Under the pieces are notes generated by a model. The model searched no databases, was not told where the DNA came from, and saw only the letters and a list, made by a program, of their open reading frames with translations. Shown one piece after another: positions 1 through 50,361 of a stretch of DNA of 50,361 nucleotides. Source of the DNA: Candidatus Binataceae bacterium (lineage in GTDB: Bacteria > Desulfobacterota > Binatia > Binatales > Binataceae). The DNA lies in contig JAMXLL010000181.1 of NCBI GenBank assembly GCA_024281015.1, positions 1 to 50,361 on the forward strand. The letters run 5' to 3'. Position 1 is the stretch's first letter; each line of letters begins with the position of its first letter. The position numbers were made by a program, and so were the translations under genes.

Positions 1-1
1 T

Positions 2-1957
2 ACCAGTTTTCCGCTACATCTGGATATCGAGAGTGAAGCGCGCGCGCCAGCTGGAGCCGAGATTAGCCTATGGGCCGACGGCACAGCGGTCGGCATTCAG
101 CAGGTATCGCTGGCACCAGGCCCGAACCGCTTCGTGCTGCCTTATCGGGTCAGCCACAGTGGTGCGTATTTAATGCAGGCCCAAATCAAGGTTCGGCCAC
201 CTTTACTTGCCGCAAATCCGGCGGCAGAGACCGCGGTTTCGGTGATTGAACCGCCACGCGTGTTGGTCGTCTCGCCCAATCCGCCTGATAGTCTAATCAA
301 GGCTCTCCAATTGCGTAATTACGACGTGCGGACCGCCCCGCCGCACGGTTTGCCGGTTCACGCTCAGGACTACCTGCCGTATCAGGCTGTGATAATCGCC
401 AATGTAGCGTCTGGTGCACTAGACGAGGCAGCGCAGGCCGCCTTGAACCGCTACGTGGCAGATTTTGGCGGTGGTCTGGTCGTCACAGGAGATACGTTGC
501 GGGATTCGCGCTTCCATGGCACCTCGCTGGAAAAGACCTTGCCGGTGACCTTTGAACCACAGCCACCCCCGCCTTCCCGGGAGCCTATCGCCGTATATCT
601 GCTCATCGACCGTTCAAACTCGATGAGTTACAACTCGCGTTATCCAGCGGTCAGGGATGGCGAGCGAATTCATTACGCTAAACAGGCAGCCGTGGCGCTA
701 TTGAACCAACTCGATGATACCGACTACGCCGGAGTGATCGCGTTTGATTCCGAGCCCTACACCCTGGGCCATTTGCGCCCGCTGGGCGAACAACGTGACG
801 AACTCGTCACGCGGGTCCAGCGGCTGGAACCCGGCGGCGGCACCGATTTCAAAGAGGCGCTCGAAATTGCCGAACGTGAGATCGACCAAAGCGGGATTAC
901 AGTGCGCGAAGTAATTCTGCTGACTGACGGCGATACGAACCGCCAGTATCATGACCATGATCAGGAGATGGCGGACTATGCCAAGGATGGAATTCCTGTC
1001 TCGACCATCCGCATTGGTCCTGATTTGGAGAATCTGCGCCTGTTGCAGGATTTCGCACACAGCACGGGCGGCGTCTTTTATCGAGTTGAAGACATAACCA
1101 AATTGCCGCAGTTGCTGGTTCATCTGACCCACGAAGCGGAGAATTTCAAATGGCATGAGCGTTCGCATATCGAGTTCGGCAATCGCAGCGCGATTCTTAG
1201 CGGAATCGCACCCCGCGAATTGCCGCCGCTCGACTTTTTTGCCACGACCCAGGCCAAAGATGGGGCGGAGGTACCGTTGCTCATCCGTAAGGGGCCGCAT
1301 AGCGCACCCCTGCTGGCCACATGGCAGTATGAACTGGGGCGCACCGCCGTGTTTTCGGCAGATCCGGATTCGCTCGGCTCGCTTGCCTGGATGCGGTGGG
1401 AACGCTACGCGCAGTTCTGGTCGCAGCTGGTAAGCTGGGTTGCCCGAGAAGGCGATTCAGGCCCGTTTTCACTGCGCGTGGAGGATTCCAGCGACGGTTC
1501 GCTAGAGTTAGAGGCCCAGAAGGCCGACCCGCTGCCCGTGAGCAATCTCTTCTGTCGAATCACCGGGCCTGGACTCAACAACGATGTAGCGATGAGCCAG
1601 GTTGGCACCTCGACCTACCGCGGCGAGTCGGCGCCATTAAAGCGGGGCAAATACCGGCTAGCCCTGATTGTCAAAGCTGGCGATACGGAACGGGTGCTGT
1701 TGCGGCGCGCCATCGCGGCCCAAGGAGCCGAGGCTCTCGATGCCGCAGAATTGAAGCTCCGGAGCGCGAACGCACCACTGTTGCGCAACATCGCCGTTGA
1801 GACTGGAGGCGAATTCGATGCGCCCGTTTCGAAGATCGTGCGACGCTCCGGCGCCACCATCACTGCCTACCAATCCATCGACCAATTATTGTTGCCGATA
1901 GCTATGGTGGCTTTATTGATGGCAGTCTTCGTTCAACGCCGGCTTTTTGCGGAATAG
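2..1957 (+). CDS. VWA-domain membrane protein, 3' part only
   Basis: The reading frame is open from the left edge, so the true start lies outside the window and the GTG at 134 is internal. About 651 residues remain. They begin with a beta-rich segment, followed by a Rossmann-like segment resembling the glutamine-amidotransferase-type domain of large VWA membrane proteins (GGGLVVTG at nt 467-490). A von Willebrand factor A domain follows with a complete MIDAS metal site: DxSxS at nt 608-622, Thr at 842 and Asp at 926. A beta-rich region comes next, and one transmembrane helix close to the C-terminus (about nt 1886-1936) ends in a short basic tail. The main part is therefore probably outside the cytoplasm, anchored at the C-terminus. 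Such proteins often neighbour MoxR/Bat genes, but those would lie off the window. Substrate and partners cannot be read from the sequence. Confidence 0.9.
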   Translation, partial: TSFPLHLDIESEARAPAGAEISLWADGTAVGIQQVSLAPGPNRFVLPYRVSHSGAYLMQAQIKVRPPLLAANPAAETAVSVIEPPRVLVVSPNPPDSLIKALQLRNYDVRTAPPHGLPVHAQDYLPYQAVIIANVASGALDEAAQAALNRYVADFGGGLVVTGDTLRDSRFHGTSLEKTLPVTFEPQPPPPSREPIAVYLLIDRSNSMSYNSRYPAVRDGERIHYAKQAAVALLNQLDDTDYAGVIAFDSEPYTLGHLRPLGEQRDELVTRVQRLEPGGGTDFKEALEIAEREIDQSGITVREVILLTDGDTNRQYHDHDQEMADYAKDGIPVSTIRIGPDLENLRLLQDFAHSTGGVFYRVEDITKLPQLLVHLTHEAENFKWHERSHIEFGNRSAILSGIAPRELPPLDFFATTQAKDGAEVPLLIRKGPHSAPLLATWQYELGRTAVFSADPDSLGSLAWMRWERYAQFWSQLVSWVAREGDSGPFSLRVEDSSDGSLELEAQKADPLPVSNLFCRITGPGLNNDVAMSQVGTSTYRGESAPLKRGKYRLALIVKAGDTERVLLRRAIAAQGAEALDAAELKLRSANAPLLRNIAVETGGEFDAPVSKIVRRSGATITAYQSIDQLLLPIAMVALLMAVFVQRRLFAE

Positions 1958-2296
1958 GCGCTTCAGGGGGCGTGGTAATGCCGCGCCGCAGCGGTGTCCG
2001 AGCCAGAACTTCCGTGCAGAAATTGGTCTTCGGTAAGACCCCGATTAGCACTCGTTAGCGAGCACATCATGCCCGTATCAGACCTCGCGATCAGATCCTA
2101 TACTTAGAGCTCAGACCGACAAACTGCGATGGCACGCACAGACACGAAATCGCCATCCGCGAGAGTCAGGTGGTCACCCCAAGAGCGCTGAACTGTTTGT
2201 CCCCTCCCGGCTCTTATCAAACCCGCCGTTGGCAGCGCCTGGGCCCGTTGGCGCTGCGCGCAGGCAGTAATTCGACAACCCCCCAATTTCAAACAG
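1958..2296. other. intergenic region, no convincing gene
   Basis: About 340 bases separate the VWA gene from the end of the minus-strand HTH gene. Open frames here are short and overlap each other on both strands, and none shows a recognisable motif or a good ribosome-binding site. I see no tRNA-like fold and no clear terminator. Confidence 0.5.
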
Positions 2297-2506
2297 TCAA
2301 TTTCCGCTTTGGCGCAATTCTTCCAACTGCGCGGCGCCTTGCTGCATACGCCACTGATCAATCGCCTCGACATTGAAGCGCCAATCACTGCCGATCTTAA
2401 AGCCCGGCAATTGACCCTTCTTCAGGAGGCGATAGATGGTGGAGCGATGAACGCGGAGATACTCCGAGAGCTCACTGACCGTGAGAACTTTCGCATCAGA
2501 CAACAT
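2297..2506 (-). CDS. excisionase-type helix-turn-helix protein (HTH_17)
   Basis: A small DNA-binding protein of about 69 residues. The sequence VSELSEYLRVHRSTIYRLLK is the winged helix-turn-helix of the MerR/excisionase group (PF12728-like). It is followed by the usual basic wing, GFKIGSDWRFN, and a helix containing IDQW. Two ATG codons are adjacent, at 2509 and 2506. The Shine-Dalgarno AAGGAC (complement of 2514-2519) stands 7 bases from the second, so I chose 2506. In phages and integrative elements such proteins act as excision or regulatory factors, but no integrase or other mobile gene is visible here. It could equally be a stand-alone regulator. Its targets are unknown. Confidence 0.85.
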   Translation of the reverse strand: MLSDAKVLTVSELSEYLRVHRSTIYRLLKKGQLPGFKIGSDWRFNVEAIDQWRMQQGAAQLEELRQSGN

Positions 2507-3025
2507 CATTATCGTCCTTGTAAAAATTTACTAACGAACGTCACCAAGGCAATGATTCCGACGAGCCGAGCAATATCAGTGTGTCGCGGTTCCCTGCTGT
2601 GCTGGATAGTCGCGAATAAACGCCAGTTTCAATCAGCACCGAAAGATTAGGGTCGTGACCGATTCCGGCGTTCTGAACGCTCTCGCTCACCGCGCCACAC
2701 GAGAGTACCGGTTATGGTCAAAACCAACGGTTTCGACGGCTTTGGATTCAGTTTTATTCAAATCGCTCAACTACTCAAGAAAATTTTTCTCGTTTGAGGT
2801 CGGCTACTTTCGAGAAGTTTTCCTGCGGCAGCCGAAGCTCATTTAGCCTTTTCACCTGTCCTTCTTAGCACTTTTTACCTTTGATTACCAAACGCGCGCC
2901 CATGTCTCCATTAAATTCCGTAGAGAACAGGATATCTCGAAATACTGGAGATTTATCGTCGAATCTGGCGACGACTTTGCCCGCTCCACGATTAAGTGGT
3001 AGTGAACGTTGAGAGGACTTCCCTC
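2507..3025. other. intergenic region with AT-rich stretch
   Basis: About 520 bases lie between the divergent HTH gene and the VOC gene, so promoters for both should be here. The part from about 2730 to 2830 is clearly more AT-rich than the surroundings and contains the 13-bp palindrome AGAAAATTTTTCT at 2778-2790. I see no protein I would defend and no confident -35/-10 pair. Confidence 0.45.
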
Positions 3026-3604
3026 GTGAGGACTTTAGATAGGATGGATCGTAAAGGAGTACATCATCTTGGCCTGGCAACGCTAGATATCGATCGTACG
3101 ATCGACTTCTACACCAAAATCCTCGGCTGGAAAGTGGCATGGTGCGATATTCTCGAACCACCAGGTGGCGGTCGAATCAAACACGCCTTCATGGATACCG
3201 GTGACGGCACCCTGGTCGCATTCATGTGCCCCGAGCAAGTTCAGGGAATTCCTCAGGAATTCAAGACCGATATCAACAGCGCGCAAAACCTGCCTCCGGC
3301 CTTTTACCACTTCGCATTCAATTGCGATTCAGTCAAAGAACTCGAACACAGACGCGAAGAACTGCTCAAGCACGGTATCGATGTTACTCCCGTGGTTGAT
3401 CATGAATGGTGCCGCTCAATTTATTTCAATGATCCCAACGGGCTGCTGCTGGAGTTTTGTACAACAGTCCGAGCGTTCAACGACGATGACAAGATAATGA
3501 AACATCACGAACAGCCGGGTCCGATGGTAAGCAACCCTGAGGAAGCTCGCAAAGTTCGAGAGAAATTGATGGGACGGCCTCAGGCGCATCCCGCCCGAGC
3601 ATAG
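3026..3604 (+). CDS. VOC (glyoxalase/dioxygenase fold) metalloenzyme
   Basis: This belongs to the vicinal-oxygen-chelate superfamily, which holds glyoxalases, extradiol dioxygenases and epimerases. With the GTG at 3026 as residue 1, the metal ligands expected for the fold are visible: a His in HHLGLA (about residue 14), a His in YHFAFN (about 95) and a Glu in LLLEF (about 143). The GTG at 3026 is preferred because GAGAGGA at 3011-3017 lies 8 bases upstream. An ATG at 3044 would give a slightly shorter protein and leaves the fold intact. It is the first of four closely spaced co-directional genes (21 bases to the nitroreductase), so it probably serves the same catabolic pathway. The substrate cannot be told from the sequence, and the tail after residue 150 is charged and unlike the usual fold. 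Confidence 0.88.
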   Translation: MRTLDRMDRKGVHHLGLATLDIDRTIDFYTKILGWKVAWCDILEPPGGGRIKHAFMDTGDGTLVAFMCPEQVQGIPQEFKTDINSAQNLPPAFYHFAFNCDSVKELEHRREELLKHGIDVTPVVDHEWCRSIYFNDPNGLLLEFCTTVRAFNDDDKIMKHHEQPGPMVSNPEEARKVREKLMGRPQAHPARA

Positions 3605-3625
3605 ACCCCGAGCAGAGAAAAGAGC

Positions 3626-4309
3626 ATGCCTGAAACAGACCTGTTCGAGATTATGTACAGCGCCGGGTCAATTCGGCGCCTACGATCCGATCCAGTCCCG
3701 GATGAGATCATCACCAAAATCCTCGACGCTGCGATCCGAGCGCCTTCGGGTAGCAATGCTCAGTCTTGGGTTTTTATCGTCGTCAAGGATCCTCAGACGC
3801 GCAAACAACTCGGGGCAGTCTATCGGAAGGCCTCGGACATTCTGATGAAGTTATATGCTGGTGCGGCGCGCCCATCGCACATCGACGAGAATAAATACCA
3901 ACGGTTTATGGGAGCGGTTACCCACCTTTTCGAGCACATGGGTGATGCGCCGGTATTGTTGGTGCCGTGTCTGAGGGCGTCGATGTGGACGGGTGCATCG
4001 AATCTTCCACCCGAGGTCAAAACGCGAATTGCGGGTGCCGCGCGGCTCGCAGGTTCGAGCATCTACCCCGCCGTCCAAAACATAATTCTTGCCTGCCGAG
4101 CTTTCGGACTTGGCACCGTCCTCACAACGATTCATGCATTCTTTGAAGAAGAGGTGCGCGAGATATTAAAGCTGCCGGCCGACCTGCAGACTTTCGCGCT
4201 AATGCCGATCGGTTATCCGCAGGGCCATCATTATCCAGTCAAGCGTAAGCCGGTTAACCAGGTCGCCTGCCTCGACCACTACGGCAATCAGTGGCCTCAT
4301 AACATGTAG
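3626..4309 (+). CDS. nitroreductase family flavoprotein
   Basis: A 227-residue protein with the hallmarks of FMN-dependent nitroreductases. The N-terminal SIRRLRSDPVPDEIITKILD and the following APSGSNAQSWVFIVV form the phosphate-binding start of the family. Later, ILACRAFGLGTVLTT and LMPIGYPQGHHYPVKRKP match the conserved C-terminal half. Such enzymes use NAD(P)H to reduce nitro groups, quinones, enones or halogenated aromatics, and they work as dimers in the cytoplasm. It begins 21 bases after the VOC gene and 51 bases before the CoA transferases. This suggests a reductive step in the same pathway, possibly on an aromatic or unsaturated acyl compound. The exact substrate is not evident. Confidence 0.92.
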   Translation: MPETDLFEIMYSAGSIRRLRSDPVPDEIITKILDAAIRAPSGSNAQSWVFIVVKDPQTRKQLGAVYRKASDILMKLYAGAARPSHIDENKYQRFMGAVTHLFEHMGDAPVLLVPCLRASMWTGASNLPPEVKTRIAGAARLAGSSIYPAVQNIILACRAFGLGTVLTTIHAFFEEEVREILKLPADLQTFALMPIGYPQGHHYPVKRKPVNQVACLDHYGNQWPHNM

Positions 4310-4360
4310 GGCACTCCCAGCTTAACTTGCCAGCGTGGCTGAGATGAAAGGGAATCCTTA

Positions 4361-5623
4361 ATGTCCCAGGCAAACCCGGCCAAACCACGACCGCTCCAGG
4401 GAATTCGCGTCATCGATTTGACCAAAATCGTCGCCGGGCCGAATGCGACGCGAATGCTGGCAACGATGGGCGCTGAGGTCATTCGGGTCGAATGGCACGA
4501 TCAGCGCGCCCTGGACATGTTGCGAATGGTCCGGCCCAGCGTACCGGGCGGCGCCCCGGATAGCCTCAATCGCAGCGGCCTGTTCAACAACCTCAACGCC
4601 GGAAAGTACGGCATCACGCTCAACATGAGTCTTCCGCAGGGACGCGATCTCTTTAAACGTCTCATCGCCAAAGCGTCGGTGCTGTGCGAGAACTACAGTC
4701 CTGACCAAATGGAAAGCTGGGATCTTGGCTACTCGACACTGAGCGAAATCAACCCCGGACTGATTTACCTGCAGATCACCGGGATGGGCAAATCCGGCAC
4801 CTACCACGCGTATCGAAGTGTCGGACCTACCGCCCAGGCGCTTTCGGGGTTGACCCACATGTCGGGATTGCCGGAGCCGATGCCCCCGGCCGGGTGGGGT
4901 TATTCATATCTCGACCATTCGACCGGCTATTATGGGGCGATATTCGTCCTCGCGGCGCTGATGAAGCGCCGGCGCACCGGGCGCGGCTGTTATATCGATC
5001 TGTCGCAGACCGAAACCGGGCTGATGTTGTCCGGTACCGCGACTCTCGAAGCACAAGTTACTGGCCAACCCACGCGCCGCGATGGTAACCGCATGCGCTT
5101 TGCGCAATGGGTGCCTCATGGCGCCTTTCGATGCCGCGGGAGCGATGAGTGGATTGCCATCGCAATTCAGGACGATGAGCAATGGGCCCAATTGGTGAAC
5201 GAGATTGGATCGGAATGGGCGCGAGCCTCTCGTTTTGCTAGTGCTGCCGGACGCAAAAATCATGAAGATGAATTGGAGCGCTTGCTGACCGAGTTCACCA
5301 AAGACCAGGACCGTTACGACCTGATGGAACGATTGCAGCGCCGTGGAATTCCGGCAGGTCCCGTGCAGAATGCCGCCGATCGCTGCGATCGCGACCCTCA
5401 ACTTAAACAACGCGAGTATTTTACTCTATTGCCTCAGAGTGAAATTGGGACCTGGCCGATCGAGGATTTCCCGGCGAAATTCCAATATACCCCCGTAAAC
5501 GTCGGTGGCCCGCCCGGTCGTGCTTCGCCCTCGATGGGCGAAGACAACGAATATGTTTATCGAGAGATCCTTGGACTTACCGCCGAGGAATTCGCTGCGC
5601 TGAAGGAGGACTGGATAATTTGA
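4361..5623 (+). CDS. class III CoA transferase (CaiB/BaiF), catalytic-type subunit
   Basis: A 420-residue member of the CaiB/BaiF (formyl-CoA transferase) family, which moves CoA between carboxylic acids through a glutamyl- or aspartyl-anhydride mechanism. The N-terminal LQGIRVIDLTKIVAGPNATR, the GAEVIRVE strand and the later TGRGCYIDLSQTE segment are typical. The active-site aspartate appears to be Asp185 (YLDHSTG, nt 4913-4915), corresponding to Asp169 of the oxalate/formyl-CoA enzyme. The stop overlaps the TTG start of a second family member by four bases, so the two are translationally coupled and likely form a heteromer. It probably activates the acid substrate of the VOC/nitroreductase pathway. 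The acid itself is unknown. Confidence 0.93.
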   Translation: MSQANPAKPRPLQGIRVIDLTKIVAGPNATRMLATMGAEVIRVEWHDQRALDMLRMVRPSVPGGAPDSLNRSGLFNNLNAGKYGITLNMSLPQGRDLFKRLIAKASVLCENYSPDQMESWDLGYSTLSEINPGLIYLQITGMGKSGTYHAYRSVGPTAQALSGLTHMSGLPEPMPPAGWGYSYLDHSTGYYGAIFVLAALMKRRRTGRGCYIDLSQTETGLMLSGTATLEAQVTGQPTRRDGNRMRFAQWVPHGAFRCRGSDEWIAIAIQDDEQWAQLVNEIGSEWARASRFASAAGRKNHEDELERLLTEFTKDQDRYDLMERLQRRGIPAGPVQNAADRCDRDPQLKQREYFTLLPQSEIGTWPIEDFPAKFQYTPVNVGGPPGRASPSMGEDNEYVYREILGLTAEEFAALKEDWII

Positions 5624-6885
5624 CTATCGAAGCGGCATTGAGTTCGGCGCTCGAAGGATCTGTCGTACTAGAAGGCGGTGATGAACGCGGGGAGTTCGCC
5701 GGAATGCTCCTGGCGATGCTCGGTGCCGAAGTGATCAAGCTCGAAGGAAAGAGCGGCTCCCATTCCCGCAGCATCGGACCATTTGCCAGCTCCGGACGCG
5801 ATCCTGAGCGGAGCCTGTACTTCTCACGCTATAACCTGGGTAAGAAAAGTATCAGTCTTGAACTCGAGCATCCTGATGCCGCCCAGATCCGCCATCGCAT
5901 GGCGAGCCGTACAGATATCGTTCTCGATTCCGGCCAAGCGAAAGACATCGAGCGACGGCTAATACTCTGGCGCGAGATGCAGCAAGTCAATCCACGCCTG
6001 ATCATCTGCACAATCACTCCCTTTGGCCTCGACGGTCCATATCGCGACCTCCAAATGACCGACTTGATCCAGCTGGCGATGGGCGGTGTGATGGCGTCAT
6101 GCGGCTATGACCCGCAACCGGACGGCACTTACGATACGCCGCCGATCGCGCCGGCGATGTGGCAGGCATATCACATCGCTTGCGGACACGCGATTCTGGC
6201 AATTTTGGCGGCGCTCCATTTTCGAGAGCTGGCTAACATCGGCGATTTCATCGATCTTTCCATTCACGAGGCCGTGAGCAACTGCACCGAAGTGGCGATG
6301 CCGAGCTTTATCTACAATAAGGCAATTGTGCAGAGGCAAACCGGACGTCACGCAGCTGAGCATGTTACGCGGCCGTGGCTTCGCCGGACTAACGATGGAC
6401 GCTATGTCAAGGCGTTCATGTTTTGGAGCCGGCACGAAGCGAGGGTAATTGGCGAGATGCTCAAAGACGCCGGAATAGAGCACGACCTCGATACTGACGC
6501 TTACCGGCAGTTGTGCGAGCGATCGCCGTCGTCCGGCCATGCTCATTTGAATGAACTGGTAGACCGCCTCGCCGCATCAATGTCAGCAGATGAATTATTT
6601 CATCGGGCGCAGGCCAAGGGTCTGTTGTGGGCGAGCGTCAGAACACCTGAGGAGAATATCGTCGACCCTCACTTCCGCGCGCGCGGCACGTTCAAACGGC
6701 TCGATGATAACGCCAGCGGGCAGGCGATCTATTACCCGGTATCATTCGCGACGGACGGCCAGGAACCACTAACCACCTTCAAGTGCGGCGCCCCTCGCCT
6801 GGGCGAACACACGCGCCAGATACTGTCCAGCTTGGGCTTCGATGATGGCGAGATTAATCTTTTCGCGAGTAAGGACGCGATATAG
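5620..6885 (+). CDS. class III CoA transferase (CaiB/BaiF), probable non-catalytic partner
   Basis: A 421-residue second CaiB/BaiF protein. It starts at TTG 5620, inside the stop of the first (TTGA overlap), with GGAGG at 5605-5609 ten bases upstream. Family features include GMLLAMLGAEVIKLE near the N-terminus, NPRLIICTITPFGLDGPYRD, and FIDLSIHEAV. Where the first subunit has its catalytic Asp, this one has WQAYHIACG, which puts a Tyr (about residue 184, nt 6169-6171) in the aligned position. It therefore probably cannot form the acyl-enzyme anhydride itself. In two-subunit enzymes such as the benzylsuccinate CoA-transferase, one subunit is thought to be catalytic and the other structural, which fits this arrangement. 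A diverged homodimer with another active residue is possible but less likely. Confidence 0.92.
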   Translation: MTIEAALSSALEGSVVLEGGDERGEFAGMLLAMLGAEVIKLEGKSGSHSRSIGPFASSGRDPERSLYFSRYNLGKKSISLELEHPDAAQIRHRMASRTDIVLDSGQAKDIERRLILWREMQQVNPRLIICTITPFGLDGPYRDLQMTDLIQLAMGGVMASCGYDPQPDGTYDTPPIAPAMWQAYHIACGHAILAILAALHFRELANIGDFIDLSIHEAVSNCTEVAMPSFIYNKAIVQRQTGRHAAEHVTRPWLRRTNDGRYVKAFMFWSRHEARVIGEMLKDAGIEHDLDTDAYRQLCERSPSSGHAHLNELVDRLAASMSADELFHRAQAKGLLWASVRTPEENIVDPHFRARGTFKRLDDNASGQAIYYPVSFATDGQEPLTTFKCGAPRLGEHTRQILSSLGFDDGEINLFASKDAI

Positions 6886-6910
6886 CAACCCAACTCGCGC
6901 TGGTCAGAGC

Positions 6911-7627
6911 TTACGGCATCATCGACGAACCCCCGGAAGTCGCAGGCGATGATGAGAATGGTGCGGCACCCATCGCGCCTGGCTGTCGCGGGGTCATGGC
7001 GGACGGCGTGCGCTGTGGCGGCAACGGCGCCGTTGCCATTCCTGTAACTGAGTTAGGGCCCTGTGACGCCTGTGTTTCGGGGGGCGGCCTGGTCCAATTG
7101 TACTCAGGTTTGGGAACCGCCGTGGCAGTTGGCGGTATTGGAGTGGTGTCAGACGTTTTGATGTATGCAGTTGACGGTGCGGGCGAAGCAAGCCGGGCTG
7201 GTGCGATTGACTGGAATTGCCATAAGCGCTGCGGTGCGAGCGGGGCCTGTTCTTTGACATGGCCCAGATCAATCGCTGATCGGTCCACTACAATCGAGTT
7301 CAGCAGCACAACACCTGTCTCGGTCCGCAGCCGATACATCCCGGGCGGCAGACTTGCCCGAAATGAACCGTCAGAGTGGGTTGGCGACAGGAAAATATCA
7401 CCGGTAATGACATTCTGAAAATGTAAATCGCGGCTGGCTAGCGGGACCGAACCTTCGTATTCCGTCAACACGCCGCTTACGCGCGCCGCGATAGCATCAA
7501 GAGGTGAAGCCCCGAGCGCGACAGCAGCTACGAGTATTGCGGCAGCCCAAGCTTGTGTGAGGTTTGAGCGGATAACCTTGATCCGGCCAAGTCCAGCCGT
7601 GTTCGTACTCGAAAGGCTGCGCTTCAT
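6911..7627 (-). CDS. exported protein with carboxypeptidase-regulatory-like domain and Pro-rich tail
   Basis: A 238-residue protein that I do not recognise by name. Residues about 20-48 form a long signal peptide ending near LDAIA/ARVSG. Residues about 50-120 look like a carboxypeptidase-regulatory or Cna_B-type beta-sandwich: SGVLTEYEGS at the start, SDGSFRASLPPGMYRLRTET in the middle. The last 100 residues are rich in Pro, Thr, Ser and Ala (for example PPPETQASQG), look unstructured and end in GGSSMMP. It is thus probably periplasmic or surface-exposed. The ATG at 7627 has AGGA nearby upstream. It is transcribed divergently from the ArsC-like gene, with only 44 bases between the two starts, so their promoters must overlap. 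Function unknown. Confidence 0.75.
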   Translation of the reverse strand: MKRSLSSTNTAGLGRIKVIRSNLTQAWAAAILVAAVALGASPLDAIAARVSGVLTEYEGSVPLASRDLHFQNVITGDIFLSPTHSDGSFRASLPPGMYRLRTETGVVLLNSIVVDRSAIDLGHVKEQAPLAPQRLWQFQSIAPARLASPAPSTAYIKTSDTTPIPPTATAVPKPEYNWTRPPPETQASQGPNSVTGMATAPLPPQRTPSAMTPRQPGAMGAAPFSSSPATSGGSSMMP

Positions 7628-7671
7628 GCTTTATCCTGAGGTCAGCAACAAGTGAATTGTGAGGAACGACG

Positions 7672-8022
7672 ATGGACCATGTAACCCTTTACCATAATCC
7701 CGCCTGTAGCCACTCGCGCGGCGCCTTGGCACTGCTGACTGAACGCGGCGTTGTTTTTGATACGATCGAGTATCTTAAAACTCCACCCACACGCGAAGCG
7801 CTCGAGGGAATTATCGGCATGCTGGAAGGTCCGGTCGCTGATATGGTGCGCAAGGACAAGCGGTTTGAGGAGCTTAAGTTAAATGCCTCTGACTACACCA
7901 CCAGGGAAACCGTTGTACCATTGCTCCTACAGCATCCGGAGTTGATGCAACGCCCGATCGTGATTCGCGGCGGCCGCGCTGTCATCGCGCGTCCCGCCAA
8001 CCTGCTGGAAAATCTCTTCTAG
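7672..8022 (+). CDS. ArsC-family (glutaredoxin-fold) reductase
   Basis: A 116-residue cytoplasmic protein of the ArsC/Spx group. The N-terminal TLYHNPACSHSRGALALL carries the catalytic Cys12 in the family's NPxCxxSR context, and the C-terminal QRPIVIRGGRAVIARP matches the arsenate/glutathione-binding end of plasmid-type ArsC and of YfgD. The length is normal for the family. The reaction would be glutathione/glutaredoxin-linked reduction of arsenate, but chromosomal members without an ars operon often have other or unknown roles. No arsB, arsR or acr3 gene is present. GAGGA lies about six bases before the ATG. Confidence 0.88.
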   Translation: MDHVTLYHNPACSHSRGALALLTERGVVFDTIEYLKTPPTREALEGIIGMLEGPVADMVRKDKRFEELKLNASDYTTRETVVPLLLQHPELMQRPIVIRGGRAVIARPANLLENLF

Positions 8023-8064
8023 CGATGGCAGCGGACACACGCGAATCGGGCTCGCGACCTACAC

Positions 8065-8253
8065 TCAAGCGCGCTTCTGGACGCGCCCGCTTCTAAGACA
8101 CCGGGTACAGACCAGGACACGTTTGACACCGCTAGGCGCGGCGGCGCGCACTTCCTGAAGATTAGGGTTCCATCGTCGCTTCGTCTTGTTGTTGGCGTGG
8201 CTGACGTTGTTGCCGACCGAGGGCCGCTTACCGCAAATCGCACAATGTCTCAT
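8065..8253 (-). CDS. rpmB: 50S ribosomal protein L28
   Basis: A 62-residue protein beginning [20 protein letters not shown], which is diagnostic of L28. It belongs to the zinc-binding C+ form, with cysteine pairs C4/C7 and C49/C52. [13 protein letters not shown] and the end RSGRVQK are also standard. The frame is open to an upstream in-frame ATG at 8280, but 8253 gives the normal family N-terminus. The gene stands alone, converging on the ArsC-like gene and diverging from the aminotransferase leader. The usual partner rpmG is not adjacent. Confidence 0.96.
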
Positions 8254-8342
8254 TGTTGAATTTTCTACCCTCGCCCGCATATGGCGGGCCAGCTGACTTG
8301 TTCAACTTAGCGGGGCTGGGATTGATATTAAAGAGGGGGCAT

Positions 8343-8380
8343 TCGAGGCGAGGCGCCTTGACTCCTATCCGCGCCTCCGA
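8343..8380 (+). promoter_or_regulatory. stem-loop in the leader of the aminotransferase-serA operon
   Basis: TCG (8343-8345) pairs with CGA (8378-8380), and AGGCG (8346-8350) pairs with CGCCT (8372-8376), with one bulged C at 8377. It precedes the intrinsic terminator at 8430-8470, so together they could form a folded leader. No known riboswitch class is recognised, and a chance hairpin cannot be excluded. Confidence 0.35.
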
Positions 8381-8429
8381 TATTGAATTCACGGTAAGTA
8401 GCTGTCCGCCCATCAATACCGCATTTGGG

Positions 8430-8470
8430 GTCTGGCGTCCGGAAGAAAGGCCGGCACCAGGCTTTTTTTT
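8430..8470 (+). terminator. strong intrinsic terminator 20 bases before the aminotransferase start
   Basis: GTCTGG (8430-8435) pairs with CCAGGC (8457-8462), one pair being G-U. After a small internal irregularity, CCGG (8439-8442) pairs with CCGG (8451-8454) round the loop AAGAAAGG. The hairpin runs directly into eight T residues (8463-8470). No plus-strand gene ends just upstream (the ArsC-like gene ends at 8022 and L28 is on the other strand), and the aminotransferase GTG is at 8491. The position suggests transcription attenuation of the serine operon. Alternatively it ends read-through or a small RNA. Confidence 0.75.
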
Positions 8471-8490
8471 GAGTAAACCCGCGTTCTCTC

Positions 8491-9642
8491 GTGAAACAGC
8501 CTACCAAACAATATCTGTTTACCCCCGGTCCCGTTGCGGTTCCGCCGGAGGTATTGCTGGAAATGGCGCAGCCACTGATCCATCATCGCACTCCCCAATT
8601 CAGTGCGGTCCTGGATTCGGTCCGACAGAACCTGAAGCCGCTATTCGGTACTGGTCAGGAGATAATCCTACTGGCTTCGAGTGGTACGGGTGCGATGGAG
8701 GCGGTGGTCGCCAACCTGCTCGATCCCGCCGATGAGGCTATTTATGTCAATGGCGGTAAATTCGGTGAACGCTGGGGCAAGCTTATTGCCGCGCATGGTG
8801 CCGTTCCACATGAGGTCAAGGTCGAATGGGGCCGCAGCGTCTACCCCACAGACATCGAACATGCACTCGCAATAAATCCGGCCACTCGCGCAGTTTTCGT
8901 CCAGGCTAGCGAAACCTCGACAGGAGCCCTTCATCCGATTGACGAAATCGGCAAGATCACGCATAGGCGCGGGGTGTTGCTGGTGGTCGACGGCATCACC
9001 TCGGTTGGCGTCTTCGAGCAGAAGATGGACGAATGGGGGGTCGACGCCTTCGTCACTGGCAGTCAAAAAGCGCTCATGGTCCCCCCCGGACTGGCAATGG
9101 TTACACTTTCGGAGCAGGCGTGGGGCCGTGTCGGGAAGTGCCGAGGAAGGCGCTATTATTTCGACCTCGAGCGTGAACTGAAAGCGCAGCGCGACGAGCA
9201 CACGACCGCGTACACTCCTGCGGTCGGGCTCGTGTTAGGGCTGAACAAGGCACTTGAACTCATAAGCGCGGAAACCTTGCCCCGAGTGTTTGCACGGCAG
9301 CAAATGATGGCGGAGGCGACGCGCGCGTCGGCACGAGCGCTCGGCTTGCAACTGTTTGCCGACAATCCTGCCCCCGGCCTGACCGCGATGATAACACCCC
9401 AGGGGATTGATAGCGGCAAAGTAGTCCGCTGCATGCGCGATGAGCTTGGCGTCTGGGTACAGGGAGGCCAGGACCACATGAAGGGCCAACTAATCCGCAT
9501 CGGCCACATGGGTTATCTCTCTCCCTTTGACATGCTGACCGCGGTCAGCGCGCTCGAAATCGCGCTGGCCAAAGCAGGCCATGTTTTCGAATCCGGCACC
9601 GGAGTGGCGGCGGTGCAAACACGTATCAGTCGGGGTATGTGA
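8491..9642 (+). CDS. class V aminotransferase, probable phosphoserine/serine-type
   Basis: A 383-residue PLP enzyme of the alanine/serine-glyoxylate aminotransferase group. The N-terminal FTPGPVAVPPEV, the FGTGQEIILLASSGTGAMEA phosphate-binding turn, VVDGITSVG and the PLP lysine Lys193 in GSQKALMVPPG are all present. The only start that keeps the conserved TPGP segment is the GTG at 8491, which lacks a clear Shine-Dalgarno. It is followed after four bases by serA. Since no classical serC is seen, it probably acts as the phosphoserine aminotransferase, converting 3-phosphohydroxypyruvate to phosphoserine, as proposed for several lineages. That role is inferred from context; serine-glyoxylate transamination remains possible. 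Confidence 0.93.
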   Translation: MKQPTKQYLFTPGPVAVPPEVLLEMAQPLIHHRTPQFSAVLDSVRQNLKPLFGTGQEIILLASSGTGAMEAVVANLLDPADEAIYVNGGKFGERWGKLIAAHGAVPHEVKVEWGRSVYPTDIEHALAINPATRAVFVQASETSTGALHPIDEIGKITHRRGVLLVVDGITSVGVFEQKMDEWGVDAFVTGSQKALMVPPGLAMVTLSEQAWGRVGKCRGRRYYFDLERELKAQRDEHTTAYTPAVGLVLGLNKALELISAETLPRVFARQQMMAEATRASARALGLQLFADNPAPGLTAMITPQGIDSGKVVRCMRDELGVWVQGGQDHMKGQLIRIGHMGYLSPFDMLTAVSALEIALAKAGHVFESGTGVAAVQTRISRGM

Positions 9643-9646
9643 CAGT

Positions 9647-11242
9647 ATGGCGGAAAAATTCCGCGTTCTTTTGAGTGATTCACTCGCCCCGCAGGGGATC
9701 GAGCTCTTGCAACGCGATTCGCGCATTCAGTGCGATATACGCACTGGCCTTACCCCGGCTCAGTTGGCGGAGACAATCCCGCCATACGATGCACTGCTGA
9801 TACGTAGTTCCACCCGGGTGACCCGTGAGGTCATCGACCGGGCATCTTCCTTAAAGGTAATCGGGCGCGCCGGAGTCGGCGTAGATAACGTCGACCTGGA
9901 CGCCGCGACGCGGCGCGGCATCGTGGTGATGAATAGCCCCTTAGGTAACAGCGTCACCACCGCCGAGCACGCGATCGCGATGATGATGGCTATGTCACGC
10001 CATATTCCAGCCGCTGACGCGGCAACCCGAGGCGGCAAATGGGAGCGCGGCAAATTCACCGGGATCGAAGTTTTCAACAAAACGCTGGGAATTATCGGGT
10101 TGGGCAATATCGGCCGGATCGTCGCGGATCGCGCACTCGGGCTTAAGATGAAGGTGATCGGATTTGATCCGATCTTGACCAGCGAAGCGGCCACTCGCAT
10201 TGGTGTCGAAATGGTCGGCCTCGACGAGCTTTTCTGCCGCGCCGATTTCATAACAGTCCATACTCCGCTGACTAGCGAAACTCGCGGTCTAATTGGGGCG
10301 GCGGCGTTCGCATTGATGAAGTCCACTGCGCGGGTGATTAACTGCGCGCGCGGCGGCATTATTGACGAAGATGCATTGTATGCTGCCCTCAAAAGCGGCC
10401 GGATTGCCGGCGCAGCGCTCGATGTCTTTGTCGATGAACCCCCGCCGCCGACTCATCCGCTGCTCACGCTCGACAGTGTCATCGCAACGCCCCACCTCGG
10501 GGCTGCTACCGGCGAGGCGCAGGTACAGGTCGGGATCGATATCGCCCACCAGCTGATCGAGTTTCTGACGGAAGGGACAATGCGCCATTCCGTGAACATT
10601 CCGGCGCTGACCCCCAAAGAACTGGAAACCCTCGGACCCCACCTGGCGTTGGCGGAAAAGTTGGGACGGTTGGCCGCGCAGTTGATCGAGCAGGCCCCCA
10701 GCCATGTAGCAATCGGGTTGGCCGGAGAAGCCGCCAATCTGAAAGCCGAGCCGATCGTCGCCTCTGCTCTCAGCGGGCTGCTCAGCGGTTTTCTGGACCA
10801 GCAGTTCAATCTGGTGAATGCACCGTATATCGCAAGAGAACGGGGAATTACTGTCACAGAGACTCGTTCGCGCGAAACGGCTGACTACGTCAATGTGCTA
10901 ACGCTCACCGTTCGGACTGCCCAAGGTGTTCACGACGTCGCTGGGTCGGTGGTCGGGAATCGGGCGCTTCGGCTTATTCGGATCGATGGTTATCGGATCG
11001 AGGCCAGCCCTGACGGCTATTTCCTGATGCTCCATAACCGAGACGTGCCAGGCGTGGTGGGAGCGATTGGCACTCTCCTGGGAGAAGCAGGAATTAATAT
11101 CGCCGGCCTGGAGCTCGGACGCGATCGCATTGGCGGAATGGCCCTGAGCCTGGTCGAAGTCGATGGGCCGGTGCCCGGCCCCGTACTGGAAACTCTGAAG
11201 ACTATTCCCGCGATTACCTCTGCGACGCTGGTCAAATTATGA
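9647..11242 (+). CDS. serA: D-3-phosphoglycerate dehydrogenase
   Basis: A 531-residue long-form PGDH, the first enzyme of serine synthesis: 3-phosphoglycerate + NAD to 3-phosphohydroxypyruvate. The NAD-binding site GLGNIG is at residues about 151-156. The catalytic triad is visible as Arg235 (NCARGG), Glu264 (VDEP) and His283 (TPHLG). After the catalytic core come an ASB-type intervening domain (about 320-450) and a C-terminal ACT domain (about 458-531, starting YFLMLHNRDVPGVVGAIGTL), which in this family binds serine for feedback control. The ATG at 9647 was chosen because it lies four bases after the aminotransferase stop; upstream in-frame codons fall inside that gene. It is most likely co-transcribed with it and perhaps with purA. 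Confidence 0.97.
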   Translation: MAEKFRVLLSDSLAPQGIELLQRDSRIQCDIRTGLTPAQLAETIPPYDALLIRSSTRVTREVIDRASSLKVIGRAGVGVDNVDLDAATRRGIVVMNSPLGNSVTTAEHAIAMMMAMSRHIPAADAATRGGKWERGKFTGIEVFNKTLGIIGLGNIGRIVADRALGLKMKVIGFDPILTSEAATRIGVEMVGLDELFCRADFITVHTPLTSETRGLIGAAAFALMKSTARVINCARGGIIDEDALYAALKSGRIAGAALDVFVDEPPPPTHPLLTLDSVIATPHLGAATGEAQVQVGIDIAHQLIEFLTEGTMRHSVNIPALTPKELETLGPHLALAEKLGRLAAQLIEQAPSHVAIGLAGEAANLKAEPIVASALSGLLSGFLDQQFNLVNAPYIARERGITVTETRSRETADYVNVLTLTVRTAQGVHDVAGSVVGNRALRLIRIDGYRIEASPDGYFLMLHNRDVPGVVGAIGTLLGEAGINIAGLELGRDRIGGMALSLVEVDGPVPGPVLETLKTIPAITSATLVKL

Positions 11243-11315
11243 TTTGCGCACAATCATTCGTAGGCGGATTTCTTCCGCGCCACCCTCGACAACAAGTACC
11301 AGCTGACCAGACAGT

Positions 11316-12680
11316 ATGAACACCCTCGCAGTGGTCGGCTCGCAATGGGGCGATGAAGGTAAGGGCAAAATTGTCGACCTCCTCGCCGCTGATGCCGACG
11401 TAGTCGTTCGATTTCAGGGCGGCAACAACGCAGCTCATACGCTGGTAGTAAATGGGGAGAAATTTATCCTGCGCCTGGTGCCCGCGGGTGCGCTCCATCA
11501 AAGCAAAACCTGCGTCATCGGCAATGGCACGGTTGTCGACCCAATAGCTCTGCTCGCAGAAATCGACGGCCTCAAACGGCGCGGTCACCTGCGCGACAAT
11601 TCACTGCTGAAGCTAAGCAACGACGCGCACATGGTGATGCCCTATCATCGAGCGATTGATCGCGCCCGCGAGGACCTGCTGGGCAAGAGCGCAATTGGAA
11701 CTACCGGTTTCGGCATCGGACCCGCCTATGAAGACAAAATGGCGCGGGTAGGACTCCGGTTCGATGATTTGACTGATTTCAATTCCTTTCGCGAAAAGCT
11801 CGAGCGCAACATCCGCGACAAGAATGCCTACTTGAAAACGATCCTGAAGGCCAAACCTGTCGCAGGTGCCGAAATCGTCGAACAGATGCGCGCCGCCCGG
11901 GGCCGCTTGAGGCGCTATCTATGTGATACGTCGGCATTTCTGCAGCAGGCTATCGCCGGCGGCAAACGAGTCCTGTTCGAAGGTGCCCATGGCGTAATGC
12001 TCGACATCGACCACGGCACTTATCCATTCGTAACTTCATCCAATTGTAGTGCCAGTGCAGTTTTCAGCGGCGCCGGGATCGCCCCTGGCAGCCTCGACGG
12101 AGTACTCGGGATCAGCAAGGCGTACACGACACGGGTTGGCAGCGGACCATTTCCGACAGAAATCAGCGGGCGGCTTGCAGACGCAATGCGTGAAGAGGGG
12201 AGCGAGTTCGGCAGTGCGACCGGCCGTCCCCGGCGAATTGGCTGGTTCGACGGCGTGCTGACGCGCCATGCGATTCGATTGAACGGGATGTGGGGAATCG
12301 CGTTAACCAAGCTGGACGTGCTTACAGGTATCGATCCGGTGAAAATCTGCGTGGGTTACCAGCTCCGGGGAAAACGCATCGACCAGCTTCCGCCAAGCCG
12401 GCAGATGCTGGGCAAAGTCCGGCCGGTTTACGAGTCACTGCCGGGCTGGCAGGAAAGAATCGACCACGCCCGCTCGCTGCAAGACTTACCAGTAAATGCG
12501 CGGCGCTACCTCGAACGTTTGCAGGAATTCTGCGGTGTCCGCCTCGCGATGGTCGGCGTGGGCGCCTCCCGTGAGGCCACAATCATCCTGGAGCATCCGT
12601 TTCTCGCGCTCAAATCCACGCCGGCACGCCGACTTTCCGGCTCGCGTAGCGGGAAAGTAATCGGACCACCGACGGCGTGA
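11316..12680 (+). CDS. purA: adenylosuccinate synthetase
   Basis: A 454-residue enzyme that joins IMP and aspartate using GTP, the first committed step to AMP. The P-loop-like GSQWGDEGKGKIVD carries the catalytic Asp13, and His41 lies in NNAAHTLVVNG, matching E. coli numbering. IGTTGFGIGPAYEDK, TRVGSGPFPTE and TKLDVLTG are all conserved. The family normally ends near the ILEHPFLAL segment. Here some 20 extra residues follow (STPARRLSGSRSGK and on), which overlap 71 bases of the convergent phosphotransferase gene. It starts 73 bases after serA. In deltaproteobacteria hisZ often sits between serA and purA; it is absent here. Confidence 0.96.
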   Translation: MNTLAVVGSQWGDEGKGKIVDLLAADADVVVRFQGGNNAAHTLVVNGEKFILRLVPAGALHQSKTCVIGNGTVVDPIALLAEIDGLKRRGHLRDNSLLKLSNDAHMVMPYHRAIDRAREDLLGKSAIGTTGFGIGPAYEDKMARVGLRFDDLTDFNSFREKLERNIRDKNAYLKTILKAKPVAGAEIVEQMRAARGRLRRYLCDTSAFLQQAIAGGKRVLFEGAHGVMLDIDHGTYPFVTSSNCSASAVFSGAGIAPGSLDGVLGISKAYTTRVGSGPFPTEISGRLADAMREEGSEFGSATGRPRRIGWFDGVLTRHAIRLNGMWGIALTKLDVLTGIDPVKICVGYQLRGKRIDQLPPSRQMLGKVRPVYESLPGWQERIDHARSLQDLPVNARRYLERLQEFCGVRLAMVGVGASREATIILEHPFLALKSTPARRLSGSRSGKVIGPPTA

Positions 12681-13758
12681 CATTCTCGATTGCCTCCGGA
12701 CGGAAACCCACCGATTCTGGTCCGCGAACCCGCATCATCCCAAACATCGACAGCCTTAGTAACGCAGCGAAGCCCTGGGCAAAGCGGAATCTTTCTAGTT
12801 CCATTGGCGCCAGGGCGTGATAAAGCGGCAAGTAAAGTGACGCGAATAATGCGCGCAAGGCATTTCCCGCTACGTTTTCACCCATCCAGCGGGGCCGCTC
12901 CATAGCTGTCGTCGCCAAAATCGCCCCGGTCGTGGCGGCACACAGGTAGCGATCTCCAACGTCGGCATTGACCCAATCGAGTACCCCGGTGACGTGTATA
13001 CCGCTGACCATCACGTTCTGCGGGTGGTAATCCATGTGGACAATAGTCGGCGGTGCAGGACCATAGCGGCTGGCTTGTGCTCGCAAGCAAGAAAGCGCGT
13101 CGCGAAGACCCGGCAAGGGCGCTTCTTCAATTCGTCGTTCGATTACCTGAAAGAGCCGTTCGACAAGCGGCAAGTCCCTCGGAAGATGGGCGCTCGTATA
13201 GGATTGTGGCACGCTATCGAGGGCAATTTGCCTGGTTGGGCCGAGGAGATGAAGGCGTGCCTGGGCACGCACGAAGTCGATAAACCCCAGAGAGAAGATC
13301 TTGAAGGCCTGCGGGAAAGTACTTATCGAGAACAAAGATCGGCCGCCGATTCGTTCCATTATTAGAAACGGGGCCCCAAGTGCTTCGGACCGAGACTCGA
13401 ACAAATAAGGCCGGGGAAGCGGATATCGAATGTCTGCCAGCATACGCATGACGGCAGATTCCCGGGCGCCCTTATCCGAAGCGCGACTACCCTGGTAAAA
13501 CCGCAGCACCACCGCGCGGCTGGCTGGCAGCTCCGTCAACCTCGGGGAACAAGCGCCTAGGGCGAACTCGAACACCATTGTCTCCCAGCCACTCGCCAAG
13601 AGGCGAAGGTACGACACTGGCGTGCCCAAGTATGCCGCGAGACGGCTTTGAATTTCGGCTATGTCAAGCCTCACTGCGAAAAGCATTTCTAGGGTTGAGC
13701 GAGACAAGGACTCGCTGTTCGTGGAGCGCCGCTTATTTGGCTCGCGGCTGCTCGCCAA
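12610..13758 (-). CDS. APH-family (kinase-fold) phosphotransferase
   Basis: A protein of up to 382 residues with the aminoglycoside/choline kinase-like fold. The Brenner motif HMDYHPQN gives His241, Asp243 and Asn248, and LDWVNADVG supplies the metal-binding Asp261. The N-lobe has SGWETMVFEF as the glycine-rich segment and AVVLRFY as the lysine/arginine strand. Many members in environmental genomes act on unknown small molecules (sugars, acyl-CoA-linked alcohols), so antibiotic resistance should not be assumed. The first start is TTG at 13758; ATG at 13686 is an alternative, and neither has a clear Shine-Dalgarno. It follows the HlyD/EmrA-like gene by 40 bases on the same strand. Its 3' end overlaps purA by 71 bases. 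Confidence 0.87.
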   Translation of the reverse strand: MASSREPNKRRSTNSESLSRSTLEMLFAVRLDIAEIQSRLAAYLGTPVSYLRLLASGWETMVFEFALGACSPRLTELPASRAVVLRFYQGSRASDKGARESAVMRMLADIRYPLPRPYLFESRSEALGAPFLIMERIGGRSLFSISTFPQAFKIFSLGFIDFVRAQARLHLLGPTRQIALDSVPQSYTSAHLPRDLPLVERLFQVIERRIEEAPLPGLRDALSCLRAQASRYGPAPPTIVHMDYHPQNVMVSGIHVTGVLDWVNADVGDRYLCAATTGAILATTAMERPRWMGENVAGNALRALFASLYLPLYHALAPMELERFRFAQGFAALLRLSMFGMMRVRGPESVGFRPEAIENVTPSVVRLLSRYASRKVGVPAWI

Positions 13759-13798
13759 TGGAGTATCGGCGGTACCGTGGTTGGGCGGCGTTCGAGGC

Positions 13799-14956
13799 CT
13801 AGGGCCGAACGACTGGCTGGCCGATGCCGGAATTAGAACCGGGACGCTGCGCCTGATCGGGCAGGTTTTCCGGTGTAGCCCACGGGATAGTCTGATGTTC
13901 CTCGTACATCTGCTGCAACGTCGAGGAAAGCAATGGGCCTCGCTTGTCTGTGATATCCACCGTCACCTCGACCGACAATCCCATGCGAAGCAGCTTGTCG
14001 GGCGGAGGCTTCTCGTTCAGGACCACCTTCACCGGGACTCGCTGCACTACCTTGACCCAGTTACCAGTAGCGTTTTCGGGTGGGAGCAGGGCAAAGGCTG
14101 CGCCGGTACCGACGCTTATTGAATCAATGTGGCCGCGATAGACAAAGTCGGGATAAATATCTGCCCTGATCTCTGCAGGCTGTCCCACCCGCACGTCGGT
14201 GAGTTGGGTCTCCTTGAAGTTGGCCGTAACATACAGCCTGTCGACCGGAACGATCGCCATCAGCGGTTCCCCGGGCTGGATACGATTACCGACATGCACA
14301 TTCTTGCGGGTGATTATTCCAGTGATCGGCGAGCGCACCTGCGTATAGCTAATGTCTAACTTGGCCGCCTCTAGCACTGCCTCGGCCTGCTGCACGATTG
14401 GCCGGTCATATCGAGTGTGATCAACAATGTCCCCACCCAATGCTGCTCGCGCCTGTTGTAGTTGATGCTGGGCGAGCGCCTGGTCCGCGGCCGCGACCCG
14501 CAATGCGGTAGTCGCCTGGTCATAGAACTGAGTTGAAACGACGTTCTGCGCACGTAGGGCTTTAGCCCTATTGTAGTCCAGTTGAGTCTCACGCAGTTGC
14601 GAACCTGCGAGAGTTACCCCTGCTTCGGCCGCCTGCAATTGTGCATACAGCTCATCAACTGATTGCTTGGCGCGCTCCAGTTGCGCCTGCGCTTGTGAGA
14701 CCCGAACCTCGTAGTCGCGTGGATCAAGCGTCAGCAGTAAATCGCCGGCTTTGACTCCCCAATTTTCCATCACATAGAGCCTGCTGACGGTACCTGGAAT
14801 GCGCGAGGACACCAACGAAACCGAACCGTCGACATACGCGTCATCCGTTGAAACATGGCTTTCGAAATACAGGTAGTAATGGTAAGCGGGGTAAATGGCG
14901 GCCAACAGCACGACCACCACAATTGAGAGCAGGATAATGCGAGACACCGGTCTCAT
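13799..14956 (-). CDS. HlyD/EmrA-family membrane fusion (periplasmic adaptor) protein
   Basis: A 385-residue adaptor of tripartite efflux pumps. Residues about 7-27 form the inner-membrane helix. They are followed by STDDAYVDG, a signature of EmrA-type adaptors, and then a lipoyl half (IPGTVSRLYV). A long alpha-helical hairpin (about residues 80-190) is full of Gln, Ala and Glu heptads. The second lipoyl half is YTQVRSPITGIITRKNVHVG, and a beta-barrel segment contains TANFKETQLTDVRVGQ. Such proteins link an MFS or ABC exporter to an outer-membrane TolC channel, but neither partner gene is adjacent. The start ATG at 14956 has AGGAG about 12 bases upstream. Confidence 0.94.
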   Translation of the reverse strand: MRPVSRIILLSIVVVVLLAAIYPAYHYYLYFESHVSTDDAYVDGSVSLVSSRIPGTVSRLYVMENWGVKAGDLLLTLDPRDYEVRVSQAQAQLERAKQSVDELYAQLQAAEAGVTLAGSQLRETQLDYNRAKALRAQNVVSTQFYDQATTALRVAAADQALAQHQLQQARAALGGDIVDHTRYDRPIVQQAEAVLEAAKLDISYTQVRSPITGIITRKNVHVGNRIQPGEPLMAIVPVDRLYVTANFKETQLTDVRVGQPAEIRADIYPDFVYRGHIDSISVGTGAAFALLPPENATGNWVKVVQRVPVKVVLNEKPPPDKLLRMGLSVEVTVDITDKRGPLLSSTLQQMYEEHQTIPWATPENLPDQAQRPGSNSGIGQPVVRP

Positions 14957-15276
14957 CTGGCTATCGGCGCTCCTACCGCCACAAGCCCACGCACCGCGCT
15001 TATACCGATGCAGACCAAACTACTTACTTTTGTCATCTTCAACATGCCAAATGCGGGACCCAATCCAGGGTTCCCGCTTTGTGAGCAGCCGCGGCCGCCT
15101 TTTTACCGTCAGATCGATATCAGAAAGTCCGGCAAAACTCACGTATTCCGCTTCGTACGCGAATCGACGTAATCAGAGTCGGTTCAAAAACGCCACTAAT
15201 ATGCCTCTTCCTAACCATCTGGACCGGCATTTCCGGATAAACTAGCAGCGACGCCGACGCAAGGCCACCGCGGAAG
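14957..15276. other. divergent intergenic region
   Basis: These 320 bases separate the EmrA-like gene (minus) from the VWA-FHA gene (plus) and should hold both promoters. I could not pick a convincing -35/-10 pair or operator, and the short open frames show no protein motif. Confidence 0.4.
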
Positions 15277-17124
15277 ATGGCTGGCACGATTCAACCCATC
15301 CGACTGTGGGCCGCTTACCAACGCCGCGCTGAGGGTCTTGACTCCGTAGGGGTACGCTCCGGAGAATTGTTGGCACTGATGTTTGGAGCATTGACGCGCG
15401 GCGAAAGACCCTCGGCCACGTGTTTTCCGCTGGGCCGGGCGACACGGGCGAAGAACGAGGGACAAGGGCACTTACCAGCCATCATTTTTAAATACTCGAT
15501 CGCCGGAATAATCACCGCAGCATCGATGGTGCTGCTGCTGGCGTCCCCGGTTCTCGCTTCACTCCAGGTAGCACTCGGTAATCCTGGCTTGGCTCACTTT
15601 GACTCCGATGGCGGCGTACAACTTGATTTTGGTCTGACCGACCAGAACGGGCAGCCGGTCGGGAATCTGACCAAAGATGACGTTCAGGTTTTTGAGGATG
15701 GGCAGCCTGCCCGGATACTCTATTTTCGCGGCGTGGGGCAGGGTCGCCCGGTCGATATCGTCTTCGTTCTTGATATCACGGAATCAATGCAGCCGTATAT
15801 CGATGCCGTAAAGCAGAATATGATCAACTTCGCCCAGGACCTTGCCCAGAATCATCGTGATTACCGGTTGGGACTGGTCACGTTCGAAGATTACGTCGTA
15901 TCAGCTTATCCCGACTGTAATTGTCCATATAGCAAGACGATGACCTCTGATGCGGAGAAGTTCACCCAATGGGTTGGAACACTCCATGCCGGGGGCGGCG
16001 GTGATATTCCCGAAGATCCGTTAGACGCACTCGCCTATGCGGCCACCCTGCCCTTCCGGCCCGACGCTCAAGGCATCATCATCATGATTACCGATGCGCC
16101 GCCACATGTGGCCGGTGATGGCCCTGACCGCACCGGCGACACTGGCTACCGTCTGCATCATTCCGATCCCAACGCCGATGTGACGGAGGAAACCGGCGCA
16201 AGTGTTGCAGCCAAGCTCGGAAGGAACGGTTTGACTTTGTATGCAGTCGCGCCGCCTCCGTTCATTGCTCCCCAATACCAGCAAATTGTCCAAGCGACTC
16301 GCGGTCGACTGTACAATATCGTAACCGAAGAGAATCGCTTTCCTGAACTGGTGCGCGAGATCGGACATTCGATCGCTACCGAGTATTCACTGGCTTATCT
16401 CACCCCAAGGCCAATTGAGGATGGGACAAATCGCTCGGTCGAACTGCGGGTAAACTACGATGGCCAAAGCGGTGCCGCTGAGACTTCCTACCAGGTGAAG
16501 GGGGTCGGCGGCGCTGCTATCAATGTGCCGGCGGGTGGGTCGGGCACAGTTGGTTCGGGGACAGGACTGGTGCAGCTCTCGTTCAATTGGTGGAATGGAG
16601 CTGTGCCGTTGCTGGCGATCCTCGGCCTCTTGGGTCTGTCGCGGATCCGCTTCGGTGTCTCCCATGAGGAATTGCAGGCTATCGTCGAAGCACAGAGTCG
16701 TGCGCCCCAACCCAACGTCGCGGCCACCGCGCGCCAGGTGCTCGCACAGGGAGTTCGTCTGGGGGCTCGGACCCAAGCACCCCAGCCGCAAACGTCACCT
16801 CCAGGAATGGTCGCCAACTCGCGAGGACCCGGAGAGGCACGGTTGACGACGGTAGAACCTATCGATCCTATCCCAGCCGAATACACGCTGCTTAAGACGG
16901 AGGTATCCCTCGGCCGCGGCGAGGACAATGACATCGTCATACCTCATGCCAGCGTCTCGCGTTCTCATGCTCGGCTAGCGCGGCAGGATGGCTCGTTCGT
17001 GCTTACAGATCTCAACTCTACAAACGGCAGCTATGTAAACAATAACCCGGTTCAGGGGGCTGCGGTGGTGAGTAACGGCAGCGAAGTTCGCCTGGGCGAT
17101 ATCCGCTTCGTGCTGCATTTTTAG
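15277..17124 (+). CDS. transmembrane protein with extracytoplasmic VWA and cytoplasmic FHA domains
   Basis: A protein of up to 615 residues. An N-terminal hydrophobic signal or anchor spans about 72-95. A VWA domain follows (about 155-375), with a MIDAS of the variant DxTxS form (Asp166, Thr168, Ser170) and an Asp at 273 in ITDAPPH. A Gly/Ser-rich linker leads to a transmembrane helix at about 439-456 and a Pro/Gln-rich linker. The C-terminal FHA domain (about 535-615) has the phosphothreonine-binding pattern SLGRGEDND, SVSRSHARL and LNSTNGSYVN. FHA domains bind phosphothreonine, so the protein could pass a signal across the membrane. The start at 15277 leaves 70 residues before the hydrophobic segment, so a later start (for example ATG 15379) is possible. 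It stands alone between divergent and convergent neighbours. No Ser/Thr kinase is in the window. Confidence 0.9.
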   Translation: MAGTIQPIRLWAAYQRRAEGLDSVGVRSGELLALMFGALTRGERPSATCFPLGRATRAKNEGQGHLPAIIFKYSIAGIITAASMVLLLASPVLASLQVALGNPGLAHFDSDGGVQLDFGLTDQNGQPVGNLTKDDVQVFEDGQPARILYFRGVGQGRPVDIVFVLDITESMQPYIDAVKQNMINFAQDLAQNHRDYRLGLVTFEDYVVSAYPDCNCPYSKTMTSDAEKFTQWVGTLHAGGGGDIPEDPLDALAYAATLPFRPDAQGIIIMITDAPPHVAGDGPDRTGDTGYRLHHSDPNADVTEETGASVAAKLGRNGLTLYAVAPPPFIAPQYQQIVQATRGRLYNIVTEENRFPELVREIGHSIATEYSLAYLTPRPIEDGTNRSVELRVNYDGQSGAAETSYQVKGVGGAAINVPAGGSGTVGSGTGLVQLSFNWWNGAVPLLAILGLLGLSRIRFGVSHEELQAIVEAQSRAPQPNVAATARQVLAQGVRLGARTQAPQPQTSPPGMVANSRGPGEARLTTVEPIDPIPAEYTLLKTEVSLGRGEDNDIVIPHASVSRSHARLARQDGSFVLTDLNSTNGSYVNNNPVQGAAVVSNGSEVRLGDIRFVLHF

Positions 17125-17170
17125 GTTGGGCTGCCCGATGATTGCACCATAGCAGCGGCGACTGGCATTT

Positions 17171-17992
17171 TTATTTCGCCGCAGCAGGACGCACCTTTTT
17201 CAATGCCTGTTCAACGCCGGGCAGGCGCTTCGGCGCGGCCATGCCGCCCTCGTCGCGTTTACTGTATTCCTGGACGCGGGTGAGAAAATGATGGGAATGG
17301 GCGTTACGGACGGCGTTTCGAAATCCCATCTCGTCCTGCGCCAGGTTTATGGCGAACTTCATGAGTCTGAGCGTAAACGCATCGGTTTCTGCGATCTGCC
17401 CGGCAAGCGCCAGCGTCTGACTCTCTAACTCGGCGCGCGGTACTACCAGGTTCACCAGCCCTGTTCTGAGCGCCTCTTGCGCGTCGATGAACCTGCTTTG
17501 AAATAGTATCTCCTTGGCCTTCCGTATCCCCACGTCCCATGGCGCCGAGAAATATTGCGTAAGCGATGGCAGAAACATCGCATCCTCCGCCGCCACGATG
17601 AGATCCATTGCGGAGGCGAACATATAACCACCGAAAATACAGTACCCCTGGACTTGTGCGATGGTTGGTTTTGGTAGATCGCGCCATCGGAGAGTATTAT
17701 CCAGAAACAACTGCCACGAGCCGATGTGACGTCTTGTCAAACCCTTGGTATTGAAGTAGCTCTCGCGATTGTCTCGCTCGTCGGGCGTACCCAGATCGTG
17801 ACCCGCCGAAAAATGATCACCGGCGCCGGCCAGAATGATGACCTTGATCTCGTCAGCTTCGGCCGCCTCTTCGAAAGCGTTATCGAGCTCCTTGAGTAAC
17901 ACCGTCGATTGAGCGTTTCGGTAGCGGGGCCGGTTCAAGGTGATGCGGGCGACTCGATCGATTTTTTCGAATAGCAGTTGAGTGTACGACAT
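17171..17992 (-). CDS. crotonase-fold (enoyl-CoA hydratase/isomerase family) protein
   Basis: A 273-residue member of the crotonase superfamily. ITLNRPRYRNAQS, the oxyanion-hole segment AGAGDHFSAGHDLG and the GYCIFGGYMFASAMDLIVA strand-helix are characteristic. The two glutamates used by classic enoyl-CoA hydratase are not at their expected places: GGYMFAS where GGCELA is usual, and FLPSLTQYF where FGQPEI is usual. The reaction may therefore be something else on an acyl-CoA (isomerisation, hydrolysis or C-C cleavage). The ATG at 17992 was chosen for the GGAG eight bases upstream. It is the last gene of a three-gene minus-strand set with an amidohydrolase and an NTF2-like protein. Its 3' end converges on the VWA-FHA gene. 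Confidence 0.9.
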   Translation of the reverse strand: MSYTQLLFEKIDRVARITLNRPRYRNAQSTVLLKELDNAFEEAAEADEIKVIILAGAGDHFSAGHDLGTPDERDNRESYFNTKGLTRRHIGSWQLFLDNTLRWRDLPKPTIAQVQGYCIFGGYMFASAMDLIVAAEDAMFLPSLTQYFSAPWDVGIRKAKEILFQSRFIDAQEALRTGLVNLVVPRAELESQTLALAGQIAETDAFTLRLMKFAINLAQDEMGFRNAVRNAHSHHFLTRVQEYSKRDEGGMAAPKRLPGVEQALKKVRPAAAK

Positions 17993-18075
17993 AATTTTTC
18001 TCCGTCCTCGCCCGCTCGACCTCAGGCGCAAGCCTCAATTAATCATCCTCTTGGATGCTGCGGCGCAGGGTCGAT

Positions 18076-19515
18076 CTAGCTGGTGCTCAATAGCTTTGCC
18101 GCCTCAGCTTCCAGTGCTGTCCCCCTGAAGAAATTCTTGTTGCCGCCGGCCCAAAGTTTCATCGGATTGACGAAAACGAAATCGCGGAAATCGTCTTCGC
18201 TGATCAGTTGCTCCTCTACCAGCTCGTATGCTTCGGGCAGCACCTGCGTCATATCCGGCACGTCAAAATGGCCGATGTCAGATCCAAAGACCGCCCCCAG
18301 CCGGGCGCCAAATGGATTCGCCCTGTGGTTAAACGCCCAGGCATTGACCGGGTCATCGGCCTCGCAGCCGAAATAGAAGCGCGGGACAAACAACTCGCGG
18401 ATATCTTCGGGGTGTTCGATTCCGCAGGCCGCGAAGTCGTCGAGCGACGCGTCCGGGTCGGCCGTTCTTGGTGAGGGCTCGACCGCCTCATTGCGCAACC
18501 GTTCGGCATGCTCTGCCGCCCCTCTTGTCCCGTGTTGCCGGAAGAGCTTAATGAGCGCTTCACGATCAAGGTTGACGGGGTCGATATCGGCTAAGGCGAC
18601 GGGATTGCGTTTTGCCCAATGACCAATGAGATCGCTGTACAACATAACCGCCCAGCCGACGCCGCCTTCCAGGAAGGCGAAACGGAGGGTGGGAAAACGC
18701 CGGCTGACGCCTCCTAAGAAGAGGGCTTTGCAGACTGCTTCGCCCGCAACCCCAAAATGGCCGATATGGTTGTACACGGCGTTGGAGGGAGACACGCGCG
18801 TGCCAACGCCCTTGGAAACAGAGTGAAAGCTTGGGCTGATTCCCAGCTCCACGCATTTTTGCCATACCGGGTCGTAATCAAATTCGCTGTCCAGCCCGAG
18901 CATATCGAGCCATTCGTTATAGCGCGGGTTAGGCTGGTCCGAGCGAATCGGCCGGCGGATGAGGCTAGCCATCATCGCCACCTTCAAGCCGAGATGGCGG
19001 ACTGCATACTCCAGCTCGGCAACTGCTTCCTGCGGCGTATGCATCGGGATGACAGCGGCCGGTGTCATACGATCTTTGTATTCGTCGAAAAGTTCGGCCG
19101 AGAACGTGTTGAATGCGCGGCAGGTTAGCTGACGTAGTTCGGCATCCGGAATAAACGGTGCGCGTAGCCCGGCGGAAGGATACAGAACCACAAAATCGAA
19201 CCCTAGATCGCCGAGGCGCTGCCTGAGAAGCTTCGGCAGCATCGCGGTCGCACGATCCAGCGTGTTGCGCACCGGCATTCCCCACCAAATGGGTTGATCG
19301 AGACGGCGCTCGCGCCGCTCTTGCAATGGAACAGTTAGATGCCAGACTTCCGTCGGCCGAGACTTGAACCCGTCAAGCGCCTTACTACCGCCGATGCGCT
19401 TCAAATAGTCATTCAGCTGTGGTCCGAACTCGACCCAGTGCCCATCAGAATCAATGACGGGATGATTTAGGCGCGCGCGCAGTTGCGCGGCAGCCAGGCT
19501 GTGGTTTCTCGACAT
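18076..19515 (-). CDS. metal-dependent amidohydrolase (amidohydrolase_2 family, DxDGH type)
   Basis: A 479-residue TIM-barrel hydrolase/decarboxylase of the amidohydrolase_2 group (PF04909-like). The metal site is seen as PVIDSDGHWVEF near residue 20 (Asp and His ligands), FHSVSKG and YNHIGHFGVAGEA in the middle, and GSDIGHFDVPD near the C-terminus. Members of this family decarboxylate or hydrolyse aromatic and other cyclic acids; the substrate here is unknown. The ATG at 19515 has GGGAG eight bases upstream. It lies 42 bases after an NTF2-like gene and 83 bases before a crotonase-fold gene. A clear paralogue sits at 30450-31928 with different partners. Confidence 0.92.
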   Translation of the reverse strand: MSRNHSLAAAQLRARLNHPVIDSDGHWVEFGPQLNDYLKRIGGSKALDGFKSRPTEVWHLTVPLQERRERRLDQPIWWGMPVRNTLDRATAMLPKLLRQRLGDLGFDFVVLYPSAGLRAPFIPDAELRQLTCRAFNTFSAELFDEYKDRMTPAAVIPMHTPQEAVAELEYAVRHLGLKVAMMASLIRRPIRSDQPNPRYNEWLDMLGLDSEFDYDPVWQKCVELGISPSFHSVSKGVGTRVSPSNAVYNHIGHFGVAGEAVCKALFLGGVSRRFPTLRFAFLEGGVGWAVMLYSDLIGHWAKRNPVALADIDPVNLDREALIKLFRQHGTRGAAEHAERLRNEAVEPSPRTADPDASLDDFAACGIEHPEDIRELFVPRFYFGCEADDPVNAWAFNHRANPFGARLGAVFGSDIGHFDVPDMTQVLPEAYELVEEQLISEDDFRDFVFVNPMKLWAGGNKNFFRGTALEAEAAKLLSTS

Positions 19516-19557
19516 GATCTAACTCCCAAGAAGATAATGCGCGGCACACGGATAATT

Positions 19558-19953
19558 TTATTTCCACAGTTGCGAAACCAATTCGGTATCCAGGTAAGCT
19601 GTACCCTCTCGAACTTTGCCGCCCTCCAGACGCATCACCCAGCAATAGGTCTGATTGTAGAGCGTACCGTTTTTGCCGCTGGCACGGCCGTCCCATTGCA
19701 CTATCACCTTGTCGCCGTCGGCGCTAATGTCGCGCACGGTCGCCTGTATCGCACCAGAAATTTTTTCACTGAGCGGCTTTACGGCGCCATCCACAAACTC
19801 GCGTTTACTGAAATACGTGCGTGACACAGGGGTACTGCCGATGACCGTCCAGTGAACCTCGTCTGCCAGCAAATTGAATACTGCATTGCCTTCGCCGCGC
19901 GCCCATGCAGCAAACGCATCCTGCACCAGCTTTTTGTTCTCAGCAGCGCTCAT
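19558..19953 (-). CDS. NTF2-like (SnoaL-type) small protein
   Basis: A 131-residue cone-fold protein. NKKLVQDAFAAWARGEGNAVFNLLADEVHWTV is the typical helix-rich start of SnoaL/limonene-epoxide-hydrolase-like proteins, and VIVQWDGRAS with YCWVMRLEGGKVREG forms the sheet. The fold is used for isomerases, hydratases and ligand-binding proteins, so the reaction cannot be named. ATG 19953 was taken as the start because of GGAGG upstream; a TTG lies seven codons earlier. It leads the operon with the amidohydrolase and crotonase-fold genes. Confidence 0.87.
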   Translation of the reverse strand: MSAAENKKLVQDAFAAWARGEGNAVFNLLADEVHWTVIGSTPVSRTYFSKREFVDGAVKPLSEKISGAIQATVRDISADGDKVIVQWDGRASGKNGTLYNQTYCWVMRLEGGKVREGTAYLDTELVSQLWK

Positions 19954-20044
19954 TTTTATCGCTACCTCCCACAAGATCGTAGAAAAAGCGCGGGCCGTTT
20001 GTCACGCGCGCCGCGAGGCTGATTTATGGAGATTCCTTTAGCGG

Positions 20045-20063
20045 CACAGGCTTCTAGCCTGTG
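20045..20063. repeat. perfect inverted repeat (8-bp arms, 3-base loop)
   Basis: CACAGGCT at 20045-20052 and AGCCTGTG at 20056-20063 surround the loop TCT. The T tract needed for an intrinsic terminator is missing on both strands. It may be a structural element at the end of the MFS transcript or a regulator site. Confidence 0.5.
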
Positions 20064-20210
20064 AGCTTTCTCCGCCCAACGATAGCTCGGCATGAGAGCG
20101 ACCCTATTCCTTTCGCGCGTAGTTTAATGGAGACGGCTGGCTTGAGGCCCGTTGTCTTACGATACAACCCGGCCTTGATGAATTGACCATCAGCCGCTTG
20201 GCCGAGGAAT

Positions 20211-20238
20211 TAGTCGATAGCTCCTAGTCGATAGCTCC
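20211..20238. repeat. 14-bp perfect tandem duplication
   Basis: TAGTCGATAGCTCC occurs twice in direct succession, at 20211-20224 and 20225-20238, just past the end of the MFS gene. It looks like a small slippage duplication. Confidence 0.7.
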
Positions 20239-20257
20239 GAGCATCTAACTCGGGAGC
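20234..20257 (-). terminator. hairpin directly after the MFS stop codon
   Basis: On the minus strand GCTC-C-CGAG pairs with CTCGGAGC round a 7-base loop, immediately after the TGA at 20258-20260. No T run follows, so it is a weak or factor-dependent terminator at best, perhaps mainly a 3'-end stabiliser. Confidence 0.4.
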
Positions 20258-21547
20258 TCATTCGACTGCTGGGGCTGGTTGCGGAGAAGCTATGACTTCT
20301 TGCGCGGCTGCAGATGATGTGGTGCGCCACGCGATGATGGTGGACAGCATGACAATCAGGCCAGCCAAGAGGTAAGGCGCACCGGGAAGATGCCAAGACC
20401 GATAGGGCCCAATGAACTTCGCGAATGTGCTCGTGAAGATGATCGGTCCGATCATGAAAGCGATTCCGCGGATGCTGCTCAGCGCGCCTTGTAGTTGACC
20501 TTGTTCGGTCGGTTTCACCCGGCGCGTCATCAGGCTCTGCATCGGCGGATTTGATAAACCGCCTAAAGAGCCGACTGGAAGGCCGGTCCAGAACAGCAGC
20601 CCGGTCGGTGCCAGGCCATAAACCAGGAATGCCGCAAAGTTAAACACCATGCCGCTGAGCATTACGCGGCGATCGCCGAATCTCGCCACCAGTGGCTGCA
20701 CCATTCCGGCGCCCACCGCAGCCGTGCAGACCCCGACACTCGCGATTGCTAATCCCACGAGCCGCTCGTTCCAGCGGTACCGGTACATCGCATACAACAC
20801 GAACGTGGTCGGTAGCGCCTCATGAGCTATGCTGGTGAGAAAGCTCACGCTCGACAGGGCTAGTAATTCCATGTGCGAGTGCAACAATTTAATCGACCCT
20901 ATCGAATTGGCGCGCCGCCAGTTGAAAGCTTCACGCCGATCGCGTGGAAGGGACTCCGGGAGCACCAACAGACCGTACATAGCATTGAGCAGGCTCAGTC
21001 CCGCCGCGATCCAAAACGGTAATCGAGGGTTGATGCTGCCGAATACTCCACCAAGCGCCGGGCCGAGTACGAAACCCAGACCGAATGCCGCGCTAATCAT
21101 CCCATAACTGCCGGCGCGCTTGTCGGGCGGCGCGGTATCGGCGATATAGGCGCTCGCCGTCGAAAAACTTGCGGAGGTTATCCCGGAAATCACTCGACCC
21201 GCGAATAGCCACCATACAGTGGGCGCCACTGCCATCACCACGTAGTCCAATCCGAGGCCAAAATTGGACAATAGGATTATGGGGCGTCGCCCGAAACGAT
21301 CGGAGGCCGCGCCCAGCACGGGAGAGAATAGAAACTGCATTGCGGCCCATACCATCCCGAACAAGCCCACATACTCGGCCGCACGCGCCGTGTCGCCGTA
21401 CAGAAAGTCCTCGACCAGCTTAGGCAGCACCGGCACGATCAGGCCGAGAGCCAGCATATCCAGTGCTACGGTAATGAATATGAAGGCGAGTGCAGCACTC
21501 CGCGGTCGGGGCTGGGCGGTCTCGGAACCCGGCTCAGCGAACTTCAT
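20258..21547 (-). CDS. MFS transporter, TetA/DHA1-like
   Basis: A 429-residue major-facilitator protein with about twelve hydrophobic segments. LGAASDRFGRRPIILLSNFG is the loop 2-3 signature, and GMISAAFGLGFVLGPALGG is the antiporter motif C region of drug/H+ exporters. The overall pattern is closest to the TetA (TCR) group, but this group also exports many other compounds, so tetracycline is not implied. The start ATG overlaps the stop of the YjbR-family gene (ATGA, 21544-21547), which makes translational coupling likely. The C-terminal tail is Ala/Pro-rich. Confidence 0.93.
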   Translation of the reverse strand: MKFAEPGSETAQPRPRSAALAFIFITVALDMLALGLIVPVLPKLVEDFLYGDTARAAEYVGLFGMVWAAMQFLFSPVLGAASDRFGRRPIILLSNFGLGLDYVVMAVAPTVWWLFAGRVISGITSASFSTASAYIADTAPPDKRAGSYGMISAAFGLGFVLGPALGGVFGSINPRLPFWIAAGLSLLNAMYGLLVLPESLPRDRREAFNWRRANSIGSIKLLHSHMELLALSSVSFLTSIAHEALPTTFVLYAMYRYRWNERLVGLAIASVGVCTAAVGAGMVQPLVARFGDRRVMLSGMVFNFAAFLVYGLAPTGLLFWTGLPVGSLGGLSNPPMQSLMTRRVKPTEQGQLQGALSSIRGIAFMIGPIIFTSTFAKFIGPYRSWHLPGAPYLLAGLIVMLSTIIAWRTTSSAAAQEVIASPQPAPAVE

Positions 21548-22071
21548 TGCTTTCCGGTAGCCTCAGTCTTCTTCCGGGACCTGGTCTTTGGCCTGGAATT
21601 TTCCTTCGATTTCACCTTTATTCTTGACTGCGAAGTTAAGCGCCGCTGTGTGGCAAGTTCTGACAAGGCAGCGACCTGGTCTATCGCAGATGGTAGGCGT
21701 CCGGTGAGCTTTTTCGGCGCCGACATCAGATAACCATCGTTCACGATTGCGGCCACCTCATCCCAATTGACTTGGTCGTCAACGCGCACACCAACCCACC
21801 CTTTCGGGCCCATGTACGGCGGAATGAAGAAACGCTTACTGTCGGACTTGACCAGGATCTCCTGAACCATAGGCGGTGCTTTCACCCATACCGCGATATG
21901 GCCGCTATTGTGGTGATTGTTGTCGGTCATCGCGAACATGCTGCCGCCAGTTACCCGAAAGGTACACTCCCCCCACGGTTCTTTTTCGAACGCTTGCGGA
22001 AAAGCGAGGCAGATCTCTCGCAGTCGTCTTATCGCCGGACTCGACTCGTCGTACATTCGTGGATGCGCCAT
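21544..22071 (-). CDS. MmcQ/YjbR-family protein with basic C-terminal tail
   Basis: A 175-residue protein. The first 120 residues are a CyaY-like MmcQ/YjbR fold: RLREICLAFPQAFEKEPWGE, then FAMTD, FIPPYMGPKGWVGVRVD and AIVNDGYLMSAPKKL are the usual motifs. The family is annotated as DNA-binding, though direct evidence is thin. The last 40 residues are rich in Lys, Arg and Ser (SRIKVKSKENSRPKTRSRKK), unusual for the family and suited to binding nucleic acid. It is first in a two-gene unit with the MFS exporter, overlapping by four bases. Confidence 0.9.
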   Translation of the reverse strand: MAHPRMYDESSPAIRRLREICLAFPQAFEKEPWGECTFRVTGGSMFAMTDNNHHNSGHIAVWVKAPPMVQEILVKSDSKRFFIPPYMGPKGWVGVRVDDQVNWDEVAAIVNDGYLMSAPKKLTGRLPSAIDQVAALSELATQRRLTSQSRIKVKSKENSRPKTRSRKKTEATGKQ

Positions 22072-22236
22072 GCCCCCTCCTCACAGTTGCTCGGCTTCAA
22101 TTACTCTGATTCTGTATGGGGTCCGGCCATCCGCTCCGGCAGCTCGCTGCTTTTTTCTGGTCTGAAACTGGTGCGCCGCCTCGGAACTCTTCGAGCGTCA
22201 GACCTTGGTTCCGACAGTGCTGATGTCTTGTAAGCA

Positions 22237-23205
22237 TCAAGGCATGAGCAGCAGTTTGCCGGTCGACTGCCGCGAAAGCATGTAACGATGCGCCCCCGCC
22301 GCCTCGGCCAGCGGAAACTTCCTCCCGATAGGAATTTTTAATTTACCCTCGCGAGAGAGTCGGAAGACGTCATCGACACCCCGCTGATGGATTTCGCGCA
22401 TGCTGTAGACCATCGGCACTGCAAAGCCGCTCACTTTGAGTGATTTGCTGAAAAGCCGCATCGGATCGAGCCGGTCCGGCAGACCTCCGGCCCTGCCGTA
22501 AAGCACCAAATGCCCGAACGGGGCGAGGCAGGCAAGGCCTTTCTCGAGCGTTGGCTTGCCAACGGCATCGAGGATTAAGTCGACGCCGCGGCCCTCCGTC
22601 AGGCGCATCGCCGCTTCGGCGAAATCCTGCGTTTCATAGTTGATCACTTCATCGGCGCCGAAGTCGCGGACCAATTGCTGCTTGCCATCGCTTGACACCG
22701 TCCCGAACACGCGCGCGCCACCTGCCTTGGCGATCTGGACAGCAGCGATACCTACTCCACCCGCCGCAGAATGCACAATGACCGTCTGACCCGGGGTCAA
22801 ATGATGGCAGGTGTGAATCGTATGCCAGGCCGTCAGCACTGCTATCGGGAAGGCCGCTCCTTCTTCGAAACTGAGATAGTCCGGCAAAATCATGATGCGG
22901 CCCGCTCGAATCAAGGTATATTCCGCATACGATCCCATTCCGATATAGGCGACCCGCGTTCCCGGTTTGAGATTCGTGACGTCCGGCGCAACCGCATCGA
23001 TCACGCCCGCCGCTTCCATGCCTGGAGTGTCTGGTAACCTGGGCTTGACCAGGTACTCGTTGCGCGTGAAGAAGAGGTCACCGAAGTTGACTGCTATAGC
23101 ATGGTTGCGCACTCGTACCGTGCCGGGGCGTAATTCGGGCATCGGAATATCAGTGTAGTACATAACCTCCGGCCCCCCGATGCGATCAAACTGGATTCCT
23201 TTCAT
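22237..23205 (-). CDS. zinc-free NADPH:quinone oxidoreductase-type MDR enzyme
   Basis: A 322-residue medium-chain dehydrogenase/reductase. It has the nucleotide-binding motif AAGGVG (about 147-152) within VIVHSAAGGVGIAAVQIAK, the quinone-reductase stretch GMEAAGVIDAVAPDV, and AVNFGDLFFTRNEY. The zinc-binding cysteines of alcohol dehydrogenases are absent. It would reduce quinones or enones with NADPH. GAGGTAGG sits just before the ATG at 23205. It lies 165 bases upstream of nothing obviously related (the YjbR gene is separately led), so it may be monocistronic. Confidence 0.93.
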   Translation of the reverse strand: MKGIQFDRIGGPEVMYYTDIPMPELRPGTVRVRNHAIAVNFGDLFFTRNEYLVKPRLPDTPGMEAAGVIDAVAPDVTNLKPGTRVAYIGMGSYAEYTLIRAGRIMILPDYLSFEEGAAFPIAVLTAWHTIHTCHHLTPGQTVIVHSAAGGVGIAAVQIAKAGGARVFGTVSSDGKQQLVRDFGADEVINYETQDFAEAAMRLTEGRGVDLILDAVGKPTLEKGLACLAPFGHLVLYGRAGGLPDRLDPMRLFSKSLKVSGFAVPMVYSMREIHQRGVDDVFRLSREGKLKIPIGRKFPLAEAAGAHRYMLSRQSTGKLLLMP

Positions 23206-23370
23206 GCACCTACCTCACAGGAGCGGGCTGTCCGACCATTCAAAATGGAACAGCAGTTTTTCAGGCGTGGGATTGACGTGGAATCCCCGGTAATAACTTG
23301 CGGCAGGCGCACTCGTCATCGGTGCCAGCTACAAACTGCCAGCTAGTGGCCGTGCTTGTAGAGCGAGTCT

Positions 23371-24291
23371 TTAGCCGAGTATCGTGCCCGGCGCCACCAC
23401 CCCGTTAGCAGCCAGTTCCGCTGGTGCAATCTTGGTCGAAGCCGGTTCTAAACGCACCCGCCGCAACAGTATGCTCGCGTCCCGCAACGCTATCCTTAGA
23501 CCCTCAGCGTTGGCTGAAATGATACCTCCGGGGGGAAAACCCGCCACCTCCGCCTCGAGACTCGGCTCATAAAGGCGCAGCGGCTGCCCATTGAGCAGCG
23601 CATAAGCACCAGGCTGCGGATCACATCCCCGAATGAGATTGTGCACCTCGCGCCCAGGTCTGGCGAAATCGACGCGGGCGTGTTCGTCGCGGCAAATCGG
23701 CTCATAAGTTGCGCGGCTCTCATCTTGCGGGATTCGAGGCGCATCACCCGCATCGATTAAGCGCAGCGCATCGCCCAGCGTCTCGATCCCAAGCGGGAAA
23801 AGCGTGTTGAAGTAAAGCGAGCCCGTAGTCTCGTCGGGACCGATCGGTACTCGCCGCTGTATCAGGATGGGACCCGTATCAATGCCCTTGTCGGGCCAAA
23901 ACCATGTGACCCCTGTTTCGCTATCGCCCTGGATGAGGGTCCAGGCAATCGCACTCGCACCGCGATGGCGGGGCAAGAGCGAAGGATGAAAGCAGATGGA
24001 TTGATGGCGGGGGGCATACAGGATTCGCTCGGGCACGATTATCGTGACAAACGCCATTACCGCGAGGTCGGCGTCGAGCGATTTGAATTGATCGTAGGCT
24101 ACCTCAGACCGGAACGATGAGGGCTGGCTAAGCTGTAATCCCAGCTCAAGCGCTTTAATCTTTACCGCGTCCGCCCGGGTTCCCGGGCGGTCCGGCGGGG
24201 CAAAAACGTGGACGATTTCGTCCCCTCGGGCCTGGAGAAGCTCCAGGGCCTTGGCCGCGAATGGCGCCTGACCAATCAGAACAACCCGCAC
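23371..24291 (-). CDS. formyltransferase-fold protein, like the hydrolase domain of 10-formyl-THF dehydrogenase
   Basis: A 306-residue protein of the Fmt/GART superfamily. The run APRHQSICFHPSLLPRHRG, with GIDTGPILIQRR after it, is closest to the N-terminal hydrolase domain of 10-formyltetrahydrofolate dehydrogenase. His102 and Asp138 match the catalytic His/Asp. The Asn that precedes the His by two in methionyl-tRNA formyltransferase is Cys100 here (Ile in the dehydrogenase). There is no aldehyde dehydrogenase or carrier domain. It starts at GTG 24291, with GGGAGG eight bases upstream. Possible roles are formyl-THF hydrolysis or formyl transfer to a small molecule. It is probably not the housekeeping fmt. 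Confidence 0.88.
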   Translation of the reverse strand: MRVVLIGQAPFAAKALELLQARGDEIVHVFAPPDRPGTRADAVKIKALELGLQLSQPSSFRSEVAYDQFKSLDADLAVMAFVTIIVPERILYAPRHQSICFHPSLLPRHRGASAIAWTLIQGDSETGVTWFWPDKGIDTGPILIQRRVPIGPDETTGSLYFNTLFPLGIETLGDALRLIDAGDAPRIPQDESRATYEPICRDEHARVDFARPGREVHNLIRGCDPQPGAYALLNGQPLRLYEPSLEAEVAGFPPGGIISANAEGLRIALRDASILLRRVRLEPASTKIAPAELAANGVVAPGTILG

Positions 24292-24720
24292 GCTTGCAAC
24301 CTCCCGCCGCAGAGCAGACTCGTTGAGAACCTCTATTACATTTCCATCTCAACACCAGCGTCAAGCGGACCTGTTGATTTCTGCACGAGCAGAGCACATA
24401 GCAGGCGGCCAGGCTCAGAGCGGGCCGCCCCGAGTCCTACGCGGAGCGAAGCGGAGCCGAGCTAAGAAGCCTGCGGCTGCGCACCGTGGAGGGCTAAGAG
24501 GGGATGCAGTTTTGAAAACGAAGATGATCTTGCGCGCCGTACCCAAGAGAGCGTCTCACCGTTCGTGCAGAACTGCTACACGCCATTAGGCAACTTCATT
24601 CTCGGCTAACTCGTGCCTGTCCGCTCGGCGGCTATCGTCGGGCACTAATCCTGCTCCTTGCATCACTGATTGTAACACGTCTGCCCGGGCAGACGCCGCT
24701 CCAAGGAGCACCGCGAATGT
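24292..24720. other. intergenic region, no convincing gene
   Basis: About 430 bases lie between the divergent formyltransferase and XRE genes. A GC-rich hairpin, GGCGGCC (24404-24410) with GGCCGCC (24423-24429), is the only clear structure; it is not followed by T residues. Short overlapping frames here are Arg/Ala-rich and lack motifs. Confidence 0.5.
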
Positions 24721-25260
24721 ATGGACAACCAAGCCGCTCTCTCAAAAGAGTTTGAGCTGAACACTCAAACCGACGATCCTCCTCGTCGCGAGGGTCATCG
24801 GCGGCGACCGCACGGGGAAATAGCTGCACCTGCAGCTTCAACTAAAACCAGGCTGGCGACCATGCTCAAGGCGCGCCGGCGCGAATTGGGTCTCACCCAG
24901 CATTCACTCGCCCAAAAACTCGGCATCCGCGCGAGCCACATAGCATTGCTGGAAAACGGGCGACGGCGGCCCTCGCTGGGCCTGATAGTGCGCCTGACAG
25001 GCGTGTTGGGCTTCGATGGCCGCGAGCTTCTGGAAACCGCCTATCCCGAGATCCGAACGCTGTTGTCACCAGCTTCTCCGAGGCGGCGAATTAAGCTTAA
25101 CAATTCATGGGAACGATTGTTCAAGAATGACACCCTGCTATCCCGCTATCGCGTAACAAGCAGGGAAATAGAAGTGTTGGAACACCTTGGTATGCTGGGC
25201 GGAAAGCTAACCGCGAAACGGCTGCTCGCCATTCTGCTGCTCGTGCGCGATACCCCCTAG
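24721..25260 (+). CDS. XRE-family transcriptional regulator
   Basis: A 179-residue protein. After a polar N-terminal 43 residues comes a Cro/C1-type helix-turn-helix at about 44-100: LKARRRELGLTQHSLAQKLG, then RASHIALLENGRRRPSLGLI. The C-terminal 70 residues contain a basic stretch and SWERLFKNDTLLSRYRVTSR, which I do not recognise. No sensor domain is evident. Its targets are unknown; the DUF4870-like gene 150 bases downstream could be co-expressed. Confidence 0.85.
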   Translation: MDNQAALSKEFELNTQTDDPPRREGHRRRPHGEIAAPAASTKTRLATMLKARRRELGLTQHSLAQKLGIRASHIALLENGRRRPSLGLIVRLTGVLGFDGRELLETAYPEIRTLLSPASPRRRIKLNNSWERLFKNDTLLSRYRVTSREIEVLEHLGMLGGKLTAKRLLAILLLVRDTP

Positions 25261-25409
25261 ACCGCACCGTCCCTAAAGCTACCCGGCCTCGACCATCGCG
25301 GCTTAATTGAAGTCGATCTAAGCAGGGCGATTGCGGGAGTCGCGATGGTCTGATTGAGTAATAGTTTCAATCGATTTGCTGCTATGTGTGCGCGAAGGAG
25401 GAAGCAGCT

Positions 25410-25769
25410 ATGGATGCGCAGCTAGGCGCGCCACCGAACTATCGCATAGTCGCGGCCCTGAGTTACTTGCTTGGACTGATTACCGGGGTGATCTTCCTCT
25501 ACGTCGAGCCCTACAGCCGCGACGAGTTCGTGCGCTTCCACGCGCGCCAGTCGATTATTTTTTCCATCGCGTGGTTTGCAGTTCAGGTCATAGCCGGCGT
25601 GTTTATCGCGGTCATGCCGCACCCGATTTCACGCCTGCTTGCTTTCCTGCTCTCAATCTTCAACATCGCTACGGCGATATTCTGGGTCATTTTGATGTAC
25701 AAGGCCTATACTGGCGAGCGCTACCGGATTCCGGAATTGGCTGATTGGGCTGATTCGCTGGGATTCTAG
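25410..25769 (+). CDS. DUF4870/Tic20-like small membrane protein
   Basis: A 119-residue integral membrane protein with three hydrophobic segments (about 12-34, 46-66 and 72-95). Between the first two stands YVEPYSRDEFVRFHARQS, the short conserved segment of DUF4870 proteins (x-FVRFHARQS-x). The ATG at 25410 was chosen because GGAGG lies about eight bases upstream. The function of the family is not established. Confidence 0.87.
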   Translation: MDAQLGAPPNYRIVAALSYLLGLITGVIFLYVEPYSRDEFVRFHARQSIIFSIAWFAVQVIAGVFIAVMPHPISRLLAFLLSIFNIATAIFWVILMYKAYTGERYRIPELADWADSLGF

Positions 25770-25815
25770 AGCACCGTCCTCGGCCATCGAACACTAAGGT
25801 CATCGGCACCCGAGA

Positions 25816-26289
25816 CTAGCCGCCGATTTCGACCGTTTCGAGCCGGATACCGGCCTGGTCAAACCGCACTACGACCTGGAATTCACCGGTCCTGATCGTT
25901 AGAGAATAAGCGGCGGGCGCGCGGGCGACCACGCTGATCGCGTTAATAGCCTGCCCCGTCAGTCGCGCGAATGCCGCATTGGCAGCATCGATCGAACCTG
26001 CAATTTCTCGTCCGCGTGGGGTTTTTTGAAAGAGCGACCAGAGCGACAGCTCCGCCCCCGGGCCATAGAAGTTGCGGACGCGTCCGCTGGTAAGGAGTAC
26101 TTCGGCTATGGCGCCGAGACGTCCTGCTAATTCGGGCGGCACTTCGAGGGTATCAAGCGCCTCACGCAGCGCCTGATATGGGGCGCGAGCCTCAGCATCT
26201 GGCGCGGCCGCCAGAAACGACTCGAGCTGCGGCGCCAGGATATCGCGCTGCAGCCGGTCCAGCTTCAAGGATTCATTGCGTACCGCCAT
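25816..26289 (-). CDS. unknown protein, third gene of the sulfate-assimilation operon
   Basis: A 157-residue protein I do not recognise. The start at ATG 26289 overlaps the end of cysH by 17 bases; longer frames run inside cysH and are rejected. The first half is helical (LDRLQRDILAPQLESFLAA, then ALDTLEVPPELAGRLGAIAE). The second half has YGPGAELSLWSLFQKTPRG and ends in a beta-rich stretch with AYSLTIRTGEFQVVVRFD. There is no signal peptide, cysteine or cofactor motif. Its coupling to cysH suggests a part in sulfur reduction, for instance as a regulator or assembly factor, but this is inference only. Confidence 0.7.
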   Translation of the reverse strand: MAVRNESLKLDRLQRDILAPQLESFLAAAPDAEARAPYQALREALDTLEVPPELAGRLGAIAEVLLTSGRVRNFYGPGAELSLWSLFQKTPRGREIAGSIDAANAAFARLTGQAINAISVVARAPAAYSLTIRTGEFQVVVRFDQAGIRLETVEIGG

Positions 26290-27106
26290 GACCATTAACG
26301 GCCATTGCGCCGGGAGAGCCATCGGCGTCGTGGCCGCCCAGCAGCGCGGCCAGCTCGTGCTCAAAACCGCCAGTCTCAATGGCGCAATGCATGCCACATT
26401 CTTTGGGCGCTCCCGTTTCCCACCACCAGCGGCCAGAACGCGGATCGGCATCGGCGGCTACAGCGCGGGTGCAGGGGGCGCATCCGATGGACTTATAGCC
26501 TTGGTCATACAACTCGTTATAGGGAACGTCGTTGGCGCGGATGTAATCCCAGACCTCCTCTTCGGTCCAGTCTGCCAACGGCGCAAGCTTTACGATTCCG
26601 CCATGATCGTGGTCGATTTCGATCTTGCGGATGTTGGACCTCGTCGCCCATTGCTCACGCCGTAGCCCTGTGACCCACGCCTCGAAATTCATCAACGCCC
26701 TCCTGAGCGGCAGGACTTTGCGTATCTGGCAGCAAAGCAGCCGGAGGTTGACATCGCGATGAAAAAGGTTGGCGCCGTGGCGGGTGACCATCTGCTCGAC
26801 AACCCGCGTGTCGGGCTGGAACACCTCGATCCGGATATCATATCGGTCGCGAATACGATCGATGAGCTGGTAAGTCTGCTCGGGTTGGCGGCCCGTATCT
26901 ATGGTGAATACGCGAACGGTGGGGTCAATTCGCCAGGCCATGTCAATCAGCGCGCAGCCTTCGGCTTGAAAGCTCGAACAGATGCCGAGCTGCGAACCGA
27001 ATCGTTCTACCGCCCAGCCGAGAACCTCCTGCGGCTCCTGGCTATCGAGTTCGACTGCGGCTTCTCCCGCTTCGAGTTCATCCATTAAGTAACGTTCGGT
27101 CTGCAT
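26273..27106 (-). CDS. cysH: assimilatory adenylyl-sulfate (APS/PAPS) reductase
   Basis: A 277-residue CysH. Cys125-Cys126 and Cys209/Cys212 (CAPC) are the four [4Fe-4S] ligands that mark the APS-preferring type, and Cys237 in KECGMH is the catalytic cysteine. SSFQAEGCALIDM and VFTIDTGRQPEQTY form the nucleotide-binding part. The enzyme reduces APS to sulfite using thioredoxin. The last 30 residues (GGHDADGSPGAMAVNGHGG) are a low-complexity tail. The gene follows the siroheme reductase by 120 bases and overlaps the next gene. No cysD/cysN or sat gene is in the window. Confidence 0.95.
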   Translation of the reverse strand: MQTERYLMDELEAGEAAVELDSQEPQEVLGWAVERFGSQLGICSSFQAEGCALIDMAWRIDPTVRVFTIDTGRQPEQTYQLIDRIRDRYDIRIEVFQPDTRVVEQMVTRHGANLFHRDVNLRLLCCQIRKVLPLRRALMNFEAWVTGLRREQWATRSNIRKIEIDHDHGGIVKLAPLADWTEEEVWDYIRANDVPYNELYDQGYKSIGCAPCTRAVAADADPRSGRWWWETGAPKECGMHCAIETGGFEHELAALLGGHDADGSPGAMAVNGHGGTQ

Positions 27107-27226
27107 CTTCTGTCACCAACCGAGACTAGTAGGAGGGGCAGCCTTGACCCGAGAAGCGAAGGATCGCGGCCACCGGTCGAGGTCGCTTAAGTACGTTCTG
27201 AGCTGACCTCTGTTGTTGGGCACGGC

Positions 27227-28855
27227 TCAATCCGTCAGTTGCGGCGCGACGGAACTTGCGGTCTCACCTGCGCCCAGCGCCATCAAAAAATTGTCGGGCA
27301 TCCTCGCGCAAAAACGCGTAAACGACTCGCCTGACAACCGATTCTGCAAATAGCCGGCGAACAGCCTGGTTACGGTGCCTTCAACCTGGGCAGACGGCAC
27401 GCGACGCAGAAGCGGCTTGCCGATAGCCGCATCCGGCCCCAGCCCGCCACGCAAGATGATATCGAACGCTTCCAATGGTTCGCCGTTGGGGCCGCGGCCC
27501 GTGGTCCCCTGAAGACCGATGTCGCCGGTCCAATGCTGTGCGCACGCATGCGGACAAGCATCGAGATTAAGCTTCAGACCCGCAACTTGATCACCGAATT
27601 CCGCCGTCAGCTGCCGGATCAGCGACGCGAGCTTTTCCTTGCTGGGCGTGACTGCATAATTACAATGGGGATCGCCGATGCAACCGATGGAGGATCCATA
27701 AAGCCCGTTCACCTCCAGTGGAAACCCGATCTCCCCAACTTCAGCGATAGCCTCCTCCAGCCGCTCTCGGGGAATGCCGCTGAGGATGAAGTTCTGGCGG
27801 CGAGTCAGCCGGATGTCACCGCCATAGCTCGACGCCAAGTCGGCAATACGGCGCATTTGGCGACCGCTCATCAAACCAAGGTAGACTGGAAAGCCTACAT
27901 AGAATCTTCCCGTCTCGTTCTGCTCGTGCACCCCCATATGGTCACTCTCGCCTGCCGGTAACGGCAGTTCAGTCAGCGGTTCCAGCGCAGCACCGAATCG
28001 CGCCTCGACTAACTGCCTGAAGGCATCGACGCCGTAGTCATCAATCATAAACTTGAGGCGCGCTTTGACCCGTGAGAGACGGTATTCGGTGCTTGACTGC
28101 CACGCATCGATAATTGCGCGCAGGACCGGCAAAGCCTGGTCGCAGGTGATGAAGACTCCCAAATGGCGAGAAAGTCGAGGCGTCGAAGATTGGCCGCCCC
28201 CGACTCGGACAGCGAAACCCGCCTGCCCATTGTGAACTGTGCCGACCAAAGCAATGCAGTTAATTTCCGGTGCATTGCATTGATAGGTACACGCAGAGAT
28301 CGTGATTTTGTGCTTGCGCGGCAAGTCCGAGTAGTCCCGGTTTCCATAGAAGAAGCCGGCGGCTTGCTTGGTTAACCCGCTAACATCAAACAGTTCCTCC
28401 CGGTCAACGCCGGCCACCGGGCAACCAGTTATATTGCGCACGACGTCGCCGCACCCGCCCATCGTGGTCAGCCCAACCGCCTTTAACCGATCGAGGATAG
28501 ACGGAAAACGTTCAAGTGAGATGTAATGGAGCTGGATATTCTGCCGGGTTGTCAATTCTCCCTGATCGCGGCCGTATGCTTCGGAAATGTCCCCGATCAC
28601 ACGCAGTCCATCAGGGGTCAGCACGCCGCCAGGAATCTTCACTCGCATCATAAAGGTTCCGACTTTCGGCTTGTCGTGGTACATGCCGAACCATTGGAGG
28701 CGAACGATGTCTTCTTCAGGCAGCTTTTCGTAAGGAGTGGAGATCAATCGTTGCCATTGACCGGCCAATTCCGTTGGAAAAAGCTCGTTTTTCAGCCTTT
28801 CGACTGAATTACGTTTTAGCACCAGCTCGCGAGATGGGGGTTCGCGTTTCGGCAC
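27227..28855 (-). CDS. siroheme [4Fe-4S] sulfite/nitrite reductase, ferredoxin-type
   Basis: A 542-residue one-polypeptide reductase with the duplicated ferredoxin-like/siroheme fold. The first half has GELTTRQNIQLHYI and RNITGCPVAGVD. The second has RLTRRQNFILSGI and the cluster ligands Cys392/Cys398 (CIGDPHC) with Cys434/Cys438 (CPHAC), which bridge to siroheme. Sequence alone does not separate sulfite from nitrite reductases, but the neighbouring cysH makes six-electron reduction of sulfite to sulfide the likely job. It starts at ATG 28855, divergent from an Rrf2 regulator 157 bases away. Confidence 0.94.
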   Translation of the reverse strand: MPKREPPSRELVLKRNSVERLKNELFPTELAGQWQRLISTPYEKLPEEDIVRLQWFGMYHDKPKVGTFMMRVKIPGGVLTPDGLRVIGDISEAYGRDQGELTTRQNIQLHYISLERFPSILDRLKAVGLTTMGGCGDVVRNITGCPVAGVDREELFDVSGLTKQAAGFFYGNRDYSDLPRKHKITISACTYQCNAPEINCIALVGTVHNGQAGFAVRVGGGQSSTPRLSRHLGVFITCDQALPVLRAIIDAWQSSTEYRLSRVKARLKFMIDDYGVDAFRQLVEARFGAALEPLTELPLPAGESDHMGVHEQNETGRFYVGFPVYLGLMSGRQMRRIADLASSYGGDIRLTRRQNFILSGIPRERLEEAIAEVGEIGFPLEVNGLYGSSIGCIGDPHCNYAVTPSKEKLASLIRQLTAEFGDQVAGLKLNLDACPHACAQHWTGDIGLQGTTGRGPNGEPLEAFDIILRGGLGPDAAIGKPLLRRVPSAQVEGTVTRLFAGYLQNRLSGESFTRFCARMPDNFLMALGAGETASSVAPQLTD

Positions 28856-28900
28856 TGGACCGCACTCTCCAGGGACTGAGTTACTTCGGGAAAACGTAAC

Positions 28901-28925
28901 TTATGCGAGTATATTAGTCAAGAAT
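28901..28925 (-). promoter_or_regulatory. candidate Rrf2/IscR-like operator overlapping the reductase promoter
   Basis: Read on the minus strand, the site carries CTTGACT, then AATA, then TACTCGCATAA. This matches the IscR type 1 consensus (GACT, A/T spacer, near-AGT) in most positions of the left half and several of the right. TTGACT could also serve as the -35 box of the reductase operon. It lies between the Rrf2 gene and the sulfite reductase gene, where such a repressor would be expected to bind. Confidence 0.45.
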
Positions 28926-29012
28926 TTAGGTGAGTTGGAAAGTTATCTATTCCTGCGAGCCATTGGACCTGCTACAAATGTGGTCGACAGTATACAAACC
29001 ACTTAGCGACGG

Positions 29013-29453
29013 ATGAAATTTGGAGTTGGCGTAGACTATTGCCTCAAGGCCCTGATCTTGTTGGCAGAGCGTTTCCCGTCCGGGCAGCCGCAACGGGTCG
29101 AAGAAATTGCCGCTGCTCAGAACATCCCCGAAAATTATCTCCGCCGCCTTCTACTTGAGCTCAAACGCGGAGGCTTGGTGGCCAGCCAGAAGGGACCGAA
29201 CGGAGGGTACGTCCTCGCGCGTCATCCGGCGAAGATCAGCATGGCAGACGTGGTGCTGCTGATCGAGGGCGACTATGTACCAGTTGAATGCCTCGAGGCA
29301 GGCGTGATGAACTCGATTTGTCAACGCGGCGATGCTTGCGCGATGCGGCAAGTCTGGTGTGAGATCCGGGACAACGTCAACGCCATTCTTCGCCGCACGA
29401 CCTTACAATCCTTGACCGAGCGCCGCCGTGTCGCGATTAATTTTCAAATCTAG
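29013..29453 (+). CDS. Rrf2-family transcriptional regulator
   Basis: A 146-residue regulator of the Rrf2 family (IscR, CymR, NsrR). The winged helix-turn-helix is at the N-terminus: YCLKALILLAER, VEEIAAAQNIPENYLRRLLL and GLVASQKGPNGGYVLAR. Cysteines at 93, 103, 109 and 116 lie where IscR-type members hold an Fe-S cluster, though the spacing differs. It is divergent from the sulfite reductase operon and probably controls it, as CymR controls cysteine genes in Firmicutes. Whether it senses Fe-S status, nitric oxide or a sulfur metabolite cannot be told. No strong Shine-Dalgarno is seen before the ATG. Confidence 0.93.
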   Translation: MKFGVGVDYCLKALILLAERFPSGQPQRVEEIAAAQNIPENYLRRLLLELKRGGLVASQKGPNGGYVLARHPAKISMADVVLLIEGDYVPVECLEAGVMNSICQRGDACAMRQVWCEIRDNVNAILRRTTLQSLTERRRVAINFQI

Positions 29454-29465
29454 GTCAAAGAATGA

Positions 29466-29494
29466 CCGGCTGATGGGCCTCAGCCGGCCTTCTT
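29466..29494. terminator. intrinsic terminator between convergent Rrf2 and SDR genes
   Basis: CCGGCTGA (29466-29473) and TCAGCCGG (29480-29487) form a perfect 8-bp stem with a 6-base loop, followed by CCTTCTT. On the other strand it is followed by TCATTCTTT. A smaller stem, GGTCA/TGACC (29453-29467), overlaps it. It may serve both converging genes. Confidence 0.65.
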
Positions 29495-29519
29495 GGGTAA
29501 AATCGGCCAGCCTGCAACG

Positions 29520-30242
29520 TCAGGCTCGACCATAAACAGGCACCACCGCGCCTGACGTTATCTGATTTTGCTCAGAACAAAGATAGGCGATGGTTCTGGC
29601 GATGTGTTCCGGCTTGACCCAATTTTCATGCTTGGCGTTCGGCATCGCCTTGCGATTCGCCTCGGTGTCGATCGTGCTGGGCGCGATAGCATTAACCAGC
29701 ACATTGTCGTTTAGGACTTCCTCCGCAAGCGAGGCGGTGAAAGTCTTGATTGCGCCCTTGGCAATCGCGTAGGCGGCAAATTCACCAGCGCCCAAAAGAC
29801 CGGTACGGGAACTCACCGAGACGATTCGGCCGTACTTGTTCTTTTGCATTACCGGCACAATCGCGCGGCAGCAGAGAAAAGTCGGTTTAAGGTTCAGATC
29901 GAACATCGACTGCCATTCCGCGATACTGGTATCGGCGATAGTCTTGCCGCCCCAAAAGCCGCCGACCAGGTTTATCAGGATATCGATCCGTGACATCTTT
30001 CGCACCGTTTCGTCGACGAAACGGGCGACTTGCTGCTCGTCGCCCAGGTCCACTTTGCTGAGGAAGATATCAGATGAAGCGAAGCGGTTGGCCATGCGAT
30101 CGTTGAACATCGGCACTTCGGCCTCAACGATCCAGGGTACCGCGACGCGGCCGCCCTCTTCCAGGAAACACTCACTGACGGCGCGACCCAGCGCCCCGGT
30201 TCCGCCAGTGATTACCGCGACTCGATTCTTAAGCAAATCCAT
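29520..30242 (-). CDS. short-chain dehydrogenase/reductase
   Basis: A 240-residue classical SDR. The cofactor motif TGGTGALG is at about residues 12-19, the catalytic Ser is in VSVSSRTG (about 144), and Tyr158/Lys162 are in YAIAK. The usual NNAG is NLVG here. It would interconvert an alcohol and a ketone with NAD(P). GGAGG stands just before the ATG at 30242. It is last in the minus-strand set NIPSNAP, amidohydrolase, SDR, 207 bases after the amidohydrolase, so it may have its own promoter. Confidence 0.93.
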   Translation of the reverse strand: MDLLKNRVAVITGGTGALGRAVSECFLEEGGRVAVPWIVEAEVPMFNDRMANRFASSDIFLSKVDLGDEQQVARFVDETVRKMSRIDILINLVGGFWGGKTIADTSIAEWQSMFDLNLKPTFLCCRAIVPVMQKNKYGRIVSVSSRTGLLGAGEFAAYAIAKGAIKTFTASLAEEVLNDNVLVNAIAPSTIDTEANRKAMPNAKHENWVKPEHIARTIAYLCSEQNQITSGAVVPVYGRA

Positions 30243-30449
30243 CGCCTGCCTCCATTGTTCTTTTCACCGACCCGGCATGCCCGCGCTTCGCGATCCTCGT
30301 TAGCATGCAGATCTGCCCGTGTCTCGTCCCCTGCGCAACGGGAGAGCTTGGGTCAAGTGAATGCTCGTGGCAGGTTAGGAAACATCGCCGCGCACGTCCA
30401 GTGCTGCTGTCGCAGTGCATTCATACTGGAGTCGAAGCGTCGGTGCCGC

Positions 30450-31928
30450 TCAGGGACCTGCCAATGCTCTAGGCCGATATTCGTTTAACAGTTGCGCTAC
30501 TGCATCTTCCACAATCGTGCCCGCAAAGAAATCGGAGTTCACCCGAGTCTTGGCGCTTACCGGATTTGTAAACACAAGATCGCGGAAATCCGGTTCGGTG
30601 ATAAGTCCATGCTCGACCAATTCCCACGCTTCCTTGGCCGCGTCGCGCATGTCCGGCAGGTCGTAATGGCCCAGGTCGGAACTGTAGAGGACGTTCAGCC
30701 GCGCGCCGAAGGCATTCTTGCGCGTGTCAAATGCCAGAGCCGTCATTGGATCATCGCCCTCGCACCCGAAGAAAAAATTAGAGAAGAGGTTCCTGATGTC
30801 CTCCTTGCGCCTTACGCCGCAAAGCGCCCATTCGTCAATATCTTCCGGCTTTTCGTCTCTGCCCCATAACAGGTTGGACCGGAGCTCGGTGGCGTACGGC
30901 ATACGGCCGTGATACGCGGGAGGACTGTAGTCGCGGAAGAGGCGTTCGATGAGAGTCTGATCCAGCGTCGCCGGGCTGTATCGTTGTGCAATTTCAGCAT
31001 TGTGCTTTTCCCAATGACCGACCAAATCGGCGAGCAACGTGCATCCCCAGGCCGCACCTCCTTCGAGGAACGAGAAGGTGAGGCCGGGAAAGCGCCTTGT
31101 CACACCGCCAAAGAACAAGGCCTTGCAGATGGCTTCGCCCGCCGCCGCGAAATGGCCGATATGGTTGTAAGTAAAATTAGAAATCGAGGTGCGGGTGAAA
31201 AGCCCGACCGAGCCGGAATGGAAGGTCGGTGCGATTTTCAAAGCGAGACATTTTTCCCACACCGGATCGTAATCGTACTCGCTATCCAAACCGATAACGT
31301 CGAGCCAAGAAGCGTTATGCCCAGCGTCGGCTGACCGGCGCATGGCCGCGGCGATTGGCCGTCTAACGTAGCTTGGCATCAATGCCGCTTTCAAACCGAG
31401 GGTGCTCACAGAGTATTCAAGTTCCGCCATGGCTTCGGCCGGCGAGTGCATTGGGACAACGGCGACGGGCGTCATCCGATCCGCGAATTCGCCAAATGTA
31501 TCCGCGTGCAGTTTGTTCAAGGCGCGACACGCGGCTCCTCTCAGTTCGTCATCGGCCAGATGGAGCAGGAAGAGCCCGATGCTCGGATAGATGATAGTAA
31601 AATCGAGCCCCATTTCGTCGAGCCGCTCATAAAGCAGTTTCGGCAATGAGCTGGTAGCCCGGTCCAGCGTGTTGGCTGCCGGATGCACCCAGAAATGGGG
31701 CCGGGTCTGTCGATGATCGCGGCGCTCTTGGGGCGACATTTTGTACCATCGAAAGACGAAGGGGCTATCCGGCAAAGCCATGAGTCGATCTACTGCGCGC
31801 GAGCCGCCAACGTCGCGCAGGTAATCGAAGAGGACAGGTTCGAATTCCGCTGTATGCCCGTCAGAGTCGATGATCGGATGTTTGAGCTTTTCTCTGATCA
31901 TAGCGGACGCGGATTTAGTACTTTTCAT
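30450..31928 (-). CDS. metal-dependent amidohydrolase (amidohydrolase_2 family), paralogue of 18076-19515
   Basis: A 492-residue protein of the same DxDGH amidohydrolase type: HPIIDSDGHTAEFEP near the N-terminus, FHSGSVG and YNHIGHFAAAGEA in the middle, YSSDLGHYDLPDM near the C-terminus. Long stretches agree with the other copy (NTLDRAT, GLDSEYDYDPVWEKC, KALFFGGVTRRFP). ATG 31928 is preferred for the GGAGG eight bases upstream; the frame runs nine codons further. Its operon partners differ: a tandem NIPSNAP protein 42 bases upstream and an SDR downstream. Probably it processes a related but different acid or cyclic compound. Confidence 0.92.
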   Translation of the reverse strand: MKSTKSASAMIREKLKHPIIDSDGHTAEFEPVLFDYLRDVGGSRAVDRLMALPDSPFVFRWYKMSPQERRDHRQTRPHFWVHPAANTLDRATSSLPKLLYERLDEMGLDFTIIYPSIGLFLLHLADDELRGAACRALNKLHADTFGEFADRMTPVAVVPMHSPAEAMAELEYSVSTLGLKAALMPSYVRRPIAAAMRRSADAGHNASWLDVIGLDSEYDYDPVWEKCLALKIAPTFHSGSVGLFTRTSISNFTYNHIGHFAAAGEAICKALFFGGVTRRFPGLTFSFLEGGAAWGCTLLADLVGHWEKHNAEIAQRYSPATLDQTLIERLFRDYSPPAYHGRMPYATELRSNLLWGRDEKPEDIDEWALCGVRRKEDIRNLFSNFFFGCEGDDPMTALAFDTRKNAFGARLNVLYSSDLGHYDLPDMRDAAKEAWELVEHGLITEPDFRDLVFTNPVSAKTRVNSDFFAGTIVEDAVAQLLNEYRPRALAGP

Positions 31929-31970
31929 ATGCTCGTCCTCCAGGGCACCTGACACAGCGCTGATCGCCGG

Positions 31971-32585
31971 TTAGTGCAGCGGCGAGAAGGATGCCGGCAC
32001 TGCCAGAGCATTCTCCTGACGGAGCAGACCCGCACCCGAGCGTGGTGGCCATATTCCCTGCTGGACTGCTTCGCGGCGGATACGCTCGCGTTCAGCATAA
32101 TCGCGGTACGCCCAGATATGCACCCATTTGTTCAGTCCGCCCAGCTCTGAATACCAGCATCCCACCAGTGGCGATAACCGCGTGCGCGCCTCGATCTTCT
32201 CGCTCCAGCGCTCGATGACCGTAGGCATAGCGCCTGGCGCATACGTGTAAGTGCGAATTTCGTAGAGGAGGCCTAGAGCCCGGTCTTCGAGAGGGGGCGA
32301 AAATGGCGCCGGGACGAAGATCTCAGCCTTTGCCTCAATGATGAACTCGCCGATGTTTGGCGGCCATCCTGCCGCCTTGACTGCTGCTTCGCGCGCCTGC
32401 TCGCGGTGGGCGAGACTGTCATAGGGCCAGATGTGGATTATCTGGTTGAGTGGGCCAACCTCCGTGTGCCAGAGACCGGCGAGTCGGGAGAACTTGAGCC
32501 GTCCCGGCAGCGCCTCACCAAAACGCTCTTCCACGGTAGCGACAGTGCCCGGCTTCAACGTGTAGGTCCGCATTTCAACGATCAT
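31971..32585 (-). CDS. tandem NIPSNAP-domain protein
   Basis: A 204-residue protein made of two NIPSNAP (dimeric alpha/beta barrel) repeats. Repeat 1 starts MIVEMRTYTLKPGTVATVEE and repeat 2 (about residue 107) starts LLYEIRTYTYAPGAMPTVIE. Each continues with a W-H/Y-E-G-LN-HIWxY pattern, as in LNQIIHIWPY and LNKWVHIWAY. The fold is shared with small monooxygenases and EthD-like proteins, but many members have no known function. The ATG at 32585 has GGAG eight bases upstream; the longer frame to 32840 is not supported. It leads the amidohydrolase/SDR operon. Confidence 0.93.
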   Translation of the reverse strand: MIVEMRTYTLKPGTVATVEERFGEALPGRLKFSRLAGLWHTEVGPLNQIIHIWPYDSLAHREQAREAAVKAAGWPPNIGEFIIEAKAEIFVPAPFSPPLEDRALGLLYEIRTYTYAPGAMPTVIERWSEKIEARTRLSPLVGCWYSELGGLNKWVHIWAYRDYAERERIRREAVQQGIWPPRSGAGLLRQENALAVPASFSPLH

Positions 32586-32939
32586 AAGTTTGCTCCGGCG
32601 TTTGGATTGCAAATGATACCGCAGGAATGGGTTGATAATACGAAAGGCCGCGCCCTGCTGGACAATCGCAGGTGGCCAAGGCGCAGCCCGGTTGCCATAA
32701 TTGCAGCACAATGAAAACGCTGGCAACACGAATGATGAAAGTGCGGCCTTTCGGTTATCAGCTTTTGTTTTCTGGTCTCCATGACCGGACTGGCAATCGG
32801 GCGCGCCACCGGCGACGAGTTCTGAGCGATGTTCCGGCAATCTAAACCCGTCTGTGGAGATTGTCTGTATCCTGGCGCAAGAGAACCAGGGGCCTGATGT
32901 CAGTAAGGCGACACCAAAATCAATCCAGGTGCGGAAACA

Positions 32940-33335
32940 ATGGATATCAAGCGAAGCGGTTCACAGCCCTCCCGCAAAGGACCGGCTGATAATTTTACCG
33001 GCTCGGTACGAGTCGATCCTCTCTTCGATCCGCCCGAGCCGGCGCGCGCGTTCGGTGCCCTCGTCACATTCGAACCGGGAGCCCGCACCGCGTGGCATAC
33101 CCACCCCCTCGGCCAGACTCTAATCGTCACTTCCGGGTGCGGCTGGACTCAGTGTTGGGGCGAACCTAAAGAGGAAATCCGGCCGGGCGACGTAATCTGG
33201 TGTCCCCCCGGCAAGAAGCATTGGCATGGTGCGACGGCTACGACCGCGATGTCACACATCGCCATCGTGGAAAAACTCAACGGCAAGGCAATCGATTGGA
33301 TGGAAAAAGTCAGCGACGAACAATACCTGGGCTGA
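32940..33335 (+). CDS. single-domain cupin
   Basis: A 131-residue cupin. Motif 1 is [17 protein letters not shown], giving His53, His55 and Gln59, and motif 2 is [18 protein letters not shown], giving His94/His96. The set His-His-Gln-His matches the manganese-binding cupins related to (R)-selective hydroxynitrile lyases and to small-molecule-binding cupins often annotated as such. The real substrate is unknown. The gene is divergent from the NIPSNAP operon and may belong to that pathway. Confidence 0.92.
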
Positions 33336-34259
33336 TGAAGGCGCCCGTGAAAGCAAGATACGCCCCGACCCGACGGAAGCGGAGCGGAGCAAAGGTGAGC
33401 TTGATGAAATCGAAGCGCCGCTTCACGAATTAATCGCAGAGTGCGCGGTTCCCTGAGTTTGCACGAACTTCTCGGCGGCAATACATGGCTCGTCGGTCGT
33501 GTAACTGGTCAGGAGTATGCCAAGCTGGACGCCTATTCCGATCACATCTAACCAGAGCTACCCGTGCGAACCGTGAAGGGGGGGCGGTTTGGCTCCGCTA
33601 CCGGCTTGAAGGCTGTTAGGAATGGACAAACGCGTTTGTCCGAATCGTACACATGGTCGCATCGCATGCAAGCAGTCCTCATCAATGGATAATCACGCCA
33701 TTCCACAGGGCTTAGAAAACCCCCGCATTTCTGCTGTCGAGATTGCAGCTTGACCGGCGGACTCAGCAACCTAAGCGCTGCTCTAAATTCTCAGAGGCTC
33801 GGATTTCGAGCAGTCGAGCACCACCCGACCTCCCGCCAATCCGTGGAAACGAACGGTTGGTCTGACATCCTTCTTATACCCGATTACGATGTGGTGGGTG
33901 AAAAGGATTCCTTCGGCGTCGTGTTGGTTTAGCCCCGTTTGCTCCAGAACGATTATCCGAACGCAATTGCAGCGCCGTTTCGGCCGGCAGCTTAGTCTGC
34001 GATCGGCATGGTGGTTGCAGCTTTTATCAAGCTTTGGATGGCGTTGCGCCGATCAGCGCAGAACGGCTGTCCGGTACATGGAGTAAGTTGGGCGGAGCCG
34101 CCGGGGACTGAACGCGAAGTAATCGAGAATCGCTCTCTGCGAGGACGCGGCGACAGTTATTGCTCGTGCGCTGAGTAATCTCGTGGTCGCTATTCGGGAT
34201 ACTGACTGCTCGCGACTCTCATTGTAGCTACATTCGACAACTAATGAGGGCTCATATAC
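33336..34259. other. gene-poor region with an 18-bp palindrome
   Basis: More than 900 bases between the cupin and glgX without a gene I can defend. The first 200 bases continue in frames that look partly protein-like (the stretch ending in AKLDAYSDHI before a stop at about 33549), which may be a gene remnant. The perfect palindrome at 33624-33641 is listed separately. The last 200 bases should hold the glgX promoter. Confidence 0.5.
33624..33641. promoter_or_regulatory. 18-bp perfect palindrome, possible operator
   Basis: GGACAAACGCGTTTGTCC reads the same on both strands, with 9-bp half-sites and no spacer. This symmetry is typical of dimeric repressor operators such as those of TetR or LacI type. 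It lies about 620 bases upstream of glgX and 290 after the cupin. No adjacent regulator gene exists in the window. Confidence 0.5.
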
Positions 34260-36482
34260 ATGGCTATTGATGCGCACGCTGTTCGTGTTTGGGAGGGTGA
34301 TGCGACGCAACAAGGGGCGACCTGGGACGGGCTGGGAGTTAATTTCAGCCTGTTTTCGGCCAATGCCACGAAAGTCGAATTGTGTCTGTTTGATGCCAGC
34401 GGAAGACAAGAACTCCAGCGGCTTGAATTGCCCGAATACACCGATGAGATATGGCATGGTTATTTGCCCGACGCCGCTCCCGGCACCGTGTACGCTTATC
34501 GAGTTCATGGACCTTATGCACCGGAGGAAGGTCATCGTTTCAACCCAAACAAGTTGGTGCTGGATCCATATGCGAAGGCTCATATTGGCCAACTCAAGTG
34601 GGGCCCTGAGCTGTTCGCCTATAGCCTGGGCGCCGCCAATGAAGATCTCACTTTCGATGAACGCGACAACGCTCAATTGATGCCCAAGTGCGTCGTGGTT
34701 GACCCTGCCTTTACCTGGGCCGGTGATCGCAAGCCCTCGGTGCCGTGGGACCGGACCATTACTTATGAACTGCACGTAAAAGGCTTCACCAAACAAAATA
34801 CCAGAGTGCCGGAAACGCTACGGGGGACCTTTGCAGGCTTGGCCCATCATGAGGTTATTAGCTATATCCGGAGCCTCGGTGTAACTTCTGTCGAACTGTT
34901 ACCTATTCATTCGTTCATTACCGACGGTTTCTTGCTCGATAAGGGACTGACTAATTACTGGGGGTATAACACCATCGGCTTCTTCGCCCCGGATCCACGC
35001 TACTTCGCGAGCGGGGCTATTAGCGAATTCAAGCAGATGGTGGCTCATCTCCATAATGCAGGCTTAGAGGTCATTCTCGACGTAGTATACAACCACACAG
35101 CGGAAGGCAACGAACGGGGACCTACGCTTTCCTTTAGGGGCATAGACAACGCCTCTTATTACCGGCTACTCCCCGACAAACCACGCTACTATATCAATGA
35201 CACCGGAACCGGCAACACCGTGAACCTAAGCCATCCACGAGTACTTCAAATGGTTACTGACAGCCTGCGCTACTGGGCTAATGAAATGCACGTTGATGGT
35301 TTCCGGTTTGATTTGGCAACTATTCTTGGTCGCGAGGCTGGGGGCTTCGATCAGGGCGGCGGATTTTTGGATAGTTGTCGTCAGGACCCTGTTTTGAGTC
35401 ACGTAAAACTCATTGCGGAGCCCTGGGACTGCGGACCTGGGGGCTACCAGGTCGGCTCGTTTCCGCCAGGATGGGCCGAATGGAACGATCGCTTCCGCGA
35501 TGGTGTTAGGAGCTTCTGGAAGGGAGACCAAGGCAAAGCGGCCGAATTAGCCTCGCGGCTCGCTGGCTCAGGTGATCTGTTCAACAAAAGAGGCCGGAAG
35601 CCGTGGGCAAGCGTCAATCTTATAACCGCTCACGACGGGTTCACCTTAAGCGACCTGGTTACGTACAACGAAAAGCATAATGAAGCTAACGGCGAGAACA
35701 ACCAGGACGGAACAACGAATAATCTTTCATGGAATTGCGGAGTCGAGGGTCCCACCGACGATCCCGCAGTCAGGGATCTGCGCGAGCGGCAGAAGCGAAA
35801 CATGCTGGCAACGCTGTTGTTTTCGCAGGGCACGCCAATGATTCTGGCAGGCGACGAATTCGGGCGAACCCAGCGAGGCAACAACAACGCCTATTGCCAA
35901 GATAATGAAATCAGTTGGGTGGATTGGGAGGGCATCACAGAGGAAGGCCGTTCGTTTCTCGCATTTACACGCAAGCTGATCCGTTTGCGCCAGTCTCTTG
36001 CGATTCTCAGGCGGGGACGGTTTCTCGTTGCAGAGTATAATCCGGAACTAGAGGTCAAGGATGTAACCTGGATCAATGCGGCGGGAACCGAAATGCAGCA
36101 AAGCGAATGGCAAAACGGCCTGATGCGCTGTTTCGGCATGCTGGTCGATGGACGGGCCCAAACAAGTGGTATCAAGCGAAGAGCTTCTGATGTGACTCTG
36201 CTAATTGTGGTCAATGCTTATCATGACGTGGTTAAATTTGCCCTTCCTGAATTCGTCGGCGGTAACGAATGGCTGACTCTAGTCGATACTAATGCTCCAG
36301 AACGGGGCGAAACGCCGACTCTTAACGCCGGGTATGAGTACGAAGTTACGGGGCGCTCATTGTTGCTTTTTGCAGCGCTAACCAGTGGCGAGCCAGCAGA
36401 GATTGTGCGGCGAATCGCCTTTGAATTGCGGCATGATGGAAACCGCCGCGGTTTTTGGATGGAGCCAGTATTGCGGCTATAA
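34260..36482 (+). CDS. glgX: glycogen debranching enzyme GlgX-type
   Basis: A 740-residue GH13 enzyme. An N-terminal CBM48 segment (TWDGLGVNFSLFSANATKVE, residues about 20-40) is followed by the TIM barrel. The catalytic nucleophile is Asp351 (FRFDLA) and the acid Glu387 (IAEPWDCGPGGYQ); DVVYNHTAEGNERGP and ITAHDGFTLSDLV are conserved. The enzyme hydrolyses alpha-1,6 branches of phosphorylase-limit glycogen in the cytoplasm. GAGGG lies about 11 bases before the ATG. malQ follows after 76 bases, so together they would degrade glycogen to glucose and maltodextrins. Confidence 0.96.
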   Translation: MAIDAHAVRVWEGDATQQGATWDGLGVNFSLFSANATKVELCLFDASGRQELQRLELPEYTDEIWHGYLPDAAPGTVYAYRVHGPYAPEEGHRFNPNKLVLDPYAKAHIGQLKWGPELFAYSLGAANEDLTFDERDNAQLMPKCVVVDPAFTWAGDRKPSVPWDRTITYELHVKGFTKQNTRVPETLRGTFAGLAHHEVISYIRSLGVTSVELLPIHSFITDGFLLDKGLTNYWGYNTIGFFAPDPRYFASGAISEFKQMVAHLHNAGLEVILDVVYNHTAEGNERGPTLSFRGIDNASYYRLLPDKPRYYINDTGTGNTVNLSHPRVLQMVTDSLRYWANEMHVDGFRFDLATILGREAGGFDQGGGFLDSCRQDPVLSHVKLIAEPWDCGPGGYQVGSFPPGWAEWNDRFRDGVRSFWKGDQGKAAELASRLAGSGDLFNKRGRKPWASVNLITAHDGFTLSDLVTYNEKHNEANGENNQDGTTNNLSWNCGVEGPTDDPAVRDLRERQKRNMLATLLFSQGTPMILAGDEFGRTQRGNNNAYCQDNEISWVDWEGITEEGRSFLAFTRKLIRLRQSLAILRRGRFLVAEYNPELEVKDVTWINAAGTEMQQSEWQNGLMRCFGMLVDGRAQTSGIKRRASDVTLLIVVNAYHDVVKFALPEFVGGNEWLTLVDTNAPERGETPTLNAGYEYEVTGRSLLLFAALTSGEPAEIVRRIAFELRHDGNRRGFWMEPVLRL

Positions 36483-36558
36483 GCTTTAGAGTTAGACAAC
36501 GACACGTATTGAGCTTATCGGACGACGCTTCGCCATTATGTGGGCGTGATCACGACGC

Positions 36559-38724
36559 ATGAAGAAAAAGACAAAAGATTTTGAACAGAGTGCTACTGCC
36601 GAATTGGCTCGAAGACTCGATATTGAATTGGAGTATCTCGATGCTGCAGGTAAACGGATCGTTATAGCGCCGGAGGTCGTTCGGGCGATGCTGGCGGCGA
36701 TGGGTTATCGAGTTGAAGATGATGATGACGCACAACGTATTCTTAACGGGCTCGACACAAATGAGAGCTCCCGCAAAATCCCTCCCGTTTTGGTGGTGAG
36801 GCAAGACCTTCAACCCACGCAAATTCCGGTGCATCTCGAAAGCGGTCGAAGTCACCCGTGGAGGCTGCTGCTCGAAGATGGTGGAATCGGAGAGCAGGGA
36901 AACTTTCTGCAGTCGGCAGCATCCAATCGGAGAGAGAAGAATGCCAGATCACTGGCGAGCCAAATCGTTCTGACGGTTCGTTTGCCATGCGGCTATCATC
37001 GATTTGAACTAGATGACGAAACAATGTCCTTGATAGTTGTACCCGAGAAATGTTGGCTTGATCCGATCGCAGACGGACAGAAGCTTTGGGGTATAGCGGC
37101 GCAACTCTACTTACTGAAATCAGAGCACAACTGGGGCATTGGCGACTTCACAGACCTATGTACACTCATCGAGATTGCAGCTGGATGGGGCGCATCGTTG
37201 ATTGGACTCAACCCCCTTCACGCACTTTTTGTGGATCAACCCGAACACGCGAGCCCATATGCGCCGGCTAGTCGTCTTTATCTGAACATATTGAATATAG
37301 ATGTTACCGCCATACCTGAGTTCGCGACCTGCACAGACGCGCAGGGGCTGCTCAGCCGTGAAGATTTTGCCGCCACACTGGCCGAAGTGCGTGGCGAGAA
37401 TATGGTCGATTATAAACGTGCGGCCGAGCTGAAGCTGCAGATGCTCCGTCTCTTATATTCACATTTCATTAGAGCGGCTAATCTGGAGCGGCGGCAGACA
37501 TTGAGATCGTTTGTGCAACAAAGGGGAGAAAGCCTGCAGCGATTTTGTGTCTTCCAGACCATTCGGCTCCACCTGGCCCGGAATAACCGCGTCGCGGATG
37601 ACTGGCAAGAGTGGCCCCAAGAGCTTCGACAGGCAGATTCGCCGGCTGTTGATGCCTTCGCCGAAAACCACCGTGAAGAGATCGATTTTTTTACTTGGGC
37701 ACAGTGGATAGCGGACACACAATTCAATCATGCTGCTCACCGCGCCACGGCGCTTCAGATGGCGGTCGGTCTCTATCGTGATGTCGCAATCGGAAGCAGC
37801 GCTGCAGGCGCGGAGACCTGGTCGAATCCCCAGGTCGCTGTGGCTGGTGCACATGCAGGTGCTCCGCCTGATATTGTGAACCCAGCAGGACAAAACTGGG
37901 GACTTCCGCCCTTTAATCCGCGAACTTTGCGCGAGTCAGCTTATACTCCGTTCATCGAACTGGTCCGAGCCAATATGCGCTATTGCGGAGCACTGCGAAT
38001 AGATCATGTGGTTGGCTTGCAGCATCTTTACTGGGTGCCCGCCGGCCATAAACCTGATCAGGGGGCATACGTTACCTATCCATTCGACGAACTCGCCGGG
38101 ATTCTTGCTCTCGAAAGTCAACGGAATCAGTGCCTTGTCATCGGCGAAGATCTTGGGACTGTTCCGCCCGGCTTTAGTGACAAACTCAACAGCTACGGAA
38201 TCCTGTCATATCGTGTGCTTTACTTCGAGCAAAACAATGAGTCTGGAGAATTCATTGCACCAGACCAGTATCGACGGCATGCACTAGCAACCATCGGAAG
38301 CCATGATCTGGCGACCCTTAAAGGCTGGTGGCTCGGCAATGACATTAATATTCGTGAGCGGCATCACCTGTATCCAGATCCACAGGAAGCAATTCGACAG
38401 CGGCGGATGCGAGAAAAAGAACGACAGCAGCTCTTAGTCGCGTTAGGAAACCAGCATCTCCACCCGGGCGACACCGACGACTTCTATTCTCTGTCCAGAT
38501 CAGTGCATTGTTTCCTTGCACGTTCAAAAGCCGCGATTGCTATGGTCGAACTCGACAATCTCACAGCTGAAGAGACACAAACGAATCTACCCGCAACGTC
38601 TCGGGAGCATCCGAATTGGCGCCGGCGACTTTCGAAGACTCTGGAAAATCTCAGAAATGATGCAAATATCGCCAGCATCATAGCTGCTATACAGCGTGAG
38701 CGGCCGCAGCGTATTCGCACCTAG
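36559..38724 (+). CDS. malQ: 4-alpha-glucanotransferase (amylomaltase)
   Basis: A 721-residue GH77 enzyme. It has an N-terminal extension (to about 170), as in E. coli MalQ, before the catalytic barrel. The nucleophile is Asp482 (LRIDHVVG), the acid Glu530 (VIGEDLGTVPPG) and the stabilising Asp583 (GSHDLATLKGWW). YAPASRLYLN and NPAGQNWGLPPFNP are standard. It transfers glucan segments between maltodextrins, complementing GlgX just upstream. No good Shine-Dalgarno is visible at the ATG. Codon use here and in glgX looks less GC-rich than in the serine genes. Confidence 0.96.
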   Translation: MKKKTKDFEQSATAELARRLDIELEYLDAAGKRIVIAPEVVRAMLAAMGYRVEDDDDAQRILNGLDTNESSRKIPPVLVVRQDLQPTQIPVHLESGRSHPWRLLLEDGGIGEQGNFLQSAASNRREKNARSLASQIVLTVRLPCGYHRFELDDETMSLIVVPEKCWLDPIADGQKLWGIAAQLYLLKSEHNWGIGDFTDLCTLIEIAAGWGASLIGLNPLHALFVDQPEHASPYAPASRLYLNILNIDVTAIPEFATCTDAQGLLSREDFAATLAEVRGENMVDYKRAAELKLQMLRLLYSHFIRAANLERRQTLRSFVQQRGESLQRFCVFQTIRLHLARNNRVADDWQEWPQELRQADSPAVDAFAENHREEIDFFTWAQWIADTQFNHAAHRATALQMAVGLYRDVAIGSSAAGAETWSNPQVAVAGAHAGAPPDIVNPAGQNWGLPPFNPRTLRESAYTPFIELVRANMRYCGALRIDHVVGLQHLYWVPAGHKPDQGAYVTYPFDELAGILALESQRNQCLVIGEDLGTVPPGFSDKLNSYGILSYRVLYFEQNNESGEFIAPDQYRRHALATIGSHDLATLKGWWLGNDINIRERHHLYPDPQEAIRQRRMREKERQQLLVALGNQHLHPGDTDDFYSLSRSVHCFLARSKAAIAMVELDNLTAEETQTNLPATSREHPNWRRRLSKTLENLRNDANIASIIAAIQRERPQRIRT

Positions 38725-38961
38725 TTCAACAAGCGAAAGGCGCCAAAACGTTGCGTCAATCAGGTTCCGAGCGAAGCCTCTCGCAAAGCACATAGGCGAG
38801 AAACAAACTCGGACTGGGAAGGCTAAAGGCCAGGTTGCCTCGTCTGCGAAACGCCCAGTGCTTTACGGTCGCAGCGTCCAGTCGAACGACACAGCTTGTG
38901 CCCCTCAGATCCACCTATCAATAGAAGTTGCTTCGCCGGAAGAGATCGTTCTGCGATGAGA

Positions 38962-39336
38962 CTATCTGGTTCCTATGACGTCGGGATCTTCATTGCAAAG
39001 ATCAGGCAGGGCTTCGTCGCCATATTGATCGAGCATTGCGGTGATTCTGGCTTTCCAGGCAGATTCATCTGGACACAGATGGGGATACTCTGCCATGGCA
39101 CGCGCAGCCGCATGATTAGCCACTTCTTTATAGGAGGTACTTCCGTTTGCCAGCAGCGCAGAATCGCTATAAGCCTCCGAACAGTACGCTTTCAACGCAA
39201 GTTTGTTTGCCGAGCTGCAGCCCGTATTCGAGGCATTAACCGGCATGTAAGTAGCGAACACACCAATCAGGGTAAATACTAACGACAAGATAGCGCGATT
39301 TACACGCCCCATTGATTTGTATTGACTTACCTTCAT
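38962..39336 (-). CDS. small secreted four-cysteine protein
   Basis: A 124-residue protein of unknown function. A signal peptide (hydrophobic core about 14-30) should be cleaved near VNA/SNTGC at about residue 35. The mature part of about 90 residues has four cysteines (40, 52, 88, 114), suggesting two disulfides in the periplasm, and a helical middle with HAAARAMAEYPHLCPDES. GGAGGTGG lies close before the ATG at 39336. It is divergent from the DUF3828-like secreted protein. Confidence 0.75.
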   Translation of the reverse strand: MKVSQYKSMGRVNRAILSLVFTLIGVFATYMPVNASNTGCSSANKLALKAYCSEAYSDSALLANGSTSYKEVANHAAARAMAEYPHLCPDESAWKARITAMLDQYGDEALPDLCNEDPDVIGTR

Positions 39337-39807
39337 CTTTTTCCACCTCCAACCCCATTCGGCGCTTGAAGGTGCTAGAACTGTGCCATGTAATCGTTTG
39401 CCGGATCTGAGCTCCGGAAAGCGGGGAATCGCACAGTTCTTCGATATATATGCGGAACACGGGACTGGTTTGTCCCCGTAGGTGCCGCGAAGCGTCTGCG
39501 GGCAATGAACTCCGTCGCTACTCCAGGACGGTGTCCAAGACCGCTGCCATTACGTTCGCGGTGCTCAATGCGTTACGATGACAGGGAGTCAGCGCGCTTC
39601 TGAAGTTTGCGCGGCGCGAGACCAGTAGGTGTCCCGTGAATAGCTTGCATCCACAGCGAACCGGTACGCGTATCCTGTGCAGTATGCAGATTGAGGCTAC
39701 ATGCGATACGTATTACGCGGTCCGATTTCCGGGTGCGAACTGGCTAATCTCGGCTAAGCAGCTTTTTTAAAGTTAAAAAACTATTCGAGAAGTTTCCCCA
39801 TTACAAA
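39337..39807. other. divergent intergenic region with AT-rich palindrome
   Basis: About 470 bases between two divergent secreted-protein genes. No coding frame stands out. TTTTTTAA-AG-TTAAAAAA at 39763-39780 is a perfect dyad 27 bases before the downstream ATG and could be an operator or simply an AT-rich promoter element. Confidence 0.5.
39763..39780. promoter_or_regulatory. AT-rich perfect dyad before the DUF3828-like gene
   Basis: TTTTTTAA and TTAAAAAA are separated by AG. The position, 27 bases before the ATG at 39808, is that of a core promoter or operator. The low complexity makes chance occurrence more likely than for the GC-mixed palindrome at 33624. Confidence 0.35.
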
Positions 39808-40329
39808 ATGAGACGAACAACTTTGGCGTTGGTCGTGTGTGTGCAAATCACGGCGGTCGCTTACGTTGCGGTATCGAGGGCGGCTTCTTTGTCATCGATG
39901 TCGCTACCTGCAGGACAGCGTGCCGACACCTTTCTCCATTCGATCTATGACCGCTACGTCGGACCACAGAACAAGGCGCCCGTTATCGACTACACACAAC
40001 AGCACGAACTTCAACGTTATTTCGATCCTTCGCTCGCCAAAATCATCGCCGATGATTCCGCGCGTGCGGCAAAGACGGGAGACGTAGGAACGCTGGATGG
40101 TGATCCATTTATCGACGCTCAGGATTGGAACATCAGTTCATTCGATATACAGGTAACCCCCATTGATGCCAATCACGCTAACTCTGTTGTGAGGTTCGAT
40201 AACACCGGACAGGCCAGGCTTCTTCGTCTGCAGCTTGTCCGCATTTCAGGCCTCTGGAAAATTCACGATATCGACTACGGTGGCGAACAAGGCACGTTGC
40301 GCGGCCTGTTCAAAGTCGGGAATCGCTAG
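39808..40329 (+). CDS. exported DUF3828-like protein
   Basis: A 173-residue protein. Residues 1-26 form a signal peptide (TTLALVVCVQITAVAYVAV, cleavage near SRA/ASL). The mature part matches DUF3828 in layout: FLHSIYDRYVGP, a helix with YFDPSLAKIIADDSARA, DPFIDAQDW, then beta strands ending in SGLWKIHDIDYG. The NTF2-like fold is suspected for this family and the function is unknown. It is probably periplasmic. Confidence 0.85.
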   Translation: MRRTTLALVVCVQITAVAYVAVSRAASLSSMSLPAGQRADTFLHSIYDRYVGPQNKAPVIDYTQQHELQRYFDPSLAKIIADDSARAAKTGDVGTLDGDPFIDAQDWNISSFDIQVTPIDANHANSVVRFDNTGQARLLRLQLVRISGLWKIHDIDYGGEQGTLRGLFKVGNR

Positions 40330-40455
40330 CATCCTGAGGCCTTAACGTGTGACGCTCCGGGCGCGATGAAGGAGTGGGTCTTCACTTCTCACGCCCATGG
40401 TTTCGGTGCGCGTTGTCGGCAGTTTATCGTGCTCGTTAAGCTATATCTGAGCGAT

Positions 40456-41625
40456 CTAACCCGCACCGATCATATCGGTGAAATTCGCGGCGTAAAACCG
40501 TTGCTTGGCTGTCTCACCAATGCCGGCCATTGACTGCTCAAAACGCTTGAGCGGATTCCGCCCGCCCTCAATATGAGGATAGTCCGATGAAAATAGGAAG
40601 AGCTCGTCACCGGCGTGCTCAATGATCCATCCGACCGGCTCGGTCGGATGAGGAGTGAACTTGATTTGCCGCCGAATGTACTCGGAGGCCTTGAGAGGCA
40701 GTTTCAGATAGGGCTCACTGCGAGCGAAGACCTGCTGAGCGATATCGAGGCGCTTCATCCACGGCACTACCCATAACGCGCCCAGTTCGATTACACCGCA
40801 TCGCAAACGCGGGAAGCGGTCGAAAATTCCGTCGAGCACCATCGCGCTAAGAAAAGCTTCGGCCGCCACGTGCAGAATCATGAAGTCCTTGGAATCGAGA
40901 TCCTCGCCGCCGCCCAGCCATCCGGTTTTCTCCATGCGGCCATTGTTGCGATATTCGTCAGACATCGGACGGTGGCCGGCGCCCGGGATCTGACCGGCGC
41001 CGACGTGTAGCATGAATGGCACGTCGGCTTCTTGAAGGCGCGCCCAGATTCGATCAAAGTCTGGATGGCTCGGTGCGCGACGGCGGGCAGGCGCGGCTGG
41101 AATCCAAAAAGTTCTGCAGCCGAGGCGAAGTCCTTCTTCAATCTCCTGTTCAGCCATTTCAGCGTTGTCAAGCGGGAGGAAACCAACCGCGATCAGCCGC
41201 TGGTCGTTGCGGCAAAAGTCGCTGATCGCACGGCTCAAGGCGCGTGTGCCGCCATACAGGAGCTCCAGATCGTTCTCACGTTGCTGATAGAGTCCCCAAA
41301 ACTGGCTCATCGCCAGGCTCGGAAAGACCAGTTGTCGGTTGAAGCCTAGCAGGTCGAGCGCGCGGCTCCGCTCGGCGGAATTGAAGGCACCGAGCGCTGC
41401 CCATCCTTTAAGCGACATCAGATTCTTTTCGATCTCGACTTGCTCCCAATGGTCGGGACCCATTCTGCCGCTTTGCAGGTGCTCGACCATGTTGCCTGCT
41501 TTGGAGAGATCAAGCGGCTTCAGCAATGCTCGCGTGCGCGCGTCCGCATAATCGGCCATCCAGTTCGTCGTTTCCATTAGGTGGGCGTCAGCGTCGTTGT
41601 AGATACGGCCTTCAGCGTATGGCAT
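40456..41625 (-). CDS. metal-dependent amidohydrolase, third type
   Basis: A 389-residue amidohydrolase_2 protein, less similar to the other two. The N-terminal NDADAHLMET gives the Asp/His metal ligands. FMLHVGAGQ supplies a His, FMILHVAAEAFLSAMVL another, and LFSSDYPHIEGGRNPLKRFE is the C-terminal Asp motif of the family. ATG 41625 was chosen for GGAG upstream and for the conserved start; the frame is open 14 codons more. It is monocistronic and convergent with the DUF3828-like gene. The substrate is unknown; decarboxylation or hydrolysis of an aromatic or lactone compound is typical. Confidence 0.91.
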   Translation of the reverse strand: MPYAEGRIYNDADAHLMETTNWMADYADARTRALLKPLDLSKAGNMVEHLQSGRMGPDHWEQVEIEKNLMSLKGWAALGAFNSAERSRALDLLGFNRQLVFPSLAMSQFWGLYQQRENDLELLYGGTRALSRAISDFCRNDQRLIAVGFLPLDNAEMAEQEIEEGLRLGCRTFWIPAAPARRRAPSHPDFDRIWARLQEADVPFMLHVGAGQIPGAGHRPMSDEYRNNGRMEKTGWLGGGEDLDSKDFMILHVAAEAFLSAMVLDGIFDRFPRLRCGVIELGALWVVPWMKRLDIAQQVFARSEPYLKLPLKASEYIRRQIKFTPHPTEPVGWIIEHAGDELFLFSSDYPHIEGGRNPLKRFEQSMAGIGETAKQRFYAANFTDMIGAG

Positions 41626-42188
41626 TTCTATGTGTCTCCAGTAGCTGCAATCTGATCGGCGGAACATGCGTTCATGCGAAATGATGCCTAATTTACCACA
41701 AAGGCAAGCCCGAAGAGCGAGGCACCACCAGCCATTACCGGTGGTTTACTGACCTCCGTTGAGAGACAGATCGCTGGGAGACCAGATTTATGTCTGACCG
41801 ATGACCGATCGGCAGTGCACAAGCAGAGCCTCGTTACTCCACGTTTGAGAGTTCCGGTTGCCGCAGAATGCGGCGCCCGCCGGGCTAGGCGCGAACGCGG
41901 CGTGAACTGGCCGTCGACAATAAGACTCAGCTCAGCTTATTGGGGTCTTACAGGATCGATCTGAACGGTCGGCAGGCCGCATATAGGAGGGCCGCTGAGT
42001 GCGTCCAGCATCGCTGAACGCTGATACAAAAGGAATCAGGCGCGGGAAGGCTTGCTGAGTTGAGTGAAGGTCGTGAGAGCTTGAACAAGATGCCGACGAG
42101 ATTTCGCAACCATGTCTCTTGATGGGCGGGGAAGGGACGGCTGATCTACAAGGTTAGCCAGATTGCGCGGCCAGAGCAGGAGCGATGC
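41626..42188. other. intergenic region, no gene seen
   Basis: About 560 bases between the third amidohydrolase and the last gene of the polysaccharide cluster, both minus strand. It should contain the amidohydrolase promoter and the terminator of the cluster. A short dyad ACCACC/GGTGGT (41724-41745) is present, but neither it nor anything else is a convincing terminator or promoter. Confidence 0.5.
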
Positions 42189-43031
42189 TCAGCGTACCGC
42201 GGCGAGTGCGAGCTTATTGCCCCATCGACCAACGGCGAAATTTACAATCGCGAACGCGACGGTGAACCCGCCAAATAGCAGCGAATGATCAAACCAGCGA
42301 AACGATCCAGACGGACGATGCGGATAATACATTAAGGTCCGCTTCCAGCGAACTTCGTGATAACCAGAAGCTAGCAGTATCCCGGCGACCCGGGCTGCGA
42401 CGAGACGCTTCACCTCGTTGCCGGCCTCCTCAAAGTCTACGGCCATGCCGAGCCGTACGGCGAGTCGAGTTAACGTCGCATCGGCAGGTTCGAGAATCAA
42501 TACCCCCTGGAGTGCGAGCCGCGCCATTTCACTTATGGCGCGCTCCGGCTGTCCCAGGTGATGAAGGCCATCGTGCACCGCAACAATATCGAAGCTGCCA
42601 TCAGTGAACGGCAGGTTCTCGGCATCGGCGAGCAGGAAGCGTGCGGCAAACCCATAGCGCCGTGCACGTTCCCGAGCGCGCGCCAGTGCAGCCGCGGAGA
42701 AATCGATAGCAGTAACCGAGGCTCCGGCGCCTGCGAGTTTCTCAGTAAACATACCCGAACCGCAGCACACTTCGAGCACGGAAAATCCGGCCAGTCCAAA
42801 GCCTAGTGTGCGTATCCCAGTGCGGAATTTGTGTTCGATCAGAAAGTCGTACAATCGTCCACAACCGTGCGGCCGTGCAATCTCGAAGTCCGGGTCGCAT
42901 TGCTCCTCGTAGAATACAAGTTGACGCCCACGAGCAACGTCGCAATCACTGACCCATTCTTCACTTTCCGGAAGCTTGGCGGCAGGCTGGTTCGGCAACG
43001 ATTGGACCTTTTCTAGCTTTATGTGCTTCAT
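42189..43031 (-). CDS. SAM-dependent methyltransferase with C-terminal hydrophobic segment
   Basis: A class I methyltransferase of about 280 residues. Motif I is VLEVCCGSGMFTEKLAGAG, the acidic motif II is VTAIDFS, and VHDGLHHLGQPERAI follows FDIVA as in type 11 enzymes. Near the C-terminus FGGFTVAFAIVNFAVG is hydrophobic enough to sit in the membrane. The ATG at 43031 is preferred; a GTG five codons earlier is possible. As the last gene of the polysaccharide cluster it may methylate a lipid-linked sugar or a related metabolite. Confidence 0.87.
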   Translation of the reverse strand: MKHIKLEKVQSLPNQPAAKLPESEEWVSDCDVARGRQLVFYEEQCDPDFEIARPHGCGRLYDFLIEHKFRTGIRTLGFGLAGFSVLEVCCGSGMFTEKLAGAGASVTAIDFSAAALARARERARRYGFAARFLLADAENLPFTDGSFDIVAVHDGLHHLGQPERAISEMARLALQGVLILEPADATLTRLAVRLGMAVDFEEAGNEVKRLVAARVAGILLASGYHEVRWKRTLMYYPHRPSGSFRWFDHSLLFGGFTVAFAIVNFAVGRWGNKLALAAVR

Positions 43032-43141
43032 GCTCAAGCTGAGCACGATGGCGGGTAACGACTAACCGACTGGAAACTGCGAGCCGTTCCGATCTGGGTT
43101 ACGGAGCATACCGAAACGCCCAGGGAACCGACGGTTCTCTG

Positions 43142-43948
43142 CTAATTACCGTTTTTTGGAACTTCAGGCTTTCGAAAACATCCGAGAATGCACGCTCGAA
43201 ATCCCTCAAGCGCCCTGATGCGATTGACGAATCTCTCGTATGTTACTCCCATCAGGAATGATGGAACGGAAAACATCAGATAACTTGGTTCGGGTTCCAC
43301 CATCAGCAGTTGCTGTTCTGTGAAGCCGACACGACTGAGGCACTGCCGCACCGCCCGCCGAGTATTCATGCGATAGTGTGTAGGAAATGGGGCATTCTTG
43401 TCAGGTGGAAGGCCGCGAGCCCGGTTTGCTACCAATTCGTGAAACCAATGGGGGGTAACGGAAGCGAGCGCATAGCTATAGTGGCGAATATTTCCGGTGC
43501 GGAAAGCGAACAGTCCCGAGGATTTCAGCACTCGAAACACTTCCGATGCGATTGCAGCAGGTTGTGCAAAATGCTCGACTGCCCAGTCGCTGATCACCAT
43601 TTCAAAGCTCTCGGATCGAAATGGCAGAGCTTGGGCCAAGCCGCGAACACCGTGATCTATGGTGGCATTGTCCTGGATGCTGCAGTCGCAATCGATGCCA
43701 ACAACCGCCCGGATAGCTCCTCGAAAGTTAATCGACCCTTCTTTGCCGGAACCCGCACCCAGATCCAAAATCCGATATTCAGGCCGCAAGTGACTTTTAA
43801 CCAGGTTGGCAAACTGGGAGGTCCCATCAATCCACGCGGGCCGACTATCGTAGAATCGGTAGGTTAAGGCGCTCACCGAAAATTGCCTGTCACTTGAATC
43901 GAGGCTGGTGCGACGCACGCAACTCAATCGAGTTGGGGCTAGTTTCAA
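43142..43948 (-). CDS. SAM-dependent methyltransferase (type 11)
   Basis: A 268-residue methyltransferase. ILDLGAGSGKEG is motif I, VVGIDCD motif II, and SFEMVISDWAVEHFAQP the post-I segment with the family's hydrophobic pocket. The first codon is a TTG at 43948 that overlaps the stop of the glycosyltransferase upstream (TTGA), so translation is probably coupled; GTG codons 11 and 25 codons later are alternatives. Its role in the cluster is likely methylation of a glycan or of its lipid carrier. This is inferred from position. Confidence 0.87.
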   Translation of the reverse strand: MKLAPTRLSCVRRTSLDSSDRQFSVSALTYRFYDSRPAWIDGTSQFANLVKSHLRPEYRILDLGAGSGKEGSINFRGAIRAVVGIDCDCSIQDNATIDHGVRGLAQALPFRSESFEMVISDWAVEHFAQPAAIASEVFRVLKSSGLFAFRTGNIRHYSYALASVTPHWFHELVANRARGLPPDKNAPFPTHYRMNTRRAVRQCLSRVGFTEQQLLMVEPEPSYLMFSVPSFLMGVTYERFVNRIRALEGFRACILGCFRKPEVPKNGN

Positions 43949-45177
43949 GAGTCCGTACCGGCTAAGGGCCGTGTTCTGTTGGATATCCGAGACGGCGCCG
44001 GGCGTAGGTTGGCGCCAAGTATCTCAGAGTAAAGAGTGGCAAGAGCAGCCGCAGTGTTTCCCCATCCGAACCCGCGCGCATACTCGAGGCCAGACTCTGC
44101 GAGTGCGTAACGCAAATCAACGTTCGATATTACCCGGCAGATCGCATCGGCGATATCAGATGGATCATCGGCAATCAGGCCAGCCCCACACCGAGCGATG
44201 TCACTGGAAAGCTGCACCCCGGAGGAAATTACCACAGGCAGCCGGCATGCCATCGCCTCGAACATTGCGACAGCGAAATTCTCGCTGTGGGAGGGAAGCA
44301 CGAAAACGTCGGCATCCGCCAGTAGCTCAAGCTTGTTCACCCCATAGACGAAGCCGGTGAACAGCGTGCACTGGGAGATGCCGTAGTCTTCGGCCCAGCG
44401 CTCAACCAGACTCCGGTAGGCGGGCGGGTCGCCCCCGCCAGCCATCACCAGGCGGGCGTCCGGGCGCACCACCAAAACCTTCTTGAACGCCTGAAGAAGC
44501 CGGTCCAGCCCTTTTTTCTCAGCTAAACGCCCAAGATAGAGGACTATTGGACAACCAGAGCCGTTGAGGAACTGCGCGCGAAAGCTGCCTCGCTCGGGAA
44601 GTACTGCGAACGACGAGAGATTTATCGCCCAAGGGACAATTGCCGATGGCGCGCGGATTCCCAGCGGCCGCGCTGCTTCGTATTCGGCCGGCGTTGAATA
44701 CACGATAGCCGACGCGGCATTGAGAGCCCTCCGTATCAACATCGAATCGACGACGAGCTTCTTTGCTCTGCTCTTACGTCTCTGGACAGGGGCCAAGACG
44801 TCATGAGTGGTGACCACGTAGGGGATCTTAAATCGACGGGCAAGTATCAGTCCGGCAACTATGGGAAAGCTGTAGAGGGAGTTGAGATGGACAATATCGA
44901 ACCGCGAAATATTCACTGCCAGCCAGCGAAGCAATGCGGGCGAAAATTGAAATCGCTTAGTGGCAAACACGGGAAATGCCATTCGCGAATATCCCCGCTC
45001 CCGATCGCCTATTGGCGGTAGGACACGCTCAGGATTATCGATTCCCGAACGATAAGCGGTGGCCAGCATCACAAAACAACCACGCGCCGCAAGCGCCCGG
45101 CACAGGTCGTCCAAACCAACCCCAAGACCATACCAGGCAGGCCCTACCCCGGGAGTAAGATGCAGTACCTTTGTCAT
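43945..45177 (-). CDS. GT4-family glycosyltransferase
   Basis: A 410-residue GT-B enzyme. The N-terminal VLHLTPGVGPAWYGLGVGLD is the acceptor-side glycine loop. The GT4 donor-binding parts are LYLGRLAEKKGLDRLLQAF and PSHSENFAVAMFEAMACRLP (E-x7-E motif). It transfers a sugar from a nucleotide donor to a growing glycan at the inner face of the membrane. ATG 45177 is preferred over the upstream GTG 45210. It lies 69 bases after the next glycosyltransferase and overlaps the methyltransferase. Donor and acceptor are unknown. Confidence 0.93.
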   Translation of the reverse strand: MTKVLHLTPGVGPAWYGLGVGLDDLCRALAARGCFVMLATAYRSGIDNPERVLPPIGDRERGYSRMAFPVFATKRFQFSPALLRWLAVNISRFDIVHLNSLYSFPIVAGLILARRFKIPYVVTTHDVLAPVQRRKSRAKKLVVDSMLIRRALNAASAIVYSTPAEYEAARPLGIRAPSAIVPWAINLSSFAVLPERGSFRAQFLNGSGCPIVLYLGRLAEKKGLDRLLQAFKKVLVVRPDARLVMAGGGDPPAYRSLVERWAEDYGISQCTLFTGFVYGVNKLELLADADVFVLPSHSENFAVAMFEAMACRLPVVISSGVQLSSDIARCGAGLIADDPSDIADAICRVISNVDLRYALAESGLEYARGFGWGNTAAALATLYSEILGANLRPAPSRISNRTRPLAGTDS

Positions 45178-45246
45178 TCTCTGCTTTTCAGGGGATGGCT
45201 GCACAGGCACCGCACCGACGGTTTGATGGGAGGCTTGAAACTGCGG

Positions 45247-46335
45247 CTAAGAAGCCGAAGCTTGCTCACGCAAACCGGGCAGCCGCACTGCTGATACATG
45301 TGCGCGCAGGTGGGCATGAAAGGAGGAGGCGAGCTTCGAGACTGTCCATAAGCCCGCGATTTCAGTGCCCGTTTGTGACATAGAATTTAGCGTTTCTTCA
45401 GAGGCCTCTGAGATGCGGGCCATGGCGCTTGCAATTTCGTCTGGTCGAGGCCGAACAACGTAGCCATTTACTCCATCATGTATGTAGCTAGCCGCTGCAC
45501 CACACTTGCAACTTGCTATGATCGGCAGTCCAGCGGCTGCTGCCTCCTGGATCACGACTCCCCAGGGCTCCACCAAACTGGGCAAAACAAGACATCGTGC
45601 CGCCTTCATCACGGCTGGCAGTTCAGCAGGTTGAACAAAGCCAAGCATGCGAAGTCCTGACATTCCCAGCATCTGTGCGCTGAGCGGTCCGGTACCGACG
45701 ACTTTAAGATGCCATGGGTTTTTAACTAGCTTTCGATAGAGTTGGTAGGCCTCAACAAGCCCGGCAATGTTCTTCGCTTGCACCAGCCTCCCAACGAACA
45801 AAAACGAACGCTCACGCTGAATAATGGGAACAGTGTTGCGGAAGCAGTCCACATCTGCCGCAGCATAGCCGTATAGCACATTATTGTAGCCCAGCTTGCG
45901 TGCGAATTTCGCCTGGCTACTACCCGGAACCAGAAAGGTATCGATGCACGGCCGTAGATAGAAAGGAGAAGCGATAATACCCAGATATTGCTTCGCTCTG
46001 CCGCACCATTGATTATCCATAGCGGAAACCACGTGTACACCTCTCTGGCGAAGCGCGCGGGCGATCTGCATAAAATGCCGGTAGTTCCAGGAGATCATCA
46101 GCATCGCATCCGGCCTGAACCCCGCGATGGCCGGCTCAAGCTGGCCTCGTATTTCTGGCGAGTCTTGAAGCACTGAATTACAAAAGGACAGATCGAAAGA
46201 GGCATAAGGGGCGTCGGCGCTGGCTGTCTGATAAATTAACTGAATTCTGACGTCATGCGAGAGCGCCAGTTCGCGAAAAAAAGCGACACTGTAACCTGCA
46301 AGAGCACTCCACAGGACGCTGAGCTTGAGCGACAC
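45247..46335 (-). CDS. GT4-family glycosyltransferase
   Basis: A 362-residue GT-B enzyme. The C-terminal half has LFVGRLVQAKNIAGLVEAY and PSLVEPWGVVIQEAAAAGLP, the GT4 E-x7-E site (Glu-Pro-Trp-Gly ... Glu). The N-terminal half is less conserved and begins with SVLWSALAGYSVAFFRELA. The start is GTG at 46335, 26 bases after the previous glycosyltransferase. It is part of the same minus-strand transcript. The sugar is not predictable. Confidence 0.92.
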   Translation of the reverse strand: MSLKLSVLWSALAGYSVAFFRELALSHDVRIQLIYQTASADAPYASFDLSFCNSVLQDSPEIRGQLEPAIAGFRPDAMLMISWNYRHFMQIARALRQRGVHVVSAMDNQWCGRAKQYLGIIASPFYLRPCIDTFLVPGSSQAKFARKLGYNNVLYGYAAADVDCFRNTVPIIQRERSFLFVGRLVQAKNIAGLVEAYQLYRKLVKNPWHLKVVGTGPLSAQMLGMSGLRMLGFVQPAELPAVMKAARCLVLPSLVEPWGVVIQEAAAAGLPIIASCKCGAAASYIHDGVNGYVVRPRPDEIASAMARISEASEETLNSMSQTGTEIAGLWTVSKLASSFHAHLRAHVSAVRLPGLREQASAS

Positions 46336-46361
46336 TATAGCGAACAGGCTAGGATCTTAGG

Positions 46362-47585
46362 TCAACTATAGTTGGCGCTATCGGCTTCGCGCGGTTCGCT
46401 CATTCCGCCCTTCCTGGATGGCATCCTTTCTCCGTGATGAAGTAGCGAGGAATAGAGTCGTCGTAATCGCTGGAAGTAGATCTCCCAGCTCAGCTCTGAG
46501 CGAGCCTTGTCCACCGCGGCGCACGCCATCTCCTTACGTGCTTCTTCATTTCGATACAGAAATTCCAGCCGTTCTGCGATAGCTTCAGGGCAGCGAATCG
46601 GAACTAGGAAACCGTCACGCTGATGGCTGATAATCTCCCCGCCGCCAGCGTTTACCGTGGTAATAACGGGCAGCGCACAGGCTAGCGCCTCACCGATTAC
46701 ATAACCGAAACCGTCCTCTATACTGGGCAGCACGAATACGGAGGAGCGAGCGTATTCTTTCGGCAATTCATGATTTGGAACGAACGGTATGTGACGAAAC
46801 ATACCAGCGTATCGTCGTAAGATACTACTCATCTCGTATGAGACCGCGCCGATGAATAGGAGCTCGGCATTGCGTAGGCGAAGCTTCTTCCAGGCCTCGA
46901 GCAGGTATAAGTGGCCCTTGCGAAGTGACAGCTGTGCGACACAGATAACCCTGAACGGCCGACCGGATCCCATTCCGTTAGAGAGCGGTTTGAAACGGCT
47001 TAAATCAACTCCATAAGGAATCACCCTGGTCCTGGCCGGGTCGAACCCATGCTGCACGAACGAATCTCGCACCATCCGGGAGGGTGTCAACAAAAAATCT
47101 GCAAGCGCTGCTTCTGCAATCTGTAGCTGCTGCGTCTTGTGCATCGTTGGGCGCCTCATTCCCCAACGTTCGCTTTCTTCGCATAATAGTTGGTAAAGAT
47201 CTTCGGGATGCCGGTTAACGGGTTCTCCTATGACCACGGCACCCTCGCGCTTGGCACGTCTTATCAGTCGGTGGGCGGTTCCATGAAGCATGACATGCAG
47301 CAGACCGCAGGAATTCCATCTCTGCAGTACACCTATTTGCCAGAGCTGAGAATAGAATGGGGCCAGCTGCGGGACTAACCAGCCGTTAGTTAGTTGAGCG
47401 TGCAGCCGAATAAGGTATTCCTTTGGCCAGCAATTTATTGCCCGGCCGGAAGCGATACCGAGGCGGCGCCCACTGGTGCGGATGCTGTGGGAGTAGTAAA
47501 AACGGTTCAGCAAGCCGGCCTGGTCAACATAGCGAACGTAGTTATGGTAGTGAAACTTGCCACATACTGCGATGTTCAACTTCAT
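46362..47585 (-). CDS. GT4-family glycosyltransferase
   Basis: A 407-residue GT-B enzyme. The N-terminus KLNIAVCGKFHYHNYVRYVD is an unusual but recurrent start among exopolysaccharide transferases. The donor site is CVAQLSLRKGHLYLLEAWKK and PSIEDGFGYVIGEALACALP. The ATG at 47585 overlaps the stop of the polymerase-like gene (ATGA), so the two are coupled. The C-terminus is short, charged and poorly conserved. Confidence 0.93.
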   Translation of the reverse strand: MKLNIAVCGKFHYHNYVRYVDQAGLLNRFYYSHSIRTSGRRLGIASGRAINCWPKEYLIRLHAQLTNGWLVPQLAPFYSQLWQIGVLQRWNSCGLLHVMLHGTAHRLIRRAKREGAVVIGEPVNRHPEDLYQLLCEESERWGMRRPTMHKTQQLQIAEAALADFLLTPSRMVRDSFVQHGFDPARTRVIPYGVDLSRFKPLSNGMGSGRPFRVICVAQLSLRKGHLYLLEAWKKLRLRNAELLFIGAVSYEMSSILRRYAGMFRHIPFVPNHELPKEYARSSVFVLPSIEDGFGYVIGEALACALPVITTVNAGGGEIISHQRDGFLVPIRCPEAIAERLEFLYRNEEARKEMACAAVDKARSELSWEIYFQRLRRLYSSLLHHGERMPSRKGGMSEPREADSANYS

Positions 47586-48934
47586 ACTATCCGTGGATCA
47601 AGTGGCTTGTTAGCGGCTATGCAAAACCCAACAAACATCCACGCATAACCGTTAACTGTTCCGTGACCTGTGATTTGGCCGTACAGAAGCACTCCGCCGA
47701 TAAAGCCAATTATCAGGAGCGGAAGTGGTTCGTACTTCCGCCTGGCCGTCGCTACCGCGCTCGCCAGCAGGGATATGACCAGTAATACTCTGAAAGCGAT
47801 GAAGGCGCATCCCAACACGGAGCCAAGATCCACAATATTACGAGACCAATCGTCTTCTGCAGCAACCGGAATACTTATGCCAATGCCGGTCCCCGCGTTG
47901 CCGCCCCTCCCCAAGCCATAGCCAAGCAGAGGAGTCTCAGGAAGCAGATCCACAAAATGAGTAAAGTCTCCGAACGCGCGATTCACGATCCCGTAACTGT
48001 ACCAATCATCCCCTTCCGCGGCGCCGGCGGCCCGAACTGAGAGTGCCATAAGCTGTTCGGGAAAAAGGATGGGCATCGTAACTGCCCCTGCTATTGTGAC
48101 ACAAGCAACCATTCGTAACACCCGGCGGCGGTCGTAGCGACGCGGTAGCAACGCAGTACAAGCAAATGCGGCCGATAAGATCAGCAGACCCAGCACAAAG
48201 GCCGCCCGATGACCGCCCACCGCGAGATTCACCGACACGGCCATTGTAACTACTGCGAGCATCACCCCGCGCAGCGGTCGCCTCTCCCGGGGCAGAATCC
48301 ATACCCACAGAATCATCGCAAGGAGACTGCCGATAAACAGCACTTGCCCCACGTTGGAGCTAAACGTGCCACTGGTTCTGACAAAGCCTAAAGCCACCCC
48401 CAGGGGGGCAAAACTGTTATCTGGATCATCCGCCACACCTGCATTGAGAACGCTGTTTGCCGGAGCGGACGCTTGCAGGATCGACAGATACGCTATCGGA
48501 ATCGAGAAGACGAGCGTGTACCTTGTGAGACGGAGTAGATCTTCTTTTTTAAAGCATTGCCCGATCACGAACGGAAGCGGGATATAAAAAAAATATTGGC
48601 GCCATCCATAAACTGAGAGCAGGAGAGCTGTATTACTGGAGATTGTGCCGTTCACAATCTGGAGTAGCAGTAGCAGCCCACCGAGCCACATCCATGTAAT
48701 AGCAGCAATCATCCAGAACTGCTGTCGAGGAAAGATTCGGTACTTGAGGCATAGACAATAGATTGCCAACACAAACGGATCGCGCAAAAAAAAGAGTTCT
48801 TGATGGTATTGAGGCAAAACCCATTTCCGGAACGCACCTTCGAGTATCAGCAACCAATAAACGACAAAAATTAGCGTAACAATCCGGCGGCGATGGAGCT
48901 CTAATCGAGCCGAAGTTACCCTATGAGAGCACAA
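47582..48934 (-). CDS. O-antigen ligase/polymerase-like membrane protein
   Basis: A 450-residue protein with ten or more hydrophobic segments, such as IVTLIFVVYWLLILEGAF at the start and LPLLIIGFIGGVLLYG at the end. A long periplasmic loop near residue 300-360 contains LLPETPLLGYGLGRGGNAG, similar to the GxG-rich loop of the O-antigen ligase/Wzy family (Wzy_C-like). Such proteins polymerise or ligate surface-polysaccharide repeat units outside the inner membrane. No ATG is available; TTG at 48934 is the first start. No flippase is seen in the window. Confidence 0.85.
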   Translation of the reverse strand: MCSHRVTSARLELHRRRIVTLIFVVYWLLILEGAFRKWVLPQYHQELFFLRDPFVLAIYCLCLKYRIFPRQQFWMIAAITWMWLGGLLLLLQIVNGTISSNTALLLSVYGWRQYFFYIPLPFVIGQCFKKEDLLRLTRYTLVFSIPIAYLSILQASAPANSVLNAGVADDPDNSFAPLGVALGFVRTSGTFSSNVGQVLFIGSLLAMILWVWILPRERRPLRGVMLAVVTMAVSVNLAVGGHRAAFVLGLLILSAAFACTALLPRRYDRRRVLRMVACVTIAGAVTMPILFPEQLMALSVRAAGAAEGDDWYSYGIVNRAFGDFTHFVDLLPETPLLGYGLGRGGNAGTGIGISIPVAAEDDWSRNIVDLGSVLGCAFIAFRVLLVISLLASAVATARRKYEPLPLLIIGFIGGVLLYGQITGHGTVNGYAWMFVGFCIAANKPLDPRIV

Positions 48935-48987
48935 TTGGACGGCGTCTGCTGTAATATCAAAGTTTGAATTCGTAAATTGACTCTATC

Positions 48988-50172
48988 TCAGAAGGCTACC
49001 GTATTTCTCTTCCCTTGCCAGGGAAAATGCGACTCTGCGTCAGGCACAAAATCTTCAGCGTCTTTGCTGTCAGGCTTTCTTCCTTGATCGCTCTGGAGGG
49101 GAACACCCTCAGGATAGCGATGCTGCTGGTCGTGATTGCGCTCGGTAATAGCGTCACCCGACACTTTTGCCCGGCCAGAAAGACTCGACGCAAATACCTC
49201 GATATATTTCTCCCCGATGGCTTGTTTTGTGTAATGACTAAGGTGTTCCGCTGCGGCCGCTCTGTATCGGGCTCGCGTTTCCGGTGAAGTCAAGAGCTCC
49301 TCCAGACAGGCGGTGAGCGCATCGCAATCACCGTTGGGAAAGGTAACTCCGCAAGGACCAATCGCTCCTTTGAGTCCTCCCCCCTCGGAACCGACGAGTA
49401 CGCAGCCGCATGCAATTCCTTCTAGCGCGACGACACCGAACGGCTCATTCCAAACGGAAGGAACAACCATGATCTGGTGCGAGTTCAGGGAATCGGCAAG
49501 TTCCCGTCCGGTCTTAACTCCACCGAACGTTACCTGGCCTGCGATTCCTAGCTCGTGCGCAGTTGCTCGAAGCCGGTTCTCCTCGGAACCCGAGCCGATG
49601 ATTGTCAAGCGTGGATTGAGCTTTTTCGACTTCAGAATTGACAGAGATTTCAGTAAAAGAGCTGCTCCTTTGTCCGGAACCAGACGTCCGCAAAAGACCA
49701 GTTCTCTGCTTCTGGGGCGATTCGGTATCTCCCGAAAGACTTCATCATCATAGGGGTTGCCGATTACTACGGAGGGAGTGCGTACGTGAGACGCGATTGC
49801 CGTACTGATGGAGATACCAGTCGCGCGATTGAGCACTTGATGGCGCAGCTTGCCACCCAGCCCGGCAGAAGATATCCACGTCGCGTGAGTGACAATCCAA
49901 GGCCGGGATATGACCAGCAGCGGCCAGGCCGTTCGCAGGCTGATATTGTTATGGAGATAGACATCACACCATCGGAGCAGGCTCAGCAGCCGCGCGGGCC
50001 TTGGCTGGCGAACTACCCGGTATGGAAGGAGCATCTTTTTCGTGGATGGGGTTTGAGTAACCAGCCTCACCTCATGGCCCATACGAGTAAATTGGCTGGC
50101 AAGCAACGCCGAAACAGTTTGGAGACCGCCCACAGTCGGCGAAAACATATGCGATGATATGAGTATCTTCAC
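48988..50172 (-). CDS. GT4-family glycosyltransferase with unusual C-terminal tail
   Basis: A 394-residue GT-B enzyme. ILISSHMFSPTVGGLQTVSA is the N-terminal glycine loop, LVFCGRLVPDKGAALLLKSL and PSVWNEPFGVVALEGIACGC form the donor site. The start is GTG 50172, with GGAG six bases upstream. The family's fold should end near residue 335 (EKYIEVFASSLSG). The last 55 or so residues are polar, His/Gln/Asp/Lys-rich and match nothing I know, as if read from a different frame or an added tail. It is the first cluster gene wholly inside the window. Confidence 0.91.
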   Translation of the reverse strand: MKILISSHMFSPTVGGLQTVSALLASQFTRMGHEVRLVTQTPSTKKMLLPYRVVRQPRPARLLSLLRWCDVYLHNNISLRTAWPLLVISRPWIVTHATWISSAGLGGKLRHQVLNRATGISISTAIASHVRTPSVVIGNPYDDEVFREIPNRPRSRELVFCGRLVPDKGAALLLKSLSILKSKKLNPRLTIIGSGSEENRLRATAHELGIAGQVTFGGVKTGRELADSLNSHQIMVVPSVWNEPFGVVALEGIACGCVLVGSEGGGLKGAIGPCGVTFPNGDCDALTACLEELLTSPETRARYRAAAAEHLSHYTKQAIGEKYIEVFASSLSGRAKVSGDAITERNHDQQHRYPEGVPLQSDQGRKPDSKDAEDFVPDAESHFPWQGKRNTVAF

Positions 50173-50291
50173 CTCTGCTCCGTTCTCTGCTGTTTTAGTG
50201 ACCCGGCCGCCATTATCAGGCAGAAAACCTCGAAAATTGTAAGTCTTCGGCTTGCTCTAGCGGTACGTCGCGGAGCTGCTTCGTCAATCAT
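50169..50291 (-). CDS. possible small leader ORF overlapping the glycosyltransferase start
   Basis: A 40-residue frame (starting MIDEAAPRRTARAS) whose TGA overlaps the GTG start of the glycosyltransferase by four bases (GTGA). A GTG would extend it by five codons. Arg-rich at first, then hydrophobic (IFEVFCLIMAAGS). No family is recognised and it may be the tail of a broken gene or chance, but the overlap has the same form as the real coupled pairs in this cluster. Confidence 0.25.
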   Translation of the reverse strand: MIDEAAPRRTARASRRLTIFEVFCLIMAAGSLKQQRTEQR

Positions 50292-50361
50292 CCAAGGACC
50301 GGGCACAATCGGTGTTCGCTAAACAGCCAAACACGAGTGCTTTGCACTGTTCAGGACCGAG

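Follow-up and report, generated by a model that had tools for sequence, protein, structure and literature searches.

Genes and features at the locus

The window analysed here is a 50,361-nucleotide stretch of DNA from a Candidatus Binataceae bacterium (contig JAMXLL010000181.1). Within it, an intergenic gap of 237 bases (8254-8490) separates rpmB from the first gene of an operon, which encodes a class V aminotransferase and is followed by serA and, as the next gene on the same strand, by purA (Table 1). The first-pass annotation, made from the letters of the window, had stated that no plus-strand gene lies directly upstream of the aminotransferase; this is correct, as rpmB is encoded on the minus strand. 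The top NCBIfam match of the aminotransferase was the aspartate-glyoxylate aminotransferase BhcA, with a score under the cut-off of that family. A relative of the aminotransferase was present in all 57 genomes searched, and tblastn placed rpmB next to it only in L001 and L002, i.e. in the window's own genus. An ArsC/Spx-like protein is also encoded at 7672-8022, with a score slightly under the arsC cut-off.

Table 1. Features of the aminotransferase-serA-purA locus (positions in the window).
Feature	Position	Strand	Description	Basis
rpmB	8065-8253	-	ribosomal protein L28; divergent neighbour of the aminotransferase	TIGR00009, above cut-off
Predicted promoter	8358-8386	+	-35 TTGACT (8358-8363), 17-nt spacer, -10 TATTGA (8381-8386)	sequence; conserved in relatives
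Leader	8393-8428	+	predicted start site to terminator; usually a small GC hairpin, sequence unconserved	self-folding
Terminator hairpin	8429-8462	+	imperfect; lower stem GGTCTGG/CCAGGC with an unpaired spot above it (C opposite A)	folding, covariation
T8 tract	8463-8470	+	exactly eight T, of the intrinsic terminator	
Aminotransferase gene	8491-9642	+	class V; first gene of the operon; GTG start at 8491	ORF
serA	9647-11242	+	phosphoglycerate dehydrogenase	TIGR01327, 668.5 bits (cut-off 454)
purA	11316-12680	+	adenylosuccinate synthase; next gene on the same strand	NF002223, 584.2 bits (cut-off 402)

The gap contains the strong hairpin and run of eight T that had been noted before, ending 20 nt ahead of the GTG. 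The hairpin reads GGTCTGGCGTCCGG-aagaaagg-CCGGCACCAGGC and the T8 tract follows it at once, so that positions 8429-8470 are what defines an intrinsic terminator, a GC-rich hairpin joined directly to a U tract. The segment 8420-8475 folds at -19.9 kcal/mol, the hairpin has a z-score of -1.55, and the entire gap (~237 nt) is not unusually foldable (z = -0.27). A simple terminator scan of the window did not report the hairpin at 8429-8470, probably because of its internal mismatch. Taken alone the hairpin is thus statistically unremarkable; it is its conservation in relatives, described below, that makes it more than a chance fold. No Shine-Dalgarno-like sequence was visible between the T run and the GTG, at 8471-8490.

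A predicted promoter upstream of the terminator

A promoter-like sequence precedes the terminator. In all 26 leaders of a first set of relatives (see below), TTGAC precedes the last T of the T run by 104-116 nt, as located by a script that required TTGAC itself and allowed distances of 70-190 bases; the -10 region was conserved as a GCTCCGTTATCC-like sequence, and the promoter of the set can be written TTGACN-17-TATNNN. From the position of the -10 element, transcription is predicted to start at about 8391-8394. The leader between this site and the terminator folds on itself somewhat better than shuffled sequences (combined z = -3.4 over 25 relatives, which are not independent).

If this promoter is correct, all transcripts of the operon reach the terminator first, because the GTG lies only 20 bases past the T run, too near for another promoter to fit in the window. 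As far as sequence can tell, this is the layout of a transcription attenuator: a predicted promoter upstream of a terminator, with the gene too close for a second one. A start downstream of 8470, which the first-pass annotation had set against its own reading, finds no support. A second stem that it had placed at 8343-8380 overlaps the -35 element and the spacer, and should therefore be missing from the RNA; by eye, it has no counterpart in the sister species. The spacing differs in genus g6 and in L007, where the T run lies 71-95 nt before the gene, and in those lineages a second promoter is possible.

The terminator is confined to Binataceae

The relatives include metagenome assemblies of Candidatus Binataceae and Candidatus Binatus soli, and others labelled only Deltaproteobacteria or Proteobacteria; these record titles are the ground on which family f1 of the genome searches is called Binataceae here. 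In the first set, 26 of 34 Binataceae loci had TTGAC followed by a GGGGTCTGGCG...CACCAGGC-type hairpin that leads straight into a T run. A model built from these 26 leaders, R1, matched 32 of 41 Binataceae genomes, once in each, and in 31 of them the match lay in front of this aminotransferase, as its leader. The 32nd match, G018:C43 (E = 0.002), is not on the contig that carries the aminotransferase of that genome and looks like chance. Five leaders were gained through the R1 search and joined the later tests, for a total of 31. Within the class, the only R1 match outside Binataceae (G092, weak) was a groEL terminator, and a search of 297 genomes of the phylum gave no R1 match.

All together, the terminator was present in 31 of 39 inspectable Binataceae loci, in a single copy per genome and always before the aminotransferase. 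It was absent from eight loci of five genera (L013, L015, L019, L026, L031, L032, L033 and L034), showing that it is dispensable in those genera. A TTGAC promoter-like site is retained in four of them, L013, L015, L019 and L034. On the aminotransferase tree, two changes suffice to explain where the terminator occurs in Binataceae, such as a gain early on and a single loss; the tree is thus compatible with a terminator that arose early in the family and was lost few times.

The hairpin appears constrained in its letters

We next compared the conservation of the terminator with that of its surroundings, using pairs of relatives whose aminotransferases are at most 80% identical. Mean pairwise identity was 0.88 for GGGGTCTGGCG, 0.77 for CACCAGGC and 0.97 for T8. 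By comparison, four-fold degenerate sites of the gene had 0.50, the stretch of leader ahead of the terminator 0.33 and the promoter spacer 0.29. The stem was paired in 93.5% of cells (29-52% when it was slid), and its covariation exceeded that of shuffles (0.217 versus 0.136 +/- 0.012). Double changes were in excess of shuffles chiefly in the upper stem, and the CUGG/CCAG pairs were nearly invariant. Directly above the CUGG/CCAG stem an unpaired spot occurred in 30 of the 31 leaders, with C opposite A in 25.

The terminators of groEL in the same family served as a control, which is indicative only, being a single gene with a composition skewed to GCC repeats. The T run was exactly eight in 31/31 Binataceae leaders and ranged from 4 to 9 in 22 groEL terminators; the eight bases preceding it had an identity of 0.75 in the leaders and 0.44 in the groEL terminators. 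The leader hairpins were generally weaker (median -18.5 kcal/mol) than the 22 groEL GC hairpins, which spanned -18.8 to -32.3 kcal/mol and by eye were mostly unbroken. With a fixed lower stem, a fixed defect and a fixed T8 in the leaders, whereas the groEL terminators drift, selection appears, from these alignments, to act on the letters of the hairpin as well as on its stability.

No aptamer or alternative pairing is found in the leaders

The first-pass annotation had read the layout as that of an attenuator or riboswitch, had suggested a new serine-, glycine- or phosphate-sensing leader, and had said that its proposal would fall if nothing but the terminator stem were conserved or covarying. 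This is what the aligned relatives showed, apart from the promoter and a small hairpin of low conservation. RNAalifold detected no covarying helix in the leaders beyond the terminator stem, and a scan of column pairs gave no convincing second helix. Duplexes of the leaders with the terminator arms were not in excess over shuffled leaders (combined z = -0.65 for the 5' arm and -1.9 for the 3' arm). Several candidate pairings were rejected. An antiterminator of the form GGGACG/CGUUCC or GGAC/GUCU fits some clades and ignores the sequence changes in others; the recurrent 4-bp GGAC/GUCU match does not covary and, by inspection, is absent from several lineages. An outer helix between bases near the -10 element and bases before the terminator, short matches of which are visible by eye in many relatives, would have its 5' strand mostly upstream of the expected start. 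No leader peptide was conserved either: start codons and peptides vary, and no ORF precedes the terminator in L003, L005 or L008.

As the first-pass annotation recognised no known class, so Rfam searches at the gathering score, and at E values up to 5-10, returned no relevant match in the window or its relatives; at E values up to 5 no family matched the leaders of 20 relatives. Low-threshold matches to MAT2A_D (E = 3.5), mir-1825 and ncS011 were at chance level. A riboswitch is expected to have a structured, conserved aptamer and a mutually exclusive antiterminator pairing; the leaders (identity 0.33, no helix outside the terminator) displayed neither. Without aptamer conservation, antiterminator or Rfam match, it is unlikely that the leaders hold a riboswitch of the usual aptamer-bearing kind. 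Of the earlier reading, the attenuator layout is thus supported, with its predicted promoter, its terminator and no room for a second promoter, and the new sensing riboswitch is not.

A ZTP riboswitch occupies the same position in sister families

In the other families of the class, the ZMP/ZTP riboswitch (RF01750, pfl motif) immediately precedes this aminotransferase at 9 of 16 loci (L037, L038, L040, L041, L042, L044, L046, L047 and L048), at or above the gathering score. Whole-genome searches gave RF01750 in 12 of 22 other-family genomes and no match anywhere in the 35 Binataceae genomes searched. Other matches in genomes of these families lie away from the aminotransferase loci that we read, in L071, L074, L078, L083 and L085, the last below the cut-off. 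This class is known from purine and one-carbon genes (PMC2864571; PMC7266159). Its presence before aminotransferase-serA fits the use of serine to supply one-carbon units to purine synthesis.

The ZTP leaders share with those of Binataceae the operon and the position between promoter and aminotransferase. They too end in an intrinsic terminator, whose 3' arm is often CCAGGC followed by 6-8 T. The Binataceae leaders, however, do not match the ZTP model, and resemble it only in a CUGGCG hexamer and in the 3' arm of the terminator. Since CUGG is forced by pairing with CCAG, and the shared CUGGCG and CCAGGC-T8 are short, they are weak evidence of descent; a derivation from the ZTP aptamer by deletion, for which these are the only signs, was set aside. 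Plausibly, the operon was ancestrally controlled by a ZTP riboswitch, with later loss or replacement of the aptamer.

Comparison with other leader systems

Protein-controlled terminator attenuators, of the pyr/PyrR, trp/TRAP and bgl/LicT type, work with a pairing that is clearly defined, be it an antiterminator or an anti-antiterminator. The Binataceae leaders are similar to them in placing in front of an operon a terminator with a sequence-specific, conserved RNA hairpin, but a counterpart of their pairing switch was not found.

Serine tRNAs usually end in GCCA, which is complementary to UGGC. The conserved UGGC of the hairpin could in principle pair with a tRNA end, as in a T-box, and T-box leaders do control serine genes, e.g. 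serA of Paenibacillus polymyxa (PMC8002221). The likeness is that of leader-RNA control of serine biosynthesis; the Binataceae leaders, in contrast, have no antiterminator, no Rfam match and neither Stem I nor specifier loop, for which the ~40 nt before the terminator leave no room. A T-box-like reading of GGGUCUGGCGUUCCGCG was rejected: the letters are suggestive, but Stem I is lacking, the UGGC lies within the terminator stem and L003 has UGGA. The serC RNA motif, which precedes serC-serA genes (PMC7266159), is likewise an RNA element in the leader of an operon for phosphoserine aminotransferase and serA; the all-Rfam scan gave no match, although the scanned library may not include this motif.

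A candidate attenuator of the aminotransferase-serA-purA operon

We consider it probable that the element is a Binataceae-specific, promoter-proximal transcription attenuator acting on the aminotransferase-serA-purA operon. Starting at about 8393, RNA polymerase would transcribe some 70-80 nt of leader and stop at T8 (8463-8470) unless formation or action of the hairpin is prevented, so that the operon would be expressed by read-through only. We infer that this read-through is regulated, rather than observe it, because a conserved antiterminator, leader peptide and aptamer are all absent. The conserved lower stem and the C.A defect may be where a trans-acting factor makes contact. As no alternative RNA pairing was found, this factor would most likely be an antiterminator protein that binds RNA, or else some other factor acting on the elongation complex. 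Such an attenuator would have taken the place of a ZTP riboswitch, or decayed from one.

The same features could be read as a constitutive damper, i.e. a partly leaky terminator that holds expression low without any signal, possibly a ZTP remnant left after loss of the aptamer. Alternative pairing, aptamer and leader peptide are indeed absent, the hairpin is imperfect and only moderately stable, and sister families have the ZTP riboswitch in the same position. For a damper, stability would suffice without particular letters; because the leaders keep their lower stem, defect and T8 fixed where groEL terminators drift, we think this explanation possible but unlikely. A further reading, which we regard as doubtful, is a compact and hitherto undescribed regulatory RNA. 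In it, the conserved CUGGCG/CACCAG lower stem and the C.A defect would make the terminator hairpin a recognition site for a metabolite, a protein or uncharged tRNA, and the hairpin would have taken over from the ZTP riboswitch in Binataceae. Equally compact, a new riboswitch might let a serine, glycine, purine or folate signal act on the 40-45 nt leader or on the C.A hairpin; the genes fit one-carbon and serine metabolism, relatives have a riboswitch at this position, and the conserved non-pairing spot in the helix could be used by a ligand as by a protein. Conservation stops at the terminator, though, with no second covarying helix or exclusive pairing, and Rfam matches are absent at 20 loci even at E = 5, which makes such a riboswitch improbable.

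The predicted promoter and the terminator also form a unit of fitting size for a trans-acting small RNA of ~70-80 nt, with a variable hairpin ahead of the terminator, the operon being expressed by leakage. It would be surprising, however, for such an RNA to lie always directly before the same gene and nowhere else in 31 genomes, and to have its conserved letters in the terminator stem and not in a free seed region; as a second operon promoter has no room in the window either, we judge it very improbable. Hardly credible, finally, is a DNA operator, in which a repressor would bind the inverted repeat with its conserved half-sites as double-stranded DNA and T8 would be secondary: T8 is exact, at the position of an RNA terminator, in 31/31 leaders, and compensatory changes in the upper stem maintain RNA pairing.

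As a candidate attenuator, the locus looks like a natural replacement, with the ZTP riboswitch untraceable in Binataceae and a terminator apparently selected for its sequence in the same position. It may serve as a test case for riboswitch loss or replacement, and points to a putative factor that recognises a terminator hairpin. A literature search, which covered few subscription journals, returned no paper containing both 'Binatota' and 'riboswitch'. For the other families of Binatia, the ZTP riboswitch before aminotransferase-serA is in itself a useful gene association. Two loci of family f5, L039 and L045, have no ZTP match upstream of the aminotransferase; at L045, a promoter-like TTGACT stands ahead of another kind of hairpin with its T run, a layout suggesting that leader terminators may be common ahead of this operon across the class.
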